Below are positions 1 to 64,000 of a stretch of 64,000 nucleotides of DNA, piece by piece. The stretch spans positions 124,001 through 188,000 of the forward strand of contig DAHUYM010000001.1 in NCBI GenBank assembly GCA_027315205.1, given 5' to 3'. A model generated the notes under the pieces. It made no database searches. It saw only the letters and a program-made list of their open reading frames with translations, and was not told the origin of the DNA. Every line of letters begins with the position of its first letter. Position 1 is the stretch's first letter. Made by a program: the position numbers and the translations under genes. The DNA is from Leptospirillum sp. (GTDB lineage: Bacteria; Nitrospirota; Leptospirillia; Leptospirillales; Leptospirillaceae).

Positions 1-605
1 ATCATATCGCTGGCCCTGGCGTGCTGGCGACGTTCTCCGTTGACGACGGTCGAGATTTCCCTGTCGTCAGGCGCCGCGCCGACAAGGATAAAAGGGCCCA
101 GCGGGCAGAACGAATCGAACGATTTCGCACGGGTATACTGGACGTCCTTTTTCTGAAGATCCCTCGCGGTGACGTCGTTGGCTGCCGTCAGGCCATAGAG
201 GTATCGGCGGGCTTCGGATACGGGAACGCGCGAAGCCTGACGTCCCACGACCAGGACGAATTCGCCTTCGTGCTCGACCCGCTTGGACATCGAGGGAATC
301 AGGATCTCTTCTGCCGGGGCGAGAAGCGCCGACGTCGCCTTTATGAAAAGAAGGGGTTCGTCGGGAAGGGGCTTGCCCATCTCAAGGGCGTGTTCGCGAT
401 AATTCAGGCCGACGGCAACGATTTTTCCCGGGACGACCGGAGGAAGAAGCTGCGCCTCCGAAACCGGTATCGTTCCATGACCGCCCCCATCGAGGGGGTG
501 GAGCGAATGCCCGTCGTCCGAGACAACGGCATATCGCGGGTTGTCTCCGTCCTGGAATCTGGCCAGCAATACCCCGGAAGGCAAATCGGGAAGGAGACCC
601 ATCAT
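1..605 (-). CDS. Fumarylacetoacetate hydrolase (FAH) family protein, 3' end cut off
   Basis: The frame reads from an ATG at 605 through the left edge of the window, about 201 codons, so the C-terminus is missing. Visible FAH-fold signatures are VGLNYREHA near residue 68, the acidic metal-ligand stretch RVEHEGEFVLVVG near residue 109, and NDVTARDLQ followed by the Lys-Ser-Phe-Asp segment near residues 142-160. Family members hydrolyse or decarboxylate beta-diketo acids using a divalent metal; the substrate cannot be assigned here. Its ATG overlaps the dapB stop (ATGA), so it is probably translationally coupled as the last visible gene of the lysine/arginine array. Alternatives are acylpyruvase or oxaloacetate decarboxylase activity. 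Confidence 0.85.
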   Translation of the reverse strand, partial: MMGLLPDLPSGVLLARFQDGDNPRYAVVSDDGHSLHPLDGGGHGTIPVSEAQLLPPVVPGKIVAVGLNYREHALEMGKPLPDEPLLFIKATSALLAPAEEILIPSMSKRVEHEGEFVLVVGRQASRVPVSEARRYLYGLTAANDVTARDLQKKDVQYTRAKSFDSFCPLGPFILVGAAPDDREISTVVNGERRQHARASDM

Positions 606-1411
606 CCCGTACCCTTTTTCCCGGTCAATCCGAGAACATCGTTCATGGTGTAAACGCCAGGCGTCTTTCCCGCCAGGAAAAGAGCGGCCGTCACGGCTCC
701 ACGGGCAAACGTCGCCCGGGACGTCGCCCGATGGGTCAGTTCGATGCGCTCCCCTTCTCCAAGAAAATAGACGGTATGGTCTCCGACAACGTCTCCCCCC
801 CGGAGCGCCATGACGCCCACTTCGTCCACAGTCCGCGGCCCGGCCACCCCTTCCCGGTGGCAGAGCCCGACTTCAGAAAACGTTTTTCCACGGGCCCGGG
901 CCAGCGCTTCCGCAAGATAGAGGGCGGTCCCGCTCGGGGCATCCTTCTTGAGCCGATGGTGGATTTCCAGGATTTCCCCGTCGAATCCGTCCAGAACCGA
1001 AGCGGCCAATTCGACCAGGTGGGCCAGGAGATGGACCCCCAGACTCATGTTGGGCGAGAGGATCAATGGGATTGTGCATCCATGGGAAAGGACTCTCTCT
1101 TTTTCTTCCGGGGAGAATCCCGTCGTTCCGACGACCAGGGGCTTTCCCGCCTTGGAAAACATGTCTGCGACGGCGATCGAAGACCGGGGACTGGTGAAGT
1201 CGATGCCGACATCGCAATTTCGGGCGGCAGCGGCGGGATCGGTCCCGAACGTGCCCGTGCCGAAAGGGACCGGTCGACCGGTCTTGGGGTCCCCGGGTTC
1301 CGTCACGGCGTTTGAAAGAACCGCACCCTGCGTCTGGGACAGGACTTTCAGGATTTCTTCACCCATCCGTCCTGCCGCTCCGATGACGGCAATCCTGACG
1401 TCCGCTGTCAC
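602..1411 (-). CDS. dapB: 4-hydroxy-tetrahydrodipicolinate reductase
   Basis: DapB reduces the DapA product with NAD(P)H in the diaminopimelate/lysine pathway. The 269-residue protein, usual length for the family, opens with the Rossmann motif IGAAGRMG. It carries the DapB signature HHRLKKDAPSGTAL in its C-terminal half, with the catalytic His pair and substrate-binding Lys. I chose the GTG at 1411 because its GTGA overlaps the dapA stop and the dinucleotide motif follows directly; the longer open frame upstream only shadows dapA. Downstream the FAH-family gene overlaps by ATGA. The position directly after dapA confirms the pathway role. Confidence 0.95.
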   Translation of the reverse strand: MTADVRIAVIGAAGRMGEEILKVLSQTQGAVLSNAVTEPGDPKTGRPVPFGTGTFGTDPAAAARNCDVGIDFTSPRSSIAVADMFSKAGKPLVVGTTGFSPEEKERVLSHGCTIPLILSPNMSLGVHLLAHLVELAASVLDGFDGEILEIHHRLKKDAPSGTALYLAEALARARGKTFSEVGLCHREGVAGPRTVDEVGVMALRGGDVVGDHTVYFLGEGERIELTHRATSRATFARGAVTAALFLAGKTPGVYTMNDVLGLTGKKGTG

Positions 1412-2295
1412 GCGAAACCTTTTCCAACGAGACCCATGCTTTTCATGACGCCTTCGAGGATGTTCCCGTAGTTCGGGGACATGGGGACGAGCGGAAGCCG
1501 CATCTCGGGATCGATCATTCCGGCGATCCCCATTGCCGTCTTGATGGGGATCGGATTTGTTTCCAGCGATAGGGCCCGAAGAAGGGGCACGAGCTTTCGA
1601 TGAACCTCGTATCCCCGGTCCCACTCGCCGACGAGGTTGAAATCCACCATTTCCGCCATCAACCGCGGCACGATGTTCGCCGAAACCGAGATCACGCCCT
1701 TTCCGCCGACGGCCATGATCGGATGCGTGAGGAGGTCGTCCCCCGAGATCACGTCCATGCGATCTCCTACGCGGTCGATCAGTTCGATGATCTGGGACAT
1801 CGATCCCGACGCTTCCTTTACGCCGACAAAACTCTCGATTCCGGCAAGACGTTCGATGGTCTCCGGCAGGATGTTGACACCGGTTCGGGCCGGTACGTTA
1901 TAGATGACCATGGGGAACGCCACGGATTTGGCGATCGCTTCGTAATGGCGGACCAGTCCTTCCTGGGTCGGCCTGTTGTAGTAAGGCGTAATGACCAGCC
2001 CCCCGTCCGCTCCAATGGCCCTTGCCGCCCGGGTCAGGCGAATCGCCTCGTCCGTGCTGTTCGATCCGGTGCCCGCAAGGACCTGGATTCTTTTCGCGAC
2101 CTGCTCGACGACGACGGCAATCACCCGTTCATGTTCCTGGTGATCGAGGGTCGCCGACTCTCCGGTCGTCCCGACCGGAACGACGGCACTCGTCCCTTCC
2201 TTCACATGCCAGTCGACCAGTTCCCGCAATTTGCGTTCGTCCAGCTTTCCTCCGGAGAACGGCGTCACTAGCGCTACCATCGACCCTTTAAACAC
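1408..2295 (-). CDS. dapA: 4-hydroxy-tetrahydrodipicolinate synthase
   Basis: DapA condenses pyruvate with aspartate semialdehyde, the first committed step to diaminopimelate and lysine. The 295-residue product has the TIM-barrel landmarks of the family: VTPF at the start, GTTGES, the YYNRPTQEG segment with the proton-relay Tyr, the second Tyr in VIYNVPARTG, and the Schiff-base Lys in VGVKEASGS. The GTG at 2295 has an upstream GAAGGAG box about seven bases away, and the open frame beyond it lacks family character. It is followed by dapB with a GTGA overlap. A small membrane-protein gene ends just upstream. Confidence 0.95.
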   Translation of the reverse strand: MFKGSMVALVTPFSGGKLDERKLRELVDWHVKEGTSAVVPVGTTGESATLDHQEHERVIAVVVEQVAKRIQVLAGTGSNSTDEAIRLTRAARAIGADGGLVITPYYNRPTQEGLVRHYEAIAKSVAFPMVIYNVPARTGVNILPETIERLAGIESFVGVKEASGSMSQIIELIDRVGDRMDVISGDDLLTHPIMAVGGKGVISVSANIVPRLMAEMVDFNLVGEWDRGYEVHRKLVPLLRALSLETNPIPIKTAMGIAGMIDPEMRLPLVPMSPNYGNILEGVMKSMGLVGKGFA

Positions 2296-2311
2296 GGGAA
2301 TCACTCCTTCT

Positions 2312-2815
2312 TCAGGGTTTTGGCCCGGAACCGGTCCGCGGTTTTTCCCCGGGAGTCCCCGGCAGGGAACCGGACGGTACCACGTCAAATTTCACCATAT
2401 ATTTCCGGGCTTTCAACAGAAGAGGCTCGAGAGCTTCTCGACGGACATCGCCCGGATAGGACATCATCTCTTTATAGTCCGAACTGAGATCGATCACATA
2501 AGTCGCCGGAATCTTCCCCGATCGTCCAGCATCATAGAACTGGTCCAGAAGCCGGCGCACCTCCTCTTTCTCCGTCGAAGGCATCGTCACCGGCATACGG
2601 CGCATGAGGGCGTGATCCGTTACCCAATTGCGCATGTAGACATACGTCAAAAAATCCCCTCCGGCAAACGTGATCAGGAAAAAAATGACCGGGATCGCCG
2701 AGATGACGATCAGGACGAGAAAACACCCTTTCCCCTCTTTGTGATGGGAAGCCAGGGGAACATCTTCATCCTCGTCCACTTCGGGACGGTTTTCCTCAGG
2801 CAACGGTCTCTCCAC
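2312..2815 (-). CDS. Hypothetical single-pass membrane protein between lysA and dapA
   Basis: I do not recognise this 167-residue protein. It has an acidic, probably cytoplasmic N-terminus, one strongly hydrophobic helix at about residues 31-52, then a basic and helical outer part ending in a Pro/Gly-rich tail. Its start lies 20 bases inside the 3' end of lysA, and dapA begins 17 bases after its stop, so it is co-transcribed with both. No catalytic motif is visible. The position suggests a conserved passenger of the lysine operon rather than a pathway enzyme. Intact frame and close spacing make it a likely real gene. Confidence 0.7.
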   Translation of the reverse strand: MERPLPEENRPEVDEDEDVPLASHHKEGKGCFLVLIVISAIPVIFFLITFAGGDFLTYVYMRNWVTDHALMRRMPVTMPSTEKEEVRRLLDQFYDAGRSGKIPATYVIDLSSDYKEMMSYPGDVRREALEPLLLKARKYMVKFDVVPSGSLPGTPGEKPRTGSGPKP

Positions 2816-4040
2816 GAACCATGTCTTCGTAAGATTCCCGCGCGCGGATCACCGTGAACCGGTCTTTGGACACGAGAACCTCCGGAGGACGGGGACGGGC
2901 ATTGTAGTTGGATGCCATGGCAAAACCATAGGCCCCTGCCGACATCACCGCAAGAAGGTCTCCAGGTTCCACGGGAGGGATCATGCGGTCCTGCACCAGA
3001 AAATCTCCGGTTTCGCATACCGGACCTACGAGATCCCCTTTTTTCCCTTCCCCCTCACGGCGCTTCACAGGCCAAAGGTCGTGGTAGGCCCCGTAGAGGG
3101 CAGGACGGATAAGGTCGTTCATTCCCGCGTCGGCGATATAGAAGGTCTTGACCTCCGTCTCCTTTACGTAGAGCACCTCCGTCACGAGTATGCCGGCGTT
3201 TCCCACGATGGACCTTCCGGGCTCGAGGATGATCCCGACATCGAGCCCTTCAAGGCGGGACAGAATTTCCGTACCGATGTTTCCGGGGGTGGGTGGCGTC
3301 TCCTCCCCGTACCGTATGCCGAGGCCTCCTCCGATATCCAGCCAGGCGACCCGGATCCCGTTCTTGGCAAGTACCCGGGCAAAAGCGGTCATCTTGTCGA
3401 ACGCATCCCGGAACGGATCGATCTGGGTCAGCTGGGATCCGATGTGCTGGTGTATGCCGACGACATTGATCCCCGGGAGCGAAGCGGCCCGCAGGTACTC
3501 GGAGAGTGCCCGATCGGCAGGAATGCCGAATTTGCTCTTCTTAAGGCCGGTTGAAATATAGGGATGGGTTTTAGGATCCACGTCCGGATTGACCCGAAGG
3601 GCTACGGGAGCGGATTTGCCCATCGACACGGCCACCCTGGACAGCATGTCCAGCTCCATCGGGGACTCGACATTGAACATGAGGATGCCCGCGTCCAGGG
3701 CTTCGCGCATTTCGGAGGCCGTCTTGCCGACACCCGCGAAAACGATCTTTTCGGCCGGGATACCCGCTTTCCTTGCACGGAACAATTCCCCGCCCGACAC
3801 GACGTCTGCCCCGGCACCGAGCCCGCCCAACAGAGAAAGGACCCTCAGGTTTCCATTGGCCTTCATGGCATAGGCGATAACGGATTTGCGCCCGGAAAAT
3901 GCTTCCTTGTAAGCGGAAAAACTGCCGGACAACGCCTTCTGACTGTATATGTAGGCCGGCGATCCGACCGACCTGACGATCTCCCCCACCGGAACCTGTT
4001 CCACGCAAAGCTCGTTGCCTACATAGGAAAAACCGTTCAA
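2796..4040 (-). CDS. lysA: Diaminopimelate decarboxylase
   Basis: LysA is the PLP enzyme that decarboxylates meso-diaminopimelate to lysine. The 414-residue protein shows the fold III family motifs: AYAMKANGN with the PLP Lys near residue 60, HIGSQL near residue 200, the Gly-rich phosphate-binding segment DIGGGLGIRYG, EPGRSIVGNAG, and CETGDF with the Cys contributed across the dimer interface. The ATG at 4040 gives the usual length. It follows the LptM-like lipoprotein gene by about 45 bases, an order (small lipoprotein, then lysA) also known in pseudomonads, and overlaps the next gene by 20 bases. Confidence 0.96.
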   Translation of the reverse strand: MNGFSYVGNELCVEQVPVGEIVRSVGSPAYIYSQKALSGSFSAYKEAFSGRKSVIAYAMKANGNLRVLSLLGGLGAGADVVSGGELFRARKAGIPAEKIVFAGVGKTASEMREALDAGILMFNVESPMELDMLSRVAVSMGKSAPVALRVNPDVDPKTHPYISTGLKKSKFGIPADRALSEYLRAASLPGINVVGIHQHIGSQLTQIDPFRDAFDKMTAFARVLAKNGIRVAWLDIGGGLGIRYGEETPPTPGNIGTEILSRLEGLDVGIILEPGRSIVGNAGILVTEVLYVKETEVKTFYIADAGMNDLIRPALYGAYHDLWPVKRREGEGKKGDLVGPVCETGDFLVQDRMIPPVEPGDLLAVMSAGAYGFAMASNYNARPRPPEVLVSKDRFTVIRARESYEDMVRGETVA

Positions 4041-4085
4041 TGTCGACTCCTTATCCCCAATTGCCCATCGATATTTTCAACAAAA

Positions 4086-4211
4086 TCATGACCCGTTCGA
4101 CTTCTTCACGTCTTCCGGCGGGATGGGACGGCCCTGAACCCCGCATGAAACGAGTGTCCCGAACCATATCAGAAGAACCGCCAACACGAGCGCGCGAGCG
4201 ATTCCAATCAC
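4086..4211 (-). CDS. Small LptM/YifL-like lipoprotein
   Basis: A 41-codon gene fills the gap between argH and lysA. Its GTG overlaps the argH stop (GTGA). The product has a short basic N-terminus, a hydrophobic core, and a lipobox ending LVSC with the lipidated Cys at residue 23. The mature part begins CGVQGRPIPPED. The pattern Cys-Gly, two residues, Gly, then a Pro pair is the hallmark of LptM (YifL), a lipoprotein that helps mature the LptD/LptE lipopolysaccharide translocon; such genes commonly sit just before lysA or dapF. The assignment rests on lipobox, motif and synteny. The mature chain is only 19 residues, shorter than E. coli LptM. Confidence 0.72.
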   Translation of the reverse strand: MIGIARALVLAVLLIWFGTLVSCGVQGRPIPPEDVKKSNGS

Positions 4212-5617
4212 GGCATGTCCGCCAATTCGTCTTCGATTTCGCGAATGCGTTCCTCGACTCTTTCCGGCGAGGGACCCCCGATATGGTTCCGTCGGGCGAT
4301 CGAACTTTCCTGCGTCAACGATCGGGAATACCCGGCCGGGAAATGCGGAGAAAATCCTTTCAGTTCCTCATCGCCAAGGTCCGACAGGGATTTGTGGCTT
4401 TTTTCGGCATAGGCCACGAGCCGGCCGACAATGGCGTGCGCTTCACGAAACGGAACTCCCCACAGGACCAGGTCCTCTGCCATATCTGTCGCCAAAAATG
4501 CGCTTCCTTCGAGAGCCTCGCGAATTTTTTCTTCGACGAAAGACGATTCCCCCGCGATCCGCGTCAGGATCGAGAGGCACTCACGGACTGTGGTCGCAGC
4601 GTCGAACAGATGGATCTTGTCTTCCTGGAGGTCCCGGTTGTATGCGAGCGGAAGGCCTTTGAGAAGCGTGGCAAGCCCGACATAATCCCCCACTGCCCGG
4701 CCGGTTTTTCCCCGGATCAGCTCGAGGACGTCGGGATTCTTCTTCTGGGGCATCATGCTCGATCCCGTCATGTAGCGATCCGGGATCCTGATGAACCCGA
4801 ATTCCCGCGTCGACCAGAGGATCCATTCCTCGGACCACTGCGACATATGGATCGAAACCATGACCGAGGCATGAAGGAAATCCAGAATGAAATCCCGGTC
4901 GGAAACCGCATCCAGACCATTCTTGGAAACCCTGGAAAAACCGAGTTCCATGGCCACCGCTTCCCGGTCGATCGAAAGCGTGGTACCGGCCAGGGCTCCC
5001 GACCCGAGGGGCGAACGATCGGCTTGACGCACCGCATCGAGAAACCGGTCCCGGTCCCTCAGGAACCGTTCGGCATGGGCGACGAAATAATACCCTCCGC
5101 TCACGGGTTGGGCCTGCTGCAGATGGGTGTAACCCGGAAGGATCAGGTCACGGTATTCCCTGGCTCTCGATAGGATCGTCCGTACAAGGGCCGACAAAAG
5201 GTCGACCAATTCCCGGGAACGATCCATCACGAAAAGACGGAGATCCAGGGCGACCTGATCATTTCGGCTCCGGGCGGTATGGAGTTTCTGGGCGGGCCCC
5301 CCCACAAGTTCGAACAGCCGTTTCTCGATGTTCATGTGGATGTCTTCGAATTCCTCCCGGAACGGAAACTTCCCGGCTCCTATTTCGGACCCGATGGTCG
5401 CGAGGCCTTTCCGGATCGCGTCCCCCTCTTCGGGAGTCAGGAGGCCTATCTTCTCGAGCATGGTCGCGTGGGCCAGGGAACCCCGGATATCTTCCCGCCA
5501 GAGAGCCCGGTCGAAAGAAAGCGATTCGGTGAACCGCTCGACCTCCGAATCTGTCGACTCGCTAAAACGTCCTCCCCATGGCTTGTTCGACGGAGCGTCG
5601 CCGGATCCCTCCTTCAA
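4208..5617 (-). CDS. argH: Argininosuccinate lyase
   Basis: ArgH splits argininosuccinate into arginine and fumarate. Motifs include KPWGGRF near the N-terminus, the ARSRND segment, a QQAQP stretch, and the superfamily signature GSSMMPQKKNPD containing the flexible catalytic loop. The TTG at 5617 overlaps the argG stop (TTGA) and gives 469 residues, the expected size. No ATG or GTG exists in frame before the conserved KPWGGRF, so TTG is the best start, with the purine run GGAGGGGAG just upstream. The lptM-like gene overlaps its 3' end. Confidence 0.95.
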   Translation of the reverse strand: MKEGSGDAPSNKPWGGRFSESTDSEVERFTESLSFDRALWREDIRGSLAHATMLEKIGLLTPEEGDAIRKGLATIGSEIGAGKFPFREEFEDIHMNIEKRLFELVGGPAQKLHTARSRNDQVALDLRLFVMDRSRELVDLLSALVRTILSRAREYRDLILPGYTHLQQAQPVSGGYYFVAHAERFLRDRDRFLDAVRQADRSPLGSGALAGTTLSIDREAVAMELGFSRVSKNGLDAVSDRDFILDFLHASVMVSIHMSQWSEEWILWSTREFGFIRIPDRYMTGSSMMPQKKNPDVLELIRGKTGRAVGDYVGLATLLKGLPLAYNRDLQEDKIHLFDAATTVRECLSILTRIAGESSFVEEKIREALEGSAFLATDMAEDLVLWGVPFREAHAIVGRLVAYAEKSHKSLSDLGDEELKGFSPHFPAGYSRSLTQESSIARRNHIGGPSPERVEERIREIEDELADMP

Positions 5618-6840
5618 AACTCCCCTCCGCCAACCTGATCCGAATACAGTTTGAGACGAAGCGCCTGGATCCGGATGAATCCTGTCGCGTCGGCCTGGTT
5701 GTACAATCCGCCGCCCTCGAATGTCGCCAAGTCTTTCCGGTACAGGGAATAGGGGGACCTTCTCCCCATGACCCGGATGTTTCCCTTGTAGAGCTGGAGA
5801 CGGACATCGCCGGTCACCCGTTCCTGGGTTTTCTTGATCAGCTCCCAAAGTGCCTCCCTTTCGGGAGAGTACCAAAAACCGTTATAGATCAGGGTCGCGA
5901 AACGGGGAACCAGGGAACCTTTCAACTGGAGAACCTCGCGATCGAGCGTCAAGGTTTCGAGCGCCCGGTGGGCGGCATGAAGAAGGGTACCCCCGGGCGT
6001 TTCGTAAACTCCCCGGGACTTCATCCCTACGAAACGGCTTTCCACGAGGTCGATTCTCCCGATACCGTGTTCCCCCCCGACCGTGTTGGCCCGTTCCATG
6101 AGATCCACCGGGGACAGAAGGTCTCCGTCGATCGCGATGGGTGTTCCCCGTTCGAAGGACACCGTGATCTCGGAAGGAAGGTCAGGCGCTTCGACCGGAT
6201 CCCGAGTCCGCTTGAAAATGTCCCTGGGTGGCGCGATCCAGGGATCTTCCAGAATCCCCCCCTCATAACTTGTATGAAAGAGGTTCTGATCGATCGAATA
6301 GGGTTTTTCGAGGGTGGCCTGAACCGGGATCTCCCGCGTTTTCGCGTACTGTATGAGCTCGCTCCGGGACGACATGTCCCAATCCCTCCAGGGCGCGATG
6401 ACAAGGATCCTTGGATCGAAATAGGCATAGGCCATTTCAAAACGGACCTGATCATTTCCTTTTCCGGTCGCACCGTGGGCGACGGCATCCGCCCCTTCGA
6501 GACGGGCGATTTCCATCTGGGCCTTGGCGATCAGGGGCCGTGCAATCGACGTTCCGAGGAGGTATCCGTCTTCATAGATCGCCCCGCTCTGGAGCATCGG
6601 GAACAGGAAATCACGAACGAACTCTTCGCGCAGATCCCGGACGTAGACTTTCGAGGCCCCTGTCCTGAATGCCTTCCGGGAGACTTCTTCAAGATCTTCC
6701 CCCTGCCCCAGATCGGCACAATAGGCGATCACCTGGCAATCATATCGTTCCTTCAGCCATGTGATGATGACCGACGTGTCCAGACCTCCTGAATAGGCAA
6801 GGACTACCTTCCCGGGCTTTTCTCTTTCTTCCTGGGCCAT
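5614..6840 (-). CDS. argG: Argininosuccinate synthase
   Basis: ArgG joins citrulline and aspartate at the cost of ATP to AMP. The 408-residue protein starts with the PP-loop AYSGGLDTS near residue 15 and keeps the ATP/citrulline-binding segments AHGATGKGNDQVRFE and APWRDW. Two starts are possible: an ATG at 6849 that overlaps the argF stop, and the ATG at 6840, which I chose because GGAAGGA lies about nine bases before it rather than immediately adjacent. argF is upstream and argH downstream, both overlapping or nearly so, giving the late arginine pathway in reaction order. Confidence 0.95.
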   Translation of the reverse strand: MAQEEREKPGKVVLAYSGGLDTSVIITWLKERYDCQVIAYCADLGQGEDLEEVSRKAFRTGASKVYVRDLREEFVRDFLFPMLQSGAIYEDGYLLGTSIARPLIAKAQMEIARLEGADAVAHGATGKGNDQVRFEMAYAYFDPRILVIAPWRDWDMSSRSELIQYAKTREIPVQATLEKPYSIDQNLFHTSYEGGILEDPWIAPPRDIFKRTRDPVEAPDLPSEITVSFERGTPIAIDGDLLSPVDLMERANTVGGEHGIGRIDLVESRFVGMKSRGVYETPGGTLLHAAHRALETLTLDREVLQLKGSLVPRFATLIYNGFWYSPEREALWELIKKTQERVTGDVRLQLYKGNIRVMGRRSPYSLYRKDLATFEGGGLYNQADATGFIRIQALRLKLYSDQVGGGEF

Positions 6841-6845
6841 TCGGA

Positions 6846-7778
6846 TCATTCCTTCCCTTGACAGAACAACATCAACGATTTCTGGACGTAAAGCCGATTC
6901 TCGGCCTGGGGAAAGACATGGGAACGCGGGCCATCCAGGACTTCGGCGGTGATTTCCTTCCCCCTGTATGCGGGGAGACAATGAAGGACGATCACCTCGC
7001 GGTCGGCGGCCTCGACAAGCTCACGGTTGACCTGATATCCCCTGAAGGTCTGTTCCCGGACCGTTGATTCGGCCTCCTGTCCCATGCTTGTCCAGACATC
7101 GGTATACAGCACCTGAACACCTTTAGCTGCCGCCAGGGGATCGCTCGTCCACACGACCGACCCTCCGTTCGCAAGGGTTTTCTCCTCGGCCTCCCTGATG
7201 ATCTGAGGGTCCGGACGATATTCGGTAGGGGTCGCAAGGACCAGGTCGACTCCGAGCAAGGCAGCACCTTCGATCAGGGAATGGGCCATGTTGTTACCGT
7301 CGCCCACATAGGCCATCCGGATCCCCTTGAGTGTTCCGAAAATCCGGCTGATGTACGAAAAGTCCGAAAGGGCCTGGCAAGGATGGTGGCTGTCGGTGAG
7401 TCCGTTCAGGACCGGAACGGGACTTGCCCTGGAAAATCGTTCCAGCCTGTCGTGGCCAAACGTCCGGATGACAATCATGTCCAGATATCCGCCCATGATT
7501 CGGGCTGTGTCCTCAATCGTCTCACCCCTGGCCAGCTGGGATTCGCCTCCCAGAAAAACAGTATCCCCTGCCATCTGGTGTATTCCGGCTTCGAAGGAAA
7601 GACGGGTTCGGGTCGACGACTTTTCGAAAAGGAGCCCGACAGTTTCCCTCGCCATGCGGTCCCTGAACCGTCCGGGGTCGGTCCGGATTTCCTCCGCACG
7701 TCCGAACACGTGAAGAATTTCTTCCCGCGTCAGGTCCCCCACGCGCAAGAGGTGGCGAAAGGCTTTCTTCTTCGTCAC
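6846..7778 (-). CDS. argF: Ornithine carbamoyltransferase
   Basis: ArgF makes citrulline from ornithine and carbamoyl phosphate. The 310-residue product has the carbamoyl phosphate-binding motif SSTRTRLSFE near residue 54, the HPCQALSDF segment, and the ornithine-binding Cys motif HCLPAYRGKE near residue 268. These distinguish it from aspartate carbamoyltransferase. Its ATG overlaps the argD stop by four bases and its stop overlaps the alternative argG start, so translation is likely coupled along argD-argF-argG-argH. Confidence 0.95.
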   Translation of the reverse strand: MTKKKAFRHLLRVGDLTREEILHVFGRAEEIRTDPGRFRDRMARETVGLLFEKSSTRTRLSFEAGIHQMAGDTVFLGGESQLARGETIEDTARIMGGYLDMIVIRTFGHDRLERFSRASPVPVLNGLTDSHHPCQALSDFSYISRIFGTLKGIRMAYVGDGNNMAHSLIEGAALLGVDLVLATPTEYRPDPQIIREAEEKTLANGGSVVWTSDPLAAAKGVQVLYTDVWTSMGQEAESTVREQTFRGYQVNRELVEAADREVIVLHCLPAYRGKEITAEVLDGPRSHVFPQAENRLYVQKSLMLFCQGKE

Positions 7779-9022
7779 ATCGGGTTCCCTTCGGATTCCT
7801 GAAAGACTTCCTCGGCCACGGAAAGAAAAGCATCCACTTCGTCATAGCTCACGGAAAGAGGCGGCAAGAGCCGGATTACATCATCCGTCACCCCCGTGGC
7901 ATTGACGAGGACCCGGCGGTCCCGGAACCGGTCCTTGAGTTTCTTCGCGCTGGAACGTACGACGATACCGATCATGAACCCCATCCCCCGAACGGATGCG
8001 ATCGACCGGGAATAGCGCTTTGAGAGCCCTTCGAGTCCGTCCCAGAGGTACGCGGACATGATCCTTACCCGTTCCGGTATATAGTCTTCGTCGTACAGGG
8101 CTCTGATCAGGGCGGTTCCCGCAGCACAGGCCACCGGATTTCCCCCGAACGTCGATCCGTGAGAACCGGGTGGAAGATACGCACCCAGCTTTTCCGTCGT
8201 CAGGAGGGCTCCCAGGGGAAGACCTCCCCCCAAGGCTTTGGACGACAGCAAGACATCGGGAACCACCCCATACTGTTCATAGGCGAAGAGAGAGCCCGTC
8301 CGCCCCAACCCCGTCTGAATCTCGTCAAAGATCAAGAGGATATCCTGTTCCCGGGTCCACGCCCTGAGGCGTTCCAGGAACGACCGGTCCGCAGGAACCA
8401 CCCCGATCTCTCCCTGGATCGGTTCGACGATGACGGCGACCGTCTCGGATGTCGCAAGCTTACGGACCCCCTCAAAATCATTGAACGGGGCGATCCGGAA
8501 CCCAGGCGGCAAAGGGCCGAACCCCTCCCGGATCTTGTCCTGGCCCGTCATCGTCATGGCACCGAGCGTCCGTCCGTGAAAACTGCTCTCCATGGAGATC
8601 ACCTCGTAACGACCCCGGGAAAGTCCGTATTTCCGGGACAGTTTCAAGGCGGCTTCCACGGCCTCTGTGCCGGAATTTGAGAAAAAGACACGATCCGCAA
8701 AGGTTTTTTCAACGATCAGTTCGGCGAGTTCGACGACCGGTGGAGAATAATACAGATTCGACGCATGTACGAGACGTTGGGCTTGTTTTTGAATGGCATG
8801 GGTGATCCGGGGATGGCAATGCCCCAGGACATGGATCGCGATGCCTCCCAGAAAATCGAGGTATGCGTTTCCCATCGGGTCGAAGACGTAGCTTCCCCGC
8901 CCTTTCTCGAACGAAAGGGGTTCCCGCGAGTAGTTTCCCACCAACACGCGGCTTCCGCGCTCCATCCAGTTGTCCGGAAAGGACTTCTTCGATCCGGAAT
9001 CGGACCGATCAACGCGTTTCAA
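7775..9022 (-). CDS. argD: Acetylornithine aminotransferase
   Basis: ArgD is a class III PLP aminotransferase that makes N-acetylornithine. Motifs: FFSNSGTEAVEAALK, FHGRTLGAMT, the aspartate motif FDEIQTGLGRTG, and the PLP Lys in SSKALGGGLPLGA. I chose the TTG at 9022 because AGGAG lies seven bases before it and because the family-typical N-terminal stretch with Trp and Tyr-Ser-Arg begins only about 20 residues in; it overlaps the K+ channel gene by 14 bases and yields 415 residues. An ATG at 8965 (396 residues) is the alternative but has no ribosome binding site. Confidence 0.93.
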   Translation of the reverse strand: MKRVDRSDSGSKKSFPDNWMERGSRVLVGNYSREPLSFEKGRGSYVFDPMGNAYLDFLGGIAIHVLGHCHPRITHAIQKQAQRLVHASNLYYSPPVVELAELIVEKTFADRVFFSNSGTEAVEAALKLSRKYGLSRGRYEVISMESSFHGRTLGAMTMTGQDKIREGFGPLPPGFRIAPFNDFEGVRKLATSETVAVIVEPIQGEIGVVPADRSFLERLRAWTREQDILLIFDEIQTGLGRTGSLFAYEQYGVVPDVLLSSKALGGGLPLGALLTTEKLGAYLPPGSHGSTFGGNPVACAAGTALIRALYDEDYIPERVRIMSAYLWDGLEGLSKRYSRSIASVRGMGFMIGIVVRSSAKKLKDRFRDRRVLVNATGVTDDVIRLLPPLSVSYDEVDAFLSVAEEVFQESEGNPM

Positions 9023-10055
9023 AATAGTTCTCCTGTGAATCTTCAGGGGGGAACGATCCCATCTCCCGGCGAACCTTGCCGATACTGTTCCTGTCCCCGA
9101 TAACGACCATCTTGTCCCCGGCATTGATGATCGTCGATGCCGACGGAAGCCCGAGGGCTCCATCGTCCTTCGACTGGATCGCGACGATGTGGAATTTGAT
9201 ATCACGTGTACGGGAAAATTCTTCGACCGTCAAACCCTGGACGCTCGAATCCACGGGAATAGAGAGTTCTTCGAAAACGAATCCGGACTTCTCCTTTGAT
9301 ATCACGATATCGATGACATCGAGAAGGGTCGGCTGGGTCAGAGCAAGAAGCATCCTGTGGCTCCCCAGGATGAAAGGAGAAACGACCCTGTTGGCCCCCG
9401 CCTTCATGAGCTTGGATTCGGTTTTCGGATCGCTCGCCATGGCGATGATTTCAAGGTCGGGATTTCCGAGCCGGGCACTCAGAGTAATATAGACGGAATC
9501 CGCAGGCTTCGAAGAAAGCGTGACGAGAAGGGAACGGGCCCGGTCAAGACCCGCCTTTTTCAGGGTTTCCTCGTCGGACGCGTTGCCCTCGACGACGAGG
9601 TATCCTCTTTCCATCGCATCCCGGCTGATCTGGGGATTCTCCTCGATCAGGACGAAGGGAATCTCCTGGTCTTTCAGACCCGCCGCAACGATGGAACCAA
9701 GCTTGCCGAACCCGCACGTAATAACATGATTCTTCAGAGCGGCGATTTTTCGGTCCATCTTACGAATCCCCAACAGCTGGTATATGTGTCCTTCGAGGAT
9801 CATTTCGGTCACGGTCGCGATGGCATAACCGACAACCCCGACGCCTACGATGATCAATGCTGTGGTAAAAAGCTTCCCGGCCGGACTCAAGGGATGAACC
9901 ACATCGAACCCGACGGTGGAAAGGGTGATCACCGCCATGAACAGAGAATCGATCAGGTTCCAATGCTCGATTTCCACGTAACCGAGCATGCCGACGCCGA
10001 TGAGAACGACCAAGGCTGCCAGGGCGATCAGGAGACGATCGAGCGGGCGCATCAC
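9009..10055 (-). CDS. Two-helix potassium channel with RCK (TrkA-N/TrkA-C) domains
   Basis: The 348-residue protein has two N-terminal membrane helices (about residues 8-28 and 62-84) flanking a pore loop, then a Rossmann-type RCK domain starting at HVITCGFGKLGS near residue 110, and a TrkA-C domain to the end. This is the layout of MthK/GsuK-type ligand-gated channels. The selectivity filter reads TVGFD at residues 47-51 where most K+ channels have TVGYGD. Phe for Tyr is tolerated in some channels, but loss of the Gly before Asp is unusual. It overlaps argD and lies nine bases after the YajR-like gene. The role in this operon is unknown. Confidence 0.88.
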   Translation of the reverse strand: MMRPLDRLLIALAALVVLIGVGMLGYVEIEHWNLIDSLFMAVITLSTVGFDVVHPLSPAGKLFTTALIIVGVGVVGYAIATVTEMILEGHIYQLLGIRKMDRKIAALKNHVITCGFGKLGSIVAAGLKDQEIPFVLIEENPQISRDAMERGYLVVEGNASDEETLKKAGLDRARSLLVTLSSKPADSVYITLSARLGNPDLEIIAMASDPKTESKLMKAGANRVVSPFILGSHRMLLALTQPTLLDVIDIVISKEKSGFVFEELSIPVDSSVQGLTVEEFSRTRDIKFHIVAIQSKDDGALGLPSASTIINAGDKMVVIGDRNSIGKVRREMGSFPPEDSQENYFETR

Positions 10056-10064
10056 TCTTCCCGC

Positions 10065-11441
10065 TTATCGGGCCGGGCTGTTTTCGAGAAGGCTTTCAAG
10101 CTTTCGGTCCAGATCGTCACCCGAAAGATCCGTTTTCAAGTATTTTACCCACAGGATTTTCGTCGCTTCCAAATACCGGCAGTCGATCACACCGGTCATG
10201 TCCCCAATCTGGCGACAGATCGGAACCGGGTCCGACACACCCTCCGCCATCGGTTTTTCGAAAACCTGGATGAGATTGGGATCGGTCAGTCCCCGGCTGT
10301 AAAGGAACCAGACGACAGACAGGATCAAAAGGCCTCCGAACAGGACCTGGTCCGAAAGGGACACGAGGTATCCCCCCGCGCTGCCTCCCACAAAAGCCCC
10401 GAGGAACTGACTCATGCTGAAGACTCCCGATGAGGTTCCCCGGGTCTTCGTCCTGGCGAATCGCGTCATGATGGAGGGCATAAGAGGCTCGAGGAGGTTG
10501 AAGCCGATAAAAAACACCGCAAGGCCGGCGACAAGACCAAATTCGCTCCGGTATCCCAAAAGGAAAATAACGAAACTCAACATCACAAGCAGGATCGAAA
10601 AGAGAAAGGCCTGCTTCAGCTTCTTCTTTTTCTCGGCATAGATCATCCCAGGCACCATCAAGACGAGTCCGGTCAAAATAACCGGGAGGTAGACGTGCCA
10701 CATGGACCTGGGTGGCATGAACCGGGAAAGCAGGATCGGGAAACTCACGAAAACAGCCGTGAGAGAAGCGTGTAGAACAAAAACCGAAAAATCCATTCTC
10801 AGGAGGGACGGCATTTTGAGGACTGCCCCAAGCTGATCGATGGACATTTCCATCTCGTTTTTATGAACGGGACCAGGCGGGTTCGGGACGATGGAATACA
10901 GGACAACGATCGCCAATGCGGCGAGGGCGGCTGTTATCCAGAAGAGGGTGGACACGTCCCAGTACCCTCCGACGATCGGCCCTACGATCATTCCCACCGC
11001 AAACGCCAATCCGATCGACATTCCGATGCCCGCCATTGAGCGGGTTCGAACCTCTTCCCGCGTCAAATCCGCCATGAGGGCGATAATGACGCTGGCGATG
11101 GCACCCGAACCCTGCAAAAGTCGTCCAAGAAACAGGACCTCGATCGAATGGGCATCCGCAGCTACAATGGATCCGAAGATGAAGACGAGGAGTCCGAACA
11201 GGATCACCGGTTTTCGGCCAAAACGGTCCGACATCATGCCGAATGGAACTTGGAGAATAGCCTGGGTCAGTCCGTATCCTCCGAGTGCGAGTCCCAGCCA
11301 GAACGGGTCCGACCCGGGCAATTTCTGCGCGTAGAGGCTGATCACGGGAAGAACGATGAACAGGCCGAACATCCGGATGCCGAAAATCAGGCTCAGGCCG
11401 GTGAGGGTTTTTTTCTCAACAGGTGTTAGATCTGCATTCAT
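10065..11441 (-). CDS. MFS exporter with C-terminal YAM-like domain (YajR type)
   Basis: The protein has 458 residues and about twelve hydrophobic helices. It carries the MFS loop motif DRFGRKPVI between helices 2 and 3 and PIVGGYWD in helix 5, typical of drug/H+ antiporters. After the last helix (around residue 385) there is a soluble tail of about 70 residues with alternating strand/helix character, including CRYLEATKILWVKY, which fits the ferredoxin-like YAM domain of E. coli YajR in position and length. The ATG at 11441 was chosen because the family N-terminus follows at once. Substrate unknown. It is the first gene of the arginine/lysine array. Confidence 0.82.
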   Translation of the reverse strand: MNADLTPVEKKTLTGLSLIFGIRMFGLFIVLPVISLYAQKLPGSDPFWLGLALGGYGLTQAILQVPFGMMSDRFGRKPVILFGLLVFIFGSIVAADAHSIEVLFLGRLLQGSGAIASVIIALMADLTREEVRTRSMAGIGMSIGLAFAVGMIVGPIVGGYWDVSTLFWITAALAALAIVVLYSIVPNPPGPVHKNEMEMSIDQLGAVLKMPSLLRMDFSVFVLHASLTAVFVSFPILLSRFMPPRSMWHVYLPVILTGLVLMVPGMIYAEKKKKLKQAFLFSILLVMLSFVIFLLGYRSEFGLVAGLAVFFIGFNLLEPLMPSIMTRFARTKTRGTSSGVFSMSQFLGAFVGGSAGGYLVSLSDQVLFGGLLILSVVWFLYSRGLTDPNLIQVFEKPMAEGVSDPVPICRQIGDMTGVIDCRYLEATKILWVKYLKTDLSGDDLDRKLESLLENSPAR

Positions 11442-11473
11442 GAATGTCCCGATCCTTCTAGAACCGATGCCAG

Positions 11474-11479
11474 TGTCAA
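11474..11479 (-). promoter_or_regulatory. Possible -35 box upstream of the YajR/arg/lys operon
   Basis: On the minus strand a perfect TTGACA lies 33 bases before the ATG of the exporter gene. The sequence 16-18 bases further downstream (AAGGAT/AGGATC) is a poor -10 match, so this is only half a promoter. A diverged -10 or an activator-dependent promoter would explain it. Confidence 0.3.
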
Positions 11480-11569
11480 ATCGATGAGAGGGCAAAGATC
11501 AGGCGAATGGAGCCTCAACCGGGGATAATCTAAGGTACGGACATTGCGGGATGCCGTATCGAAAACGCT

Positions 11570-11761
11570 TTATGGGGATGGTGAACCCGTCTTCCCGATG
11601 GAAGGCGGGAACACTGTATGAGCCTTGAAGGTATCGTGTCCGAAGATACCCCAGAGCATCGAAACCAGGAGAAGAACAAAGAGGAACACCGCACCCGACA
11701 AAATGAAGAAAACCGGCTTTGAATCGCACCACATCTTTCGGATATTGTGGGCTAAACCCAT
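11570..11761 (-). CDS. Small single-pass membrane protein
   Basis: This 63-residue open frame encodes a basic N-terminal segment, a 20-residue hydrophobic helix at about residues 16-38, and a short polar, Pro-rich tail. The ATG at 11761 is preceded by purine-rich GGGGGAAGGA and GGGGGAG boxes. It follows the even smaller membrane gene by 32 bases on the same strand. I do not recognise the family; proteins of this size and shape are often accessory subunits of respiratory oxidases or of membrane transporters. Placement after ubiA suggests, but does not show, a link to the respiratory chain. Confidence 0.5.
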   Translation of the reverse strand: MGLAHNIRKMWCDSKPVFFILSGAVFLFVLLLVSMLWGIFGHDTFKAHTVFPPSIGKTGSPSP

Positions 11762-11793
11762 GCTCCCCCGCGTCCTTCCCCCCTTTGGAACAC

Positions 11794-11910
11794 TTACTTG
11801 TTGTGGTAGATGGCGTTGATCACCGCAAACCATCCCAAACAAACGAGAGTCCCCAATCCGAGGACAAGAACCCACTCAAAACCGCTCCAGTTACCGATTG
11901 TGTGAACCAT
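11794..11910 (-). CDS. Tiny membrane protein, 38 residues
   Basis: This short gene has an AGGAGG box six to eight bases before its ATG at 11910 and ends with TAA at 11794. The product is one hydrophobic helix with an aromatic N-terminal edge (GNWSGFEW) and a polar NAIYHNK end, resembling in shape the CydX/CcoQ class of oxidase microproteins, although no specific match can be claimed. It is followed by a second small membrane gene, forming a pair downstream of ubiA. The strong ribosome binding site is the main evidence that it is translated. Confidence 0.6.
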   Translation of the reverse strand: MVHTIGNWSGFEWVLVLGLGTLVCLGWFAVINAIYHNK

Positions 11911-12121
11911 TTCGTTCGCCTCCTGAATTCAGGGTCCGATGAATCCCGACAATTCTTGGTCCGCCACTACATCCGAAGCCACGTAAGGTGATAAAGAATG
12001 AAACTATGCATGAAAACAATTGGCCCGGACTGCGAAAACAGTGGGTATCGTATCACAAGAAAAACCGTTTGAAAATCGTCCCCCGCACGTTACATATGTC
12101 TTCCGGGTACGGAACAGACGA

Positions 12122-12985
12122 TCAGGCAAAAATCGGAAATGCTCCCCAGAAACCGATCGCGATGACAAGCCCTATCCAGGTATGCGCCCGGAAATACCTT
12201 TGCGCCTGGTGTGGATCGAGCCCAATCCGGATCCGGATTGCCTGATAGAGGATCAACAGAAAAAAAATCCCGACCGACCATGAGAAAAAATGGTCAAGTC
12301 CGAGGGAGGCGCCGGCCGATAAAAGAAAAAGGGCCGAGGATGTCCCGAAAAGAAAGACAGCAATCCAGAGATGACGCCCGAAGGTTACAGCACCCGATCG
12401 AACCCCGGTCCGGATGTCGTCTTCCCTGTCGGAGATTGCGTAAACAAGATCGTAGGCCGTGGCCCAGAACAAACCGGCCAGTCCGATGGCAACCCCCGTC
12501 CAACCAATGATCCCCTTCCCCTCCGTCCAGGCCATGATCGGAGCTGTCATCCCGAACGGGATCCCCATGAAAATCTGCGGGATAGGGAGGAACCTCTTCA
12601 TCAGGGGATAGACCAGAGCGGTCCCGAATCCGACGATGGCCACGACGATGGTCAAAGGTCTCAGGAAAAGAAGGAGCGAAGCGGCAAGGAATGAACAGAG
12701 GACGAAAACGGCCAGGGCACCACGGACCGATATACGCCCGGACGGGATCGGACGGTTGCGCGTTCTCGATACCCGCGCATCGATATGGCGATCGAGAATA
12801 TCGTTGATCGCACAGCCGGCGGACCTCATGAAAAAGGCGCCCAGGAAAAATACCGCAAAAAGAGAGACGGGGGGGGAACCATTCCAGGCGGCCAAGAGCC
12901 CCCAGAGCCCCGGGAGGAACAAAAGGTAGGTCCCGATCGGACGATTGAACCGGATTAGGTCCAGCGCCGCACGCAACGAATCCAC
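12122..12985 (-). CDS. ubiA: 4-hydroxybenzoate polyprenyltransferase
   Basis: UbiA attaches a polyprenyl chain to 4-hydroxybenzoate in the membrane, an early step of ubiquinone-type quinone synthesis. About eight or nine hydrophobic helices are visible. Both prenyl-diphosphate/Mg-binding motifs are present: NDILDRHID in the first half and YDLVYAISDREDD in the second. The GTG at 12985 has GGAGG eight bases upstream and gives 287 residues; a GTG at 12991 overlapping the ubiC stop is the alternative. The neighbouring ubiC-like and ubiE genes support the hydroxybenzoate route rather than menaquinone. Confidence 0.9.
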   Translation of the reverse strand: MDSLRAALDLIRFNRPIGTYLLFLPGLWGLLAAWNGSPPVSLFAVFFLGAFFMRSAGCAINDILDRHIDARVSRTRNRPIPSGRISVRGALAVFVLCSFLAASLLLFLRPLTIVVAIVGFGTALVYPLMKRFLPIPQIFMGIPFGMTAPIMAWTEGKGIIGWTGVAIGLAGLFWATAYDLVYAISDREDDIRTGVRSGAVTFGRHLWIAVFLFGTSSALFLLSAGASLGLDHFFSWSVGIFFLLILYQAIRIRIGLDPHQAQRYFRAHTWIGLVIAIGFWGAFPIFA

Positions 12986-12987
12986 AG

Positions 12988-13491
12988 TCACTCCCTCCGC
13001 GGAAAGAACCCTACGAGCGAGGGAAGAAACCATTCCCGAAGCGTCAGATGTGGTCCCGGTTGAGCGACAAGGTCATACTCCCGTCCCCAGAGCGTAAGGT
13101 CGGACCAAGGGTCATCCGGGAATCCCGTTCCGAGGCTCTGAAAAATCACGAGACCCTTTCTGACCAGGGGTCCCTGCGTTTCATGGAGCAATGGTCCTAT
13201 AGGGCGAGGATCGGAGAGCAGAGGGAGGTATCGATCGGCTTCCCGGTCCGAAAGACGGGTCACCGCATGGACCACTCTGCCGAGAGGGGGCAAGAAGAGG
13301 TTGACCCTGCGCTCGCGATCCGAAGGGGGAGGAAGGAGTTCGACACGGACGTTCCCGCATCCGAGAAATTCGAGAGCCCGTGTCAGGGAACCATCGATAC
13401 CAAGCAATAGCCTTATTTCGGGAGGGATCTCCCGTAATGAGTCCCATCCCTCGACACCTTCCCTATAGATCTCCCGATAAGAGCCGGCCAC
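12988..13491 (-). CDS. ubiC: Chorismate lyase (chorismate-pyruvate lyase)
   Basis: UbiC removes pyruvate from chorismate to give 4-hydroxybenzoate. The 167-residue length matches the family. Recognisable segments are DGSLTRALEF near residue 34, RPIGPLL with the Gly-Leu pair used in ligand binding, the LWGREYDL segment and the C-terminal LREWFLPSL, where the Glu is the likely catalytic acid. Identity to well-known UbiC appears low, so the call rests on motif order, size and the ubiA neighbour. The GTG start follows the radical SAM stop with no gap; no strong ribosome binding site is visible, implying coupling. Confidence 0.8.
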   Translation of the reverse strand: MAGSYREIYREGVEGWDSLREIPPEIRLLLGIDGSLTRALEFLGCGNVRVELLPPPSDRERRVNLFLPPLGRVVHAVTRLSDREADRYLPLLSDPRPIGPLLHETQGPLVRKGLVIFQSLGTGFPDDPWSDLTLWGREYDLVAQPGPHLTLREWFLPSLVGFFPRRE

Positions 13492-15093
13492 TTAGGGGAG
13501 GCTCGAAAGTTCCAGGGAGGTCGGGGCCGCGGGAGGCTTGGAAGAGCCTTTCAAGGCAGCCGTCAGCTCCCTCATGACAGCGCGGCCGATCTTCATCGGT
13601 TCTTCGTCCCAAGCGGCCAGACACGCCCGGGCAATCATCTTTCCCAGACGTCCCGGATTGTACAGAAGTTTACGGATCGTCACAGGGTTCAACGCGATCG
13701 GGTTATAGTCTTCCTCCAGGTACCCCTCCCGGATCAGTCTCTTTTCAAATCCCGTATGGGGCTGGACCGCGAGGAAAAAAACCATCGGATAGACACGATC
13801 TTCCCCAAAGATACTGCATATCGCCTGATAGGAACGGATCGATTCCCAGAGAGATTCTTCCGTTTCTCCTGGCGCGTTCAGGGAGTAGTTCAGGATGATA
13901 TTGCCCTGATATCCCGCATCCTTGAGGTTTCGGCACCCCTGGATCAATTGATCGAGCTTGAAGCCCATCCGGAGGGAGTCCAGGATCTCCTGGGACCCCG
14001 AAGTCACAGCGACCTCGAGATCACCCATGCCGGACTCTACCATGAGGGAAGCCATTTCCGGAGAGATGAGGCTTGTACGGATATATCCGCTCCACTGGAT
14101 TTTCATGCCGCTATCCCGAATCGCCTTCAGGAGGTCCATCGCTTCCGGTATGGCCTTGACCCCAGGGATGAACTGGGCATCGGCAAACCAGAAGTACCGA
14201 ATCCCCCATCGTTCGTAATATTGCCGCATTTCCCCGACAACGTCTTCGGGATCCCGGTAGTGGACCCTCTTCCCTTCGATATACGTATAGAGACAGAAGG
14301 AACAACCATAGGGGCAGCCGCGTTTCGTCTGGATCCCGACCATAGTCCTGTGATAATACGGGTGGCCGTCGAACACTTTTTCAAGGTATGGCAGGTCGAA
14401 CGGAGCACGGCGGATCGCAACCGTTCCCTCTTTTTTCCCACGAACGGTCTTGCCCCCCGACCGGTAGATCACACGGTCGTCGTCGATCGGACGTCCTTCC
14501 ACAACCTTGATGAGAGCATCCTCACCCTCACCGATCACGCCGATCACCCCTTCGGGAAGAAGCTTGATGATTTGGGATGCAAAAACGGAAAAGGCCCCAC
14601 CTCCGACCATGATCTTGGCTTTAGGGGCATATTTCATGCCCGCTTTAATCAGTTTGAGCTTTTTATTGAATTCGTTCCTGTAACGCCACACCATGCGGAT
14701 CCCGTCGAAAGCCGCCCGTACACGGACAAGGGGATTCGGAGAATAGTAGAACTCGAACGCACGCCGGAGAGAATTGTCGCCTTCGTGCGGTGCAAAAATC
14801 TGCACATCCCTCCATGAAAACGCAAGAAGGTCGGGACGGAACGCATTGATCCGCTCGCGAAGGGCGTCCATCAGGCGGGACTCCTCGACCTGAGTCAAAT
14901 CGAGGATCGAAATCTCGACTTCAGGGTGATGGCGGTGAAGCCAATTGACAAGATACCCTATGCCGACGGGAAATATCGGGTTGACAGGAAGCCAGATGAA
15001 AAGTGCCCTCTTCAGGACGGATTTAGGTCCATCGCTCATCATGGGGATGGGCTGTCCCGAAGGGATCGTAACCGTGTTCTCCATCACCGACAT
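13492..15093 (-). CDS. B12-binding-type radical SAM protein inside the ubi operon
   Basis: The 533-residue protein begins with a cobalamin-binding-like Rossmann region (about residues 28-200, with IMVGGGAFSVFA and GVIGEGEDA). A radical SAM core follows, with the cluster motif CPYGCSFC (Cys260, Cys264, Cys267). A GNIILNYSLNAPGETEE segment and a C-terminal helical part of about 100 residues follow. The usual DxHxxG cobalamin motif is not evident, so B12 may not be bound. The gene lies between ubiE and ubiC with gaps of zero to one base. Function unknown; a ring modification in quinone synthesis is an inference from context. Confidence 0.85.
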   Translation of the reverse strand: MSVMENTVTIPSGQPIPMMSDGPKSVLKRALFIWLPVNPIFPVGIGYLVNWLHRHHPEVEISILDLTQVEESRLMDALRERINAFRPDLLAFSWRDVQIFAPHEGDNSLRRAFEFYYSPNPLVRVRAAFDGIRMVWRYRNEFNKKLKLIKAGMKYAPKAKIMVGGGAFSVFASQIIKLLPEGVIGVIGEGEDALIKVVEGRPIDDDRVIYRSGGKTVRGKKEGTVAIRRAPFDLPYLEKVFDGHPYYHRTMVGIQTKRGCPYGCSFCLYTYIEGKRVHYRDPEDVVGEMRQYYERWGIRYFWFADAQFIPGVKAIPEAMDLLKAIRDSGMKIQWSGYIRTSLISPEMASLMVESGMGDLEVAVTSGSQEILDSLRMGFKLDQLIQGCRNLKDAGYQGNIILNYSLNAPGETEESLWESIRSYQAICSIFGEDRVYPMVFFLAVQPHTGFEKRLIREGYLEEDYNPIALNPVTIRKLLYNPGRLGKMIARACLAAWDEEPMKIGRAVMRELTAALKGSSKPPAAPTSLELSSLP

Positions 15094-15094
15094 C

Positions 15095-15832
15095 TCACTT
15101 GACTCCTATATGGAGCGCAACGATCCCACCCGACAGGTTCCTGTATGAAACCTCACGGAAGCCGGCTTTCAGGATAATCTCCCGAAACCTTTCCTGATCC
15201 GGGAAACGGGCAATCGATGCGGGAAGATATTCGTATATCCCGGTCCGGTCTCCAGAAACGACCTTTCCGATCCAAGGCAAGATAAAAAAGGAATACAACC
15301 GGTACAGTTGCCTCCATAAGGCATTCGTGGGCGTCGAAAATTCAAGACAGACAAAACGTCCACCCGGTTTCAGGACCCGATGGATTTCGGCAAGGGCCAT
15401 TTCAAGGCGGGAAACGTTCCTCAAGCCGAAACCGACCACCAGACGATCGACGGAACCGTCCCGAAACGACAGCGTTTCGGCATTGCATTGGACGACATCG
15501 ATATCCGCCCGGTCCGGAGATGGGACGCCCTCCAGCTTTTCCTTTCCCACCTTGAGCATCGCAAAATTCAGGTCGACCGTCAGGACTTTTCCGTTTTTCT
15601 CGGCTTTTCGGGCGGCCAGGAGGGAAAGGTCGGCCGTGCCGCCGCAAAGGTCAAGCACCACGTGTCCAGGCTCTACGCCAAGGAGACCGATCGCAAGCCT
15701 CTTCCAGTGATGGTGAAGGCCAAAGCTCAGGACGGTATTGTTGATGTCGTACGCCTTCGCAGCGGACGTGAACATCTTCTGGACGACCGTTTCCTTGTCC
15801 GCTGTACCGGGCAACGTGTAAGTTTTCATCAT
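15095..15832 (-). CDS. ubiE: Quinone C-methyltransferase, UbiE/MenG family
   Basis: This SAM-dependent methyltransferase adds the ring C-methyl group to a prenylated quinone precursor. The 245-residue protein has motif I VVLDLCGGTADLSLLA, the UbiE-specific FGLRNV segment, and the conserved HRVLKPGGRFVCLEFS. The start is uncertain: ATG at 15832 or 15829 sits immediately after a TATAAT box with no ribosome binding site, so the message may be leaderless; an ATG at 15853 would fall between promoter elements. It heads the ubiE-radical SAM-ubiC-ubiA group and is divergent from the phosphatase gene. Confidence 0.92.
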   Translation of the reverse strand: MMKTYTLPGTADKETVVQKMFTSAAKAYDINNTVLSFGLHHHWKRLAIGLLGVEPGHVVLDLCGGTADLSLLAARKAEKNGKVLTVDLNFAMLKVGKEKLEGVPSPDRADIDVVQCNAETLSFRDGSVDRLVVGFGLRNVSRLEMALAEIHRVLKPGGRFVCLEFSTPTNALWRQLYRLYSFFILPWIGKVVSGDRTGIYEYLPASIARFPDQERFREIILKAGFREVSYRNLSGGIVALHIGVK

Positions 15833-15835
15833 GTC

Positions 15836-15865
15836 ATTATAGTGGAGAGACATCGATTTTCGCAA
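15836..15865 (-). promoter_or_regulatory. Sigma-70-like promoter for the ubiE operon
   Basis: On the minus strand TTGCGA (15865-15860) and a perfect TATAAT (15841-15836) are separated by 18 bases. The expected transcription start, about seven bases beyond the -10, falls on or beside the ubiE ATG, which implies a leaderless mRNA. Confidence 0.6.
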
Positions 15866-15928
15866 AAACCCAATCCATTTCCCCTTCGTTCCATCTTTCT
15901 CGCAGAAGGCCGCGGATCACCGGTTTTG

Positions 15929-15956
15929 TTGACAATCCAAGTCAAACCGATATGAT
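15929..15956 (+). promoter_or_regulatory. Promoter for the Ppx/GppA gene
   Basis: TTGACA at 15929-15934 and TATGAT at 15951-15956 are separated by 16 bases. The expected start near 15963 gives a leader of about 16 bases containing GGAGGGG before the ATG at 15979. It is the best consensus promoter in this part of the window. Confidence 0.7.
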
Positions 15957-15978
15957 GGTGGCAACCGGAGGGGTGTCC

Positions 15979-17532
15979 ATGGGGCTTGAAAAGATTGCCA
16001 TCATCGACATCGGATCCAATTCCATGCGGCTCGAAATTCTGGCTCGCCGCGGATCCGATTACTGGCTCGTCGAAAAGCAAAAGGAAACGGCCCGAATCTC
16101 TTCCGGGATGTACAATGAATACACAATCACGCCGCAGTCCCTCGAAAGAGCAAAATCCGCCCTTTCGAGCTTCGCTTCCCTGATCGCCTACCATCACGTA
16201 GACCATGTCCGTTGCGTTGCGACAAGCGCCGTTCGTGATGCCAAAAACCAGGCCCAGGTCATCGAATCCCTTTCTTCGCTTTTCCCTTACAAGATCGAGG
16301 TTCTTTCAGGGGACGACGAAGCCTTCTACAGTTTCTTCGGTGTCCGGAACAGCCTGATGTTGGCCGACGGGCTCGTCTTCGACGTCGGTGGCGGAAGCAC
16401 GGAATTGATCCGTGTCTCCGAAGGAAAGATGGAGTCGCTTTGCACACTACCCCTGGGTTCCGTCCGTCTTTCGGAAACGTTTTTCCGTAAAATCGGCTCA
16501 CCGACGATGTCCGAATGGAAGAAACTCGAAAAACACATTGAACGGATCCTATCCGAAGCACCAAACAACATTGTATTGCCAACGAATTGCACGATAGGCG
16601 TGGGAGGAACAGTCCGCCAACTGGCGCGCATTTCCCAGCGGTCTCTGAAATATCCCCTGTATCCGGCCGTCCATCAGTACACGATGGGGAAAAAAGAAGT
16701 CGAGAGAATCACAGCGCTAGTCCGTAATGCCACAGTATCCAACCGCGTGGAATCGATGGGCGTTCCGAAGGACCGGGCCGACATTCTTCCCGCCGGACTC
16801 CTGATCATTTCGAAAATCATGGACTACGTCAGAAGCGATACGCTGGTTGTTTCCCAGCAGGGACTAAGGTACGGACTGTTCATGGAGTATTGCCTGGGCG
16901 GACGGGACCGGATCATCGGCGACCTTTCGCGGGCGACTCTCCGGAGGATCGTCCGGAAGTACAGCCGATTTCGGGATTCCCGAATGCAGAGGAAACTTCT
17001 CCTGACCTTCGGGCTTTCCCTTTTTCCCGAAATATTTTCAGATCGCAGGGCGAGGACACTGCTCTATGCCCTTGGAACTCTGACCATCACTCCCTTGTAC
17101 TATCACCCGGTGACCGATACGGAAAATATCAGTTCGCTTTTCATGGAAGAGGACCTCCAGGGCTTCACCCATCAGGAAAGGATCCTGCTGGGTTTGAGCC
17201 TTATCCGGAGCCGGGAGCTCGTGGAGCAGGAGTTCAAGAAAAACCTGAAACCCTTTATAGACCTTCTTTCTTCCGAAGAAATGAAACGGGTCACCCTCTT
17301 CTCCCGACTCGCACGATTGACCCGGGAAGCCCTTCTTTTCACCCGGGGACGCATCCCGTCCGTCTCTTTCTCCGACCCACACCTCATGATCGCCGATCCG
17401 CCGGATGAGACCGAACACGGATATTCCGAATCCATCCTTGTAAAAACGGTCGAACGCGAGATCGGCAAGGGAAGACCGGTCGTTATTAAGTGGATGAAAA
17501 TTCACAAAAGGGAGGAAAGTGATGGCGCCTGA
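15979..17532 (+). CDS. Ppx/GppA-family phosphatase with C-terminal HD-type domain
   Basis: This 517-residue protein belongs to the exopolyphosphatase/guanosine pentaphosphatase family, which removes terminal phosphates from polyphosphate or pppGpp. The ASKHA phosphate loops are clear: IIDIGSNSMRLEI at the N-terminus and VFDVGGGSTELI near residue 136. The third segment CTIGVGGTVRQLA lies near residue 213. The last about 190 residues are helical, as in the HD-like domain of long Ppx proteins. The start at 15979 has GGAGGGG seven bases upstream; open frame above it covers the promoter. It runs convergently toward two kinase-like genes, 12 bases apart. Confidence 0.9.
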   Translation: MGLEKIAIIDIGSNSMRLEILARRGSDYWLVEKQKETARISSGMYNEYTITPQSLERAKSALSSFASLIAYHHVDHVRCVATSAVRDAKNQAQVIESLSSLFPYKIEVLSGDDEAFYSFFGVRNSLMLADGLVFDVGGGSTELIRVSEGKMESLCTLPLGSVRLSETFFRKIGSPTMSEWKKLEKHIERILSEAPNNIVLPTNCTIGVGGTVRQLARISQRSLKYPLYPAVHQYTMGKKEVERITALVRNATVSNRVESMGVPKDRADILPAGLLIISKIMDYVRSDTLVVSQQGLRYGLFMEYCLGGRDRIIGDLSRATLRRIVRKYSRFRDSRMQRKLLLTFGLSLFPEIFSDRRARTLLYALGTLTITPLYYHPVTDTENISSLFMEEDLQGFTHQERILLGLSLIRSRELVEQEFKKNLKPFIDLLSSEEMKRVTLFSRLARLTREALLFTRGRIPSVSFSDPHLMIADPPDETEHGYSESILVKTVEREIGKGRPVVIKWMKIHKREESDGA

Positions 17533-17544
17533 GGAAGAAGACGA

Positions 17545-18192
17545 TTACTGGATGACCGGATTTACGGCCCGTCGGATGACCTTCTGTGTTTCCTCCACCG
17601 GCCGGGAGCCGTCGAGCGTGAAAAAGCCCAACTCCTTCGCAAGCCCTTCGTACTCCGAAAGAACGCGCGACTGGAAAAGAATATAGGACTCCCTGGGATT
17701 GGGTGACAGTTCCATGTCCATTCCCGCTTCGTAATACTTGATGTCACGCATTTGCGTAATGCGCTCGAAGGCCATGGAAGGGTCGACGCGGAAGAAAAAC
17801 GTGAGGTCGGGCCGGATGGCGAACCGGAAATTGTTCATGAGCCATTCCCTGGGAATTCCCCGGGCGCAGTCACGGGCGATGGAGGTGTAGATATACCTGT
17901 CGGAAAGAACCACCTTTCCTGCGTTCAATGCGGGGATGATTTCGTGCGTGTACCGATAGCTGAAATCCGCCGCATGCAACAGACTGAATGCGTAAGGCGT
18001 CAAAATCTGCTTCTTCTTTGCCTTCCGAATGATGGGCGAAATTTCCTGGCTTGAATTCCAGGCGTTCCGGAGTACCCCGAAACCCTTGAGCCTCAGATAG
18101 TTTTCCAGAAGTTCTATCTGGGTCGATTTGCCCGATCCGTCGATCCCCTCCACCACAATGAGACGTCCTGGGTAGGAATGTCCCTCGTTCAT
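17545..18192 (-). CDS. Thymidylate-kinase-like P-loop protein, downstream copy
   Basis: The 215-residue protein has the P-loop GIDGSGKST (residues 16-24) and a DRY motif (98-100) as in thymidylate kinase. It lacks the dTMP-binding Arg-Glu-Pro-Gly-Gly motif: the equivalent stretch reads RNAWNSSQEI. A YYEAGMD motif at 153-159 is shared with its neighbour. It overlaps the upstream paralogue by ATGA, so the two are made together. True thymidylate kinase activity is doubtful given the missing motif; a nucleotide or phosphate-transfer role connected with the convergent Ppx/GppA is possible. Its stop lies 12 bases from that gene's end. Confidence 0.8.
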   Translation of the reverse strand: MNEGHSYPGRLIVVEGIDGSGKSTQIELLENYLRLKGFGVLRNAWNSSQEISPIIRKAKKKQILTPYAFSLLHAADFSYRYTHEIIPALNAGKVVLSDRYIYTSIARDCARGIPREWLMNNFRFAIRPDLTFFFRVDPSMAFERITQMRDIKYYEAGMDMELSPNPRESYILFQSRVLSEYEGLAKELGFFTLDGSRPVEETQKVIRRAVNPVIQ

Positions 18193-18872
18193 TTTCCTTT
18201 CCTCCTGGCCCGGTTCCTCAGGATCTGGGACAGGGTCTTCCGAAGTCCCTGCTGCTGGACCTGGATCGGCTTCATGGCGTCGACGATCTCGAATTCCTGC
18301 TCAATTGCCATCTGGCGATAGATCTCGATGAGGCGTTTCTGGTAAATGACGAAAGAATCTTTCTTCCTGTTGGCAAGGTTCAGGTCCATTCCGGCTTCAT
18401 AGTAGTCGAAATACCTTTCGTCCCGGGATTTCCACTGGATCCGGCTCAGAAGATCTTCGAAACGCACATCGAGATAGAACGTTCTCACAGGATTCAGGGC
18501 GAAACTGAACATGCGGGCGATCCAGTCTTTGTCGATTCCCCGGATGATCGCCCTGGCAAACACCGTATAGACGTACTGTTCCGCAATCACGACCTTACCT
18601 GCAGCAAGCGCCGGGATGATGACATGTTCGAAACGGTCCACGAAGTCCGCGGCATACAGAAAGCAGAACGTGACGGGATCGAGAGTGTTCCTCTCCTTCA
18701 GTTTCGAAATCGCTTCACGTATCAGGTCCGCCGTATTGCAGGGGGAGATGACAACCCCCTGACCCTTCGACTCGAAATACAGCTTGAGAAGTTCGGCCTG
18801 GGTGGTTTTTCCTGATCCGTCGGTGCCTTCAATGGCAATCAAAGTCCCTGGATATTGGGAGGTTTTTTCCAA
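18189..18872 (-). CDS. Thymidylate-kinase-like P-loop protein, upstream copy with altered DR motif
   Basis: This 227-residue paralogue aligns along its whole length with the next gene. It has a P-loop GTDGSGKTT (16-24), ALAAGKVV before the motif region, and YYEAGMD at 157-163. The essential Asp-Arg of thymidylate kinases is replaced: EQY at 98-100 instead of DRY. It also lacks the Arg-Glu-Pro-Gly-Gly motif. The C-terminus is strongly basic. The TTG start at 18872 has GGAG seven bases upstream. It may be a regulatory or divergent partner of the DRY-containing copy. Paralogy is seen directly; function is unknown. Confidence 0.8.
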   Translation of the reverse strand: MEKTSQYPGTLIAIEGTDGSGKTTQAELLKLYFESKGQGVVISPCNTADLIREAISKLKERNTLDPVTFCFLYAADFVDRFEHVIIPALAAGKVVIAEQYVYTVFARAIIRGIDKDWIARMFSFALNPVRTFYLDVRFEDLLSRIQWKSRDERYFDYYEAGMDLNLANRKKDSFVIYQKRLIEIYRQMAIEQEFEIVDAMKPIQVQQQGLRKTLSQILRNRARRKGK

Positions 18873-19004
18873 ACACAGACTCCATGATTTCGATGAAATA
18901 CCCGGTATTTGTGCCCTTGAAAAGGGTCGGGATTCAGGCGCTCCGAAATCTGACAGAGATCCCGGCCCTTGTCAATAAAGAATCCCGGCTCTTTACTTGC
19001 GTGG

Positions 19005-19529
19005 CTATCGCACCCGGAGACATCCCAATGTCGAGACATGCACTTTCAGGGGATTCTTCGAAATTTCGACCCCGTTCGAACTCCAGATCGAAAAATGGTA
19101 GGACTGGCAGGGTAGAAGGCCATGGACCCTGTAAATGTTCTTGGGCACATCAGCAAGGAGAGTTCCCTCGCGGTAAACCAGGTAATCCGTTGCCTGCTCG
19201 ACCCGGGTCCACTGAAAATAAAACCCGTCGCCCTCCTGAAAAGGGACGACATGAATGAACTTGGGAGGCGGAAGCGAAGAAAGACCGCTCCCTTTCGGAT
19301 TCTGTGCGGAAGGAGAAGATGTCTTGATGTCCGTATTCTTGACCGGTTTTTGCTCGCTTCCCGTTCCGTTCGAAAAGAGGCCTGCCAGCAACCCGTGCGG
19401 ATTGTTCCAGGCCGAGCAACCCCCCGAAAGGCTTCCAAAGACAAGGGCGAACAGAAAACCCTCCCCTAGCCCAATGACTCTTTTTTTAATTATTTTATAA
19501 TTACTTAGATACGACCTGAAATTTGACAA
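19005..19529 (-). CDS. Lipoprotein with fibronectin-III-like domain
   Basis: The chosen TTG at 19529 has AGGAG nine bases upstream and gives 174 residues. A basic N-terminus (NYKIIKKR), a hydrophobic stretch and a lipobox-like SGGC near residue 38 mark a lipoprotein signal. A low-complexity Ser/Pro/Lys linker follows. The C-terminal about 85 residues have a beta pattern, including FYFQWTRVEQATDYLVYR and YHFSIWSSNG, like fibronectin type III domains found in extracellular binding proteins. Function unknown. It is divergent from rpiB; its start overlaps the -35 box of that promoter. The kinase-like pair lies 132 bases downstream. Confidence 0.65.
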   Translation of the reverse strand: MSNFRSYLSNYKIIKKRVIGLGEGFLFALVFGSLSGGCSAWNNPHGLLAGLFSNGTGSEQKPVKNTDIKTSSPSAQNPKGSGLSSLPPPKFIHVVPFQEGDGFYFQWTRVEQATDYLVYREGTLLADVPKNIYRVHGLLPCQSYHFSIWSSNGVEISKNPLKVHVSTLGCLRVR

Positions 19530-19551
19530 TCCGCCCGGCTCCTGACATAAT
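19523..19551 (+). promoter_or_regulatory. Promoter for rpiB-glyA-nrdR-priA
   Basis: TTGACA at 19523-19528 and CATAAT at 19546-19551 are 17 bases apart, near-consensus. Predicted start is near 19558, leaving a leader of about 48 bases before the rpiB ATG at 19606. The -35 box lies on top of the start codon of the divergent lipoprotein gene. Confidence 0.65.
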
Positions 19552-19605
19552 GAGTCATATCTTCTTGACCGAATGATCCGGATCAAACCTCTAGGGTAAA
19601 ACGTC

Positions 19606-20088
19606 ATGAACGAACCCCTTCCCACGCGTCTCGTCATGGGCTCCGACCACGCAGGTCTGGCACTGAAGGATTTTCTCCATGCCAATCTTGCGGATGCGGG
19701 TTATCAGATCACAGATGTCGGAACCCACTCACCAGAATCGGTCGACTACCCGGACTATGCCGCAAAGGTGGCCACCTCACTACACCCCGAGTCGGGAGAA
19801 GTGGGGATCCTCGTGTGCGGAACTGGCATCGGCGTCTGTATTGCGGCCAACAAGTTCCCGGGAATCAGGGCCGCCCTCATTTACAGCGAAGAGACGGCCC
19901 GACTCGCCCGACAACACAATGACGCGAACGTCATCTGCCTTGGTGGTCGCGTCGTACCGCCGAACGAAGCCCTCCAATGGGTTCGCATCTTTCTCAAAAG
20001 CCAGTTCGAAGGGGGACGCCATCAGCGAAGGGTCGACAAGATCTCTGCGCTTGATACCCCGGCCCGTGCGGCTACTTCTTCATCTTAA
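19606..20088 (+). CDS. rpiB: Ribose-5-phosphate isomerase B
   Basis: RpiB interconverts ribose 5-phosphate and ribulose 5-phosphate. The 160-residue protein opens with [12 protein letters not shown] (the Asp-His pair binds the sugar), has the nucleophilic Cys and anion hole in [17 protein letters not shown], and [16 protein letters not shown] typical of the LacAB/RpiB family. The tail beyond about residue 145 is poorly conserved. It is the first gene of a plus-strand group with glyA 26 bases downstream, a frequent rpiB-glyA pairing in bacteria. Confidence 0.94.
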
Positions 20089-20114
20089 CAGTCTTCCTGA
20101 AAGGATCAAAGCAC

Positions 20115-21359
20115 ATGTCCTGGTTGATGAAAACGGACCCCGAGGTCCATCGGGCCATCAGCGAAGAGGTACAGCGGGAACAGGAAAAACTGATCCTGAT
20201 TGCCTCCGAGAACTATGTGAGCCGTTCGATCCTCGAAGCCGTGGGATCGGTCATGACGAACAAATATGCCGAGGGATATCCGGGCCGAAGGTATTATGCC
20301 GGTTGCGAAGCCGTCGATATCGTCGAAACCCTTGCAATCGACAGGGCAAAAGCGCTCTATGGGGCGGAGCATGCCAACGTGCAACCCCATTCGGGATCCC
20401 AGGCGAACATGTCCGTCTACCTCGCCGCCCTGAAACCAGGGGACACGATTCTCGGAATGGATCTTTCGCACGGAGGACATCTCACCCACGGAAACGCCGT
20501 ATCTTTTTCAGGTCACTACTACAAGGCCGTTTTCTACGGGGTGAGCAGGGAAACCGGCCTGATTGACTATAGGCAGGTCGAAGACCTGGCCCGCCAGCAT
20601 CGTCCCCGGATCCTGATCGCCGGGGCAAGCGCCTACCCGCGAACGATCGACTTCGCCTTTTTCCGTCGCGTGGCCGATGAAGTCGGAGCACTGCTCTTGG
20701 TTGACATGGCCCATTTCGCCGGCCTCGTGGCGACGGGTTTTCACCCGTCCCCGTTTCCCTTTGCGGACTTTGTCACGACTTCGACACACAAAACCCTCAG
20801 GGGACCGCGCGGAGGCATGGCGTTCTGCCGCCAGGAATGGTCAAAAGCTCTCGACAAAGGGGTTTTCCCCATGATGCAGGGCGGTCCTCTCATGCACGTG
20901 ATCGCAGGGAAAGCCGTCATGCTTCGCGAAGCGGCCGACCCGGCGTTCAAGACCTATATCGCCCGCGTTCTGGAAAATGCGAGTACCCTCGCCGAAACCC
21001 TTTCCGCTCACGGATATAACATCCTGACCGGAGGGACCGACAACCACCTCCTCCTGATCGACCTCAGGAACAAAGGGTTGACCGGCAAGGATGCAGAAAG
21101 CTTTCTCTCCCAGGCGGGTATTTATTGTAACAAGAATGCCGTGCCCTTCGACGACAAGCCCCCGACCGTTACGAGCGGAATCCGCCTCGGGACCCCTGCC
21201 GCGACAAGCCGCGGACTGGATGCGTCCGAAATGCGTAAAGTCGCGGAACTGATCCATCGGGTTCTGGAGAGCCGAGGCAAAGAATCCGCGATCCAGGAAG
21301 TGAAAGGGTCCGTTTCCGAACTTTTGAAACGGCACCCGATCTATACCGAACTTGGCTGA
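20115..21359 (+). CDS. glyA: Serine hydroxymethyltransferase
   Basis: GlyA converts serine and tetrahydrofolate to glycine and methylene-tetrahydrofolate, feeding one-carbon metabolism. The 414-residue product has the LIASENYVS segment, [15 protein letters not shown], the LDGSH-like region [12 protein letters not shown], and the PLP Lys in [14 protein letters not shown]. All expected family features are intact. An AAAGGA box precedes the ATG. nrdR follows after 27 bases, joining one-carbon supply with deoxynucleotide control in one transcript. Confidence 0.96.
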
Positions 21360-21386
21360 GACCAGTGTGCACCGGGAACCCATCCG

Positions 21387-21860
21387 GTGAAATGTCCCTT
21401 CTGTCACGTCCCCGACACAAAGGTGAGCGATTCCCGACTGACGAAAGACGGTTTCGGGATTCGTCGAAGACGATTTTGCGGCTCCTGCCGACGACGCTTC
21501 ACAACCTATGAATGGGTCCAGGAAACGCTGCCGGTCGTCAAGAAAAAGGACGGCCGGCGCGAACCCTTCGACCGTCGTAAACTTCTAAAGGGACTGACGC
21601 TCGCATGCCAGAAAAGGCCGGTCTCCCAGGAGCAGCTCGAAGAGATCGTTCTGGGCATAGAGCGGTCCCTGATCAATCGAGGCGAACCGGAGGTGGATTC
21701 CCAGGAGATCGGGGAACGGATCATGGAACAGCTCGAGACCCTTGACCGGGTCGCCTATGTCCGATTTGCGTCCGTATACCGGAACTTCCAGGACCCCCAC
21801 CAATTTCTCCTGGAGATCAAACGACTTTTGGAAACCGATGGCTCATCCCCCTCCCCATGA
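21387..21860 (+). CDS. nrdR: Transcriptional repressor of ribonucleotide reductase genes
   Basis: NrdR senses ATP/dATP and represses ribonucleotide reductase operons. The 157-residue protein has the N-terminal zinc ribbon (CPFC at residues 3-6 and CGSC near 31), the RRRRFCGSCRRRFTTYE signature, and an ATP-cone domain beginning with the KKDGRREPFDRRKLLKG segment. It starts with GTG at 21387. Its stop overlaps the priA ATG (ATGA). Its targets, the NrdR boxes of an nrd operon, are not in this window. Confidence 0.95.
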   Translation: MKCPFCHVPDTKVSDSRLTKDGFGIRRRRFCGSCRRRFTTYEWVQETLPVVKKKDGRREPFDRRKLLKGLTLACQKRPVSQEQLEEIVLGIERSLINRGEPEVDSQEIGERIMEQLETLDRVAYVRFASVYRNFQDPHQFLLEIKRLLETDGSSPSP

Positions 21861-23848
21861 TGCTCCTGAATGTCTTGCCCCTGACCGGCCTCCCGGTCCC
21901 CCTCCTGACCTATGAATGGACGAAACCTGATCCTCTCCCCGCCCCCGGGACCCGGCTTATCGTCCCCCTCGGACGAAGAGAGGAAGTCGGCATTCTCTGG
22001 GAAGCCAACGTCTCCCCTCCGCCGGAGCATGTCTCGCTCAAGCCGGTTCGGGAAACCCTCGATCCCTTTCCCGTTCTTCCTCCGGATCTCTTTGGAATCC
22101 TGACCTTCACGTCGTGGTTCTATCGCCTTCCCCTGGGGTTGGTCGCACGCACGGCCCTTCCATCCCATTTTCTCCAACTCAAACCCATTCCCAGAAAATA
22201 CCGTTCCGGGACAAAAACCGGAACATTCCCGTCCGCAGTGGCTGAAAACGGAGAAGCACTCCCGGCTCTTAACACCGACCAGGAGAAGGCTTACTCGGCC
22301 TGGAAAGAATCCCTTTCGGGGGGATCATTCTCTTCATGGGTCCTTCAGGGGGTCACAGGATCTGGAAAAACCCGCTTGTATCAAGAAATGGCAACTGAGA
22401 TCCTCCGTTCGGGAAAACAGGTCCTGGTCCTGACTCCCGAGATCGCGCTTGTTCCGCCGCTCGCATCGGCCTTTTCCAAGATAACCGGAGGCCTTGCGAC
22501 CATCCATAGCAGACTGACACCTTCTCATCGACTTTCGACCTGGCTGTCAATCCTTGAAGGGTCGGTTCCTTTGGTGATCGGTCCGCGGTCTTCGTTCTTC
22601 GCTCCTCTCACACATCTCGGCCTGATCATCGTCGACGAAGAGCAGGATCCCGCCTATCAGGCCTATGAAGGCCTTTCCTTCAACGTAAGAAGCCTGGCCC
22701 TGAAAAGGGCCCAGATGCTGGGAATTCCCGTGGTTCTGGGATCGGCAACCCCTCTGGCTGAATCGGTTCATTACGTCCGAACCGGACGCTATCGCTCCCT
22801 TTCCCTCCCCTCCCGCATTCATGGGCGTCCGCTCCCCCCCATTTCTCTTTCTGAACCTGGCAAAACGGACATATTCCCCCCGGGTCTCATACACGAAATC
22901 GGTTCCAATCTCGCACGCAAAGAACAAACCCTCGTTCTTCTCAACCGGAGAGGGTACGCCCCGGTCCTCCGATGCGTCTCGTGCGGGTATTCCTTGTCCT
23001 GCCGGCAATGTTCGACCCACCTTGTCCTTCACAAAAAACCCGACCGGATCCTGATCTGCCATACCTGCAAAGACCGCTACCCCGCCCCGGTCCGTTGCCC
23101 GCATTGCGGAGGAACCCTTCTGGCGGAGGAAGGTCTCGCCACTCAGAAGATCGAAGAATGGATCAGGAGAACCTTTCCGGACGCCCGGCTCGATCGGCTG
23201 GACCAGGACCATCCGAACCGGAAACCGGATTCGCTTGCGGGATTTCACAGGGGTGAAGGGGATATTCTGATTGGGACCCAGATGATCGCGAAAGGACACG
23301 ATTTCAGGGATGTGACTCTGGGAATCGTCCTCGAGACAGACCGCATGGTCTCAATGCCCGACTACAGGGCCGAAGAACGGGCCTTTCAACTCGTTCTCCA
23401 ATTGGCCGGACGCGTCGGTCGGCATCGAGAGGGGGGACGGGTCTACGTCATCACCCGGGATCCGGACCTTCCGTTCTATCAAAAACTGGTCAGGTACGAC
23501 TGGGAAGGTTTTCTTGACAAGATCCTTGCCGATCGGCGATCCATGGCCTATCCCCCCTTCGGGCGGATCGGCCTCCTCACCGTTTCGGACCGGTCGGAAA
23601 CCCGTCTCCTGGAGGTCCTCAGGACTGTCGGGATTGAAAAAACGACGGTTCGCGGGACGGCCGTCCTGGGTCCGACACCGGCGCCGATTTATCAAGCTCG
23701 CCTGCGTTACCGGTTTCAATATCTGATCAAAAGCCCGTCCGTCGAGGGAATACACGCGGTTCTCGATTCGGCGTTCCGAGCCATGGCTCCATTTAAGGGG
23801 ATTCAGTTGGAATGGTCTGTGGATCCTCCGGATCTCCTGTCATCGTAG
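21857..23848 (+). CDS. priA: Primosomal protein N', replication-restart helicase
   Basis: PriA reloads the replication machinery at stalled forks. The 663-residue protein has an N-terminal DNA-binding region, Walker A GVTGSGKT near residue 168, a DEEQ box in VDEEQDPAYQ, and the helicase C-terminal signatures IGTQMIAKGHDF and LAGRVGR. Between them are paired zinc-binding Cys motifs, including CVSCGYSLSCRQC, CHTC and CPHC. It is somewhat shorter at the N-terminus than E. coli PriA (732). Coupled to nrdR by ATGA; its 3' end overlaps the convergent protease gene by 56 bases. Confidence 0.94.
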   Translation: MMLLNVLPLTGLPVPLLTYEWTKPDPLPAPGTRLIVPLGRREEVGILWEANVSPPPEHVSLKPVRETLDPFPVLPPDLFGILTFTSWFYRLPLGLVARTALPSHFLQLKPIPRKYRSGTKTGTFPSAVAENGEALPALNTDQEKAYSAWKESLSGGSFSSWVLQGVTGSGKTRLYQEMATEILRSGKQVLVLTPEIALVPPLASAFSKITGGLATIHSRLTPSHRLSTWLSILEGSVPLVIGPRSSFFAPLTHLGLIIVDEEQDPAYQAYEGLSFNVRSLALKRAQMLGIPVVLGSATPLAESVHYVRTGRYRSLSLPSRIHGRPLPPISLSEPGKTDIFPPGLIHEIGSNLARKEQTLVLLNRRGYAPVLRCVSCGYSLSCRQCSTHLVLHKKPDRILICHTCKDRYPAPVRCPHCGGTLLAEEGLATQKIEEWIRRTFPDARLDRLDQDHPNRKPDSLAGFHRGEGDILIGTQMIAKGHDFRDVTLGIVLETDRMVSMPDYRAEERAFQLVLQLAGRVGRHREGGRVYVITRDPDLPFYQKLVRYDWEGFLDKILADRRSMAYPPFGRIGLLTVSDRSETRLLEVLRTVGIEKTTVRGTAVLGPTPAPIYQARLRYRFQYLIKSPSVEGIHAVLDSAFRAMAPFKGIQLEWSVDPPDLLSS

Positions 23849-24992
23849 ACTCCCGATCGGCTTCTGGAATGCCCAATGACGTCCTCATCCGAAAACGCTC
23901 GACCACCGCTGCCGGAGAAATCGTCCCGACAAGCCGGCCTTCCTTCAAAACGAACACGATCTTTTCCCGGCGTTCCACCGCATCGAAAAGACGCATGCGG
24001 ACGAACCCGTCGAGTTCTATTTGGATCTTGTTCCTTTGTTCGGGAACAAAAGACGCGATCCTTTGCAATTTCCTCGATTCCGGTCCCGTTTTTTTCAATT
24101 CCTCCCAGGACAGGAAACCGAGGAATGACCCCTGATCGTCGCTGACGGGCAGAAAAGATTGTCCCAATGGATAAAAACCTTTCAGATAGGCATCTTCTAT
24201 GGTGATATCGGGATTCAGAACGAACCGGATCGGGTCGATAAACAGTTCAATCGGCGTATCCTTCAGATATCGGGTCAAGCCGATCCGGGCTTTCCAAACG
24301 ACATTCGTCCTGGCCAGGTGAATACCCAGGAAGATCCCGCCGAAACCGGAGACCATTCCTCCTTTGGCCGCAACGGCCAACGATACGAGCGTCAGGATCC
24401 ATGCGACTCCCAAACCTCCCTGGATCGACCATCGTTCCCGGACAGCAGTTTCCGGACTCCCGTCTCCGAGAAGCACTGTCCCCATATCGAACGGAAGGAA
24501 AGGGAACATGTTCGCCACTGCGAGCAGAAGATTCGTCTGCGCTTCAAAATGAAGGAAAAATGAGGCATTCTCCACGAACGGATTCGGATGCGACGCGAGT
24601 TGGGAGGCGAAATGGAACAAGGGAAACGCCGAGATCAGATTGAAAATAGGTCCGCCCATGCGGACAATGTGATCCCGGGAATCCTTGGATTCGAAGCTCA
24701 TGGCCTCCCGGGGGATTCCACCCCAGATGGTCAGCAGGTTTCCTTCATAGAATCGTCCGGTCATCCACGCGGCGATCTTGTGTCCTCCCTCGTGGATCAG
24801 AACACCCAGAAAATACAGGAGAACGATTACGGTTCCCACCAGACCGTCGAAGAGCACCCCCTGGTCAGGGAAGCGCAGTGGAGCGATCTCGAATGCCCCG
24901 GCCCAAAAAAGGAACATCGACAGGAAAACCCAAGACGTGTCGAACTGAAAACCCGGCATTTCTTTCGAAAAAGACGATCGACGGGTTTTCAT
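23793..24992 (-). CDS. M50-like membrane metalloprotease with CBS domains, atypical motifs
   Basis: A 399-residue protein with about six hydrophobic helices followed by a soluble C-terminal half resembling two CBS modules (about 245-380). The zinc motif HEGGH (residues 67-71) sits in a membrane helix as in site-2 proteases. The second conserved site, normally Asn...Pro...Asp-Gly-Gly, appears as NMFPFLPFDMG (161-171), keeping Asn and Asp but losing one Gly. CBS domains usually bind adenine nucleotides and could gate activity. It follows the flavoprotein gene with a two-base gap. The substrate is unknown, and an inactive homologue cannot be excluded. Confidence 0.78.
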   Translation of the reverse strand: MKTRRSSFSKEMPGFQFDTSWVFLSMFLFWAGAFEIAPLRFPDQGVLFDGLVGTVIVLLYFLGVLIHEGGHKIAAWMTGRFYEGNLLTIWGGIPREAMSFESKDSRDHIVRMGGPIFNLISAFPLFHFASQLASHPNPFVENASFFLHFEAQTNLLLAVANMFPFLPFDMGTVLLGDGSPETAVRERWSIQGGLGVAWILTLVSLAVAAKGGMVSGFGGIFLGIHLARTNVVWKARIGLTRYLKDTPIELFIDPIRFVLNPDITIEDAYLKGFYPLGQSFLPVSDDQGSFLGFLSWEELKKTGPESRKLQRIASFVPEQRNKIQIELDGFVRMRLFDAVERREKIVFVLKEGRLVGTISPAAVVERFRMRTSLGIPEADRESTMTGDPEDPQTIPTESP

Positions 24993-24994
24993 GC

Positions 24995-26218
24995 TCAGAA
25001 TGTCCTGTTCGGCTTGAAGCGGGGCAACAACGTTCGAAAGGGAAGATTGAGCAAGTTTTTTCCGATGGAACGTGAAAACGAACGATAATCATGAGCGCCC
25101 CGGAGAATGGCCGCATAGAGGGAAAGAACGTGAGGATATTTCTGGACCAAACGGAAATAGACCCCCGGGAATCGATAGATCACGGCCGCAAGTCGCCGGG
25201 CCTGGGCAAAATCACGGAAGAGGTCTTGACGGATCCAGCCGGCATAGGAGAGACTCGCCGCTTTGGGGTGGTTTTCGTGTTTCAGAATCTCGGAAACGGC
25301 TTTTTTCGCCGAAAGGATCGCATAATAGATCCCTTCTCCCAGGAACGGGTCGACAAGACCCCCGGCGTCTCCCAGAAAAAAAAGCCCCGGGATCTTTCCG
25401 TGACGGTCAGACTCCTGGTAGTCCGGCACAAACCACGTCCTCGGCTCTTCCCGGGTGGAAGATCCCTCTGTTCCAGGAAGGATCCTCGATACGAATCCCC
25501 CTAGTACGGCCAGGGGATCTGTCAACGGTTTCGAAAATCCGATCACCCCGATATTCTCTCCAGACCGTGATTTCGGAAACGACCAGCCATAACCGCCGGA
25601 TACGAACCCGAGATCGATCCGTACCAATCCCGGGGATACCGGATTGGAGCCGGAGATATTGATTTCGGAAGAGGGAAAGCTCTTTCCGAGGTGTTTTACC
25701 GAAGAGCGTCTCTGGAAGCGCGGCCGGAATGACCCAGGTTTTTTCGTCCGGTTCAGGAGAGACCTGGAAACCTGGCTCGAAGCACCGTCTGCCGCCAACA
25801 AAAGCGGGGCCGTATAAAGATTTCCACCTTCGGTTGCGATCCTGAAATCCGATCCATCCCATCCGATCTCTTCGACCTGAACACCGGTGACAATGAGCGC
25901 GCCATCCTTTCTGGCCTCCTCCAGAAGGAAATGATCGAATTCCTCCCTTCGGAACTGATAGGCGATGGGCATTCCCATATCCACTTCCACTGGACCATGG
26001 TTGTCGTATGTCAGGCAAACCCCGGTCGTCACCTCGTGAGGAACCGACTGCCATCCGATCGGAAGATAGGGGATCGACCGTGCGGACACTCCGCCCCCGC
26101 ACGTCTTGAATCTCGGGAATTCGGACCTGTCGATGCCAACCACACTTAATCCGGCTTGGGAAAGAAGGCGAGCTCCGGTCGAGCCGGCCGGGCCCAATCC
26201 CACCACGATGGCGTCCAT
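24995..26218 (-). CDS. Geranylgeranyl-reductase-family FAD oxidoreductase
   Basis: The 407-residue flavoprotein has the N-terminal FAD motif VVGLGPAGSTGARLL and the family marker CGGGVSARS, whose Cys-Gly-Gly-Gly is typical of geranylgeranyl reductases. A second FAD-binding segment, FFLGDAGGLVDPFLGEGIYYA, lies near residue 290. Members reduce double bonds of isoprenoid chains in lipids, quinones or chlorophyll. I took the ATG at 26218 directly before the FAD motif; the frame extends to 26248. Downstream is the M50-like protease. A role in quinone side-chain or lipid saturation is possible but not shown. Confidence 0.85.
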   Translation of the reverse strand: MDAIVVGLGPAGSTGARLLSQAGLSVVGIDRSEFPRFKTCGGGVSARSIPYLPIGWQSVPHEVTTGVCLTYDNHGPVEVDMGMPIAYQFRREEFDHFLLEEARKDGALIVTGVQVEEIGWDGSDFRIATEGGNLYTAPLLLAADGASSQVSRSLLNRTKKPGSFRPRFQRRSSVKHLGKSFPSSEINISGSNPVSPGLVRIDLGFVSGGYGWSFPKSRSGENIGVIGFSKPLTDPLAVLGGFVSRILPGTEGSSTREEPRTWFVPDYQESDRHGKIPGLFFLGDAGGLVDPFLGEGIYYAILSAKKAVSEILKHENHPKAASLSYAGWIRQDLFRDFAQARRLAAVIYRFPGVYFRLVQKYPHVLSLYAAILRGAHDYRSFSRSIGKNLLNLPFRTLLPRFKPNRTF

Positions 26219-26290
26219 CTTTCTGGAAGCCGGCATTACCGGAACCATCGGAGATCTAAGGGCAAGCGGGGGACAGAGTACAATGGCACC

Positions 26291-27040
26291 TCACAATGTT
26301 GAGGTCCAGCCGATGTGATGTTGTGTCAAAAAGGCGGAAAGGACCGAAAATGCATTGGAGAATATAAGGACGCCCATCAGGACGAGAAACCCCCCGGAAA
26401 GCTTCGTGATGGCGGGAATCCACCGGGTAATCTGCTTGAAACTACCTATAAAGGTGTTGAACATAAGCGCCGATGCGAAAAACGGAATGGCAAGACCCAT
26501 GGAATACGCGGACAGAAGTTCGACCCCCTTGGATACCGTCCCTTGCGTTCCTGCATAGAAAAGGATCGATCCCAAGATAGGACCGACACAGGGCGTCCAC
26601 CCGGCAGCAAACCCCACCCCGATCAGGAACGTTCCCACAACGGTCGATTTCCGTTGTCCCACCGGAAGCCGGAACTCCCGATTCAAGAATGGCAGCTTCA
26701 ACCATCCGGCTATAAAAAGGCCGAAAAGCACGATGAGAATGCCTCCGACCTTGCGGATCACTTCCTGATAGGTCAGCAGGAACTGGCCCACAAAAGACGC
26801 CGAAGCTCCAAACCCGATGAACAGGGCGGAAAATCCCATAATGAAAATGAGTGAATGCCAAACGGTCGTCTTGCTCACTTCCCGACGGGTCAGTGCTGTG
26901 CGCTTTCCCGTGAGGTCATCGAAAGACAACCCGGTGATGAAAGATATATAGGACGGTACGATCGGAAGAACACACGGGGAAACGAACGAGACAAGACCGG
27001 CGATGAACGACAAAGAAAGGGTGACGGATGAATGTTCCAT
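26291..27040 (-). CDS. ccdA: Cytochrome c biogenesis protein CcdA
   Basis: CcdA carries reducing power across the membrane to periplasmic thioredoxins that keep apocytochrome c haem-binding Cys residues reduced. The 249-residue protein has six hydrophobic helices and the two redox Cys in the family positions: FVSPCVLPIVPSY in helix 1 and AAGWTPCVGPILG in helix 4. It ends the minus-strand set resB-ccsA-tlpA-tlpA-ccdA, matching System II cytochrome c maturation. A gap of 30 bases separates it from the preceding thioredoxin gene. Confidence 0.93.
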   Translation of the reverse strand: MEHSSVTLSLSFIAGLVSFVSPCVLPIVPSYISFITGLSFDDLTGKRTALTRREVSKTTVWHSLIFIMGFSALFIGFGASASFVGQFLLTYQEVIRKVGGILIVLFGLFIAGWLKLPFLNREFRLPVGQRKSTVVGTFLIGVGFAAGWTPCVGPILGSILFYAGTQGTVSKGVELLSAYSMGLAIPFFASALMFNTFIGSFKQITRWIPAITKLSGGFLVLMGVLIFSNAFSVLSAFLTQHHIGWTSTL

Positions 27041-27070
27041 GGGCGAATCAACCCCGATCGCGTTACCCGA

Positions 27071-27592
27071 TCAAATCGGCTTTACCGATTTCAGGATCAG
27101 GTTATGGATGTAATTTCGTTGAAATACGGGATCGGTCCAGTCGACGGCTCCTTCAATCACCCAACGGATACGTCCCTCGGGATCGATAAGAACCGAATCG
27201 GGAAGTCCTTTGACCCCGTAATTGTCCGCGACGGTTCCGAATGGATCTTTCAGGATCCGGTACGTCACATGACGTTGACTGAGAAAGGTCCTGAGATCGC
27301 TGTCTCCCGAGAGGCTTTCCGAGATCCCTAACACGGTGAATTTACCGGGCAGGTGCTTTGAAAACGTCTCCAGTGACGGCATTTCTTTCCGGCAGGGAGA
27401 ACACCATGTCGCCCAGAAGTTCAGGAGAACCCATCGGCCGCGCAGTTGTTCAAGGTGAACGACATTCCCTGATAGGTCGTGCAGGCGGAAATCCGGAGCG
27501 ATTTTCATTGCTGCCATCGCCCCGCTTCCGGAGACCGACCAGAAGGCGAAGGAAACAGCCAGGATGACGACGTGACGGAGGCACCTCTTCAC
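27071..27592 (-). CDS. Periplasmic TlpA/ResA-like thioredoxin
   Basis: The 173-residue protein starts with a signal-peptide-like segment (MKRCLRHVVILAVSFAF to about residue 27). A thioredoxin fold of the TlpA/ResA type follows, with the active site FWATWCSPC near residue 65 and a cis-Pro region before VLIDPEGRIRW. Such proteins reduce disulfides in apocytochrome c and take electrons from CcdA, which follows 30 bases downstream. The start is GTG. It is preceded after ten bases by a second TlpA-like gene with a different CxxC (Lys-Pro), so the two probably have separate partners. Confidence 0.88.
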   Translation of the reverse strand: MKRCLRHVVILAVSFAFWSVSGSGAMAAMKIAPDFRLHDLSGNVVHLEQLRGRWVLLNFWATWCSPCRKEMPSLETFSKHLPGKFTVLGISESLSGDSDLRTFLSQRHVTYRILKDPFGTVADNYGVKGLPDSVLIDPEGRIRWVIEGAVDWTDPVFQRNYIHNLILKSVKPI

Positions 27593-27602
27593 AAATGAGG
27601 CC

Positions 27603-28205
27603 CTAGTATCCCCCTGCCTCCGGTTCCTTGGCCTTTTGGGCGAGGTAGTCCTTCGGCGTCAGGGGACCTTTTTGAAGCAGGGAAAGGATGAGTTCGAGAT
27701 TCCTCTTAACGATCCAGTTTCGTGGACCGATCACATGCTCGGCAACGACACCATTCTGGTCGAGGACAAACGTTTCAGGCACACCGGTGATCTTGTACTG
27801 GTGATCAAGACGATTCAGGGGGTCGAGTGGTATCGTGAATTGAATATTGTGGGACTGAAGGAATGGCTTGACCTGACCGGCATAGAACATGTTGTTCTCG
27901 TTGACGGCGATCAGTTCGAACCTGTCGCCGGCCTGTTTCTTCAATCCTTCGTACATCATCTCCATCGAAGGCATTTCCTGCTTGCACGGCTTGCACCAGG
28001 TAGCCCAGAAATTCAGCATCACAACCTTTCCCCGAAAGTCGGACAACCGGAGAACCGTTCCATCGACCGTCTTCAGGGTGAAGTTCGGTGCCGTCATGCC
28101 TACCCGGACCGGAGCAAAGCGGTACGTCACCACGAGATAGCTTACGACTACGATAAAAACGGCCGCACCGGCAAAGTACGGCCAGTTTTTCTTAACCATC
28201 GACAT
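27603..28205 (-). CDS. Membrane-anchored TlpA/ResA-like thioredoxin
   Basis: This 200-residue protein has a single N-terminal membrane anchor (about residues 8-26) rather than a cleaved signal. Its TlpA-like thioredoxin domain has the active site FWATWCKPCKQEMP near residue 75 and the TlpA-typical VNENNMF insertion. It lies ten bases after the ccsA stop, fitting the CcsX/ResA role of delivering electrons to apocytochrome c at the ResB-CcsA synthase. The tail after about residue 180 is charged and likely disordered. Confidence 0.88.
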   Translation of the reverse strand: MSMVKKNWPYFAGAAVFIVVVSYLVVTYRFAPVRVGMTAPNFTLKTVDGTVLRLSDFRGKVVMLNFWATWCKPCKQEMPSMEMMYEGLKKQAGDRFELIAVNENNMFYAGQVKPFLQSHNIQFTIPLDPLNRLDHQYKITGVPETFVLDQNGVVAEHVIGPRNWIVKRNLELILSLLQKGPLTPKDYLAQKAKEPEAGGY

Positions 28206-28214
28206 CAGGAAACC

Positions 28215-29066
28215 TTAAGCAGCATATGCGTGAAGCCCAGGGATGATAAAGCTCACACCCCAATAGAGAAAAATGACCGAAGCAAACCCTCCGATTGAGA
28301 ACCAAGCATTTGGGGTTCCTTTGAGTCCGCGGGTCATGCGGGCATGGAGATAAGCCGCATAGACGAACCACGTAATCAAGGACCATGTCTCCTTGGGATC
28401 CCAGGACCAGTATCCTCCCCAGGCCTCATAGGCCCACATGGCGCCAAAAATAACACCCAGCGTCAGCAGGGGGAACCCGACCATCACGGCTTTGTATGTC
28501 ATGTCGTCCAAGGTATCCGTATTGGGAAACTCTTTAAGTATCCATCCCGTGGAACCACGCGATTCCGAGCGCTTTTTAAGAAGGTAGATCACAGCCAGCG
28601 AAGCGGAAATCCCAAACGCCGCATAGGACATGAACATCGTAAACACATGAATTTTCAGCCAATAGGAGTTGAGGGCGGGATTCAAGGGTTCGACCATCTG
28701 GTAACGGTAAGGAAGCAGCTTTGCCGCCCCGACCGCGAACATAACGAGCGTCAGGACGAACGCTCCTGCAACTCGAACCTTGTACTTCATTTCCATGACC
28801 ATATAGCCCAGGATCGATGCCCATGAAAACAAAAACAGTGTTTCGTAAAGATTCGACCACGGGGCGTGGTGGTCCGCGATCCCCCGCCCTACCAGGGCGG
28901 CGGTATTCACAACCCACCCGGAGAAGGTGACCGTGGACGCCATTTGCCCCATTTCCTTCTTTTTCGAGATGAGAAAGAGAAAATACAGGATCGTGGCCGC
29001 CAGATAGAGGGCGATGACCGTGTTATACAGCAGGAAGGACGAACCGATCGAATTGATGATCGACAT
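28215..29066 (-). CDS. ccsA: Cytochrome c synthase subunit CcsA/ResC
   Basis: CcsA exports haem and, with ResB, attaches it to apocytochrome c. The 283-residue protein has about eight hydrophobic helices. It carries the Trp-rich haem-handling motif WGGYWSWDPKETW near residue 222 and flanking His residues, including DHHAPWSNLYE in the second loop and a late LHARM. GGGAG five bases before the ATG supports the start. It sits between resB and a tlpA-like gene, the canonical System II order. Confidence 0.92.
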   Translation of the reverse strand: MSIINSIGSSFLLYNTVIALYLAATILYFLFLISKKKEMGQMASTVTFSGWVVNTAALVGRGIADHHAPWSNLYETLFLFSWASILGYMVMEMKYKVRVAGAFVLTLVMFAVGAAKLLPYRYQMVEPLNPALNSYWLKIHVFTMFMSYAAFGISASLAVIYLLKKRSESRGSTGWILKEFPNTDTLDDMTYKAVMVGFPLLTLGVIFGAMWAYEAWGGYWSWDPKETWSLITWFVYAAYLHARMTRGLKGTPNAWFSIGGFASVIFLYWGVSFIIPGLHAYAA

Positions 29067-29155
29067 TTCTACTCCCTTCTCGAGCGACGGGTAACTCCCG
29101 ATCTCCGAAAATATCGAGATATGAATGCAGTCGTTGGCTTAATTGTCGGACGAAC

Positions 29156-30706
29156 TCACGCTTCCCGAGGCACGTTGGAAGCCGGTGCGGTCGATGGATT
29201 CTCCCGTTTTTGGAGATTCGCATGCCGCGCATTTTCGATTTCCTGGACAATGTACCGGAATTCCTTTTCAAAACCAGTCCTGTCCTTGTTCCCGAACCCC
29301 CCCAGGGCGAACTGGACGGAACCGGCATGTTCCTTGAAACGGACCCAGATCTTCCTGTGGTACACATAGGAAGACAGGAAAAGCCCACCTACCAGGAGAA
29401 ACGATCCCGCCCAAACAATCATGACTCCCGGATCCTTGGCGACCTCGAGCCCCGTATACATCGGGGCCTCGTATCCCGCGAAGACAAAGAAATACGGGAG
29501 AGACTTCATCACCTGGATCTGGGGGAAATTATAGAAAAACCAAGGCTCCCCGATCTCTTTTCCGTTCTGGTAGATCGCCATCTGAATAGCGGGGTTGGCT
29601 GATTTTTCAGATTTACTATAAACCGAGTTGGTTTTTGGATCAAAGGCAAAATCCGAAACATAGCGGATGACCTTGATGGAAACGTCACTCTTGGGAACCG
29701 CCGCCATCTGGTTCCAGTTGAGCATGACCTGTCCCAGAAATTGCCGTTTTTCCCTGTTGACGACCAGAATCTTCGCTGTCTTCAGCCTGTCGAACGCCTC
29801 TCCGAAACTGGCCTGATAAAACCTGAGCCCGTCATATTCGAGGGGATGGTTCACGCTGATGACCTTATGGGTGACGACCTTCCCTTCCTTCAGAACATCG
29901 AGGTCGCTAAAGTAACCCTTCACCATACCGTTGGGATAATGGTTGATCCAGAACTTGTTTACCCTGAGGCTGAAGTTGCCCTGAGGAACGAACGTCGTAG
30001 AATGCACAAAGAATGTTCCGAAGAGCCGGAAACCGATAAGGCTCCCGATCAAGCCTCCACCAAGGATGACGATGACGGAGAGATGGGCAACATGGGATCC
30101 GATACGCCCGATGACACCTTTTTGGCCGAACACGACCGACTCCCCTCCGTCGTGGGCTTCGGAAACGCGATACCGTTTCCTTGAAAGGACCGACTTTACA
30201 TAAGAGACCGGACCATCGGGAAACGCATCTTTCGGGATGGAGAGTTCCTGGTACCCTTTCTGTTTCTTGAGAAACTCGCGACTGACATTGACCCTTTCCC
30301 GAAACATGGATTTGACGGTGATGGGGAAACGATTGTAAACGCAGGACAACGCGTTGATGCAGAGAAGAGAAAGAAAGGAAACGTAATACCAACTGTGATA
30401 GATGTCGTCGACTTTCAGACGAACGATCCAGCCACCCCATTGGTTCCCATATTTCTCCAGGTAAAACGAGGCTTCGCGGCCCTGGTCGATAAATGTCCCG
30501 AAGATCGTCAGGAATGCGAGAATGAGGAAAAGGGAAATGGCTAAACGCAGGGACGACAGAATGGACAACAAACGGCTTCCCCTCAGGGTCCACCTTTTTT
30601 TGTCCGATCCGCCCTCTTTGGCAGAGGAGGATTTCAGCTCAAAATAACCCACCGCACCGGTAAGCTCGATGGTCTGCTGTTCTTCTGGGGTAAGCCCACC
30701 GGGCAT
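29156..30706 (-). CDS. resB: Cytochrome c synthase subunit ResB (Ccs1)
   Basis: ResB holds apocytochrome c for ligation by CcsA. The protein has 516 residues from the ATG at 30706, which has GGAGG seven bases upstream; frame above it to 30751 lacks this. It shows the ResB layout: membrane helices at about residues 45-70, 105-125 and 190-210, a long periplasmic domain with the family segment INHYPNGMVKGYFSDL and VNHPLEYDGLRFYQASFG, and a final helix near residue 440. The poorly conserved N-terminal cytoplasmic extension and acidic/basic tail are extra. It is first in its operon, behind a good promoter. Confidence 0.92.
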   Translation of the reverse strand: MPGGLTPEEQQTIELTGAVGYFELKSSSAKEGGSDKKRWTLRGSRLLSILSSLRLAISLFLILAFLTIFGTFIDQGREASFYLEKYGNQWGGWIVRLKVDDIYHSWYYVSFLSLLCINALSCVYNRFPITVKSMFRERVNVSREFLKKQKGYQELSIPKDAFPDGPVSYVKSVLSRKRYRVSEAHDGGESVVFGQKGVIGRIGSHVAHLSVIVILGGGLIGSLIGFRLFGTFFVHSTTFVPQGNFSLRVNKFWINHYPNGMVKGYFSDLDVLKEGKVVTHKVISVNHPLEYDGLRFYQASFGEAFDRLKTAKILVVNREKRQFLGQVMLNWNQMAAVPKSDVSIKVIRYVSDFAFDPKTNSVYSKSEKSANPAIQMAIYQNGKEIGEPWFFYNFPQIQVMKSLPYFFVFAGYEAPMYTGLEVAKDPGVMIVWAGSFLLVGGLFLSSYVYHRKIWVRFKEHAGSVQFALGGFGNKDRTGFEKEFRYIVQEIENARHANLQKRENPSTAPASNVPREA

Positions 30707-30777
30707 TGACTGACCTCCACGCGTAGAACAGCCTTTTTGGCCGTCCTTCATGGTAATTGGAATTTAAGGTTCCATGT

Positions 30778-30806
30778 ACTCTAGAACATCCACCGGGCGT
30801 GGTCAA
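30778..30806 (-). promoter_or_regulatory. Promoter for the cytochrome c maturation operon
   Basis: On the minus strand TTGACC (30806-30801) and TAGAGT (30783-30778) are 17 bases apart. The expected start, near 30771, gives a leader of roughly 65 bases to the resB ATG at 30706. The -35 matches five of six consensus bases and the -10 four of six. Confidence 0.5.
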
Positions 30807-30902
30807 GGCAGGCGCTCCGGACGTGAGGAATTGCGCGGTTCTCCGCTTGCCATAAATGACTGGACCTACGCAAGCCCGCCGGGGTAGAAGGTTCTGATCT
30901 TC

Positions 30903-32528
30903 TTACGGCAGATGCCCGGCAATAAGATATTTAAGGGTATTGTCGTTAAAGGTCAGTCCTCCCCCGATCAGTGGGGAAGCGACCGACTGGTTGAATGCAT
31001 TGTAGTACCCGGCATTGATCCAGATATGGTTCAGGATGGTATAGGTCAGGAAGATGCGGGAATACGGATTGGGGGTGACGGGATTGTAGCTACCGATGTT
31101 ATACAAGGTGAATGTGAACGTCAGGTTTTTCGTAAGAAAGACATCGGTGCCGACACCGAAACTGTTCTGGATCAGACCGGCCCGGATATCGAAATTGTCG
31201 AACCTTTGTCCGAATTCGACACTGAACTGTATCGCCGAATTCGACTGCGTGACTTGGGACGGACCCGGAACATACTGGCCGTTGACCAACGTATAAGGAA
31301 CGGTTTGCGAATAATTCCCCGCCTGTGAAGATACAACCTGAATCCGGTAGAACTTGTCCGCCCTGGGATACAAGTCGAGATCGAAGAAACCGTCTGCCGT
31401 GGCGGATCTTGTATAATAAAAGCCCCTCATCCAGACATTCAGAACCATCCGATCCGCTTTATTTGTCGCACCGGACAGCTTCTTCAGCGTTTTATTGAGG
31501 TTGTTATAAACTTCCGGATCGTTCACGAGTTTGCCGATCGTCCCCTGTCCGGAATCAATCTTCGCCAGAATACTGTTCAAATGACCTGCTGCAGAATTTA
31601 CCTTGTTATAAAGATCCTGATTGTTCACGAGCTGGCCGATCGTTCCGACACCCGTGTCGATCTTGTTAGCGATGGAGTCGATCCGGTTCAGGATATCCGG
31701 AGACTTGTCCTTCAGATTTTTTGTAAAATCCCTGAGGTTATCCGTCAGCGCGGCGAGGTTGTCGAGGGTCTTCTTCAAGTCCTCTTTTCCTTTTTCCGTT
31801 CCGACCGCTCCCCGAAGGGATCCGGTGATGGCCTTGATATCGTCTGCTATCTTGTTGAGCTTACGGATCAGGCGATTGACGCTGACGGTCTCACCTCGAT
31901 TTTCAAGCGTGGCATTAGGAGCGACGAATCCTCCGGATTGCGTTGGGGGGTTCGTCGGTGGAAGCGCAAGAGCCGGTGAGGACACGGGAACTTCAGATCC
32001 GGATCCCGATGAGGCCGGAACCGGTGAAGATGGTGCCGATGTTCCGGGAGTCGAGTTCGCAGGGGGGGGTGGAACAGGATCCGCCCACGCCGGAGTCGGA
32101 AGCCAATCGGTCAAAAAACCGAGATCTGTCCCACGGTCCTGTTTTTTCTTCAGAAGAAACCCGGTCTTCCGGAACGGAGCCCCGGACGTTCCCGGAACCA
32201 GCTCGATATAGATATTTCCCAGAAAGCCATTCGAATAGATGATCGGGTGCACGTCTTCCGGTATCCTGAGCCCGCTGAAAATCGTTATTTCCACATGCGC
32301 CATACCGTTGGGCGTCAGGGTGATATTCGTGACTTCACCCACCTTGACGCCGGCGATATTGACGGTTGTCCCTTTCTCAAGGCCGTCGACCGATTTGAAA
32401 TCGGCGTAAATACGGTAACTGCCTTTGGGCTGGATGTGGTAGTGACCAAAGCGGAGCGTTAAGAGAACCGCCGACACCACCGCCACGACGATGAACACTC
32501 CGAGCCGTGCTTCCGTCGTCCATTTCAT
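30903..32528 (-). CDS. MCE (MlaD-like) lipid-transport protein with C-terminal beta-barrel-like domain
   Basis: The 541-residue protein has an N-terminal membrane anchor (about 8-28) and one MCE domain (about 38-120, with the VNIAGVKVGEV hallmark). A Pro/Ser/Gly-rich linker (about 150-205) and a long helical region (about 215-365) with repeated GQGTIGKLVND-type units follow. The last about 170 residues are rich in amphipathic strands and aromatics (IRAGLIQNSFGVGTDVFL, YYNAFNQS). This fits a trans-envelope tunnel that ends in or at the outer membrane. It follows mlaE and mlaF, giving a complete importer/exporter without MlaC or MlaA. The barrel is inferred from residue pattern only. Confidence 0.82.
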   Translation of the reverse strand: MKWTTEARLGVFIVVAVVSAVLLTLRFGHYHIQPKGSYRIYADFKSVDGLEKGTTVNIAGVKVGEVTNITLTPNGMAHVEITIFSGLRIPEDVHPIIYSNGFLGNIYIELVPGTSGAPFRKTGFLLKKKQDRGTDLGFLTDWLPTPAWADPVPPPPANSTPGTSAPSSPVPASSGSGSEVPVSSPALALPPTNPPTQSGGFVAPNATLENRGETVSVNRLIRKLNKIADDIKAITGSLRGAVGTEKGKEDLKKTLDNLAALTDNLRDFTKNLKDKSPDILNRIDSIANKIDTGVGTIGQLVNNQDLYNKVNSAAGHLNSILAKIDSGQGTIGKLVNDPEVYNNLNKTLKKLSGATNKADRMVLNVWMRGFYYTRSATADGFFDLDLYPRADKFYRIQVVSSQAGNYSQTVPYTLVNGQYVPGPSQVTQSNSAIQFSVEFGQRFDNFDIRAGLIQNSFGVGTDVFLTKNLTFTFTLYNIGSYNPVTPNPYSRIFLTYTILNHIWINAGYYNAFNQSVASPLIGGGLTFNDNTLKYLIAGHLP

Positions 32529-32582
32529 ATGCGATCCATACCCGCCCACGACCCCCTTGTTCGAGTTGTCTGGCCCATGACC

Positions 32583-33353
32583 TTACAAAGGCGAAATCGG
32601 GCCAAGTGTTTCACCCCGGATGAATTGCCTGAGGACCGGATCGTCCGTCGACATGAGTTCGTCAGGCGTGCCACAGAACCGGATTTCTCCCCCATAAAGG
32701 AAAAGAATCCGATCAGCGATCCGTGTCGCACTTTTCATGTCGTGGGTGATCACAACGCTCGTAACCCCCAGTTCGTCCTGCATCTTCAAGATCAATTCAT
32801 CGATGGCCGAAGCCAAAACCGGATCGAGACCCGTTGTCGGCTCATCATACAGGAGGATTTCAGGAGAAAGGGCAATCGCACGTGCGATACCGACTCTCTT
32901 TTTCATGCCCCCGGACATTTCCGAGGGATATTTTCCCTCGACTCCCTTCAAGCCCACCGTGAGAAGTTTCTCACGGGCCCTGTCCCGGATTTCCCGGTCG
33001 GGAAGACCGGTATGCATCCGGAGGGCAAAGGCAACATTGTCGAGAACCGTCATCGAATCGAACAGGGCCGCTTCCTGGAAGACCATGCCCATCATTCTTC
33101 GGATTTCATAGAGTTCCGCCGTATTAAGATTCATGATCGGCGTCCCTTTGATCCGGACCTCACCTTTATCCGAAACCAAAAGGCGGATGATGTGTTTCAA
33201 AAGGACCGATTTCCCCTGCCCTGATCCTCCGATGACGACGAACGTCTCTCCGGAGTTGACCGAAAAGCTCACTCCTTTCAGCACAGTCTGGTTCCCGAAG
33301 GATTTCCAGAGGTTTTCTACCTGGATGGGAAGGATTCCCGTACCGTTCGGCAA
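32583..33353 (-). CDS. mlaF: ABC transporter ATPase of Mla type
   Basis: MlaF-type ATPases drive phospholipid movement with the MlaE permease. The 256-residue protein has Walker A GGSGQGKS near residue 43, ABC signature SGGMKKRVGIARA near 145, and Walker B LLYDEPTTGLDP with the following Asp. The Lys-Arg-rich signature and the FQEAALFDSMTV Q-loop segment are typical of MlaF rather than other ABC ATPases. It is ten bases after mlaE and precedes the MCE gene. MlaB, the usual STAS partner, is not seen nearby. Confidence 0.92.
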   Translation of the reverse strand: MPNGTGILPIQVENLWKSFGNQTVLKGVSFSVNSGETFVVIGGSGQGKSVLLKHIIRLLVSDKGEVRIKGTPIMNLNTAELYEIRRMMGMVFQEAALFDSMTVLDNVAFALRMHTGLPDREIRDRAREKLLTVGLKGVEGKYPSEMSGGMKKRVGIARAIALSPEILLYDEPTTGLDPVLASAIDELILKMQDELGVTSVVITHDMKSATRIADRILFLYGGEIRFCGTPDELMSTDDPVLRQFIRGETLGPISPL

Positions 33354-33363
33354 AAGTCGACCT

Positions 33364-34131
33364 TCAAAAAAGCCATGCCGTAAGGAAATAATCGACGACC
33401 AAAATGGCCATCGACGAGCTCACTACGGCAATCGTGACCGATTTTCCCACTCCTGCCGCCCCACCCTTCGAGTGGTAACCCATATAGCAGGAAAGAAGGG
33501 AAAGTATTGTCCCAAAAACGCATGCCTTGACCAAACCTGAAAAAAAATCGTGAAGGTCAACATAACGAGTGATGCTTCTCATATAGACAGTGGACGGCAT
33601 TCCGAGCAAAACGACCGATACGAAATATCCTCCCGCAATACCCACGAGATCGGCCAAAACCGTGAGGAACGGGAGTGCTAAAAATCCCGCATAGAGTCGA
33701 GGGGTCATCAGGTAGACCACGGGATTCACCGCGAGAGACTCAAGGGCGTCGATCTGTTCGGTCACCCGCATGCTTCCCAATTCCGCAGCCATGGCCGAAC
33801 CTGAACGACCGGTCACCATCAGTCCGGTAATGACGGGTCCAAGCTCACGGGTCAGGGACAGGGATACGACGGCTCCCACGAGACTTTCGGCGTTGAATTT
33901 CCGGAACCCGATCCAGGCCTGGAGGGCCAGAACCATTCCTGTGAAAAAGGCGGTCACTAGAACGACAAGGGACGAATCGGCCCCAACCCGAACCAGTTGG
34001 ACAATAAGATTGACCCATCGGAAAGCGGGCCGGAAGACCCCCCCCAGGGCAACCAAACCCGCGATACAGACGGACCCGACCTTCTCAAAAATACTTAGAA
34101 ATCGTCGGCCCACCCAAGCAAAGAGGGACAT
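33364..34131 (-). CDS. mlaE: ABC transporter permease of Mla type
   Basis: MlaE is the membrane permease of the MCE lipid-transport system. The 255-residue protein has five to six hydrophobic helices and the family-specific segments ELGPVITGLMVTGRSGSAMAA in the centre and TEQIDALESLAVNP after it. The segment DFFSGLVKACVFG and GVGKSVTIAVV near the C-terminus complete the MlaE/TGD1 pattern. alr lies three bases upstream and mlaF ten bases downstream, so all are probably one transcript. Confidence 0.93.
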   Translation of the reverse strand: MSLFAWVGRRFLSIFEKVGSVCIAGLVALGGVFRPAFRWVNLIVQLVRVGADSSLVVLVTAFFTGMVLALQAWIGFRKFNAESLVGAVVSLSLTRELGPVITGLMVTGRSGSAMAAELGSMRVTEQIDALESLAVNPVVYLMTPRLYAGFLALPFLTVLADLVGIAGGYFVSVVLLGMPSTVYMRSITRYVDLHDFFSGLVKACVFGTILSLLSCYMGYHSKGGAAGVGKSVTIAVVSSSMAILVVDYFLTAWLF

Positions 34132-34134
34132 CGG

Positions 34135-35358
34135 TCAACCGTTGTCCTCTCCGGAAAGGTTCGATCCACCAACATAGATCCGGGGCGACCGATTGCCCAG
34201 CCGACATATGATTTCATATGGGATCGTCCGGATCTTTCTGGCCATGTCCCAGGCCGTCATGGCTCGGGATTCCCGATTCCCCATCACCGTCACCCAATCC
34301 CCCAGGCTGATCTGTCCATCGGCTTCGGTAAGGTCAACGATGACCATATCCATGCAGACCCTTCCCAGGAACGGGAACCGGACTCCCTCCCGGACCGCCC
34401 AACCCCAATTCGACAGTTCCCGGGGAAGCCCATCGGCGTATCCCAGGCCAAGGACGCCGACCCGGGTCTCCCGTTCAAGGGTGTGGATTCCTCCGTAAGA
34501 TATTCGGCTCTTGGCATGGAGCGTTTTTATCGAGATCAGGCGGGCTTCAACTTTCATGACCGGTTTCCATTCGGACGATGATCGTTCCGGATCGGGGGGG
34601 ATCCCATAAAGAAGGAGTCCCGGCCGGACCCAAAAATGAACCGTTCCGCCCCATCGCTGTCGGAGAGATTTCATGTCCACCTCGGTCCGGCCCGACAGGA
34701 TTGCGGCACTATTCGCCATATGAATCACGATCTCGTTTTGCAAAATTCCATGGGAGGCCAACCCTAAGATGATGGATTCGAACGTGCGGATCTGTGTATC
34801 GGTTCGCACATCGTCCTCGCCATCGGAAAAATGGGTGAGAACGCCTTCCACCTGTACATTTGCCGAGCGGGAAAGAAGGCTTGCAAGCCTTGGAAGATCC
34901 TCAGGAAGAAACCCGAGCCTGCCCATCCCGGTATCCCATTTCAGGTGGATACCGACCGACACATCCGAAAACGATTCCCGCAAAACGTCAAGCTGGTCAA
35001 AGTGATGTATGACGGGAGTCAGCCGGTGCACGACGCAATCCGAAATCTCGTCTGGCAAAAGGCTGCCAAGAACGACGATCCGTCCGGGGACCCCCGCTTC
35101 GCGCAGACGAATTCCCTCTTCGAGCCCCATGACCCCGAACGACCCTATATTCCTCCGGGCCAGGTGGCGGGCGACAGGAAGCATTCCGTGTCCGTAGGCA
35201 TCAGCCTTGACGATGGGGAGTATTTCCGTCCGTCCGGAAAGCCGCGATCGGATTTGAGAAAGATTGAACGAAAGGGCATCGAGATCCACGACAACACGGC
35301 TACGAGACAAGGCACGCTCTCGTCCGGAGATCTCGATAAACGAGGAAGGTGGGCTCAT
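34135..35358 (-). CDS. alr: Alanine racemase
   Basis: Alr makes D-alanine for peptidoglycan with PLP. The 407-residue protein has the PLP-binding Lys in PIVKADAYGHG near residue 51, the family pattern LKWDTGMGRLGF, and the second catalytic base, Tyr, in SRISYGGIHT near residue 285. The GRVCMDMVIVDLT segment at the active-site entrance is also intact. The start is not firmly fixed: the first about 18 residues are unremarkable. It is followed three bases later by mlaE and preceded by frr, linking wall precursor and lipid transport genes to the translation cluster. Confidence 0.94.
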   Translation of the reverse strand: MSPPSSFIEISGRERALSRSRVVVDLDALSFNLSQIRSRLSGRTEILPIVKADAYGHGMLPVARHLARRNIGSFGVMGLEEGIRLREAGVPGRIVVLGSLLPDEISDCVVHRLTPVIHHFDQLDVLRESFSDVSVGIHLKWDTGMGRLGFLPEDLPRLASLLSRSANVQVEGVLTHFSDGEDDVRTDTQIRTFESIILGLASHGILQNEIVIHMANSAAILSGRTEVDMKSLRQRWGGTVHFWVRPGLLLYGIPPDPERSSSEWKPVMKVEARLISIKTLHAKSRISYGGIHTLERETRVGVLGLGYADGLPRELSNWGWAVREGVRFPFLGRVCMDMVIVDLTEADGQISLGDWVTVMGNRESRAMTAWDMARKIRTIPYEIICRLGNRSPRIYVGGSNLSGEDNG

Positions 35359-35374
35359 AGAGCGTGTGTCGCGC

Positions 35375-35929
35375 TCACGTTGTCATGATCTCCTGCTCTT
35401 TTTTCTGCGTCAGATCGTCGACCTTGTGAACCGCCTGATCCGTAAGCTTTTGCAACTCATCCTGGAGACGCTTCATGCGATCTTCCTGAAGGATCCCTTC
35501 GGTTTTTTTCTTTTTAAGGACATCATTCCCGTCGCGTCGGATGTTCCTGATGGCGATTTTGGCCTCTTCCGCCATCTTCTTCAGCAGTTTGACCATTTGC
35601 TTTCGACGCTCTTCGGTCATCGGCGGAACGGCGATCCGGATCAACTTTCCATCGTTCTGGGGCGTCAAGCCTAAATTGGCCGCCATAATGGCCTTTTCAA
35701 TTTCGGGAATCAGTCGGGGCTCCCAAGGAGCAATCGTAATGACGCGATTATCGACGATATTGAGCGTGGACACCTTGTCCAGTGACGTCAGATTGTCATA
35801 ATAGGAAATTTTGACATTTTCCAGCAGGGCGAGTGACGGCCTTCCGGTTCGAAGGGTCTGAATTTCCTTCCGGAAAAAATCATACCCGCCGTCCAAACGC
35901 GTCTGGAACTCCTTGAGTTCGCTGTCCAT
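35375..35929 (-). CDS. frr: Ribosome recycling factor
   Basis: RRF splits post-termination ribosomes together with EF-G. The 184-residue length is standard. Recognised segments are LRTGRPSLALLENVKISYYDN in the N-terminal half (shown here in part as LRTGRPS and NVKISYYDN), IRIAVPPMTEERRKQMVK, and NIRRDGND with the basic hinge residues. It follows pyrH by 30 bases, the common bacterial order rpsB-tsf-pyrH-frr. The ATG at 35929 is preceded by a GGAGGT-type box. Confidence 0.96.
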   Translation of the reverse strand: MDSELKEFQTRLDGGYDFFRKEIQTLRTGRPSLALLENVKISYYDNLTSLDKVSTLNIVDNRVITIAPWEPRLIPEIEKAIMAANLGLTPQNDGKLIRIAVPPMTEERRKQMVKLLKKMAEEAKIAIRNIRRDGNDVLKKKKTEGILQEDRMKRLQDELQKLTDQAVHKVDDLTQKKEQEIMTT

Positions 35930-35959
35930 ACGACCTCCGGATACCCTGCCCCAAAACGG

Positions 35960-36670
35960 TCAGGAATGGACCAGGGTGCCAAGGGGTTCTCCCTGGACCA
36001 CCCTGACGATGTTGTTGTTACCCATCAGGTCAAACACAATGATCGGAAGATTGTTTTCCTTGCACAAGGCGACGGCCGTTGAGTCCATCACCCTCAGATT
36101 TTTCTCGAGCACTTCGGAATAGGTCAATTTCAGAAATTTCCTGGCATTCGGGCTCTTCTTGGGATCCTCGGAATAGATTCCGTCCACTTTTGTCCCCTTC
36201 AGTACCACCTCGGCGCCGATTTCCGTGGCCCTCAAAGCCGCCGCCGTATCCGTCGTGAAAAAGGGATTCCCGGTTCCGGCCGCAAAGATGATCACCCGGC
36301 CCTTTTCGAGGTGCCGGATCGCCCGACGACGAATATACGGTTCGGCAAGGGCTCGCATTTCGATGGCCGAAAGCACTCGCGTCGGAATCCCTTTTTGCTC
36401 GAGCGTCGACTGGAGAGCCAGGCTGTTCAGGACGGTCGCGAGCATACCCATATAGTCGGCGGAAGCGCGTTCGATCCCCTGCTGGATCCCTGCCAGTCCC
36501 CGGAAGAAATTTCCACCTCCGATGACGATGCCCAGTTCGGTTCCCAGCCGGACAAGTTCTTTGATCTCGTCGGCAATCCTTTCCAACACAAGTGGGTCTA
36601 TTCCGAATGCCAAATCCCCCATCAGAGCTTCTCCCGACAATTTCAGGAGAACCCTTTTATAGGAACCCAT
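35960..36670 (-). CDS. pyrH: Uridylate kinase
   Basis: UMP kinase phosphorylates UMP to UDP and is hexameric and GTP-regulated in bacteria. The 236-residue protein has KLSGEAL near residue 9, the Gly-rich [12 protein letters not shown] near residue 50, and the C-terminal [17 protein letters not shown] segment. The ATG overlaps the tsf stop by one base (TGATG), implying coupled translation. No unusual changes noticed. Confidence 0.96.
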
Positions 36671-37266
36671 CAGACATTCCCCTCTCCGATCTGGAATCGG
36701 GAGAATCGATTTACGGTGATATTCTCGCCCAACTTGGCAATGGACGCAGCTACCAGATCCCGCACCGTAATTCCGGGATCTTTGACATAAGGCTGATCCA
36801 GAAGACAGCTTTCCTGGATCATTTTCTCGAGTTTTCCCGCGACAATCTGACTCCGCACTTTTTCGGGTTTGTCCTTTACCTCGATTTCAAACCGACGGCG
36901 CGATTCTTCGATAATATTCTCGGGGACCGATTTCCGATCCACAAATACCGGGGCAGACGCTGCCACATGCATGGCGAGATTCTTTACGAGTTCCCGAAAG
37001 TCCTCGGTACGCGCCACGAAGTCCGTTTCGCAGTTGACTTCGATCAAGACCCCGATCTTGCTACCGGCATGGATATACGAGGATACGATTCCCTCCGACG
37101 TTTGCCGGTCGGATTTTTTCTGGGCCTGGAGAGCCCCTTTCTTTTTAAGGATTTCAAATGCCTTATCGAGATCGCCGTTCGATTCTGTCAAGGCTTTTCG
37201 ACATTCCAGTATGCCGGCCTGGGTCTTATCCCTCAGATCTTTGACAAGCTGTGCAGAAATCTCCAA
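36670..37266 (-). CDS. tsf: Elongation factor Ts, short form
   Basis: EF-Ts exchanges GDP for GTP on EF-Tu. At 198 residues it is the short form, with the N-terminal UBA-like domain and a single core domain, as in Thermus and cyanobacteria, rather than the about 283-residue E. coli form. The N-terminal motif reads [14 protein letters not shown], a variant of the usual Thr-Gly-Ala-Gly-Met-Met, while the EF-Tu contact TDFVAR is intact. The start is TTG at 37266 behind AGGGG. It lies between rpsB (59 bases upstream) and pyrH. Confidence 0.94.
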
Positions 37267-37325
37267 ACCTCACCCCTTCCTCTCTTCATGACCGTTCCGA
37301 ACGGTACAGAAACGAGTACGTCCGC

Positions 37326-38120
37326 TTATTTTCCGGACGTTTCTTCCTCTTCGCCAACGGTTACGTCGCCTACCCCTTCCGGTTCCCCGACCAGGAGCGG
37401 CTCTTCAGCGACCACCGGTTCATTTCTCTGGACCTGGGCTTCCAAAGCCCCTGCGAGAACAGCGTCGGCAACACCAGCGGTCACGAGGCGGATGGAACGG
37501 ATGGCATCATCGTTAGAAGGGATGGGAAACTGGACAAGATCCGGATCGCAATTCGTGTCCACCATAGCAATCACCGGAATTCCCAGGCGATTGGCCTCGT
37601 GAACGGCGATATGCTCTTTTTTCGGATCAACGACAAAAACCGCCGCCGGGATGTGGCTCATTCCCCTTATCCCATTCAGGATGCTCAACAGCTTCGAATG
37701 TTCCTTCTCGAGACTGGCCACTTCCTTCTTCGGAAGACGTGCAATCTGGTCGGACTCCATCATCGATTCGATCTTCTGGAGACGTTCGACCGATTTGCGA
37801 ACTGTCTGAAGGTTTGTCAGCATGCCTCCGAGCCATCGTTCGGTCACGAAATACATGCCGCACCGTTCGGCTTCCTGCTGAATGATCGGCTGGGCTTGGC
37901 GTTTCGTTCCAACAAATAGAATACTCCCCCGGGCTCTGACGACACTTTTTACAAACTCCCTAGCGGATCGGAACCTTCGCACGGTCTGCTGGAGATCGAG
38001 AATATAGATGCCGTTTCTTTCCCCGTAGATAAATCGTTTCATTTTCGGGTTCCAGCGTTTGGTCTGGTGTCCGAAATGCACGCCCGCTTCAAGCATCTCT
38101 TTCAAAGTTACTTCTGTCAC
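37326..38120 (-). CDS. rpsB: Ribosomal protein S2
   Basis: S2 is a late-assembling protein of the small subunit. The chosen GTG at 38120 has AAGGAG six bases upstream and gives 264 residues. Signatures are [15 protein letters not shown] near the start, [22 protein letters not shown], and [17 protein letters not shown]. The C-terminal about 35 residues form an acidic tail. It leads the translation cluster behind a leader of about 145 bases, which could hold an autoregulatory structure as in many rpsB leaders, though I see no certain fold. Confidence 0.95.
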
Positions 38121-38271
38121 GTTCCGCTCCTTTTCGATCTGGGGTTGTTCAGACCATATCCGGCTCGCACGCATCCATCCCCTGCGGCCCTGGCTGAGAG
38201 GATTTGGTTGCGTGACCCCTTCGTTCCGGACGGTCAGGATTTATTCCGGGCCGCTTGAAACCATCAAACCT

Positions 38272-38300
38272 ATAATAGTTACTGAATGTTCATTTTGAAA
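38272..38300 (-). promoter_or_regulatory. Possible promoter for the rpsB operon
   Basis: On the minus strand TATTAT (38277-38272) has a weak -35, TTTCAA (38300-38295), at 17 bases. It lies just past the argJ stop, with no terminator hairpin between. Predicted start near 38265 gives a leader of about 145 bases to the rpsB GTG. Confidence 0.35.
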
Positions 38301-38310
38301 TCAATAGCAT

Positions 38311-39525
38311 TTACGTTCGCCCCTTGTACCCGGCATTGATCCGAACGTATTCGATAGAAAGGTCCGTCGTCCAGTATTCTGCTGTCATAGGGCCCATCCC
38401 GAGCGAAACGAGAAGATGTATCTCCGACCCTTTCATGACTTCAAGCGCTTTTTCTTCCTGAAACTCTCCGAGACCCACTCCACGGTGGACCAGAGAAACA
38501 TCCCCGATGTTGATGTCGATACTGTTTTCCCGGACGGGCACACCCGCATTCCCGATCGCCACCATAATCCGGCCCCAGTTTACATCTTCGCCATAGAATG
38601 CGGTCTTGACAAGAACGCTACGCGCGATGGAAGAGGCGATTTTTCGGGCATCGGTCCTGGAACGGGCTCCGTCGACGGTGATATGAATGAATTTCGTGGC
38701 CCCTTCCGCATCCCTAAGCAGGAGAGACTGAAGCTTCTGACATACCTGGTCGAGAGCCGAAACGAAAAGCTCGAAAGAAGACGAGTTGCGAACGATTTTC
38801 GTGTTACCGGCCTTGCCGTTCGCCAGTGCGATGACCGAATCGTTCGTACTGGTTTCTCCGTCAATCGATAGCGTGTGGAACTTCCTGTCGACGACGGTCT
38901 GTAGTGCCGACTTCAAAGCTTCTCTTTCGATACTCGCATCGGTCGTCAGGAAAACCAGCATCGTTGCCATCTGGGGATGGACCATGCCAACACCTTTGGC
39001 CATGCCTCCAATCTTGACAATCGACTTTCCCACCTGGAATTCGCCTTCGGCTTCCTTGGAATAATTATCGGTCGTCATGATGGCTTTTGCACAATCGAGG
39101 TGGTTCTGCGGCGAGAGTTTCTCGACCAGCTGCGGGATGGAACCCAATATCAGATCGATCGGAAGGGGGCGGCCGATCACGCCCGTCGAAGCGCAAAGGA
39201 CCTTTCTCGAGTTGCAGGTCAGGAACTGGGACACTTTTTCGGTCATCCGAAGCGCATCCTGCATCCCCGCTTCGCCAGTGCACGCATTGGCATTCCCGCT
39301 GTTGATCACGATCGCGTTGGCATACCCGGTTTTGATCCTTCTCTGGGAAAGGACGACCGGTGCCGCTTTGATGCGATTGACGGTAAACATTCCCGCCGCA
39401 ACGCATTCCCCTTCGGAGACGAGCAGCGCCAAATCCGGTTTCCCTTTTTTCTTGATTCCACATGAAAGGCCGCTGGCCGAAAATCCTTCCGGGTACGTAA
39501 TACCCCCGCGACTCTTGCGCGTCAT
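38311..39525 (-). CDS. argJ: Glutamate N-acetyltransferase / ornithine acetyltransferase
   Basis: ArgJ transfers the acetyl group from N-acetylornithine to glutamate, recycling it in the arginine pathway. The 404-residue protein starts with the SGLSCGIKKKG substrate segment and contains the autocleavage site in PQMATMLVFLTTDA near residue 195, where the Thr becomes the new N-terminal nucleophile. DGETSTNDS and NWGRIMVAIGNAG are also family hallmarks. Whether it is mono- or bifunctional cannot be told from sequence. It follows argC by 45 bases; argB is not in the window. Confidence 0.94.
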   Translation of the reverse strand: MTRKSRGGITYPEGFSASGLSCGIKKKGKPDLALLVSEGECVAAGMFTVNRIKAAPVVLSQRRIKTGYANAIVINSGNANACTGEAGMQDALRMTEKVSQFLTCNSRKVLCASTGVIGRPLPIDLILGSIPQLVEKLSPQNHLDCAKAIMTTDNYSKEAEGEFQVGKSIVKIGGMAKGVGMVHPQMATMLVFLTTDASIEREALKSALQTVVDRKFHTLSIDGETSTNDSVIALANGKAGNTKIVRNSSSFELFVSALDQVCQKLQSLLLRDAEGATKFIHITVDGARSRTDARKIASSIARSVLVKTAFYGEDVNWGRIMVAIGNAGVPVRENSIDINIGDVSLVHRGVGLGEFQEEKALEVMKGSEIHLLVSLGMGPMTAEYWTTDLSIEYVRINAGYKGRT

Positions 39526-39570
39526 CCAATCTCCTTAAAATAACCACTCTTCCCAGAAATGAGGTTCATT

Positions 39571-40602
39571 TCAGGGAAATGCCCCAATCATTGGCAAACC
39601 GGTTTCTTCGGGGAAGCCGCACATCACGTTCATGGCCTGAATGGCCTGTCCTGCAGCACCTTTCACCAAATTATCGATTGCCGTCATCACCACGAGCATG
39701 TCTTCACGGCATTCCGCATGGATCGCCGTCAGGTTCGTTCCCCGAACTCCGCCCGTATGGGGAGGCACTCCTGGAAAAACAATCTGCCGTTCTTCCCGGT
39801 AAGCTCTCCGGAGGACCTCCTGTGCTTCTTTCGCCGTCAATGGTTTCGAAAGACGCATATAGATCGTGGAAAGAAGGCCCCGGTTTATCGGTACAAGGTG
39901 AGGAACGAAAATCACGGTCGCTGGCATCCCCGAGAGCTGTTCAATCCCCTGTTCCATTTCGGGCACGTGTCGATGGTCAAGGGGTTTGTAAGCCCGAATG
40001 GCTTCGGCAATCTCAGGAAAGTGCGTTTCCAGGGTTAACCCTCGTCCGGCACCCGTCACTCCCGATTTTCCGTCGACGATGATTGGCCCATCGCCGAGGA
40101 AACCGTTTTTTGCAAACGGTAGGATGCCTAGGAGAGCTCCCGTGGGATAACACCCGGGACACGCAAGGATTTCCGATTTCCGGATCGCGTCCCGGTTCCA
40201 CTCGACCAGGGCGTAGGTCGCCCGGGAGAGCCCTTCGGGGAACGGATGATCCATCTTGTACCACTCCTGGAATCGTTCCCTTGACGAAAAACGAAAATCC
40301 GGCCCCAGATCGATGATCCGGACGGGTGTGTCACGATAGGCCCGTGCGACCTTTCCGCTTTGTCCCGCGGGCATGGCCGTGAAAACCACTTCTACATCTT
40401 CCCATGGACGATCTTCAGGGAACTTTTCGATCTTCCCCCAGTGGGGAAGATGGGGAAAGATGGAGGCAAGGGATTCGTTTGCCCGGGTTTCTGCTGCAAT
40501 ATGGGCGATTCGGACGTTCGGATGGGAGGACAGGAGCCGGAACAATTCTCCGCCTCCATAGCCTGAAACACCTATGATCGCGACGCGCAGACTGTCTTTC
40601 AA
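39571..40602 (-). CDS. argC: N-acetyl-gamma-glutamyl-phosphate reductase
   Basis: ArgC reduces acetylglutamyl phosphate to the semialdehyde. The TTG at 40602 has AGGGG seven bases upstream and lies just before the Rossmann motif IIGVSGYGGGELFR; it gives 343 residues, the usual size. The active-site Cys is in ACPGCYPTGALLG near residue 150, followed by SGVTGAGRG. Frame above 40602 is non-family and crosses the rpsI terminator. argJ follows; the other arginine genes argD-F-G-H are about 30 kb away in this window. Confidence 0.94.
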   Translation of the reverse strand: MKDSLRVAIIGVSGYGGGELFRLLSSHPNVRIAHIAAETRANESLASIFPHLPHWGKIEKFPEDRPWEDVEVVFTAMPAGQSGKVARAYRDTPVRIIDLGPDFRFSSRERFQEWYKMDHPFPEGLSRATYALVEWNRDAIRKSEILACPGCYPTGALLGILPFAKNGFLGDGPIIVDGKSGVTGAGRGLTLETHFPEIAEAIRAYKPLDHRHVPEMEQGIEQLSGMPATVIFVPHLVPINRGLLSTIYMRLSKPLTAKEAQEVLRRAYREERQIVFPGVPPHTGGVRGTNLTAIHAECREDMLVVMTAIDNLVKGAAGQAIQAMNVMCGFPEETGLPMIGAFP

Positions 40603-40633
40603 TGTGCAACCCCTAATTGCCTTCAAATGCAAC

Positions 40634-40667
40634 CAAAAAAAAAGGGAGGTTTTCCACCTCCCTTTTA
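40634..40667 (-). terminator. Rho-independent terminator after rpsI
   Basis: On the minus strand AAGGGAGGT and ACCTCCCTT-type arms form a nine- or ten-base stem around a short loop, followed by a run of nine T. It lies 18 bases after the rpsI stop and before the argC TTG, so it separates the ribosomal protein genes from argC-argJ. Confidence 0.9.
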
Positions 40668-40684
40668 TGCGGCGAGGAAAAACC

Positions 40685-41092
40685 CTACCGTTTCGAAAAT
40701 TGGAAGCGCTTCCTGGCGCCTTTTTGTCCGTATTTCTTCCGTTCCTTAATCCTAGGATCGCGCGTAAGGAATCCTTCCTTTTTGAGAGACTCCCTAAGTT
40801 CTGGATTGATTTCAAGAAGGGCGCGGGATATCCCGTGACGGAGAGCTTCGGCCTGGCCGGTCAAACCACCACCGGTCACGCGGGCAAACACATCGATTTT
40901 CGAAAGCATGTTGGTGATTTCCAAGGGTGCCTTGACCTGATTGGCCCAGATGGTTCGGGGAAAATACTCTTCAAGCGGACGGTCGTTGATCCTTATCTGG
41001 CCGGAACCAGCCTGAACCCGCACTCGAGCGATCGCGGTTTTCCTTTTTCCGGTCGCATTTGTCCGATTTTCATCCAATGTTTCACGCTCCAT
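40685..41092 (-). CDS. rpsI: Ribosomal protein S9
   Basis: S9 contacts tRNA in the P site with its basic C-terminal tail. The 135-residue product has [17 protein letters not shown] near the start, [21 protein letters not shown] in the middle, and the [17 protein letters not shown] end. The ATG at 41092 has GGAGG five bases upstream and overlaps the rplM 3' end by 11 bases, the standard rplM-rpsI pair. A strong terminator follows. Confidence 0.96.
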
Positions 41093-41537
41093 GCCGTCCT
41101 CCGAGCGATACCTCAAGCGGGGACTGGGCTTGATGTTGATGTTCTGCCCCGGAATAAATCCGGAGTCGGGTCAGGTAAATGTTCGAGAGCTTGTTCTTGG
41201 GCAACATCCCTTTGACTGAATGGATCAGGACATTCTCCGGCTTTCGGCCCAGAAGATCCTTGGCCCGCTCCTCCTTGAAACCTCCAGGATAACCGCTATG
41301 GCGGTAATACTTCTTGTCCGTCAGCTTGTTACCGGTCAGGGCGATTTTCGAGGCATTGATGATCACGACAAAGTCACCGAGATCCTGATGGGCCGTATAG
41401 CACACCTTGCTTTTTCCACGGAGTATTCTGGCGGCTTCAACACTCACTTTTCCAAGAGTTTTTCCTTCGGCATCGATCAGATACCACTTCTTGTCCTGTA
41501 CCTCCAAAGGGTTGGCGATACGAGTCGATTTTTCCAT
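41082..41537 (-). CDS. rplM: Ribosomal protein L13
   Basis: L13 is an early-assembly protein of the large subunit. The 151-residue protein has [21 protein letters not shown] near the start, the [18 protein letters not shown] core, [12 protein letters not shown] and the [10 protein letters not shown] signature. A purine-rich tract precedes the ATG; the nearest AGGAGG is about 15 bases away, longer than usual. It follows the radical SAM stop by about 33 bases and overlaps rpsI. Confidence 0.95.
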
Positions 41538-41570
41538 TTCTTTTTCTTCTGTCCTCCTAATTCGATCCTG

Positions 41571-43466
41571 TCAGAGCCTCAATGTAATGGGCTTGGCTTC
41601 GATCGGCGCAACTGCCGCAGCCATTTCCCTGGGTGCCAGGGATGGCAGGATCGAACGATACGCGTTATGGACCCTGTCCAGATCGCGCGTGAAAATTGCC
41701 GCAATCTGGGCCATCGATGAATAGAGAGAACCATCCTGGCGATCAAGAAAGAGCTGAACCACGGCAGGCAGGTTTTCTTTCTGGTTGGGGATGGATTTCC
41801 AGAGGCCTTGAATTTTCTCGAAAAACTCCTCTTCCCCTTGCTTCGCCTTCTCCATGACAGGCATGACAATGCAGTCGACCTTTCCCTTAAGCCAATCCAG
41901 TCGGCCAGCCAAAGATAACCCGTTCACGGACAGGCTGTTTCCTGACGAACCGCTAAAGGGAACGACAGAAATTCCGAGTTCGGTCAAAAAGTTCGTCAGG
42001 CTTTGACCGATATCGGTTTCAAGGATGAACCTGGGAACGCCGATCCGGTAGGAAAGACCTTCCTCGCTCTGGGCAGAAACTTCCACGGCCTTCTCGAAGA
42101 CTTGACGCTTCAGCCCCTGCACCCATTCGACATTCTCTTTTTTCCAGTTCTTCAGGAGAAACTTCGCCGAACTCTGGATAAGGACCGAATAAATGTCCTT
42201 CTTCAAGGCATGGCCGAATATGTACTTCCATGAATAGAATTGCTCCATCGCGTCGATGGCAGCAACGTTCAATTCATAAGCCGTCATGTTCTTTGGCCGA
42301 TACACGGCATGATGACCATCGTAAAGGCTCCAGTCGTTCGACAAGAGTTCCCGGTTTCCCGTCGCATAAAACTGGTCATAGTCCGGAGAGCCCGGAAGCG
42401 GGGTCAGGATCATCAGCTGCATCGACTCCAAGCCATATTCTTGAGCAAATCGGCTGGTTTCGTAAATGGTTTCCTTGTCATCCGCATCCGAACCGACGAC
42501 AAACATCCCGTGGATCCGGATTCCGAATTCCTTGAACTTCTTGATGCTGGCAACGATCTTCTCGTATGTCTGACGCTTGTTGAAGAGGTCCAACGTCTTT
42601 GGATTGATCGACTCGAAACCGACAAAAACGTTGAAACAGTTGCTCGCCTTCATGAGCTCCAACAGCTCAGGATCGAACGCTGTCTCGATACGGACCTGGG
42701 CACCCCATTGGGGCGTCAATCCTTCCTCGATCATCCGGCGGAGAAGCTCTTTCGTTCTTTTACGGTTGGCCGTAAACAGGTCATCCGCGAAGAAAACATA
42801 TTTCGGTTTGTTAACCCGGATTTCATCAATAACACGCTCCACGGAATGCATCCGGAAACCATGTCCGTACATGCCCGGAACCGAACAAAAAGTACACGTG
42901 AACGGGCATCCCCTCGACGTGGCGATGGACACCAAGCCACCCTGCTTCCATCCATCCACAAGACTGTAATCCGGGATCGGATTGACATCCAGGTCTTCCT
43001 TGAGGGGACGCTCCGGATTATGGATCTTTCTCCCTCCGCGCCAGTAGGACAACCCCAAGATCTTGTCCATGGGAAGGCTGCCTTCCATGGCGTCCAGAAG
43101 CTCAAAAAGCGTTTCTTCCCCTTCGCCACGGACGACATAGTCCGAATGTTCGAGTGCCTCGTCGGGACAGAACGTGACATGGGTTCCACCCATGACCACG
43201 GGGATACCGGCCTCTCTTACCTTTTGGGCCAAACGATAAGACTGGGGAGCCGTCGAAGTGAGAGCGGAAACCCCCACAACATCAGCAGACATGACCTCGT
43301 TCATATCGACGGGGGCAACATCTTCTATGTAGACGCGAACATCCCACCCACGGTCACGAAGCATGGTGCCAAGCAAGATCACACCCAGACGCGGAATGGT
43401 AAATTTGCTATACACATGAAGATGCGTCGATTTCGGTTCAACGAGAACAAATTTTTTCTTACCCAT
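41571..43466 (-). CDS. B12-binding-type radical SAM protein with long C-terminal extension
   Basis: From the ATG at 43466 (GGGGG box seven bases upstream) the product is 631 residues. An N-terminal Rossmann domain of the cobalamin-binding type (about 1-150, with VVMGGTHVTFCPDEA) precedes a radical SAM core carrying CPFTCTFC (Cys187, Cys191, Cys194). Motifs FVGFESINP and the SMQLMILTPLPGSPDY region are typical of BchE/HpnJ-like enzymes. After about residue 410 comes an extension of some 220 residues without obvious motifs. A ferredoxin gene lies 47 bases upstream and may feed electrons to it. Substrate unknown. Confidence 0.85.
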   Translation of the reverse strand: MGKKKFVLVEPKSTHLHVYSKFTIPRLGVILLGTMLRDRGWDVRVYIEDVAPVDMNEVMSADVVGVSALTSTAPQSYRLAQKVREAGIPVVMGGTHVTFCPDEALEHSDYVVRGEGEETLFELLDAMEGSLPMDKILGLSYWRGGRKIHNPERPLKEDLDVNPIPDYSLVDGWKQGGLVSIATSRGCPFTCTFCSVPGMYGHGFRMHSVERVIDEIRVNKPKYVFFADDLFTANRKRTKELLRRMIEEGLTPQWGAQVRIETAFDPELLELMKASNCFNVFVGFESINPKTLDLFNKRQTYEKIVASIKKFKEFGIRIHGMFVVGSDADDKETIYETSRFAQEYGLESMQLMILTPLPGSPDYDQFYATGNRELLSNDWSLYDGHHAVYRPKNMTAYELNVAAIDAMEQFYSWKYIFGHALKKDIYSVLIQSSAKFLLKNWKKENVEWVQGLKRQVFEKAVEVSAQSEEGLSYRIGVPRFILETDIGQSLTNFLTELGISVVPFSGSSGNSLSVNGLSLAGRLDWLKGKVDCIVMPVMEKAKQGEEEFFEKIQGLWKSIPNQKENLPAVVQLFLDRQDGSLYSSMAQIAAIFTRDLDRVHNAYRSILPSLAPREMAAAVAPIEAKPITLRL

Positions 43467-43513
43467 GGACATACCCCCGTCCTTCAAAGATCCAATACTC
43501 CCGAAGGATTCCA

Positions 43514-43768
43514 TCAACCTTCAGGATGAATCCGGGTTTTCTTTTCAAGGAGCTGTTCCTGTGTTTCCACAACTTCCGGATCAAGGATGCAACATTCATC
43601 GATCGGACACACGGCCGCACACTGGGGATCCTCATGGAAACCCACACATTCGGTGCAAAGCTCGGGATCGATGATGTATATGGGATCCCCTTCGCTGATC
43701 GCGTCATTGGGGCATTCAGGAAGACAGGCTCCGCACGAAATACAATTATCCGCGATTTTCAACGACAT
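43514..43768 (-). CDS. Ferredoxin with two [4Fe-4S] clusters
   Basis: The 84-residue protein has two cluster motifs: CISCGACLPECP at residues 9-20 and a second with an insertion, CTECVGFHEDPQCAAVCP at about 38-55. The insertion between the second and third Cys of the second motif is characteristic of YfhL/Allochromatium-type ferredoxins, whose clusters have unusually low potentials. GAGGAGG seven bases before the ATG is a strong ribosome binding site. The C-terminal Glu/Lys-rich tail is normal for the type. It is directly upstream of the radical SAM gene, so it is the likely electron donor. Confidence 0.93.
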   Translation of the reverse strand: MSLKIADNCISCGACLPECPNDAISEGDPIYIIDPELCTECVGFHEDPQCAAVCPIDECCILDPEVVETQEQLLEKKTRIHPEG

Positions 43769-43812
43769 GCAAAAACCTCCTCATTATCGGATTTAAACGG
43801 ATTCATGCTCAC

Positions 43813-43830
43813 GTCTTCCGAACGGAAGAC
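43813..43830 (-). promoter_or_regulatory. Palindrome upstream of the ferredoxin-radical SAM genes
   Basis: GTCTTCCG and CGGAAGAC form a perfect 8-base inverted repeat around two A residues, 45-62 bases before the ferredoxin ATG. It could be an operator for a dimeric regulator or a short hairpin in the leader. No T-run follows, so it is not a terminator. Confidence 0.5.
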
Positions 43831-44140
43831 ACAGGCAGGCATTCCTAACTTTCCGCATACATAAGCCGGGGTTGAATATTGACGTCCCAAGGAACCGTTT
43901 TTCAAATTATTATCGCCATGTTGATCGGCCTCATAATACATCCTGACCAACATGGCCGGACCTATCCGAGGAACTTTTGCCTGCAATTTTCACGACTTCG
44001 TGGCCGCACTTCCGCCACGATAAGGTTGTTCATCATACCCTTGAAAACAATAACAATGCAAGGGGATCTCCCGAGAAACCTCAATACAAGCCAGATAAAA
44101 ATTCCGGAACCCGGGAAAACCCCGAATATCCGTGGTTCAG

Positions 44141-44192
44141 ATGCCGGTCACAATGCCGGTCACTTCAATTGTGTTCCGCACTGGGGTATATT
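44141..44192 (+). promoter_or_regulatory. Tandem 12-base repeat and promoter before the CcmI-like gene
   Basis: ATGCCGGTCACA and ATGCCGGTCACT lie end to end at 44141-44164. They abut a candidate promoter with TTCAAT (44164-44169) and TATATT (44187-44192) at 17-base spacing, about 60 bases before the ATG at 44255. Direct repeats touching a weak -35 box suit an activator site. The -35 itself is poor. Confidence 0.4.
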
Positions 44193-44254
44193 ACAATCCC
44201 CGGACCTGAAAATCGCGCCTATGAACCTCACCGTCAAGACCGGGGATACGTTTT

Positions 44255-44719
44255 ATGACCAGAGTGCGCAATCGTGGACGACTAGAGATACTACTCCTGG
44301 TCCTCTTCCTGTTCTGTCTCCCGGACACGGGGTGCTCGCGATCCCCTTCCCCCTCCATTGACCCCAAGTCCATCGCGGGAAAGGTCGAGATCTCCCCGAG
44401 CGTTCCGCTCTGGATGCTTCATGGAACCCTGACGGTCATCGTCTACATGAAGGGAAGCACGTCGCCGTCTTATCTGCCGGTCGCCATATCCCAGTTTTTA
44501 CATCCGGTCTTTCCCGTGCATTTCAAGATCACCCAGGACGACGTCCGCCTTTCAGGAATCGACCTCAAGGGAAAGGTGAAACTGGGAGCCCGCCTCCTGC
44601 TTGATTCGGGGTCAGACCTCGTTTCGCGTGGGGAGTATGTCGGGATGATTCCCGGGGAAGTTTCTGTCGGAGGGGCTCCCGTCACGATCACAATCGATCA
44701 TGCCGCGTCCAATGAATAA
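44255..44719 (+). CDS. Lipoprotein resembling the C-terminal domain of CcmI
   Basis: The 154-residue protein has a basic start, a hydrophobic signal segment (about 10-24) and a Cys at residue 27 in PDTGC, a slightly atypical lipobox. The remainder, from SIAGKVEISP through LTVIVYMKG, a central PVHFKITQDD stretch and GARLLLDSGSDLVSRGEYVG to VTITID, follows the strand order of the periplasmic C-terminal domain of the cytochrome c assembly factor CcmI, which binds apocytochrome. Here it stands alone and without the TPR part. Resemblance is by eye; an unrelated beta-sandwich lipoprotein is possible. folB overlaps its end. Confidence 0.6.
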   Translation: MTRVRNRGRLEILLLVLFLFCLPDTGCSRSPSPSIDPKSIAGKVEISPSVPLWMLHGTLTVIVYMKGSTSPSYLPVAISQFLHPVFPVHFKITQDDVRLSGIDLKGKVKLGARLLLDSGSDLVSRGEYVGMIPGEVSVGGAPVTITIDHAASNE

Positions 44720-45110
44720 TGACGGCGCATCAATTTTCATTCGGGACCTCGACGTGTCCGTCGTCATCGGCGTCTCCCCGAAAGAAAGGAAGTCCCCCCA
44801 AACCATTCGCCTCGACCTTGAGATTGGGTTCTGCTTTCTTTCTGATCACCTACCGACCCTGACAGATCGGGTGACGGACACGCTCGATTACGAGTCCCTG
44901 ATCTCCAGGATTATCGAGGTGAGCCAACGCCAAAGCCCGGCTCTTCTCGAGAGGTTTGGCGAACTGATCGCCGAAACTCTTTTCGGGCATTTCGATCAGA
45001 TCGAATCCCTCAGGATCTCGCTTCACAAAATTCCGGCGCCATTGGCCGAAGGCATGCTCGGAGCCGTCGGCATCACTCTCAACTACTCGAAAAAGGGGTT
45101 GTCTCGATGA
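44712..45110 (+). CDS. folB: Dihydroneopterin aldolase
   Basis: FolB cleaves dihydroneopterin in folate synthesis. Segments IFIRDLDVSVVIGVSPKERK near the start and SPQTIRLDLEI, then DTLDYESLISRI, and the FGELIAETLF helix match the family; the catalytic Glu and Lys appear in the GELIAE and LHKIPAP contexts. I used the ATG at 44712, which overlaps the lipoprotein stop; an ATG at 44700 is also possible. The product has 132 residues, a little longer than usual. The next gene overlaps by ATGA. Confidence 0.88.
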   Translation: MNNDGASIFIRDLDVSVVIGVSPKERKSPQTIRLDLEIGFCFLSDHLPTLTDRVTDTLDYESLISRIIEVSQRQSPALLERFGELIAETLFGHFDQIESLRISLHKIPAPLAEGMLGAVGITLNYSKKGLSR

Positions 45111-45949
45111 TCTTCAAACCGGGAGTCTTTGGCCTCCTTCTTTTGGAGGTGACAGCCGGTGGATGTTACCTGCTCACGTTCATGAGCCGCTTCGAACGCG
45201 TCAACAGGACTTTTTACCGATTGCACGGTGGGTTGTTTCTGGTCTTCGCGGGTTTGGCATTCTTTTTCATGGGACCTTCGGCCTTTACAGAACTTTCGTC
45301 CCTGGGATTCTCGTCCGCCGGGCAATCCGCCATCACCTTCCTGGGCATAGGCACATTGGCCCTTCTCGTCTACAATGCTATGGTGTTCTTCGGCCCCTGG
45401 GAACGGCAAAAGGTGCTTTCCCGCCCGGTTCTACTTTCCGCGTCCCTGATCCTTTTTCTGTCTCTCGGAAGCGGCACCCTGGCATTGATTCCAAACTGGA
45501 ACCTGACATTCCACGGGGTCCTACTCCTGTCCGTGACACTTTCTGCGGCATTTCTTCTCGGGTCGGTCCTCCTGGCCATGAACCTCGGTCACTTCTATCT
45601 GACCAACCCGACTTTACCGATTGAACCTCTCCTTTTCCTCACCCGGATTTTGGTTGCAATCATGGTTGCGGTGACGATTCTCATACTTCCGGAGGCCCTG
45701 TTCAACGCACATGCCAGCACCGACTTCGTAAAAGCGCTGAAACTTGAATCCTTTCAGGGACTCTATGTATGGGGCAGGCTAATTCTGGGGATCCTGGGCG
45801 GGCTCGTCATCTCTTTCATGGCACTGAAAACCGTCCGGATGCACTCGACCCAATCGGCAACCGGTCTCCTGTATATCGAACTGATCTTTATCCTGTTCGG
45901 ACAGGCGTTCGCCAACTTTCTCTATCTTCGAATGGGCATCCTGCTCTGA
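45107..45949 (+). CDS. Multi-pass membrane protein of unknown function
   Basis: I do not recognise this 280-residue protein. Seven or eight hydrophobic helices are evenly spaced, with short loops and a His (NLGHFYLT) in the middle that could be a ligand or a coincidence. Cys24 lies in the first helix (TAGGCYLL). There is no soluble domain. Its ATG overlaps the folB stop (ATGA), and the CcmI-like lipoprotein is two genes upstream, so a role in cytochrome or redox membrane assembly is possible but speculative. Its 3' end is 13 bases from the convergent rng stop. Confidence 0.75.
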   Translation: MIFKPGVFGLLLLEVTAGGCYLLTFMSRFERVNRTFYRLHGGLFLVFAGLAFFFMGPSAFTELSSLGFSSAGQSAITFLGIGTLALLVYNAMVFFGPWERQKVLSRPVLLSASLILFLSLGSGTLALIPNWNLTFHGVLLLSVTLSAAFLLGSVLLAMNLGHFYLTNPTLPIEPLLFLTRILVAIMVAVTILILPEALFNAHASTDFVKALKLESFQGLYVWGRLILGILGGLVISFMALKTVRMHSTQSATGLLYIELIFILFGQAFANFLYLRMGILL

Positions 45950-45962
45950 CCTTGCCGGATAT

Positions 45963-47546
45963 TCAGGGAGCCACGATCGAAAACTCTTCGATATGCGAAA
46001 GCGGGTCGCTTTTGATAATGACCTGACGGCGAATTTTTCGTTCGACCGCCGTCAGGAAGTCCCTCTCCTCCTCCTGGAGGACTGTCTGAATCTCAGGGTG
46101 GACGAACAGGATGACTTTCCGGTCTTTCGGTCCTTTTCCTCCGGTAGGGACACTTCGCAATTCCTCTAGGATTTCATAGACGATCGTGCGAAGGGATTTG
46201 GTGTACCCTTTTCCGTCGCAATAGGCACACGTCTCTCCCAGAAGATGCACGAGGTCTTCCCGAACCCGTTTCCGCGACATCTCTACAAGTCCAAGGTCGG
46301 AAATCTTGAGTGCATTTGTACGCGCTTTGTCCCTCGACAGGGATTCCTGGAGACCCTGAAATACGCGTTCGCGGTTCTTTTCCTTCTCCATGTCGATGAA
46401 GTCGATGATGATGATGCCACCGATATTGCGAAGCCTAAGCTGGCGGGCAATTTCCGTCACCGCTTCGAGATTGGTCTGAAGGATCGTTTCCTCGGGGTCG
46501 CTCTCACCGACAAACCGGCCGGTATTCACGTCGATAACCGTCAGAGCTTCGGCACGGTCGATGACCAGATACCCCCCGCTTTTCAGCCAAATCTTTTTTT
46601 CAAGCGCCTTGGCCAGATGCCGGTCGACATCGTACGAGGAAAACAAGGGGTGATCCCCTTCCCACAGTCGAACCCTCGACTGGTAATCCGGCATGTATGT
46701 CGCGATGAAATCCATGACCCTCTGATATTCCTTGGGATCGTCAATGTGCAGGGTCTGGATTTCCGTGGTCAGGTAGTCCCGGATCGTCCGGAACACGACG
46801 TCGAGATCCTCGCGAACGAGCGAAGGAGCTTTCATCGATTCGCTTCGGGATTTTATGTCCTGCCAAAGAAGCTCGAGAAAAATCATGTCCGCACGGGCCT
46901 CGGCCTCGGTCATCCCTTCTGCGACGGTCCGTATGATATAGCCTCCCTTACCGGTCCTGAGACCGTTGACCATTTCCTTGAGGCGTTGTCTCTCCTCTTC
47001 ATTCGTGATCCTGCGGGAGACACCGGTGTGATTGACCTGGGGCATGAAAACCAGGTATCTCCCGGGAAGACTTATATAGGTCGTTGCCCGAGGACCTTTG
47101 GTGCTTATCGGTTCTTTCGTCATCTGGAGAAGGATTTCCTGCCCCTCCGACAGCAGTTCTTCGATCGGCTTTCTGGGCTGTTTGCGCGGGGCTTCGGATT
47201 TGGCTGCAGCAGCCTCTTCCGGAGGGGGAGCGTCCTGGGAACCCTCAACCGGCGAGACTAAAGACGGAGCGATGGGATTGACGTCCTCCCTCATTTCTTC
47301 CGGAAGGGTTTCCATCCCCTCGACATAAATATCGTCAACATAGAGAAAGGCCGCCTTGTCCAGGCCGACATCGACAAATGCCGCCTGCATCCCCGGAAGA
47401 ACCTTGCTGACCCGACCTCTATAGATGTTGCCGACAACGCCGGCAGACCGTTTCCGTTCGAAAAAGAACTCCGCGAGCAACCGGTCCTCGACCAAGGCGA
47501 CCTTTGTCTCTTCGTTCGTCACATGAATCAAAATTTCCGTCGACAT
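45963..47546 (-). CDS. rng: Ribonuclease G/E family protein
   Basis: RNase G cleaves single-stranded RNA near 5' monophosphate ends and matures 16S rRNA. The 527-residue protein has an S1 domain (GNIYRGRVSKVLPGMQAAFVD near residue 40, shown in part), the RNase H-like/catalytic region with DRAEALTVIDVNTG near residue 330 and IIIDFIDM carrying the metal-binding Asp residues, and the zinc-link CAYC near residue 445. A 50-residue acidic, Ala/Pro-rich insert (about 73-125) interrupts the S1 domain. There is no long degradosome tail, so G rather than E. It lies 120 bases after rodA. Confidence 0.92.
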   Translation of the reverse strand: MSTEILIHVTNEETKVALVEDRLLAEFFFERKRSAGVVGNIYRGRVSKVLPGMQAAFVDVGLDKAAFLYVDDIYVEGMETLPEEMREDVNPIAPSLVSPVEGSQDAPPPEEAAAAKSEAPRKQPRKPIEELLSEGQEILLQMTKEPISTKGPRATTYISLPGRYLVFMPQVNHTGVSRRITNEEERQRLKEMVNGLRTGKGGYIIRTVAEGMTEAEARADMIFLELLWQDIKSRSESMKAPSLVREDLDVVFRTIRDYLTTEIQTLHIDDPKEYQRVMDFIATYMPDYQSRVRLWEGDHPLFSSYDVDRHLAKALEKKIWLKSGGYLVIDRAEALTVIDVNTGRFVGESDPEETILQTNLEAVTEIARQLRLRNIGGIIIIDFIDMEKEKNRERVFQGLQESLSRDKARTNALKISDLGLVEMSRKRVREDLVHLLGETCAYCDGKGYTKSLRTIVYEILEELRSVPTGGKGPKDRKVILFVHPEIQTVLQEEERDFLTAVERKIRRQVIIKSDPLSHIEEFSIVAP

Positions 47547-47665
47547 TTCCCATCCTCCGAAAACGTACAGAAAACGGAACCGTTCCGCCTAAGGGAAGTA
47601 AAGGACCTTTCCTTGTCATTCGTCCCGGATCGTCCGTTTTCACCAATTGTGTGCCTTTCGACCTG

Positions 47666-48760
47666 TCATGTCTTGGCATGAATCCGTATATTGAGCAAAA
47701 GCGAAAGACCCATCAGGGAAACCAGTAGCGCTGAACCTCCATAGCTGAGCAATGGCATGGGAATTCCCACAACCGGGAGAATTCCGACAACCATTGATGC
47801 GTTGATGAGAAAATTGATCCCGAACAAACATGTCAGGCCCGCTGCAAGCAGGAATCCCCTTCCGTCCTTGCAGTTCAGGGCCGTCTTGTACCCGAACCAA
47901 AGAATGTATCCATTGACGGCAAGCAACAGGATCGTTCCCAAGAAACCCCATTCTTCCGAGAAGACCGCAAAAGCAAAATCCGTATGGGCTCCGGGAAGAT
48001 AACGGAACCGGACCTGTGTCGCTCCTTTCAGTCCTTGCCCGAACCAGCCTCCCGACCCGACAGCGACCATCGATTGGAGGGTATGATATCCAAGTCCCAT
48101 GGGATCGGCTTCCGGGTTTAAAAATGTGCGGATACGATCTTTTTGAAAATCATGGAGGTGGTTCCAAAGAACCTGCCAGAAGATCGGCAGCAAGATGATT
48201 GAACCCCAAAGAGCCAGGAAAAACGTTCGGGATCGAATTCCCCTCAGCACAAGAAACACCCCGAGGGCAAAATAAAGTCCGAGTGTCGTTCCAAGGTCCG
48301 GTTGCTTTGCGATCAGAAAACCGGGAATCGCAGTAATCCCGAGTGCAAATAACACTTTTTCGAACGGAAGCCCCTCCCTCTCAAGATCCTTGCCAAATAG
48401 CCAGACCAGGATAAGAAGAAGGGAAATCTTCATGAATTCCGACGGCTGGACCATCAGGGGACCGAAACCGATCCATCGCCGGGCCCCATGGCTTTCATGA
48501 CCTGCGAAATGAACAAACAAAAGCAGGGCCAGGAGAAAACCGTAAATGGGAATGCTGGATTTCAACAGAGAGGTATAGGGGACATTCAGGAGGATAAAAA
48601 AGAAAACGAATCCTGCGAATGCCCAGACTCCCTGCCGTATGGCCAAATGCCAGTCGATCGACCATTGAACGAGAATACCGACCAGCGTAAGTCCCACAAC
48701 AGCACCCAAAAAATCGGGGTAGGCACGAAAAACGTAGAAGAAAAGGGTCGGGAACTTCAC
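47666..48760 (-). CDS. rodA: Peptidoglycan glycosyltransferase RodA
   Basis: RodA polymerises glycan strands during cell elongation with PBP2 as partner. The 364-residue SEDS protein has about ten hydrophobic helices and the family segments GFGPLMVQPSEFMKI and NLGTTLGL-like KQPDLGTTLGLY (Asp is catalytic), then FAVFSEEWGFLG and GIPMPLLSYGGSALL near the C-terminus. The GTG start overlaps the mrdA stop (GTGA). The order mreB-C-D-mrdA-rodA is the classical elongasome operon. Confidence 0.95.
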   Translation of the reverse strand: MKFPTLFFYVFRAYPDFLGAVVGLTLVGILVQWSIDWHLAIRQGVWAFAGFVFFFILLNVPYTSLLKSSIPIYGFLLALLLFVHFAGHESHGARRWIGFGPLMVQPSEFMKISLLLILVWLFGKDLEREGLPFEKVLFALGITAIPGFLIAKQPDLGTTLGLYFALGVFLVLRGIRSRTFFLALWGSIILLPIFWQVLWNHLHDFQKDRIRTFLNPEADPMGLGYHTLQSMVAVGSGGWFGQGLKGATQVRFRYLPGAHTDFAFAVFSEEWGFLGTILLLAVNGYILWFGYKTALNCKDGRGFLLAAGLTCLFGINFLINASMVVGILPVVGIPMPLLSYGGSALLVSLMGLSLLLNIRIHAKT

Positions 48761-50622
48761 GTTCTCGCCCCTTTCTGCGAAATCGTGGGTTTCAGAGGCG
48801 TAATGGCAGGCACTTGGGCCAGATAGTCCCTATAGAATTCCTGAAACACCGCACGCGCAACCGGTCCCGCGACATCTCCACCGTCTCCCCCATTTTCGAT
48901 GAGTACCGCCACGACAATCCTGGGTCTGTCAAATGGAGCAAATCCGACGAACCAGGAATCCGCCCGTATTTTCGGTGGTTTTGCTCCCGACTTGGAGATC
49001 CGGTTCGAGATCACTTGGGCCGTACCCGTTTTCCCGGCGATCTCCATTTCGGGAATCTTCACCGGATGACCTGTTCCGTGAGGGTTATTGACAACTTCCC
49101 ACAAACCTTCCCGCAAGGTATCGAAGTCGGTTCCGGAAATCTGGAGTTTTTTGACCGGAGGGACCGTTTGATCGACGGGATTGGGCCTGACATCGGACGA
49201 GAAAAACAGGTGTGGGGTGACGAGCGACCCTTTCGTCGCAACGACACCCATCAAGCGGGCCATTTCGATCGGAGTCACGGTGAGGTATCCCTGTCCGATG
49301 GCGAAAGGCAAGGTTTCCCCGGGGTACCAGGGCTGGTTCATCCTTTTCTTCTTCCAGTCCCGGTCGGGCACCGTTCCCGAGACTTCCGAAGGAAGATCGA
49401 CCCCGGTCCTATTCCCCAGACCGAATGTACGGGCCATCTCCGCCAGTCGATCCGGACCGATGGCCATGCCCGCCCGATAGAAATAGATGTCACAGGATTG
49501 CATGATCGCCCGGCGAAGGTGAAGAGTTCCGTGACCGCCCTTTTTCCAGTCGTGGAACGGCATCCTTCCAAGGTACAGGATCCCGTTGCAATGAAAGGCT
49601 TTCTGTGGATCGATCACACCCGCCTTGAGTCCCGCAAGGGTCGTTACCACCTTGAAGACCGATCCCGGAGGATAGAGTCCCTGGATCGCCCGGTTTGTCA
49701 GAGGATGGTCGGGATCAGAAATCAACTGATGCCAAACCGATGCAGAAAGGGATGCCGAAATTTGATTGGGATCAAACGAAGGATGGCTCGCCAAGGCGAA
49801 CACTTCACCGTTTCTCGGATCCAGGGCTACGACGGCACCGCGCCGATTCCCCAATCCGTCCTCGGCCACCCGTTCGATCCGGCTATCGATCGTCAACCGG
49901 ATCGAATGGCCCAGGGAGGGACTTTTGGGGCTCAGCTTCCTGATCACGTTTCCCTGGGAATCCACGAGTTTCCGGGTTTCCCCCGGAGTCCCCTGAAGAA
50001 GCGACTCGTACTCTTTCTCGATTCCGGTTTTTCCGATCCCCGTCCCCGGAGGCAGGTGTCGGGCATAGGAATTCTTCATGTCTCCGACCGACAGGGACCC
50101 TACATACCCGAGAAGGTGGGCGGCCATATTTCCCTGAACATAGGTCCGTTCCGGGATCGTCTGGATGATTATTCCCGGGAGACGGTAGAGATCCATCCGG
50201 ACCCTGGCAACCTGGGCAAGCGTCAGATGAGCCCGAAGGGGGACCGGTACGTAATTCGGGAGAATTCCCCTCATTCTCTTCAAGGCATCCCGAAGCTCCG
50301 GGAGAGGGATTCCAAGATCCCGTCCAAGAAGACCCAAAGTGGAACCCTCCCTCTGCACCTCGTCGGGAATCATGGACACGACGAAGTTCGTTCCGTTGCT
50401 GACAAGGACGGTTCCGTTGCGATCGAGGATGGCTCCCCTGAGAGGCGGAAGGGGAATGACCCGAAGGATATTCCCTTTTGCAAGCCGAAGGTATTTATCG
50501 TGCTGATTGATCTGGATGTCGAAAAGGCGGGCCAAAAGCACAAAAAACCCTAGCAGGAAACTGAAAAGGAGTAATTTCAGCCGTCCTTTTGGCGTAGATG
50601 CAAGCGAAAGGACAGACCACAT
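48757..50622 (-). CDS. mrdA: Penicillin-binding protein 2
   Basis: PBP2 is the elongation transpeptidase. The 621-residue product has one N-terminal membrane helix (about 12-34), a pedestal domain with RGAILDRNGTVL, and a transpeptidase domain. Its active-site SVFK lies in LYPPGSVFKV, the second motif is SCD in MQSCDIYFY (Asp in place of Asn, as in other PBP2 proteins), and the third is KTGTAQV near residue 520. The ATG at 50622 sits just before the basic and hydrophobic anchor but lacks a good ribosome binding site; frame above it continues to 50706. mreD ends 182 bases upstream. Confidence 0.94.
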   Translation of the reverse strand: MWSVLSLASTPKGRLKLLLFSFLLGFFVLLARLFDIQINQHDKYLRLAKGNILRVIPLPPLRGAILDRNGTVLVSNGTNFVVSMIPDEVQREGSTLGLLGRDLGIPLPELRDALKRMRGILPNYVPVPLRAHLTLAQVARVRMDLYRLPGIIIQTIPERTYVQGNMAAHLLGYVGSLSVGDMKNSYARHLPPGTGIGKTGIEKEYESLLQGTPGETRKLVDSQGNVIRKLSPKSPSLGHSIRLTIDSRIERVAEDGLGNRRGAVVALDPRNGEVFALASHPSFDPNQISASLSASVWHQLISDPDHPLTNRAIQGLYPPGSVFKVVTTLAGLKAGVIDPQKAFHCNGILYLGRMPFHDWKKGGHGTLHLRRAIMQSCDIYFYRAGMAIGPDRLAEMARTFGLGNRTGVDLPSEVSGTVPDRDWKKKRMNQPWYPGETLPFAIGQGYLTVTPIEMARLMGVVATKGSLVTPHLFFSSDVRPNPVDQTVPPVKKLQISGTDFDTLREGLWEVVNNPHGTGHPVKIPEMEIAGKTGTAQVISNRISKSGAKPPKIRADSWFVGFAPFDRPRIVVAVLIENGGDGGDVAGPVARAVFQEFYRDYLAQVPAITPLKPTISQKGART

Positions 50623-50804
50623 GCCCGGGATGTATCGAAAACTCCCTCCGGGCTGGTGCCGGGAGCGAAGGCCGGAAATGCTCGGCGTGCGAGAAAATTG
50701 GACCACTCAATCACCCTTGCCGGATGCAGGAACATATCCCCCTTCGCCGCAACCGGACCCGTTCCCCCTTTCGACCCATTTGACCGCGAACCTGAAGGGG
50801 ATGA

Positions 50805-51302
50805 CTAACGAAGTTCCCCTGTCCGCTGGTCCCGAATGAGCCGTATTCCATAGATTCCAAATACGAGCAAAGTGCCGGCTATTCCGGTATTTACGTCCCG
50901 TCGAAGATCTACGAGAATGGACTCCCAGGTTTCGGGACGTCCAAGCAACTCCAGTAATGCCAGCGAACCCAGATTATAGAGCATGATCACACCCCAAAAC
51001 ACGATGACGGCAATACGAGGCCGATCCCAGCGTATCAGAGGATAGAGCCAGAAGACCATCAACGCAGCCCCTTCCACTCTCAGGACCCATTCGAGGGGTG
51101 ACCCGATGTTCAGGAAACTCATCAGAAGGCCCAGAACGAACCCGGTCGCGACCACGACCGGCCATTCCTCGTTCCTGAGCCCGAAAAAAAGGATCAGAAG
51201 AATCCAGTCGACGCCCGCCCCCCAAAGTCCGCCTGCATTGCCGAAAGATGCCGCGAACAGAGCCAGCAGGAAAAAAAGGCCGATCCTCAGTCCGGGAGTC
51301 AT
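50805..51302 (-). CDS. mreD: Rod shape-determining protein MreD-like
   Basis: MreD is a small membrane protein of the elongasome. The 165-residue product has five hydrophobic helices and little else conserved, as usual for the family. The ATG at 51302 overlaps the mreC stop (ATGA). Identification depends on size, helices and position between mreC and mrdA. About 180 bases follow before the mrdA ATG, unusually open for this operon; nothing convincing is encoded there beyond the possible upstream extension of mrdA. Confidence 0.85.
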   Translation of the reverse strand: MTPGLRIGLFFLLALFAASFGNAGGLWGAGVDWILLILFFGLRNEEWPVVVATGFVLGLLMSFLNIGSPLEWVLRVEGAALMVFWLYPLIRWDRPRIAVIVFWGVIMLYNLGSLALLELLGRPETWESILVDLRRDVNTGIAGTLLVFGIYGIRLIRDQRTGELR

Positions 51303-52162
51303 TTGCCACTCCCCCACTGGAGGGGGTATTGGACCCAGTTTTTCCCGGGTGTCAGGACATAAGCCACGTCCAGGTCGGACAATGATTCGGCAGGTATTAG
51401 CTCCACGCGGTGGAACAGAAGATCGGTGTCCGGCGCAACCGAATGGACGACGCCGATACGCTCACCCGGAGGGAAATAACCATCTTCTCCGCTCGTAACG
51501 ATCATTTCGCCTTTTTGTACAGGGGTCAGGATCGGGATATAGCTCAAGGACAAGGGTCGACCCACACCCCGACCCTCCACGATCCCTTTCTGGCCCGAGC
51601 GGGGAAGGAGTCCTTCCATGGCGAAAAAAGCGTCTTCCACCCACAGAACCTGGGAAAAGCCAGGGAAAACCTTAACCACGAAACCGACCACCCCGGAAGG
51701 TCCCAGGACCCCATCCTTGAGCCGTATACCATCCTTTGATCCACAGTCCAGCAGGATCGTTCTATGTCCGACGGTGGGATTGTCCGCCAAGACCCTGCAA
51801 GGGCGGCCTGGTACCAAGATGCGATTCTTGAGCCCCAACAGGGCTTTTAGCCGGGCATTCTCATAAAATAAACCTCTCGCCCTTACGAGACGGGAGGAAA
51901 GAAGGGTCACTTCTTTCTTGAGGGCCTCGTTTTCTTTTTCGGCATTCACCAGATTCGAATAATAGTCCCAGTTCGACACGAACGAAACCTGGGTGCCGCG
52001 GAAAACGACCAGAACCTCCCGGACCAGCCAGAGGGGAGGCGCCATCACAACCTGCCTGAAAAGCGGGGGATAGAAACCAAGAATCAGCAAAAGAAGTACA
52101 ACGAAGAGCCCCGCGATCACGAGACGCTTCGGAATCCTTGCTCTTGCACCGGTCTTATTCAC
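51299..52162 (-). CDS. mreC: Rod shape-determining protein MreC
   Basis: MreC links the MreB filament to periplasmic wall synthases. The 287-residue protein has a short basic start, one membrane helix (about 13-32), a coiled-coil segment (about 68-103, with NAEKENEALKKEVTLLSSRL), and a beta-rich periplasmic domain with VGFVVKVFPGFSQVLWVED and TSGEDGYFPPGERIG typical of the family. mreB ends six bases upstream and mreD overlaps downstream. Confidence 0.93.
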   Translation of the reverse strand: MNKTGARARIPKRLVIAGLFVVLLLLILGFYPPLFRQVVMAPPLWLVREVLVVFRGTQVSFVSNWDYYSNLVNAEKENEALKKEVTLLSSRLVRARGLFYENARLKALLGLKNRILVPGRPCRVLADNPTVGHRTILLDCGSKDGIRLKDGVLGPSGVVGFVVKVFPGFSQVLWVEDAFFAMEGLLPRSGQKGIVEGRGVGRPLSLSYIPILTPVQKGEMIVTSGEDGYFPPGERIGVVHSVAPDTDLLFHRVELIPAESLSDLDVAYVLTPGKNWVQYPLQWGSGK

Positions 52163-52168
52163 CCAACA

Positions 52169-53200
52169 CTAGTCTCCGATCGACACTTTTTTCAGAACAT
52201 CCAGCTCTTCGAGGGTCTTCCCCGTACCCATGACGACGGTTGTCAACGGATTGTCCACCGTTATGATCGGAAGATGTATTTCATCCCGAATGCGGGCATC
52301 CAGTCCCTTCAGCATCGATCCGCCCCCCGTCAGGACGATCCCCCTGTCTATGATATCGGCCGAGAGTTCGGGAGGGGTGTTTTCAAGCGTCCTCTGAATC
52401 GTTTGGATGATGCGCGAAATCGTATCGGACAGGGCATCCCTGATCTCTTCCTCCGAGACTTTCAGGGTTTTTGGAAGCCCCGTGACGAGGTCTCGTCCCT
52501 TGATCGTCATGGTTCGAGGTTCTTTCTGGGCACAGGCGGATCCGACTTCCATCTTGATCCGTTCCCCCATCGCATCGCCGATCAAAAGGTTGTGCTTTTT
52601 CTTGATGTACTGGATGATATCTTCGTCCATCCGGTCCCCTGCGACCTTGATCGATTCGCTGTACACGATGCCCCCCAGCGAAATGATCGCCACGTCCGTA
52701 GTGCCCCCCCCGATGTCGATGACCATGTTCCCTGAAGGCTCCATAATCGGCAGGCCCGCACCGATCGCCGCGGCAAGAGGTTCTTCGATCAGATACACCT
52801 CTCTCGCCCCGGCAAGGCGGGCCGAATCCTTGACCGCTCTCTGTTCGACCTGGGATATCCGGGACGGGATGCAGATGACCATTCTGGGACGGACGAACGT
52901 GGATCGATGGTGGACCTGATTGATGAAGTACGACAACATCTGCTGGGCGACATCCGGATTATCGATGACGCCATTCCGCATCGGGCGGATGGCAACGATA
53001 TTTCCCGGGGTGCGACCCAACATTTTCTTGGCCTCATGCCCGATCGCAAGAATCTCATTGGTTTTCTGGTCAATGGCCACGATCGAAGGTTCATTGATCA
53101 CGATCCCTTTTGCGCGAACATAGACCAACGTATTCGCCGTTCCAAGGTCGATGGCGAGATCCTGGGACAGAAAACCGAAAAACTGGGCCAACAATGACAA
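52169..53200 (-). CDS. mreB: Rod shape-determining actin MreB
   Basis: MreB is the bacterial actin that directs lateral wall growth. The 343-residue protein has the phosphate-1 loop DLAIDLGTANTLVYV near residue 14, VIDIGGGTTDVAIISLGG near residue 160, and GIVLTGGGSMLKGLD near residue 285. I chose the TTG at 53200 because GAGGAGG lies five bases upstream, giving the usual MreB N-terminus; an ATG six codons earlier has the ribosome binding site inside its reading frame. It is the first gene of mreB-C-D-mrdA-rodA-rng. Confidence 0.95.
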   Translation of the reverse strand: MSLLAQFFGFLSQDLAIDLGTANTLVYVRAKGIVINEPSIVAIDQKTNEILAIGHEAKKMLGRTPGNIVAIRPMRNGVIDNPDVAQQMLSYFINQVHHRSTFVRPRMVICIPSRISQVEQRAVKDSARLAGAREVYLIEEPLAAAIGAGLPIMEPSGNMVIDIGGGTTDVAIISLGGIVYSESIKVAGDRMDEDIIQYIKKKHNLLIGDAMGERIKMEVGSACAQKEPRTMTIKGRDLVTGLPKTLKVSEEEIRDALSDTISRIIQTIQRTLENTPPELSADIIDRGIVLTGGGSMLKGLDARIRDEIHLPIITVDNPLTTVVMGTGKTLEELDVLKKVSIGD

Positions 53201-53269
53201 TGGGGCCTCCTCATGCAAATCGTCCTATCCGGCGTGTCGCAGACATACCGGAATCGACCAAAAGAATTC

Positions 53270-53719
53270 TTACACCTCTACGGGCGGACGCTCTTCCTTT
53301 GGAGTGACCCGTGTCTGGGCAAGATCGTCGCCGAGGCGACGCCCCGACCGCTGCCCTGCCATCAGCAAAAACTCAAGGCCGACAACCCCGATGAAAAGAA
53401 AGGGGCCGACATACGGTATCAACGCCAGAAGAAAAGCGATCCCGATCGGGAGATTCCGGACGGTGGATTCAAAAAAACGGCAGGAAGTCTCGTCCCTCCT
53501 TCGAACCATCAATCCCGCAAGGCGTTTTCCAAGGCTCTTCCCGCCGGGAAAACCATCACAAATCAGCAAGTATGCCAATCCCGTCAGCTCGCCAAGAAGC
53601 GGGCCATGAAGAAGCACGCCGACTTTCGCGAAGGCAAAAGCGGTCAGGAAATCCACGAACTTCGCCAAGATCCTGTCGAAGAGAAAAGAGGATCTATCGG
53701 AAATTTCCGGGAACCGCAC
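53270..53719 (-). CDS. RDD-family membrane protein
   Basis: The 149-residue protein has the RDD domain layout: an Arg and Asp in the first helix region (FLFDRILAKFVDFLTAF), two further hydrophobic helices and the conserved GKSLGKRLAGLMV loop, then a C-terminal RRLGDDLAQTRV. RDD proteins are small membrane proteins, some linked to ion or osmolyte transport, others of unknown role. The GTG at 53719 is a modest start. It lies 69 bases upstream of mreB on the same strand; no functional link is evident. Confidence 0.85.
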   Translation of the reverse strand: MRFPEISDRSSFLFDRILAKFVDFLTAFAFAKVGVLLHGPLLGELTGLAYLLICDGFPGGKSLGKRLAGLMVRRRDETSCRFFESTVRNLPIGIAFLLALIPYVGPFLFIGVVGLEFLLMAGQRSGRRLGDDLAQTRVTPKEERPPVEV

Positions 53720-53856
53720 TGTCGTCTCTTTCGGGAAAGTCGTTCTTCATACGTCAACTTCCGCACCGTGAGCGGACAATGGAAAAACTACACAGAACCG
53801 GGAAAAAATGCAATGGAAAACAGGAGATGGGAAAAAGAAGGCGCGAGAGTCAATCC

Positions 53857-54564
53857 TCATTTATCCTGACCAATCGCCGAAAGTGCCGCTTGACGGAGTC
53901 TTTCGATCGCGTCGCGGTAAGGAGGATTCCGGAAAATGGCCGTTCCAGCGACCAGCGTATCTGCCCCCGAAGCGACGATCCGCGCCACATTTCTGCTCCC
54001 GATCCCTCCATCAACCTCTATCCGGAAGGTCCCTTTCCGGGCATCCCTCAAAGCCCGAACACGGGCAATCTTGTCAAGCGTCCCTTCGATGAAGGACTGG
54101 CCTCCGAAGCCCGGATTCACGGACATCACCAGGACCAGGTCGACCATATCGAGGACCTCCTCGAGGTGCCCCACCGGGGTGCCCGGGTTGATGGCGACCC
54201 CTGGGGAAAAACCCATCGTCCGGATCCTGTCCAGAAGACGGTTCAGATGCACATCGGATTCCTGGTGGACGATCACTCGATCCACCCCCGCCGACTTCAG
54301 GTCGTCGAGGTATTCGTTCGGATGCCAGACCATTAGGTGGGCTTCGAGGGGTATGCGGGCATGGAGGTGGATCGCCTTGATCACAGGGGGCCCGAACGTC
54401 AGGTTTGGAACGAAATTTCCGTCCATCACGTCCAGATGGATCCAGTCTGCGCCGGCCTCGGACACATCCCGGACCTCCTGTGCGAGATTGCCGAAATCCG
54501 AAGCCAGGATGGATGGAACGACGAGGATTTCCGGTTCGTTTGCCCGGGATGGGGAAGCGCTCAT
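53857..54564 (-). CDS. rpe: Ribulose-phosphate 3-epimerase
   Basis: Rpe interconverts ribulose 5-phosphate and xylulose 5-phosphate in the pentose phosphate and Calvin cycles. The 235-residue TIM barrel has PSILASDF near residue 17, HLDVMDGNFVPNLTFGP with metal-binding His and Asp, SVNPGFGGQSFI and EVDGGIG with the second catalytic Asp. The ATG at 54564 shares a base with the htpX stop (TGATG). The first about 15 residues are extra and Ser-rich. Confidence 0.95.
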   Translation of the reverse strand: MSASPSRANEPEILVVPSILASDFGNLAQEVRDVSEAGADWIHLDVMDGNFVPNLTFGPPVIKAIHLHARIPLEAHLMVWHPNEYLDDLKSAGVDRVIVHQESDVHLNRLLDRIRTMGFSPGVAINPGTPVGHLEEVLDMVDLVLVMSVNPGFGGQSFIEGTLDKIARVRALRDARKGTFRIEVDGGIGSRNVARIVASGADTLVAGTAIFRNPPYRDAIERLRQAALSAIGQDK

Positions 54565-55451
54565 CAGAATGCGTGCCGGACCGGAAGGATCTGGGTGCCC
54601 GCCATTTTTTCGAGGCGGCGTATCCGCTCCGCGGTCGGAGGATGGGTCGAGAAGAGGGAGAGGATTCCTTGTCCCTTGAACGGTTCGAGTATGAACATAT
54701 GCGCCGTCGCTGGTTCCGCATTCATCGGAATCTCCGCCACTCCGTGTTCGAGCTTGTCCAGGGCATGGGCGAGAAAAAGGGGATTCCCGCAAAGCTTGGC
54801 GCCTCCTTCGTCCGCCATGAACTCACGGGAGCGAGAGATGGCCATCTGTATCAAAAAACTGGCCACCGGAGCCAAAAACAGCATCATGAAGTCTCCGATT
54901 CCTCCCCCTTCGCGCTCTTCCCTTTCTCTCCCTCCGAAAATGAGAGCCCATTGTGCCATGTTGGCGAGCATTGTGATCGCCCCCGCGATGGACGCCGAGA
55001 TCGTCGAAATCAGCGTATCCCGGTGAAGAACATGCGTCAGCTCATGGCCGAGAACCCCCGACAGTTCTTCCGGGGTCATCAGATCAAGAATTCCCGTTGT
55101 CACCGCGACGGCGGCGTGGGAAGGGTTGCGTCCGGTCGCGAATGCGTTCGGGGAAGGATCCTCGATGATGTAGAGGCGGGGCGTCGGGATGCCGGCCCGG
55201 CGGGCCAGAGCCTCGATGATCTCGTGAACCTCCCTGAGCCTGGGTTGTCCCAGGAGATCCGGTGTGATTTCCCGGGCTCCGTACATCGACAGGACGATCT
55301 TGTCGCTGAACCAATACGAACCGACGTTCATGACAAGAGAAAGAATAAAAGCGATGACCAGGCCGGCATTGCCACCGAAATGCCTCCCCAGGAACAGGAG
55401 TACGCCCGTCAACGCACCCAGCAACACAACCGATTTCACCGAGTTCAGCAT
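54564..55451 (-). CDS. htpX: Membrane protease HtpX homologue
   Basis: HtpX is a zinc metalloprotease in the inner membrane that removes damaged membrane proteins. The 295-residue protein has two N-terminal helices, the zinc motif GHELTHVLHRDT near residue 140 (His-Glu...His), a third ligand Glu region in FMADEGGAKLCG, and a C-terminal FSTHPPTAERIRRLE signature. All are canonical. It overlaps rpe by one base and lies 34 bases after fmt. The operon thus mixes translation-start processing with membrane quality control. Confidence 0.94.
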   Translation of the reverse strand: MLNSVKSVVLLGALTGVLLFLGRHFGGNAGLVIAFILSLVMNVGSYWFSDKIVLSMYGAREITPDLLGQPRLREVHEIIEALARRAGIPTPRLYIIEDPSPNAFATGRNPSHAAVAVTTGILDLMTPEELSGVLGHELTHVLHRDTLISTISASIAGAITMLANMAQWALIFGGREREEREGGGIGDFMMLFLAPVASFLIQMAISRSREFMADEGGAKLCGNPLFLAHALDKLEHGVAEIPMNAEPATAHMFILEPFKGQGILSLFSTHPPTAERIRRLEKMAGTQILPVRHAF

Positions 55452-55485
55452 AAAACCGACGATCTCCTTCTCGACTTATGACCGA

Positions 55486-56445
55486 TTATTCCGGGGCTCC
55501 CAGTCGGGTTCCCGGTTCGAGCCGGTTCCCCGTCAGGAATTCCCGCGAAGACAGTACCCTGCCCCCCGGCTTCTGCAATTCGGCAATCCTGTAAACACCC
55601 TTTCCGCAGGCGAACGATATCCCTCCCGGACCGGCTTGCACGATCGTTCCGGGAAGGGCTTCCGGGGATTCCGTACCGGAGTCCTCCTCTCCCGAAATCA
55701 CCCTCAGAGTCCCGAAGGGGGATTCGCAAAAGGCTCCCGGCCAGGGATTCATCGCCCTTACATGACAGTCCACTTCAAGAGATGTTTTCTCGAAGGGTAT
55801 CCGTCCGTTGTCCTTCCGGATGAGCGGTGCCAGAGAGGGTTGTCCCGACTGGGGCATCGGCGTCCGCTGTCCGGATAAATAGAGAGGAAGTTCCTTCTCC
55901 AGAAAATCCGGACCCAACCGGGTCATTTTCTCCGAAAGCGAAGTCGTCGTTTCCCGCTCATCAAGCCGGATAGGGATCTGGGCGAGGATGGGTCCGGTAT
56001 CCATCCCCTCGTCCATGCGCATGAGGGTCAGGCCCGTTTCCGGGAATCCGTTCAAGACCGCCCACTGGATAGGCGAAGCGCCCCTCAGTTCCGGGAGAAG
56101 GGAGGCATGCACATTGATACATCCCCATTTCGGGCGGTCCAGGATCGCCTTGGGTAGTATTTTACCATAGGCCACCACGACGATCACGTCGGGTTCCCAT
56201 GCGAAAATCGGCCCGAAGGCGTCTACGGTCCGGAGCGTAGGGGGCGTTTCCACGGGGATTCCAAGAAATTCCGCACTTTTCCGCACCGGTGAGGGCATCT
56301 TTTCATATCCTCTTCCTGCAGGCCGGTCCGGTTGGGTCACGACACCCGCGACACTGTATCCCATCCGCACGAGCCGTTCGAGAAAGGGTACCGAAAACAC
56401 CGGGGTCCCCATGAAAACGACCTTGACATTCCTGTGCTCATTCAC
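55486..56445 (-). CDS. fmt: Methionyl-tRNA formyltransferase
   Basis: Fmt formylates initiator Met-tRNA with 10-formyltetrahydrofolate. The 319-residue protein has VVFMGTPVFSVPFLERL at the start, the substrate loop QPDRPAGRG, the catalytic INVHASLLPELRGASPIQWA segment with its Asn-His pair, and the C-terminal OB-like domain. Its start lies within the last eight bases of def, the standard def-fmt pair. Confidence 0.95.
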   Translation of the reverse strand: MNEHRNVKVVFMGTPVFSVPFLERLVRMGYSVAGVVTQPDRPAGRGYEKMPSPVRKSAEFLGIPVETPPTLRTVDAFGPIFAWEPDVIVVVAYGKILPKAILDRPKWGCINVHASLLPELRGASPIQWAVLNGFPETGLTLMRMDEGMDTGPILAQIPIRLDERETTTSLSEKMTRLGPDFLEKELPLYLSGQRTPMPQSGQPSLAPLIRKDNGRIPFEKTSLEVDCHVRAMNPWPGAFCESPFGTLRVISGEEDSGTESPEALPGTIVQAGPGGISFACGKGVYRIAELQKPGGRVLSSREFLTGNRLEPGTRLGAPE

Positions 56446-56986
56446 CCCTGAAACCTCTTTTTCCGCTTTTCTCGATCTCGCGGATCCGAGTTTTCAAACG
56501 TATCTTGTCCCATGGAGTCATCCGGTCCGACAGGAGAAACCCTTCCAGATGGTCCATCTCGTGCTGGACCAAACGGGCAAACAAACCTTCGCCCTCGAGG
56601 ACGATTTCTTTTCCGTCCAGATCGAACCCCTTCACCTCGATCCGTGCATACCGTTCGACAGGGATGAAGATTCCCGGGAAACTGAGGCAGCCTTCGTCCT
56701 CCGTCACAACCCCCTCCTGCGCCGTCACGACCGGGTTGATCAAGGTTACGGGCTTTCTTTTGCCGGGTTCGGCCCTCCGGTTCATGTCGAACACAAAAAA
56801 ACGGAGGTTGCAGCCCACCTGAGGCGCCGCGATCCCGATGCCGGGTACGACGTAAAGGGTTTCGAACATCCGGTCGATCAAGTGTTTCATGGGGGCATCC
56901 ACGGAGAGCACTTCCTCGGATTTACGGAACAGGCGGGGATCACCAAAAGAAAGAATGGAGAGGGGCGCCGAATCGTCCCGGTTCAT
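56438..56986 (-). CDS. def: Peptide deformylase
   Basis: Def removes the N-formyl group from nascent proteins. The 182-residue protein has all three motifs: GIAAPQVG near residue 50, EDEGCLSFPG near residue 96 with the metal-binding Cys, and QHEMDHLEG near residue 145 with the two His and catalytic Glu. The ATG at 56986 overlaps the esterase stop (ATGA) and leads directly into the family N-terminus. fmt follows, overlapping by eight bases. Confidence 0.95.
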   Translation of the reverse strand: MNRDDSAPLSILSFGDPRLFRKSEEVLSVDAPMKHLIDRMFETLYVVPGIGIAAPQVGCNLRFFVFDMNRRAEPGKRKPVTLINPVVTAQEGVVTEDEGCLSFPGIFIPVERYARIEVKGFDLDGKEIVLEGEGLFARLVQHEMDHLEGFLLSDRMTPWDKIRLKTRIREIEKSGKRGFRGE

Positions 56987-57681
56987 GGAACTCCCGAACC
57001 CAGAAACCACCGGCCGATGTCGGAAAGTTCGCTTAATGTCACAGAATGTCCCACGTCATACTCCTTCCATTCTCCCTTCCACCCGGCCAGGTTCAGGGCC
57101 TTGTACGTGGCCTTTCCCAGAGGCAGGGGTATCACGGGATCCTCGACCCCGTGCGCCATCAGGAAACGGTTCGGGGGCGTTCCCTTTTGTCGAAGCGGAA
57201 TCGAATCCGGATCCGGGTCGTATGTCGACAGGGCGAGAACCCCTCCCAACGGGCTTTCGGACATGAGTGCGGCGTTTATGGCGACAAGCCCCCCCTGGGA
57301 AAAACCCGCGAGGAAGATCTTTTCTCCGGGAACGCCCCGGGACTTCTCAAAATCTACCCATTCCAGGAGGCGGCGCGCGGATTCGTTGATGCCGTCCCAA
57401 TCCGGATCGGTGCGCACTTCCGGCTGCCGGATATCATACCAGGCCCTCATCCGCATGCCACCATTGACGCCAACCGGCCGTTCGGGGGCATTCGGGAGAA
57501 GAAATTTCAGACGTCTGTCCCCTTCCAGACCAAAATAGGGGAGTGCGGGAATAAAATCGTGACCATCCGCCCCGAGTCCATGGATCAGGAAAACCGTCCC
57601 GGAAAAGGGCGCGGGGATGCTCCTCTCGAAACCGCCTTCGGGACCGAAAGGAAAAAGGGAGACAGGATCCGAGGCGTTCAA
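56983..57681 (-). CDS. Alpha/beta hydrolase, phospholipase/carboxylesterase family
   Basis: The 232-residue protein has an alpha/beta-hydrolase fold: [13 protein letters not shown] forms the oxyanion region, GFSQGG near residue 131 holds the nucleophile Ser, and the acid and base are likely the Asp in GVEDPVIPL and His in DVGHSV. The [14 protein letters not shown] region is typical of the acyl-protein-thioesterase/YpfH group. Substrate unknown. The TTG start overlaps the yyaL stop (TTGA), and def overlaps its end. Confidence 0.87.
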
Positions 57682-59744
57682 CGAAGTTCATCCGGACGGG
57701 TTCCTGAGCCGAGCTGCTCCAGGAGCGTTTCGATCCGGTCGGCGGGAGGGAGGCACGACCCTTCGCGGCAAACGTATGCCAGCGTCTTTGTGGGGAAGAA
57801 GGGTTTTTCCATCGCCTCGGGAAGAGGCCCGGCACAGTCGGACAAATCGATAATCATCGTGTCCCTTGACGTCGCCTCCCGCGCTTTCAGGCTCCATTCG
57901 GCCGCATCCGGACCGCCCAGGAGGATCACCGACGGAGAGAACAGGGCGCATTCCAGGGCGGCGATCAGGCTCGTATATCCTGACGCCTGCTCGAGTATCT
58001 GGGGATAGAAAAGACGAAGCGCGCGTTCGGCCGTGTCCAGGTAGGAAAGGTTTCCCGTGAGATGGGAAAGGCGGATCAATGCCAACGCCGCCACTCCGTT
58101 TCCGGAAGGGATCGCGCCGTCGTGACCGGTTTTGGGACGGTGGATCAACCGTTCGTGATGATGTCCGGTAAAATAGAACCCCCCCTGTTCGGAATCCGCG
58201 AATTCGTCCAGCATGGCATCGGCCAACTTTAGGGAAAACGAAAGATCCTCGGGTCTGAATCGGGCTTCCATCGAGGCCTGGAGCGCGGACAGAAGATAGG
58301 CGTAGTCGTCGAGATAGCCGGACAGCGGGGCTTTTCCATCCTTGATCACGGCTTTCAGGCGGTTTTCAGACCAGAGATGTTTCCGGATGAAATCGAGGGT
58401 CTCCTGGCCGGCCTTGATCCACTCGGGACGCGACATGAAAGATCCTGCGGCAATCAGTCCTCTTGCCGCCAAAGCGTTCCAGGACGTGAGGATCTTGTCG
58501 TCCAGCCCCGGACGCACTCTCTTCTCCCGGGCTTCCAGGAGTTTTCTCCGCGACGACGCGATCCTCTTCGCGATTTCTTCCTCAGGCAGGTGAATTTGCT
58601 CCGAAAGTCTCTCGAACGAAGGGGTCGCTCGGAACAGGTGCCAGTGACTCCCTTCGAAATTCGGAGGGCCCGACAATCCGAAGTATTCCGATGCGACCCG
58701 ATACTCCTCTTCGGTCAGGATCGCGCGGATGTCATCGGGGGTCCAGACATAAAAACGTCCTTCCTCGCCTTCCGAGTCCGCGTCCAGCGAAGAGAAAAAA
58801 CCCCCTTCGGGAGATCGCATCTCACGGAAGAGCCAGCCGATCAACTGTTCCGCAGCAGTGACGAAGGAGGGTTCCCGCGTTTCCCTGTAGAGTCCTGCCA
58901 GAACCTCGAGCAGAAGACCGTTGTCGTAAAGCATTTTCTCGAAGTGGGGAATCATCCACCTGTCGTCGACGCTGTACCGCGAGAAACCCCCTCCCACCTG
59001 GTCCCAAATCCCTCCGCACAGCATGCGGTAGATGGTCAGGCGAACCATTTCAAGAGCCGTCCTGTCCTTGTCCAGCCTGTACCTCCTGAGGCAGAACAGA
59101 AGATCGGTCGGGTGAGGAAACTTCGGCGCTCCGCTGAATCCACCGAATTCGGGGTCGAAACGGCTTTTCAGACTCTCGAGAAGGATTCGTATCGGCCTGT
59201 CGTCCAGAACGACCTCTCCCGTTGAAGCGGCAGGGTTCGTCTGTCCGAGGTAACGGAGGATGGGATGGTCCGCTCCTTCCAGAACATTTCGGTTCTCCCC
59301 ATAGAAATCATGGATCTGTTGAAGGACAGAAGCGAATCCCGGCAGGCCGAACCGTGGAACCCTGGGGAAATACGTTCCACCCGCAAACGGGACCTGATTG
59401 GAGGCAAGAAACATCGTGAGGGGCCAGCCGCCGTTTCTGCGTGTAATCACCGTATGGGCCGACTGGTAGATCTGGTCCAGATCCGGACGTTCTTCCCGAT
59501 CGACTTTCACGTTGACGAACGTGTCGTTCATCAGTTTGGCGATGTCGGCGTTCTCGAACGACTCATGGGCCATGACATGGCACCAGTGGCACGCGGCGTA
59601 TCCGATCGAAAGAAGGATCGGTTTTCCGGTCTTCCGGGCTTCGAGAAAAGCCTCTTCCCCCCAAGGGTACCAATCGACCGGATTATGGGCATGCTGGATA
59701 AGATATGGGCTTGTCTCGTGCATCAAACGGTTCGGCATTGTCAT
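57678..59744 (-). CDS. Thioredoxin-domain protein of the YyaL/DUF255 family
   Basis: The 688-residue protein begins with the DUF255 thioredoxin-like domain: [14 protein letters not shown] near residue 20 and the CxxC in ACHWCHVM near residue 50. A large helical, (alpha/alpha) barrel-like part follows, with [20 protein letters not shown] and [17 protein letters not shown] (N-acylglucosamine-epimerase-like fold). Animal homologues are named SPATA20. The biochemical role is not established. It leads the yyaL-esterase-def-fmt group; 150 bases without a gene separate it from the propeller gene upstream. Confidence 0.9.
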
Positions 59745-59893
59745 TCTCGTTTCATATCGGGTTCGGTCGCAGTCGGTTTATCCGGAGACGTATCCTTTTC
59801 ATTTTACCGGCGACCCCGGATGTTCATCAAACGGAGGCCGGACAGAACGGATTCCCTGGCCTGAGGTTCTAGACTGTTTCCTGCGGACCCGGA

Positions 59894-61081
59894 TTACTGG
59901 GAAACTTCCTGATGGTATTTACGGTGGTAGAGGGTTTCGGAACGTGTAAAGGAGAGGGTCGTAAAACAACTCGAGGGGAAACTCCTCCCCGAAGAAAGAC
60001 ATGGACCCTCCAATCGGACACGGAGAATCTCATCCCGGTTTCTCAAGGTGATCCATACGTATCCGTGCCTCCCCCTGGACAGGCCGAATGGCTCTCCCCG
60101 GGGAATCGGAATGCTTTTGAAATCCGCGCAATCCGGTCTCATTCCATCGGGCGAAGCCAGACAGGACTTGGATAATCTGAGCCTTCCGACGTGGGTATAT
60201 TCGCCTTTTGTCGCGATCACGACGGAATCAGTATCCCCTCCAAGAATCCGGGTCGCTTTCCCGATTTTTTCCCCGACCGGGATGAACTGAAATGCGAGGG
60301 TTCCGGAGCGCAGGTCACCAATGACAACGGCGCTCCCTTTGCCGACCAGGAACGCGATTCGATCCTTTCCCAGGCTGACGGGCGAAAACGGTCGCAATTT
60401 AATGGATCTGGAAGGGATGGGATATTCCTTGACGCACGACGTCGTGCGACAGCGTCTTGGAATGAAGGCGATCCGATCTCCCTTCTTTTCCGTGACCCAG
60501 AACCCGTTGTCGTGATCATTTGCGAGTCCCGATGGATGGGAATCCTTCGACGGAAGGGTGATGAAGGTCATACAGCCCGCGTCGTAGCAGTGTTCCGGGA
60601 GGATTCCGATCTGGTTGGACAACTCGTCGGACACCCATGTCGAACCGCTGGACGGATCGAACTCCCCACCCGAAGGGTATGAAGGACGATTCGGTAGCAG
60701 GATTGTTTTCGTACAGGCAGATTCCATACAGTTTTTAGGGACAAAGACGATCCGGTCCCCAAATCTCTGGAGGACGAATGCACCGCCATAGGGAAGGGTG
60801 ATGACCCAGCCAGGAGCCGAAAGAGGAGGAGAAAGCTCTATGAATGACGAACATTCCTGGGTTCGGCAACCGTTCGGCAGAAGAAATACACCATTCTTCA
60901 GGAGTGACGATACATAGAGGGTCCCCTTTCCGTCTTCGCCGATCCCCCTGAAGCCGAATTCGGACACCGGAATATCGAGGGAAGAGTAGTTGTCCCCTTT
61001 GATGCTTTCCCCCGAAACCGGGACATACGCCAGCAAAAGACACAGGACCGAACCGAACAGGATTTTCAGGAACACCTTCAT
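59894..61081 (-). CDS. Secreted beta-propeller protein with a cysteine pair in most blades
   Basis: The 395-residue protein has a signal peptide (about 1-24). The rest is built of repeats about 46-48 residues apart, most carrying a pattern of hydrophobic strand, Pro, Cys, short loop, Cys, then FI.LP. The pairs are 72/77, 118/123, 165/170 and 211/216 (four residues apart), then 307/318 and 361/372. A repeat near 256-270 lacks Cys, giving seven blades. Strand phrases such as GGAFVLQRFGDRIVFVPK and DNGFWVTEKKGDRIAFIP resemble Vgb/NHL propellers. Function unknown; the periplasmic or surface location and disulfides are inferred. It follows the DUF1499-like gene by 12 bases. Confidence 0.8.
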   Translation of the reverse strand: MKVFLKILFGSVLCLLLAYVPVSGESIKGDNYSSLDIPVSEFGFRGIGEDGKGTLYVSSLLKNGVFLLPNGCRTQECSSFIELSPPLSAPGWVITLPYGGAFVLQRFGDRIVFVPKNCMESACTKTILLPNRPSYPSGGEFDPSSGSTWVSDELSNQIGILPEHCYDAGCMTFITLPSKDSHPSGLANDHDNGFWVTEKKGDRIAFIPRRCRTTSCVKEYPIPSRSIKLRPFSPVSLGKDRIAFLVGKGSAVVIGDLRSGTLAFQFIPVGEKIGKATRILGGDTDSVVIATKGEYTHVGRLRLSKSCLASPDGMRPDCADFKSIPIPRGEPFGLSRGRHGYVWITLRNRDEILRVRLEGPCLSSGRSFPSSCFTTLSFTRSETLYHRKYHQEVSQ

Positions 61082-61093
61082 CTTGACTCCGTT

Positions 61094-61603
61094 TCAAACC
61101 GGGGGATGGATGGCCATTTCGTTGTCGATCGCATGGAATACCCTGAGGATGCTGTTCCTGTTGGCACCCCAGTCCGGGATCCTGCGGGACGATGTCGACC
61201 GGGATTCGACGTGGATCCCGTACTGCGTTTTCATCAGGACGAGTTCCATCGTCTGCTCCGTCCGCCAGAACGACGAAGGTATCGAGATGCGGATCCGTTC
61301 CACCGGACCTGAAAAATCCATGGGTGTTGGGGAAAGAATCTTCCATCGGGAAAAATGCCGGATCCCGCGGATGATGTCCTTGCGGACCAGGGCGGGATTT
61401 CCCATGTAATCCCTGGCCGATACTTCAGGCAGGGGATAGGCGCCTTGCGTCCAGGCTTTCGAAAGACTCAGGTACACGTTCAATCGCTTCATGGCACCCG
61501 GGGGATTGAAGAAACTGGCGTTGTTGGCGATCAGGGCCCCGGTCACATACAAAAATGCGCCGATGACAAAAATCCCCGCCAGAACGAACCATCCGCGAAT
61601 CAC
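61094..61603 (-). CDS. DUF1499-like membrane-anchored protein
   Basis: The 169-residue protein has one N-terminal hydrophobic helix (about 5-27) and a soluble domain. Near the C-terminus VESRSTSSRRIPDWGANRNSI resembles the DUF1499 signature of an Arg-Ser-rich strand followed by Asp-x-Gly-x-Asn-Arg. This family has no established function. The GTG start overlaps the trxB stop (GTGA), so translation is coupled to thioredoxin reductase; the Cys-pair propeller gene follows. It could equally be a related but distinct domain. Confidence 0.65.
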   Translation of the reverse strand: MIRGWFVLAGIFVIGAFLYVTGALIANNASFFNPPGAMKRLNVYLSLSKAWTQGAYPLPEVSARDYMGNPALVRKDIIRGIRHFSRWKILSPTPMDFSGPVERIRISIPSSFWRTEQTMELVLMKTQYGIHVESRSTSSRRIPDWGANRNSILRVFHAIDNEMAIHPPV

Positions 61604-62529
61604 TTGTGAGACATTTCCTCAAGGTAACGTTCCGCATCGATGGCCGCCATGCATCCGCTGCCGGCCGCGGTGATCGCCTGCCGATAGACGGGGTCCTGGA
61701 CGTCCCCGGCAGCAAAGATCCCCGGAACCGAGGTCTTAGAACCTCCTAGGGTCTTGACGTATCCTTGCCCGTCCATCTCCACGATGCCCTTCAAAAACGA
61801 GCTGTTCGGAGTGTGGCCGATTCCCAGGAAAAAACCCTCGCAGGCGATCTCGCTGATCTCCCCTGTCTTGGTATCTTTGAGGCGGGCTCCCACGACATGT
61901 CCTTTCGAAGGATCCAGAACTTCGACAACCTCCTTGTTCCAGACAAATCGGATCTTCGGATTGGCGTGGGCCCTTTCCTGCATGATCTTCGAGGCCCGAA
62001 GGGAATCCCTTCTGTGGATAATCGTGACCGTCTTCCCGAACCGGGTCAGGAACATCGCTTCTTCGATAGCGGTATCCCCTCCCCCGATGACGACGATGTT
62101 CCGGTCTTTAAAAAAGAACCCGTCGCATGTCGCGCACGCGGACACACCCTGACCCATCAAGGATTTTTCGGATGGAAGCCCCAGGTATTTCGCCGACGCC
62201 CCGGAGGCGACGATCAGCGTTTGTGTCCTTACGGGATCGCCATCGTCGCAGTGGATGACGACCGTGTCCTCCTCTTTCTCCACCTTTTCGACCATCCGGC
62301 TTTCAAAACGGGTCCCGAACCGGATGACCTGGGCTTTCATATGTTCGATCAGCTCAGGTCCGGTGACACCGGTCGGGAAACCCGGAAAATTGTCCACGTC
62401 CGTCGTGGTCGTCAGTTGTCCTCCCGACTGGGGTCCTTCGATCACCACGGGTGAAAGAAACGCGCGAGCCGAATATAAAGCCGCCGTCAGTCCGGCGGGA
62501 CCCGATCCCAAAATCACGACTTTTTCCAA
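61600..62529 (-). CDS. trxB: Thioredoxin reductase
   Basis: TrxB passes electrons from NADPH to thioredoxin. The 309-residue protein has the FAD motif GSGPAGLTAALYSAR at the start, the redox CATCDG near residue 136, the NADPH motif GGGDTAIEEAMFL near residue 153, and the final FAD segment GIFAAGDVQDPVYRQ. The start is TTG at 62529 with GGAGG five bases upstream. It lies between a TolC-family gene and two secreted or membrane proteins, one of them Cys-rich. Confidence 0.95.
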   Translation of the reverse strand: MEKVVILGSGPAGLTAALYSARAFLSPVVIEGPQSGGQLTTTTDVDNFPGFPTGVTGPELIEHMKAQVIRFGTRFESRMVEKVEKEEDTVVIHCDDGDPVRTQTLIVASGASAKYLGLPSEKSLMGQGVSACATCDGFFFKDRNIVVIGGGDTAIEEAMFLTRFGKTVTIIHRRDSLRASKIMQERAHANPKIRFVWNKEVVEVLDPSKGHVVGARLKDTKTGEISEIACEGFFLGIGHTPNSSFLKGIVEMDGQGYVKTLGGSKTSVPGIFAAGDVQDPVYRQAITAAGSGCMAAIDAERYLEEMSHK

Positions 62530-62604
62530 ACCTGCCTCCGATCCGGCCCGAACCTTATTATTTTTGCCGGGATTGATCGCTGTTCCCGTCTTAGGACTAA
62601 CCTA

Positions 62605-64000
62605 TCAACCCCCCGGTGCCGGGTCAATCCCGGACGAACGCATCCTTGAAGGACGAACGACTCCCTGTTTCGTCACGAATTCGGGATAATCGAGACCACT
62701 GGCAAATTTCAGTGCCGCCCGGTCAACGCCGAGATGGTACTGGGATATGGCCAGGCTCGCCTCGGTGTCGAGGAGATAAACCTCTGCAAGTGTCAATGCG
62801 ACAATGGAAATCAGGTTTGCCTGGTATTTCTTGTTCGCAAGAACAAGACCCAACCTGGCTTCCTTGACGGCTTTCTCATAAGCCACAATATCCGCCGTAT
62901 CGCTCCGGATTCGCTCGTAGGCCCTTATGACCTGGAACCGGACTCGGATTTTCCAGTCGCGGAGATGATACTTGTCTTCGAGGGACAATTCCCTGGCATT
63001 TGCGACTCTTCCGCGAATCAATCCTCCGGTATACAGTGGAACGGTCATCATTGCGCCTGCCGTCCACCACCCCGGCGCATAGCTCTGTCCGGACACCATA
63101 TTCCCAAGATATCCGTAGGATCCGAACGCCGAGATGTAAGGGTAATGGAGAGCTTTTTCGGACTTCGTTTTTTCCACGTGCCCCGCATACTGATTCTGCA
63201 CCGAAAGCAGTTCCGGCCGTCTCTTGATACCTCCCTGAATCAGCCCTTCCAAAGCTACGGGAGGGAGATACGAAGGATCCTGATTCAGGAGCTCGTAATC
63301 CTTCCGGCTTCTCTTTCCCAATCCCATCGTTTCGTTCAGGCGCGCCAACCGGGTCTTCAAGTCGCTTTCCTCATCCACAAGAAGAGCCTGGGCCTTCTCG
63401 TAGTCGACGACTGCCAGGTCGTAATCCAGTCGGGACTTATAGTCCGCCTTATAGAGTGCGTGGGTCAGTTCCTTCACCAAAGACCTCTGTTCCAGATTCT
63501 TCTGATAAACCTCGATGAGCTTCCGGTCGAGGATCACATGGTAATAGGCTTCACGGATCTGCAGAATGACCCAGGCGTCCCGCACCAGGAGCATGTTCGT
63601 CGCAGCCTTTTCCAAATCTTTCCGGAACGACGTCTGGTGCTCGTATTTTCCGAAGTCGTACAGGAGCTGGGTGACACCAAGGGTCGCATCAAATGTCTGG
63701 GAAGCGTTATTCAAACCGTTCTGCCCCAGTGGCCCCATCGCATCGAACGTCGACGGCATGACCGGAGAATATTGATAGGCATTGTTAAAAGGACGGTTGT
63801 TGACCCCGGGATTGCCGGTTCCAAAAAGACCCGCAGCCCCCACGTTCGGAAGAAAATGCGCCTGAGCTATCTGGACGTTCGATTGTGCACGGGCGACACT
63901 GTGCTTGTACCAGAACAGCTTCGGATGATGCGTCAGACCGAAGAATATGGCCTTTTCGAGAGTCAGCCTTTCGGGCGGCTGGGAAGCATCGGTGTCGGAA
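62605..64000 (-). CDS. TolC-family outer-membrane efflux protein, 5' end cut off
   Basis: The frame continues to the right edge, so the N-terminus is missing; about 465 residues are visible. The opening RLTLEKAIFFGLTHHPKL matches the start of the first TolC repeat, and long amphipathic helices with LYKADYKSRLDYDLA and LGLVLANKKYQANLISIVAL mark the coiled-coil barrel. Such proteins form the outer-membrane channel of efflux pumps or type I secretion. Partner genes must lie outside the window. It is upstream of trxB by about 75 bases on the same strand. Confidence 0.88.
   Translation of the reverse strand, partial: SDTDASQPPERLTLEKAIFFGLTHHPKLFWYKHSVARAQSNVQIAQAHFLPNVGAAGLFGTGNPGVNNRPFNNAYQYSPVMPSTFDAMGPLGQNGLNNASQTFDATLGVTQLLYDFGKYEHQTSFRKDLEKAATNMLLVRDAWVILQIREAYYHVILDRKLIEVYQKNLEQRSLVKELTHALYKADYKSRLDYDLAVVDYEKAQALLVDEESDLKTRLARLNETMGLGKRSRKDYELLNQDPSYLPPVALEGLIQGGIKRRPELLSVQNQYAGHVEKTKSEKALHYPYISAFGSYGYLGNMVSGQSYAPGWWTAGAMMTVPLYTGGLIRGRVANARELSLEDKYHLRDWKIRVRFQVIRAYERIRSDTADIVAYEKAVKEARLGLVLANKKYQANLISIVALTLAEVYLLDTEASLAISQYHLGVDRAALKFASGLDYPEFVTKQGVVRPSRMRSSGIDPAPGG

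Follow-up and report, generated by a model that had tools for sequence, protein, structure and literature searches.

The B12-binding radical SAM protein (here, rSAM) encoded in a ubi-type gene cluster of Leptospirillum sp. is probably a B12-dependent C-methyltransferase acting on the quinone ring in methyl-plastoquinone (mPQ) synthesis; comparisons of sequences and gene content give this reading a probability of roughly 0.6. The cluster occupies positions 12122–15832 on the minus strand of the window, i.e., the entire 64,000-nucleotide stretch that was analyzed, in the head-to-tail order ubiE–rSAM–ubiC–ubiA (Table 1). The genes are as closely packed as the earlier note had described, with gaps of 1 bp between ubiE and rSAM and 0 bp between rSAM and ubiC and, with ubiA counted from its first ATG, a 46-bp overlap of ubiC and ubiA. 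The rSAM, ubiC-like, and ubiA products consist of 533, 167, and 303 residues, respectively; ubiE starts with ATG, and an alternative TTG start is possible at position 15865.

Table 1. Genes of the cluster, with positions in the window
Gene and predicted product	Position	Strand	Evidence
ubiE/mpqE, predicted mPQ quinol C-methyltransferase	15095..15832	-	NF052510 (MpqE), 343 bits; PF01209, 248 bits
rSAM, Slr0320-like protein with B12-binding and radical SAM domains, putative ring C-methyltransferase	13492..15093	-	PF04055; PF02310; NF045585, 495 bits
ubiC-like, predicted chorismate lyase (MpqC type)	12988..13491	-	Profile match to PF01947 type; 2NWI/DUF98 by profile and fold
ubiA, predicted 4-hydroxybenzoate polyprenyltransferase (MpqA type)	12122..13033	-	PF01040, 182 bits

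By its domains and fold, rSAM is a cobalamin-dependent (class B) radical SAM protein. It contains an N-terminal B12-binding domain (PF02310), which the earlier note did not mention, followed by a radical SAM core (PF04055) with the CxxxCxxC motif; both score above their Pfam cut-offs. The cysteines of the previously noticed CPYGCSFC sequence (C260, C264, and C267) are invariant in 18 relatives. The best Foldseek matches of the structure model (pLDDT 84) are TsrM, AprD4, MgmA, CysS, OxsB, and TokK. The closest solved fold is that of TsrM (6WTE/6WTF; E 1e-20, TM about 0.62-0.65), the cobalamin-dependent radical SAM enzyme that methylates tryptophan at C2, an aromatic carbon; it has ~18% identity to rSAM and acts on a different substrate. 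The class B fold is common to methylases and non-methylases; AprD4 and OxsB are not methylases.

The best NCBIfam match of rSAM by far, covering residues 28-514, is the Slr0320 equivalog model NF045585 (photosystem II high-light acclimation radical SAM protein), although the score is below the 775-bit cut-off. Other Nitrospirota rSAM proteins score 429-454 bits and cyanobacterial members 931-1082 bits. The Slr0320 family and rSAM have the same domain architecture, identity to the cyanobacterial members is ~40%, and the hosts of both make a plastoquinone (PQ)-type quinone, as predicted from genes in the case of the rSAM host. However, the rSAM host is not phototrophic, and rSAM sits in a ubi cluster, whereas the sampled cyanobacterial Slr0320 loci do not. 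The role of Slr0320 itself is putative; its mutant shows a defect in QA-to-QB transfer that is relieved by added quinone (PMC8065906). The deep part of the rSAM tree is poorly supported and its outgroups are distant; the direction from donor to recipient is not readable from it.

The other three products fit the MpqA-MpqE pathway (PMC13386864), the UbiA- and UbiC-type genes lying together with mpqE here; MpqA-E, as named in that paper, do not include rSAM. The ubiE product passes the NCBIfam MpqE model (cut-off, 335 bits). The ubiA product clearly belongs to the UbiA superfamily and falls under the cut-off of TIGR01474, the 4-hydroxybenzoate octaprenyltransferase equivalog (244 versus 275 bits). 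The ubiC-like protein has no direct match in Pfam and has weak matches to MarR, which would be consistent with a misnamed gene; this is ruled out by profile comparison and fold. Its family profile matches a chorismate-lyase-type protein of PF01947 (hhalign E 3.4e-12), and both the profile and a modest-confidence structure model match 2NWI/AF1396 (Pfam DUF98), which makes it a probable chorismate lyase of the UbiC/PF01947 type.

The earlier note had proposed a non-standard quinone pathway, and the distribution of rSAM bears this out. In a survey of 296 genomes of the phylum, with counts that ignore kinship, mpqE is present in all 133 genomes that encode rSAM, whereas the futalosine-menaquinone marker is found in only 1 of them; in the source genome, this marker (PF02621) has no match. 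The mpqE gene lies directly upstream of rSAM in 119 of the 133 genomes, and in the other 14 the two are on different contigs. The same linkage is seen in a locus outside the phylum label (L143), and the identical four-gene order recurs in a distant family (G007/L038). This adjacency rules out the alternative, named in the same note, that the rSAM family is unlinked to ubi genes in relatives. Taken together, the strict co-occurrence, futalosine exclusion, and adjacency support the assignment of rSAM to the mPQ pathway, the predicted non-standard quinone route of the phylum.

Within 13 families, rSAM is kept near-universally in mPQ genomes. Nine mpqE-positive genomes have no rSAM match: four (G045, G129, G229, and G271) are cases of displacement, described below; in G044 a contig end cuts just inside rSAM; in G167 mpqE is at a contig start; and G165 and G221 are incomplete. 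The single unexplained exception is G243, where rSAM is missing from its usual slot and the methyltransferase MT67 (see below) is also absent. Outside the phylum, the rSAM family is found mainly in Cyanobacteriota and in only 2 of 175 Pseudomonadota, so that it tracks PQ and mPQ. The feature that these two quinones have in addition to those of ubiquinone is the ring C-methyls.

Ring hydroxylation is covered by other enzymes. Most mpqE-positive genomes, indeed nearly all, encode a flavin hydroxylase, and the sampled genomes of two families without one (f8 and f9) encode UbiU/UbiV(/T) instead; rSAM accompanies either type. UbiU and UbiV are O2-independent hydroxylases, Fe-S proteins of the U32 peptidase family with no relation to radical SAM enzymes. 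The window indeed contains no UbiH-type flavin hydroxylase, as had been observed, but the argument drawn from this is invalid because the source genome encodes a UbiH-like protein on another contig (G000:C4:16333-17556). With hydroxylation provided for, methylation is left for rSAM; among the ring steps suggested previously it fits best, hydroxylation and decarboxylation being less likely.

We infer the reaction, its target carbon, and the methyl-transfer chemistry as follows. UbiC/MpqC would convert chorismate to 4-hydroxybenzoate, which UbiA/MpqA would prenylate, and the subsequent ring decoration would end in a trimethylated benzoquinone. In this scheme, of the ring methyls at C5/C6 (ubiquinone numbering), which PQ and mPQ have in common, rSAM might add one or both; MpqE would add the C2 methyl, the counterpart of the step that UbiE performs for ubiquinone. 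Decarboxylation would be due to MpqD/UbiX, and the single ring hydroxylation to the separate flavin hydroxylase in most of the phylum, including the source genome, or to UbiU/UbiV in the two families. The chemistry could be TsrM-like, with the methyl group of methylcobalamin transferred to an electron-rich aromatic carbon. MenK/MqnK are class C, HemN-like radical SAM enzymes without a B12 domain. They C-methylate the ring of a respiratory quinone, menaquinone (PMC13386864, PMC8065906), a naphthoquinone unlike the substrate proposed for rSAM.

Five near-complete Nitrospira genomes (G045, G129, G169, G229, and G271) either lack rSAM through deletion or keep it as a pseudogene. In G229, rSAM remnants lie on both sides of an inserted pair of genes, for a PQ-type methyltransferase (MT67) and a flavin hydroxylase; in G045, this pair has a single remnant next to it; and in G129, G169, and G271, rSAM is lost or broken and both genes are carried. 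Sequence motifs, together with 70-81% identity to cyanobacterial proteins, make MT67 presumably a member of the Sll0418 type. Such Sll0418/VTE3-type MPBQ/MSBQ methyltransferases are class I SAM enzymes, non-radical and with a fold unrelated to that of rSAM, although the two would have overlapping jobs. Among genomes at least 98% complete, rSAM is lost in 5 of 17 with MT67 and in none of 72 without it. In some Nitrospira, a plastoquinone methylase of apparent cyanobacterial origin seems to have taken the place of rSAM. Methylation is supported by the position of MT67 within the rSAM remnants of G229 and by the nearest fold being that of the aromatic C-methylase TsrM. It is opposed by the fact that rSAM loss tracks MT67 together with the second flavin hydroxylase rather than MT67 alone: 18 genomes with MT67 and without that hydroxylase all keep rSAM, which leaves room for a hydroxylase swap. 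The loss of rSAM without MT67 in G243 and a third ring methylation that falls to no assigned enzyme also count against methylation, as do three cyanobacteria that have an MT67 homologue and no rSAM (the MT67 search in cyanobacteria scored the best 14 candidates per genome, and absences of MT67 there are not meaningful).

The same losses could indicate that rSAM is an O2-independent ring hydroxylase, using water-derived oxygen like BchE and acting beside or replacing the flavin enzyme, as UbiU/V do for ubiquinone. This was the first reading, suggested by the flavin hydroxylase gene in the rSAM slot of G045 and G229. An intact second flavin hydroxylase gene is found in five near-complete genomes, and rSAM is lost or broken in each of them; in sequence, rSAM is distantly related to BchE, also a radical SAM enzyme of the B12 type. 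However, a hydroxylase is already present in nearly all hosts, with UbiU/V in f8/f9, so that rSAM would be redundant, yet it is almost never lost; moreover, the second hydroxylase displaces the native copy in 3 of the 5 genomes, and the same cassette brings a PQ-type methyltransferase. Hydroxylation is therefore regarded as unlikely.

It is improbable that rSAM has another target within mPQ metabolism, be it the prenyl side chain, some rare derivative of the quinone, or a protein or cofactor that binds the quinone. Mutation of slr0320 leaves growth unaffected in normal light (PMC8065906), suggesting that the product may be accessory, and rSAM is on a different contig from mpqE in some genomes, but the near-universal retention, the tight mpqE linkage, and replacement by a ring-methyltransferase cassette count against this reading. 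The contig separation could also indicate a chance operon neighbor with an unrelated job, which is very improbable given the invariable mpqE, the linkage in many families and in L143, and the PQ-linked slr0320 phenotype (PMC8065906); conservation of the gene order and adjacency excludes a chance arrangement. Decarboxylation is a required step, but a decarboxylase role for rSAM is hardly credible, as MpqD (UbiD type) is the published decarboxylase of the pathway (PMC13386864) and the replacing cassette contains none.

The cyanobacterial PQ pathway has been described as not fully determined (PMC7133116, 2020). Ring methylation by rSAM would suggest one enzyme family for both mPQ and cyanobacterial PQ, give Slr0320 a testable biochemical role, and mean that mPQ makers need cobalamin for their respiratory quinone. 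A more tentative possibility, and a doubtful one, is that the ring methyls common to PQ and mPQ were originally added by a B12-dependent radical SAM enzyme, which is kept beside a class I PQ methyltransferase in cyanobacteria (as Slr0320) and has been displaced by one in some Nitrospira; in that case, cobalamin and O2-independent chemistry would be connected with the making of high-potential quinones and with the plastoquinone used early in oxygenic photosynthesis. Natural experiments are offered by the Nitrospira with lost or displaced rSAM and by the two families that combine rSAM with UbiU/V, a pairing that suggests a mainly O2-independent route to mPQ.

The four genes of the cluster are as tightly spaced as the earlier note had described, with 1 bp between ubiE and the radical SAM gene, 0 bp between the latter and ubiC, and a 46-bp overlap of ubiC and ubiA. 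The UbiE protein matches the NCBIfam model for methyl-plastoquinone (mPQ) methyltransferase MpqE (NF052510; 343 bits, cut-off 335), and the identity of UbiA is clear. The ubiC product has no Pfam match of its own; its family profile matches a chorismate-lyase-type protein of PF01947 and, like the predicted fold, also 2NWI/DUF98. The radical SAM protein (rSAM; 533 residues) contains a B12-binding domain in addition to the radical SAM core. Its top NCBIfam match, by far, is NF045585, the family of Synechocystis Slr0320 (495 bits, below the cut-off of 775). The enzymes of mPQ synthesis have been named MpqA to MpqE (PMC13386864), and two Nitrospira species were found to contain no quinone type other than mPQ (PMC12324825). 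No examined protein had an NCBIfam match to a model naming an Mpq radical SAM protein; rSAM may already have been proposed in the primary mPQ paper.

Features of the mPQ gene clusters and related loci
Feature	Location	Strand
Cluster ubiE, radical SAM gene, ubiC, ubiA (head to tail)	12122-15832	-
Genes of UbiU, UbiV, and UbiT type (families f8 and f9, mPQ-type genomes)	L217:7534-9597, L218:6489-8735, L219, L222, L223, L221:387-1412	
Pair of divergent genes for a cyanobacterial-type quinone methyltransferase (MT67) and a UbiH-like hydroxylase, inserted within or next to remnants of rSAM	L057:4294-7371, L056:4822-7646	

A single set of 296 genomes of the phylum was searched for rSAM, MpqE, and the futalosine-menaquinone family PF02621, with counts uncorrected for shared ancestry. 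All 133 rSAM genomes encode MpqE, and 9 of the 142 mpqE-positive genomes have no rSAM match; PF02621 is found in one rSAM genome only (G007, 6% contamination). As to linkage with ubi genes in relatives, a check proposed earlier, 119 of 133 genomes have rSAM directly downstream of mpqE in the same orientation (median gap, 65 bp), and the two are on different contigs in the other 14. The complete gene order recurs in a distant family (f8; L038), and the ubiE-rSAM pair in a MAG labelled Actinomycetota (L143). Outside the phylum, hosts among the best 80 of 575 relatives, where rarer hosts may be missed, are mainly Cyanobacteriota. The family is present in 63 of 146 cyanobacterial genomes, all above the cut-off, and in only 2 of 175 from Pseudomonadota, both under it. 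Thus, it tracks plastoquinone (PQ) or mPQ rather than ubiquinone, in agreement with the non-standard quinone pathway suggested earlier.

The two pseudomonadotal members (L163:9956-11608 and L248; 353 to 376 bits with NF045585) are divergent, and one sits between era-type and helicase-like genes. In many Nitrospira, rSAM is followed by genes for a universal-stress/PCP_red protein and a SPASM radical SAM protein (L041:9846-13342), which stay beside mpqE even where rSAM is lost.

Synthesis of mPQ from 4-hydroxybenzoate requires prenylation, decarboxylation, one ring hydroxylation, and three C-methylations. A UbiH-like flavin hydroxylase (FADOH) is encoded in nearly all mpqE-positive genomes. The earlier note's statement that the window lacks a flavin hydroxylase holds for UbiH-type proteins, but one is encoded on another contig of the same genome (G000:C4:16333-17556). 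The tested genomes of families f8 and f9 have no FADOH, their remaining PF01494 matches being mostly weak, and encode U32-family proteins. Examined proteins from these families score 395 to 453 bits with UbiU (cut-off 440), 282.5 bits with UbiV (cut-off 275), and 81 bits with UbiT (cut-off 46.9), and the UbiU and UbiV genes adjoin in f9. Judged by sequence, these genes are candidates for an O2-independent hydroxylation route. Since rSAM coexists with either hydroxylase type, ring hydroxylation does not seem to require it. In f9, these UbiU/V/T-type genes adjoin clpX/clpP-type genes. The window itself encodes a geranylgeranyl reductase-like FAD-dependent protein (24995-26248, minus strand; weak PF01494 match at 25757-26218, E = 1e-7) that could saturate prenyl chains.

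Decarboxylation has been assigned to MpqD (PMC13386864). Together with the separate hydroxylases, this leaves C-methylation as the predicted rSAM step; of the three ring reactions considered earlier, methylation fits best, and the other two are less likely. In the AlphaFold2 model of rSAM (pLDDT 84, pTM 0.84), the nearest structure is TsrM, followed by AprD4, MgmA, CysS, OxsB, and TokK. TsrM methylates an aromatic carbon, providing a precedent for ring methylation by this fold, although, as AprD4 and OxsB illustrate, the reaction cannot be read from the fold by itself.

A natural DISPLACEMENT is provided by five near-complete Nitrospira genomes without a working rSAM (G045, G129, G169, G229, and G271). 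G229 retains the 5' and 3' ends of rSAM (residues 11 to 43 and 465 to 552), between which lie genes for a second FADOH and for MT67, a methyltransferase whose N terminus carries a membrane segment. In G045, a 3' remnant adjoins the same pair; in G271, where no remnant was found, the two genes are ~8 kb apart, both near mpqE on the same contig. The rSAM gene is internally deleted in G129 and riddled with stops in G169, with the pair elsewhere. MT67 is 70 to 81% identical to cyanobacterial proteins, and its N terminus resembles that of Sll0418, the cyanobacterial MPBQ/MSBQ methyltransferase, a tentative lead to its identity. The second FADOH copies are 90 to 97% identical across three Nitrospira genera, versus ~65 to 81% for native FADOH copies compared with them, so the pair is probably a recently transferred cassette. 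Native FADOH is lost or fragmentary in G045, G129, and G229 and retained in G169 and G271. In the mpqE-positive set with completeness of 98% or more, 5 of 17 MT67 carriers have lost rSAM, against 0 of 72 non-carriers (Fisher P = 1.5e-4, ignoring phylogeny). The simplest reading is that the new FADOH replaces the native one and MT67 replaces rSAM. However, it is the pair rather than MT67 by itself that goes with rSAM loss: rSAM is kept in 18 genomes with MT67 that lack the second FADOH, and in G188, where MT67 is accompanied by a second FADOH ~25 residues shorter. One speculative way to reconcile this is that rSAM acts before hydroxylation, in which case bypassing it would require a hydroxylase that accepts the unmethylated phenol. 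G243 (L060:3885-4974), with mpqE, no rSAM in the usual slot, and no MT67 found, is the one unexplained exception among the better assemblies.

In the Synechocystis slr0320 mutant, QA-to-QB transfer is slow and PSII activity is normal with an artificial quinone; the study that described it raised PQ methylation as one possibility (PMC8065906). Cyanobacterial PQ hydroxylation has since been assigned to an O2-dependent hydroxylase (PMC13386864), which leaves methylation for Slr0320, as for rSAM. Three cyanobacterial genomes (G361, G414, and G424) encode an MT67 homologue but no member of the Slr0320 family, so some PQ makers can do without Slr0320.

Follow-up and report, generated by a model that had tools for sequence, protein, structure and literature searches.

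The window analysed here, a stretch of 64,000 nucleotides from a Leptospirillum genome of 2.0 Mb whose nearest relatives in open collections are mine-water Nitrospirae MAGs, encodes two overlapping genes that databases name dTMP kinase, and this raises the question of what substrate such a pair serves and why both copies are kept. The two genes (Table 1) are called here A, the upstream copy, and B, the downstream one. The original prediction described two translationally coupled genes with a P-loop in each, a common YYEAGMD motif, no REPGG motif, and DRY at residue 98 of the downstream copy where the upstream one reads EQY; all these points hold, GSGK lying at residue 19 of both products and YYEAGMD at residue 157 in A and 153 in B, and the Glu, Gly and Asp of the latter motif are near-invariant across both paralogues. 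Their paralogy, also foreseen, is confirmed by 40% identity over the full length (profile E 6e-94).

Table 1. Features of the gene pair and of its convergent neighbour (window positions)
Feature	Position	Strand	Evidence or remark
Gene B (alpha), 215 aa, predicted catalytic subunit	17545..18192	-	start inside end of gene A
Gene A (beta), 227 aa, TTG start, predicted non-catalytic partner	18189..18872	-	
ATGA overlap, alpha start on beta stop	18189..18192	-	sequence
Alpha P-loop GIDGSGKST	18121..18147	-	
Beta P-loop GTDGSGKTT, Lys retained	18801..18827	-	
Alpha Asp98-Arg99	17896..17901	-	sequence; DR in 115/115 alpha
Beta Glu98-Gln99 replacing Asp-Arg	18576..18581	-	sequence; EQ in 13/13 Leptospirillum-type family beta
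Alpha WNSS, at REPGG-loop site of dTMP kinases	18049..18060	-	
Beta CNTA, site equivalent to alpha WNSS	18729..18740	-	
Alpha YYEAGMD	17716..17736	-	
Beta YYEAGMD	18384..18404	-	
Ppx/GppA-family gene, exopolyphosphatase-like, convergent to pair, end 12 bases from alpha	15952..17532	+	PF02541 E 2e-50

Both products match PF02223 of Pfam (E 5e-26 for gene B, 2e-24 for gene A), and their scores of 102.8 and 88.6 against TIGR00041, the dTMP kinase model, both exceed its cut-off of 83.25. Since this equivalog accepts the window alpha and even the window beta, misannotation of such proteins as dTMP kinase is likely to be widespread; it also accepts the Sulfolobus alpha (L186, L189). The AF2 model of alpha (pLDDT 94) is closest to Sulfolobus tokodaii ST1543, with Z 29.7 over 206 residues, and that of beta (pLDDT 91) reaches Z 27 to the same protein. 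For the convergent Ppx/GppA-family gene, the match to TIGR03706 (E 1e-81) falls under the cut-off of that model. Just upstream of gene A, an open reading frame on the same strand (19005-19685) begins like a lipoprotein gene (GGCSAW) and may share the transcript of gene A.

The pairing expected by the original prediction recurs widely. The family is carried by 84 of the 396 genomes of the phylum, every one with two or more copies, which were neighbours wherever both were listed. A scan of GTDB species contigs gave at least 576 confirmed relatives, found in Gastranaerophilales and other Melainabacteria, Ktedonobacteria, Armatimonadota, Acidobacteria, Nitrospira, Binataceae, Verrucomicrobia, KSB1, Eremiobacter and Thaumarchaeota, and two adjacent copies were present in 78 of the 80 loci retained from it. 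A search of the thaumarchaeal phylum added more ammonia-oxidiser-like genomes and ten Sulfolobales genomes (assigned by operon and sequence), one of which encodes the ST1543 protein. Overall, an alpha and an adjacent beta occur at 113 of the 115 loci, which span about ten phyla; alpha comes first in 100 pairs and beta first in 13, all of the Leptospirillum-type family. A P-loop kinase pair was rightly recognised from the sequence, with the correction that it is no new, isolated pair, since it belongs to a large family that includes the Sulfolobus "dTMP kinase" ST1543.

In a mixture-model tree, the alpha/beta family is set apart from the TMKs with support 100/100, and 42 of 44 beta sequences, gene A included, fall in a single clade (98/96); B groups with alpha, and the ppx operon of Sulfolobales contains TMK-like orthologues of both window genes. 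FastTree placed the Sulfolobales beta outside the remaining beta, a position that we take as a long-branch error because the mixture-model tree returned them to the clade and a single clade of all beta was not rejected (AU p 0.32). We regard it as near certain that the pair is real and orthologous to two ancient paralogues. In two Armatimonadota loci (L079, L080), beta is highly divergent, with Asp-Leu for Asp-Arg in one of them, and its position in the tree is unsettled.

The genes found around the pair point to polyphosphate. In all ten Sulfolobales genomes, sixA, ppx, alpha and beta are consecutive, followed in eight by a CHAD-like gene (weak but consistent matches); an identical Sulfolobales cluster, including a "dTMP kinase" gene, was published in a study of CHAD proteins (PMC10892726), and CHAD domains are presented as polyphosphate binders in PMC6537752. 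Among 97 loci of many phyla, ppx lies near the pair in 42, sixA in 39, CHAD in 25 and any of the three in 51. Nitrospira have ppx-alpha-beta with sixA opposite, ppx, sixA and CHAD surround the pair in Thaumarchaeota, Binataceae and others, and PhoU adjoins the thaumarchaeal pairs. None of the ppx, sixA and CHAD neighbours was found at the Gastranaerophilales pairs (about 30 loci) or at some loci of the Leptospirillum-type family. Three minor observations concern these surroundings: the Gastranaerophilales pairs (e.g. L107:5153-6004), whose beta has both catalytic motifs, adjoin a gene for an HD-domain protein; in two Ktedonobacteria (L117, L085) the distance between PPK1 and the pair is about 3 and 11 kb, so that both can share a neighbourhood; and a YyaL/DUF255-type thioredoxin-domain gene of the window (57678-59744, minus strand) has a homologue beside Nitrospira pairs (L043:1454-5134), possibly by chance.

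The genome profile concerns the enzymes that make and use polyphosphate. Sulfolobales accumulate polyphosphate and possess Ppx without PPK1 or PPK2 (PMC7831078, PMC6864096); consistently, PPK2 was not found in any of our ten Sulfolobales genomes. PPK1 was not found in any of 21 genomes of the Leptospirillum-type family, which does possess Ppx and a PPK2 that uses polyphosphate. The PPK2 of the source genome is of the ADP-polyphosphate phosphotransferase type (NCBIfam) and is therefore considered a user, not a maker, of polyphosphate. Leptospirilla were credited with PPK2 and an exopolyphosphatase in a 2008 paper which stated that polyphosphate granules had not been reported in them (PMC2631029). 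Simple mutual exclusion of the pair and PPK1 was not seen across the phylum as a whole (odds ratio 1.8), and PPK1 accompanies the pair in 13 of 40 pair genomes of one sample and in 24 of 84 of the phylum sample. The informative pattern is the presence of PPK2 together with either maker: PPK1 or the pair occurs in 121 of 133 genomes with PPK2 versus 20 of 263 without it (396 phylum genomes, counts uncorrected for shared ancestry). This matches what is predicted of a PPK1 substitute, with a P value inflated by shared ancestry. In the phylum sample the pair is the only candidate maker in 45 PPK2 genomes, and 17 pair genomes are without PPK2.

Most of the original prediction, a P-loop kinase pair in which one subunit is regulatory and which acts on something other than dTMP, finds support, and the neighbourhood indicates polyphosphate as the substrate. 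We consider it highly probable that the pair is a polyphosphate phosphotransferase, in one direction or the other, and likely, with rather less confidence, that it is a heteromeric polyphosphate kinase with a non-catalytic beta that makes polyphosphate; the reaction, its direction, the heterodimer and the role of beta are what we infer. In such an enzyme, alpha would bind the nucleotide through its P-loop and Asp-Arg motif and move phosphate between ATP/ADP and a polyphosphate chain sitting at the site that holds dTMP in TMKs; beta may help by dimerising, by holding polyphosphate or by regulating alpha, and the pair would supply Ppx and PPK2 (ADP-polyphosphate phosphotransferase) with polyphosphate in place of the absent PPK1. 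Points against a polyphosphate kinase are the Gastranaerophilales, which are without ppx, sixA and CHAD neighbours and whose beta has Lys and Asp-Arg, the missing neighbours at some Leptospirillum-type loci, the presence of PPK1 in some pair genomes, the 17 pair genomes without PPK2 and the lack of sequence similarity to PPK2 beyond the P-loop. PPK1-less organisms with polyphosphate-related genes include Sulfolobales, ammonia-oxidising archaea, Leptospirillum-type iron oxidisers, part of Nitrospira and gut Melainabacteria, and for these the pair, presently under a dTMP kinase name, is a concrete candidate polyphosphate maker. The chances appear evenly balanced for the broader proposal that many PPK1-less organisms make their polyphosphate mainly by a two-subunit kinase with an active alpha and a pseudokinase beta, which goes under the dTMP kinase name in about ten phyla of bacteria and archaea and whose beta was inactivated repeatedly (by Lys to Arg, by Asp-Arg to Glu-Gln and by Asp-Arg to Asp-Gly).

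The same neighbourhood would also suit a polyphosphate-linked nucleotide kinase, in which polyphosphate (or ATP) phosphorylates a nucleoside mono- or diphosphate other than dTMP and polyphosphate is consumed, not made. The TMK fold and the intact nucleotide site of alpha agree with this, and the kinetics of PPK2 favour the consuming direction (PMC4748334); however, in genomes with PPK2 the pair and PPK1, the maker, come out of the profile as alternatives, and Sulfolobales have no other known maker, so that we judge this reading unlikely. A kinase with a regulatory or signalling function in phosphate metabolism, whose alpha would phosphorylate a protein (for example one dephosphorylated by SixA) or a small molecule with beta as its regulator, and whose substrate would not be polyphosphate, appears improbable: the frequency of the SixA-type histidine phosphatase and the thaumarchaeal PhoU are in its favour, but Ppx is at least as frequent near the pair, polyphosphate-binding CHAD genes recur, and the sequence suggests no acceptor.

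A further reading is a second dTMP kinase, a duplicated tmk with relaxed motifs and a correct annotation. The TIGR00041 scores and the deposition of ST1543 as dTMP kinase favour it, and canonical Tmk resembles the pair in its fold, in the P-loop of both genes and in the Asp-Arg of alpha only. However, while Lys22 of the P-loop, Asp98, Arg99 and WNSS are present in 115 of 115 alpha, the residues of canonical Tmk at the positions which we take to be its dTMP-phosphate and thymine-reading sites are replaced: E45-P46 of the REPGG loop by W45-N46 of WNSS, R77 by F77, H80 by R80 and Y107-Q108 by R107-D108. All 22 TMK controls have EP, R77, H80 and YQ; WN and RD occur in all 115 alpha. Furthermore, canonical Tmk differs in that the pair is obligate and coexists with a separate tmk. 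On another contig of the source genome lies a canonical tmk (REPGG, DRF), as the original prediction anticipated, with a holB-like gene behind it, and a third, canonical TMK was present in 18 of the 18 other pair genomes checked. The pair is almost certainly not a dTMP kinase, in agreement with the proposal of another substrate, and a plain dTMP kinase duplicate was rejected on the basis of the pocket residues, the separate clade and the canonical tmk in every genome checked; with the polyphosphate neighbours added, the chance that the annotation is correct is very slight.

Among known systems, ST1543 of S. tokodaii (2PLR, 4NZY, 4RZX, 5H70) is the alpha orthologue, with about 45% identity and shared WNSS, DRY and EAG.D; it is archaeal and sits in a sixA-ppx-alpha-beta-CHAD operon. 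Unlike the Sulfolobales pair, that of the window is bacterial, begins with beta and is convergent to ppx, and its beta has Glu-Gln with an intact P-loop Lys, whereas the Sulfolobales beta has Asp-Gly with Lys or Arg. According to PMC11677633, Hofmann et al. 2024 (bioRxiv 10.1101/2024.08.28.610084), under a title that announces an archaeal family 3 polyphosphate kinase, characterised the polyphosphate synthase of Crenarchaeota in S. acidocaldarius; the 2026 version is J Biol Chem 302:111283, as cited in PMC13318637. As these sources present it, this Sulfolobales synthase belongs to a distinct family, and its best candidates appear to be the two TMK-like genes in the ppx operon of Sulfolobales, to which the window pair is orthologous. 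The window pair is probably the bacterial form of this Sulfolobus enzyme, the identity of the genes being our own assignment. If it is right, the window holds a rearranged version from bacteria, marked by a beta lesion of its own; if it is wrong, the Sulfolobales operon pair is itself an undescribed candidate.

PPK2 provides a second comparison. It has a TMK-like fold, and ST1543, the alpha orthologue, was the structure outside PPK2 that came closest to FtPPK2 (PMC4748334). Class II PPK2 such as PA3455 of P. aeruginosa shares with the pair the TMK-like P-loop fold and the combination of one inactive and one active domain, but these are fused in one chain of PF03976 (PMC8776046), whereas the pair consists of two proteins. 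Membership of the pair in PPK2 was rejected: PF03976 was not among the Pfam matches up to E 0.1, and hhalign gave a probability of 1% against the PPK2 of the source genome. No sequence similarity to PPK2 was found beyond the P-loop, and PPK2 chains were not among the 50 structural matches listed, an absence of little weight because TMKs fill that list.

Finally, the loss of catalytic residues affects one paralogue only. A lesion in the P-loop Lys or in Asp-Arg is present in 88 of 113 beta versus 0 of 115 alpha, which, together with the constant pairing (113/115), is the pattern of a pseudokinase subunit. Briefly, 63 beta have Arg for the P-loop Lys and retain DR, EQ replaces DR in 13 (Leptospirillum-type family), DG occurs with either Lys or Arg in 10 (Sulfolobales), and 2 have other lesions, P-loop Arg occurring in 70 of the 113 overall; the 25 that keep both motifs comprise 24 of a Gastranaerophilales-type clade and 1 of Armatimonadota. 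From these residues beta is predicted to be non-catalytic in most lineages, a P-loop Arg being usually, not always, inactivating. Purifying selection without decay is indicated for gene A by its dN of 0.12 in comparison with the related genome G003, about the 0.13 of gene B (dS saturated), and R107, R111, K59, W117 and R144 are conserved in beta, as mostly is E.G.D. These retained residues and an evolution as slow as that of alpha suit a subunit with a structural or regulatory role and some remaining capacity for binding. Of the originally proposed regulatory subunit, the catalytic-site damage thus stands, in one paralogue and by different changes in several lineages, and regulation is one role that beta may play. 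That beta is a decaying duplicate without a role, as the 88 lesions might suggest, is hardly credible given its place beside alpha in about ten phyla, its low dN and its conserved residues. The lesion states require at least three changes on the tree, and this repeated decay of beta is a natural experiment for studying how pseudokinase partners take over.
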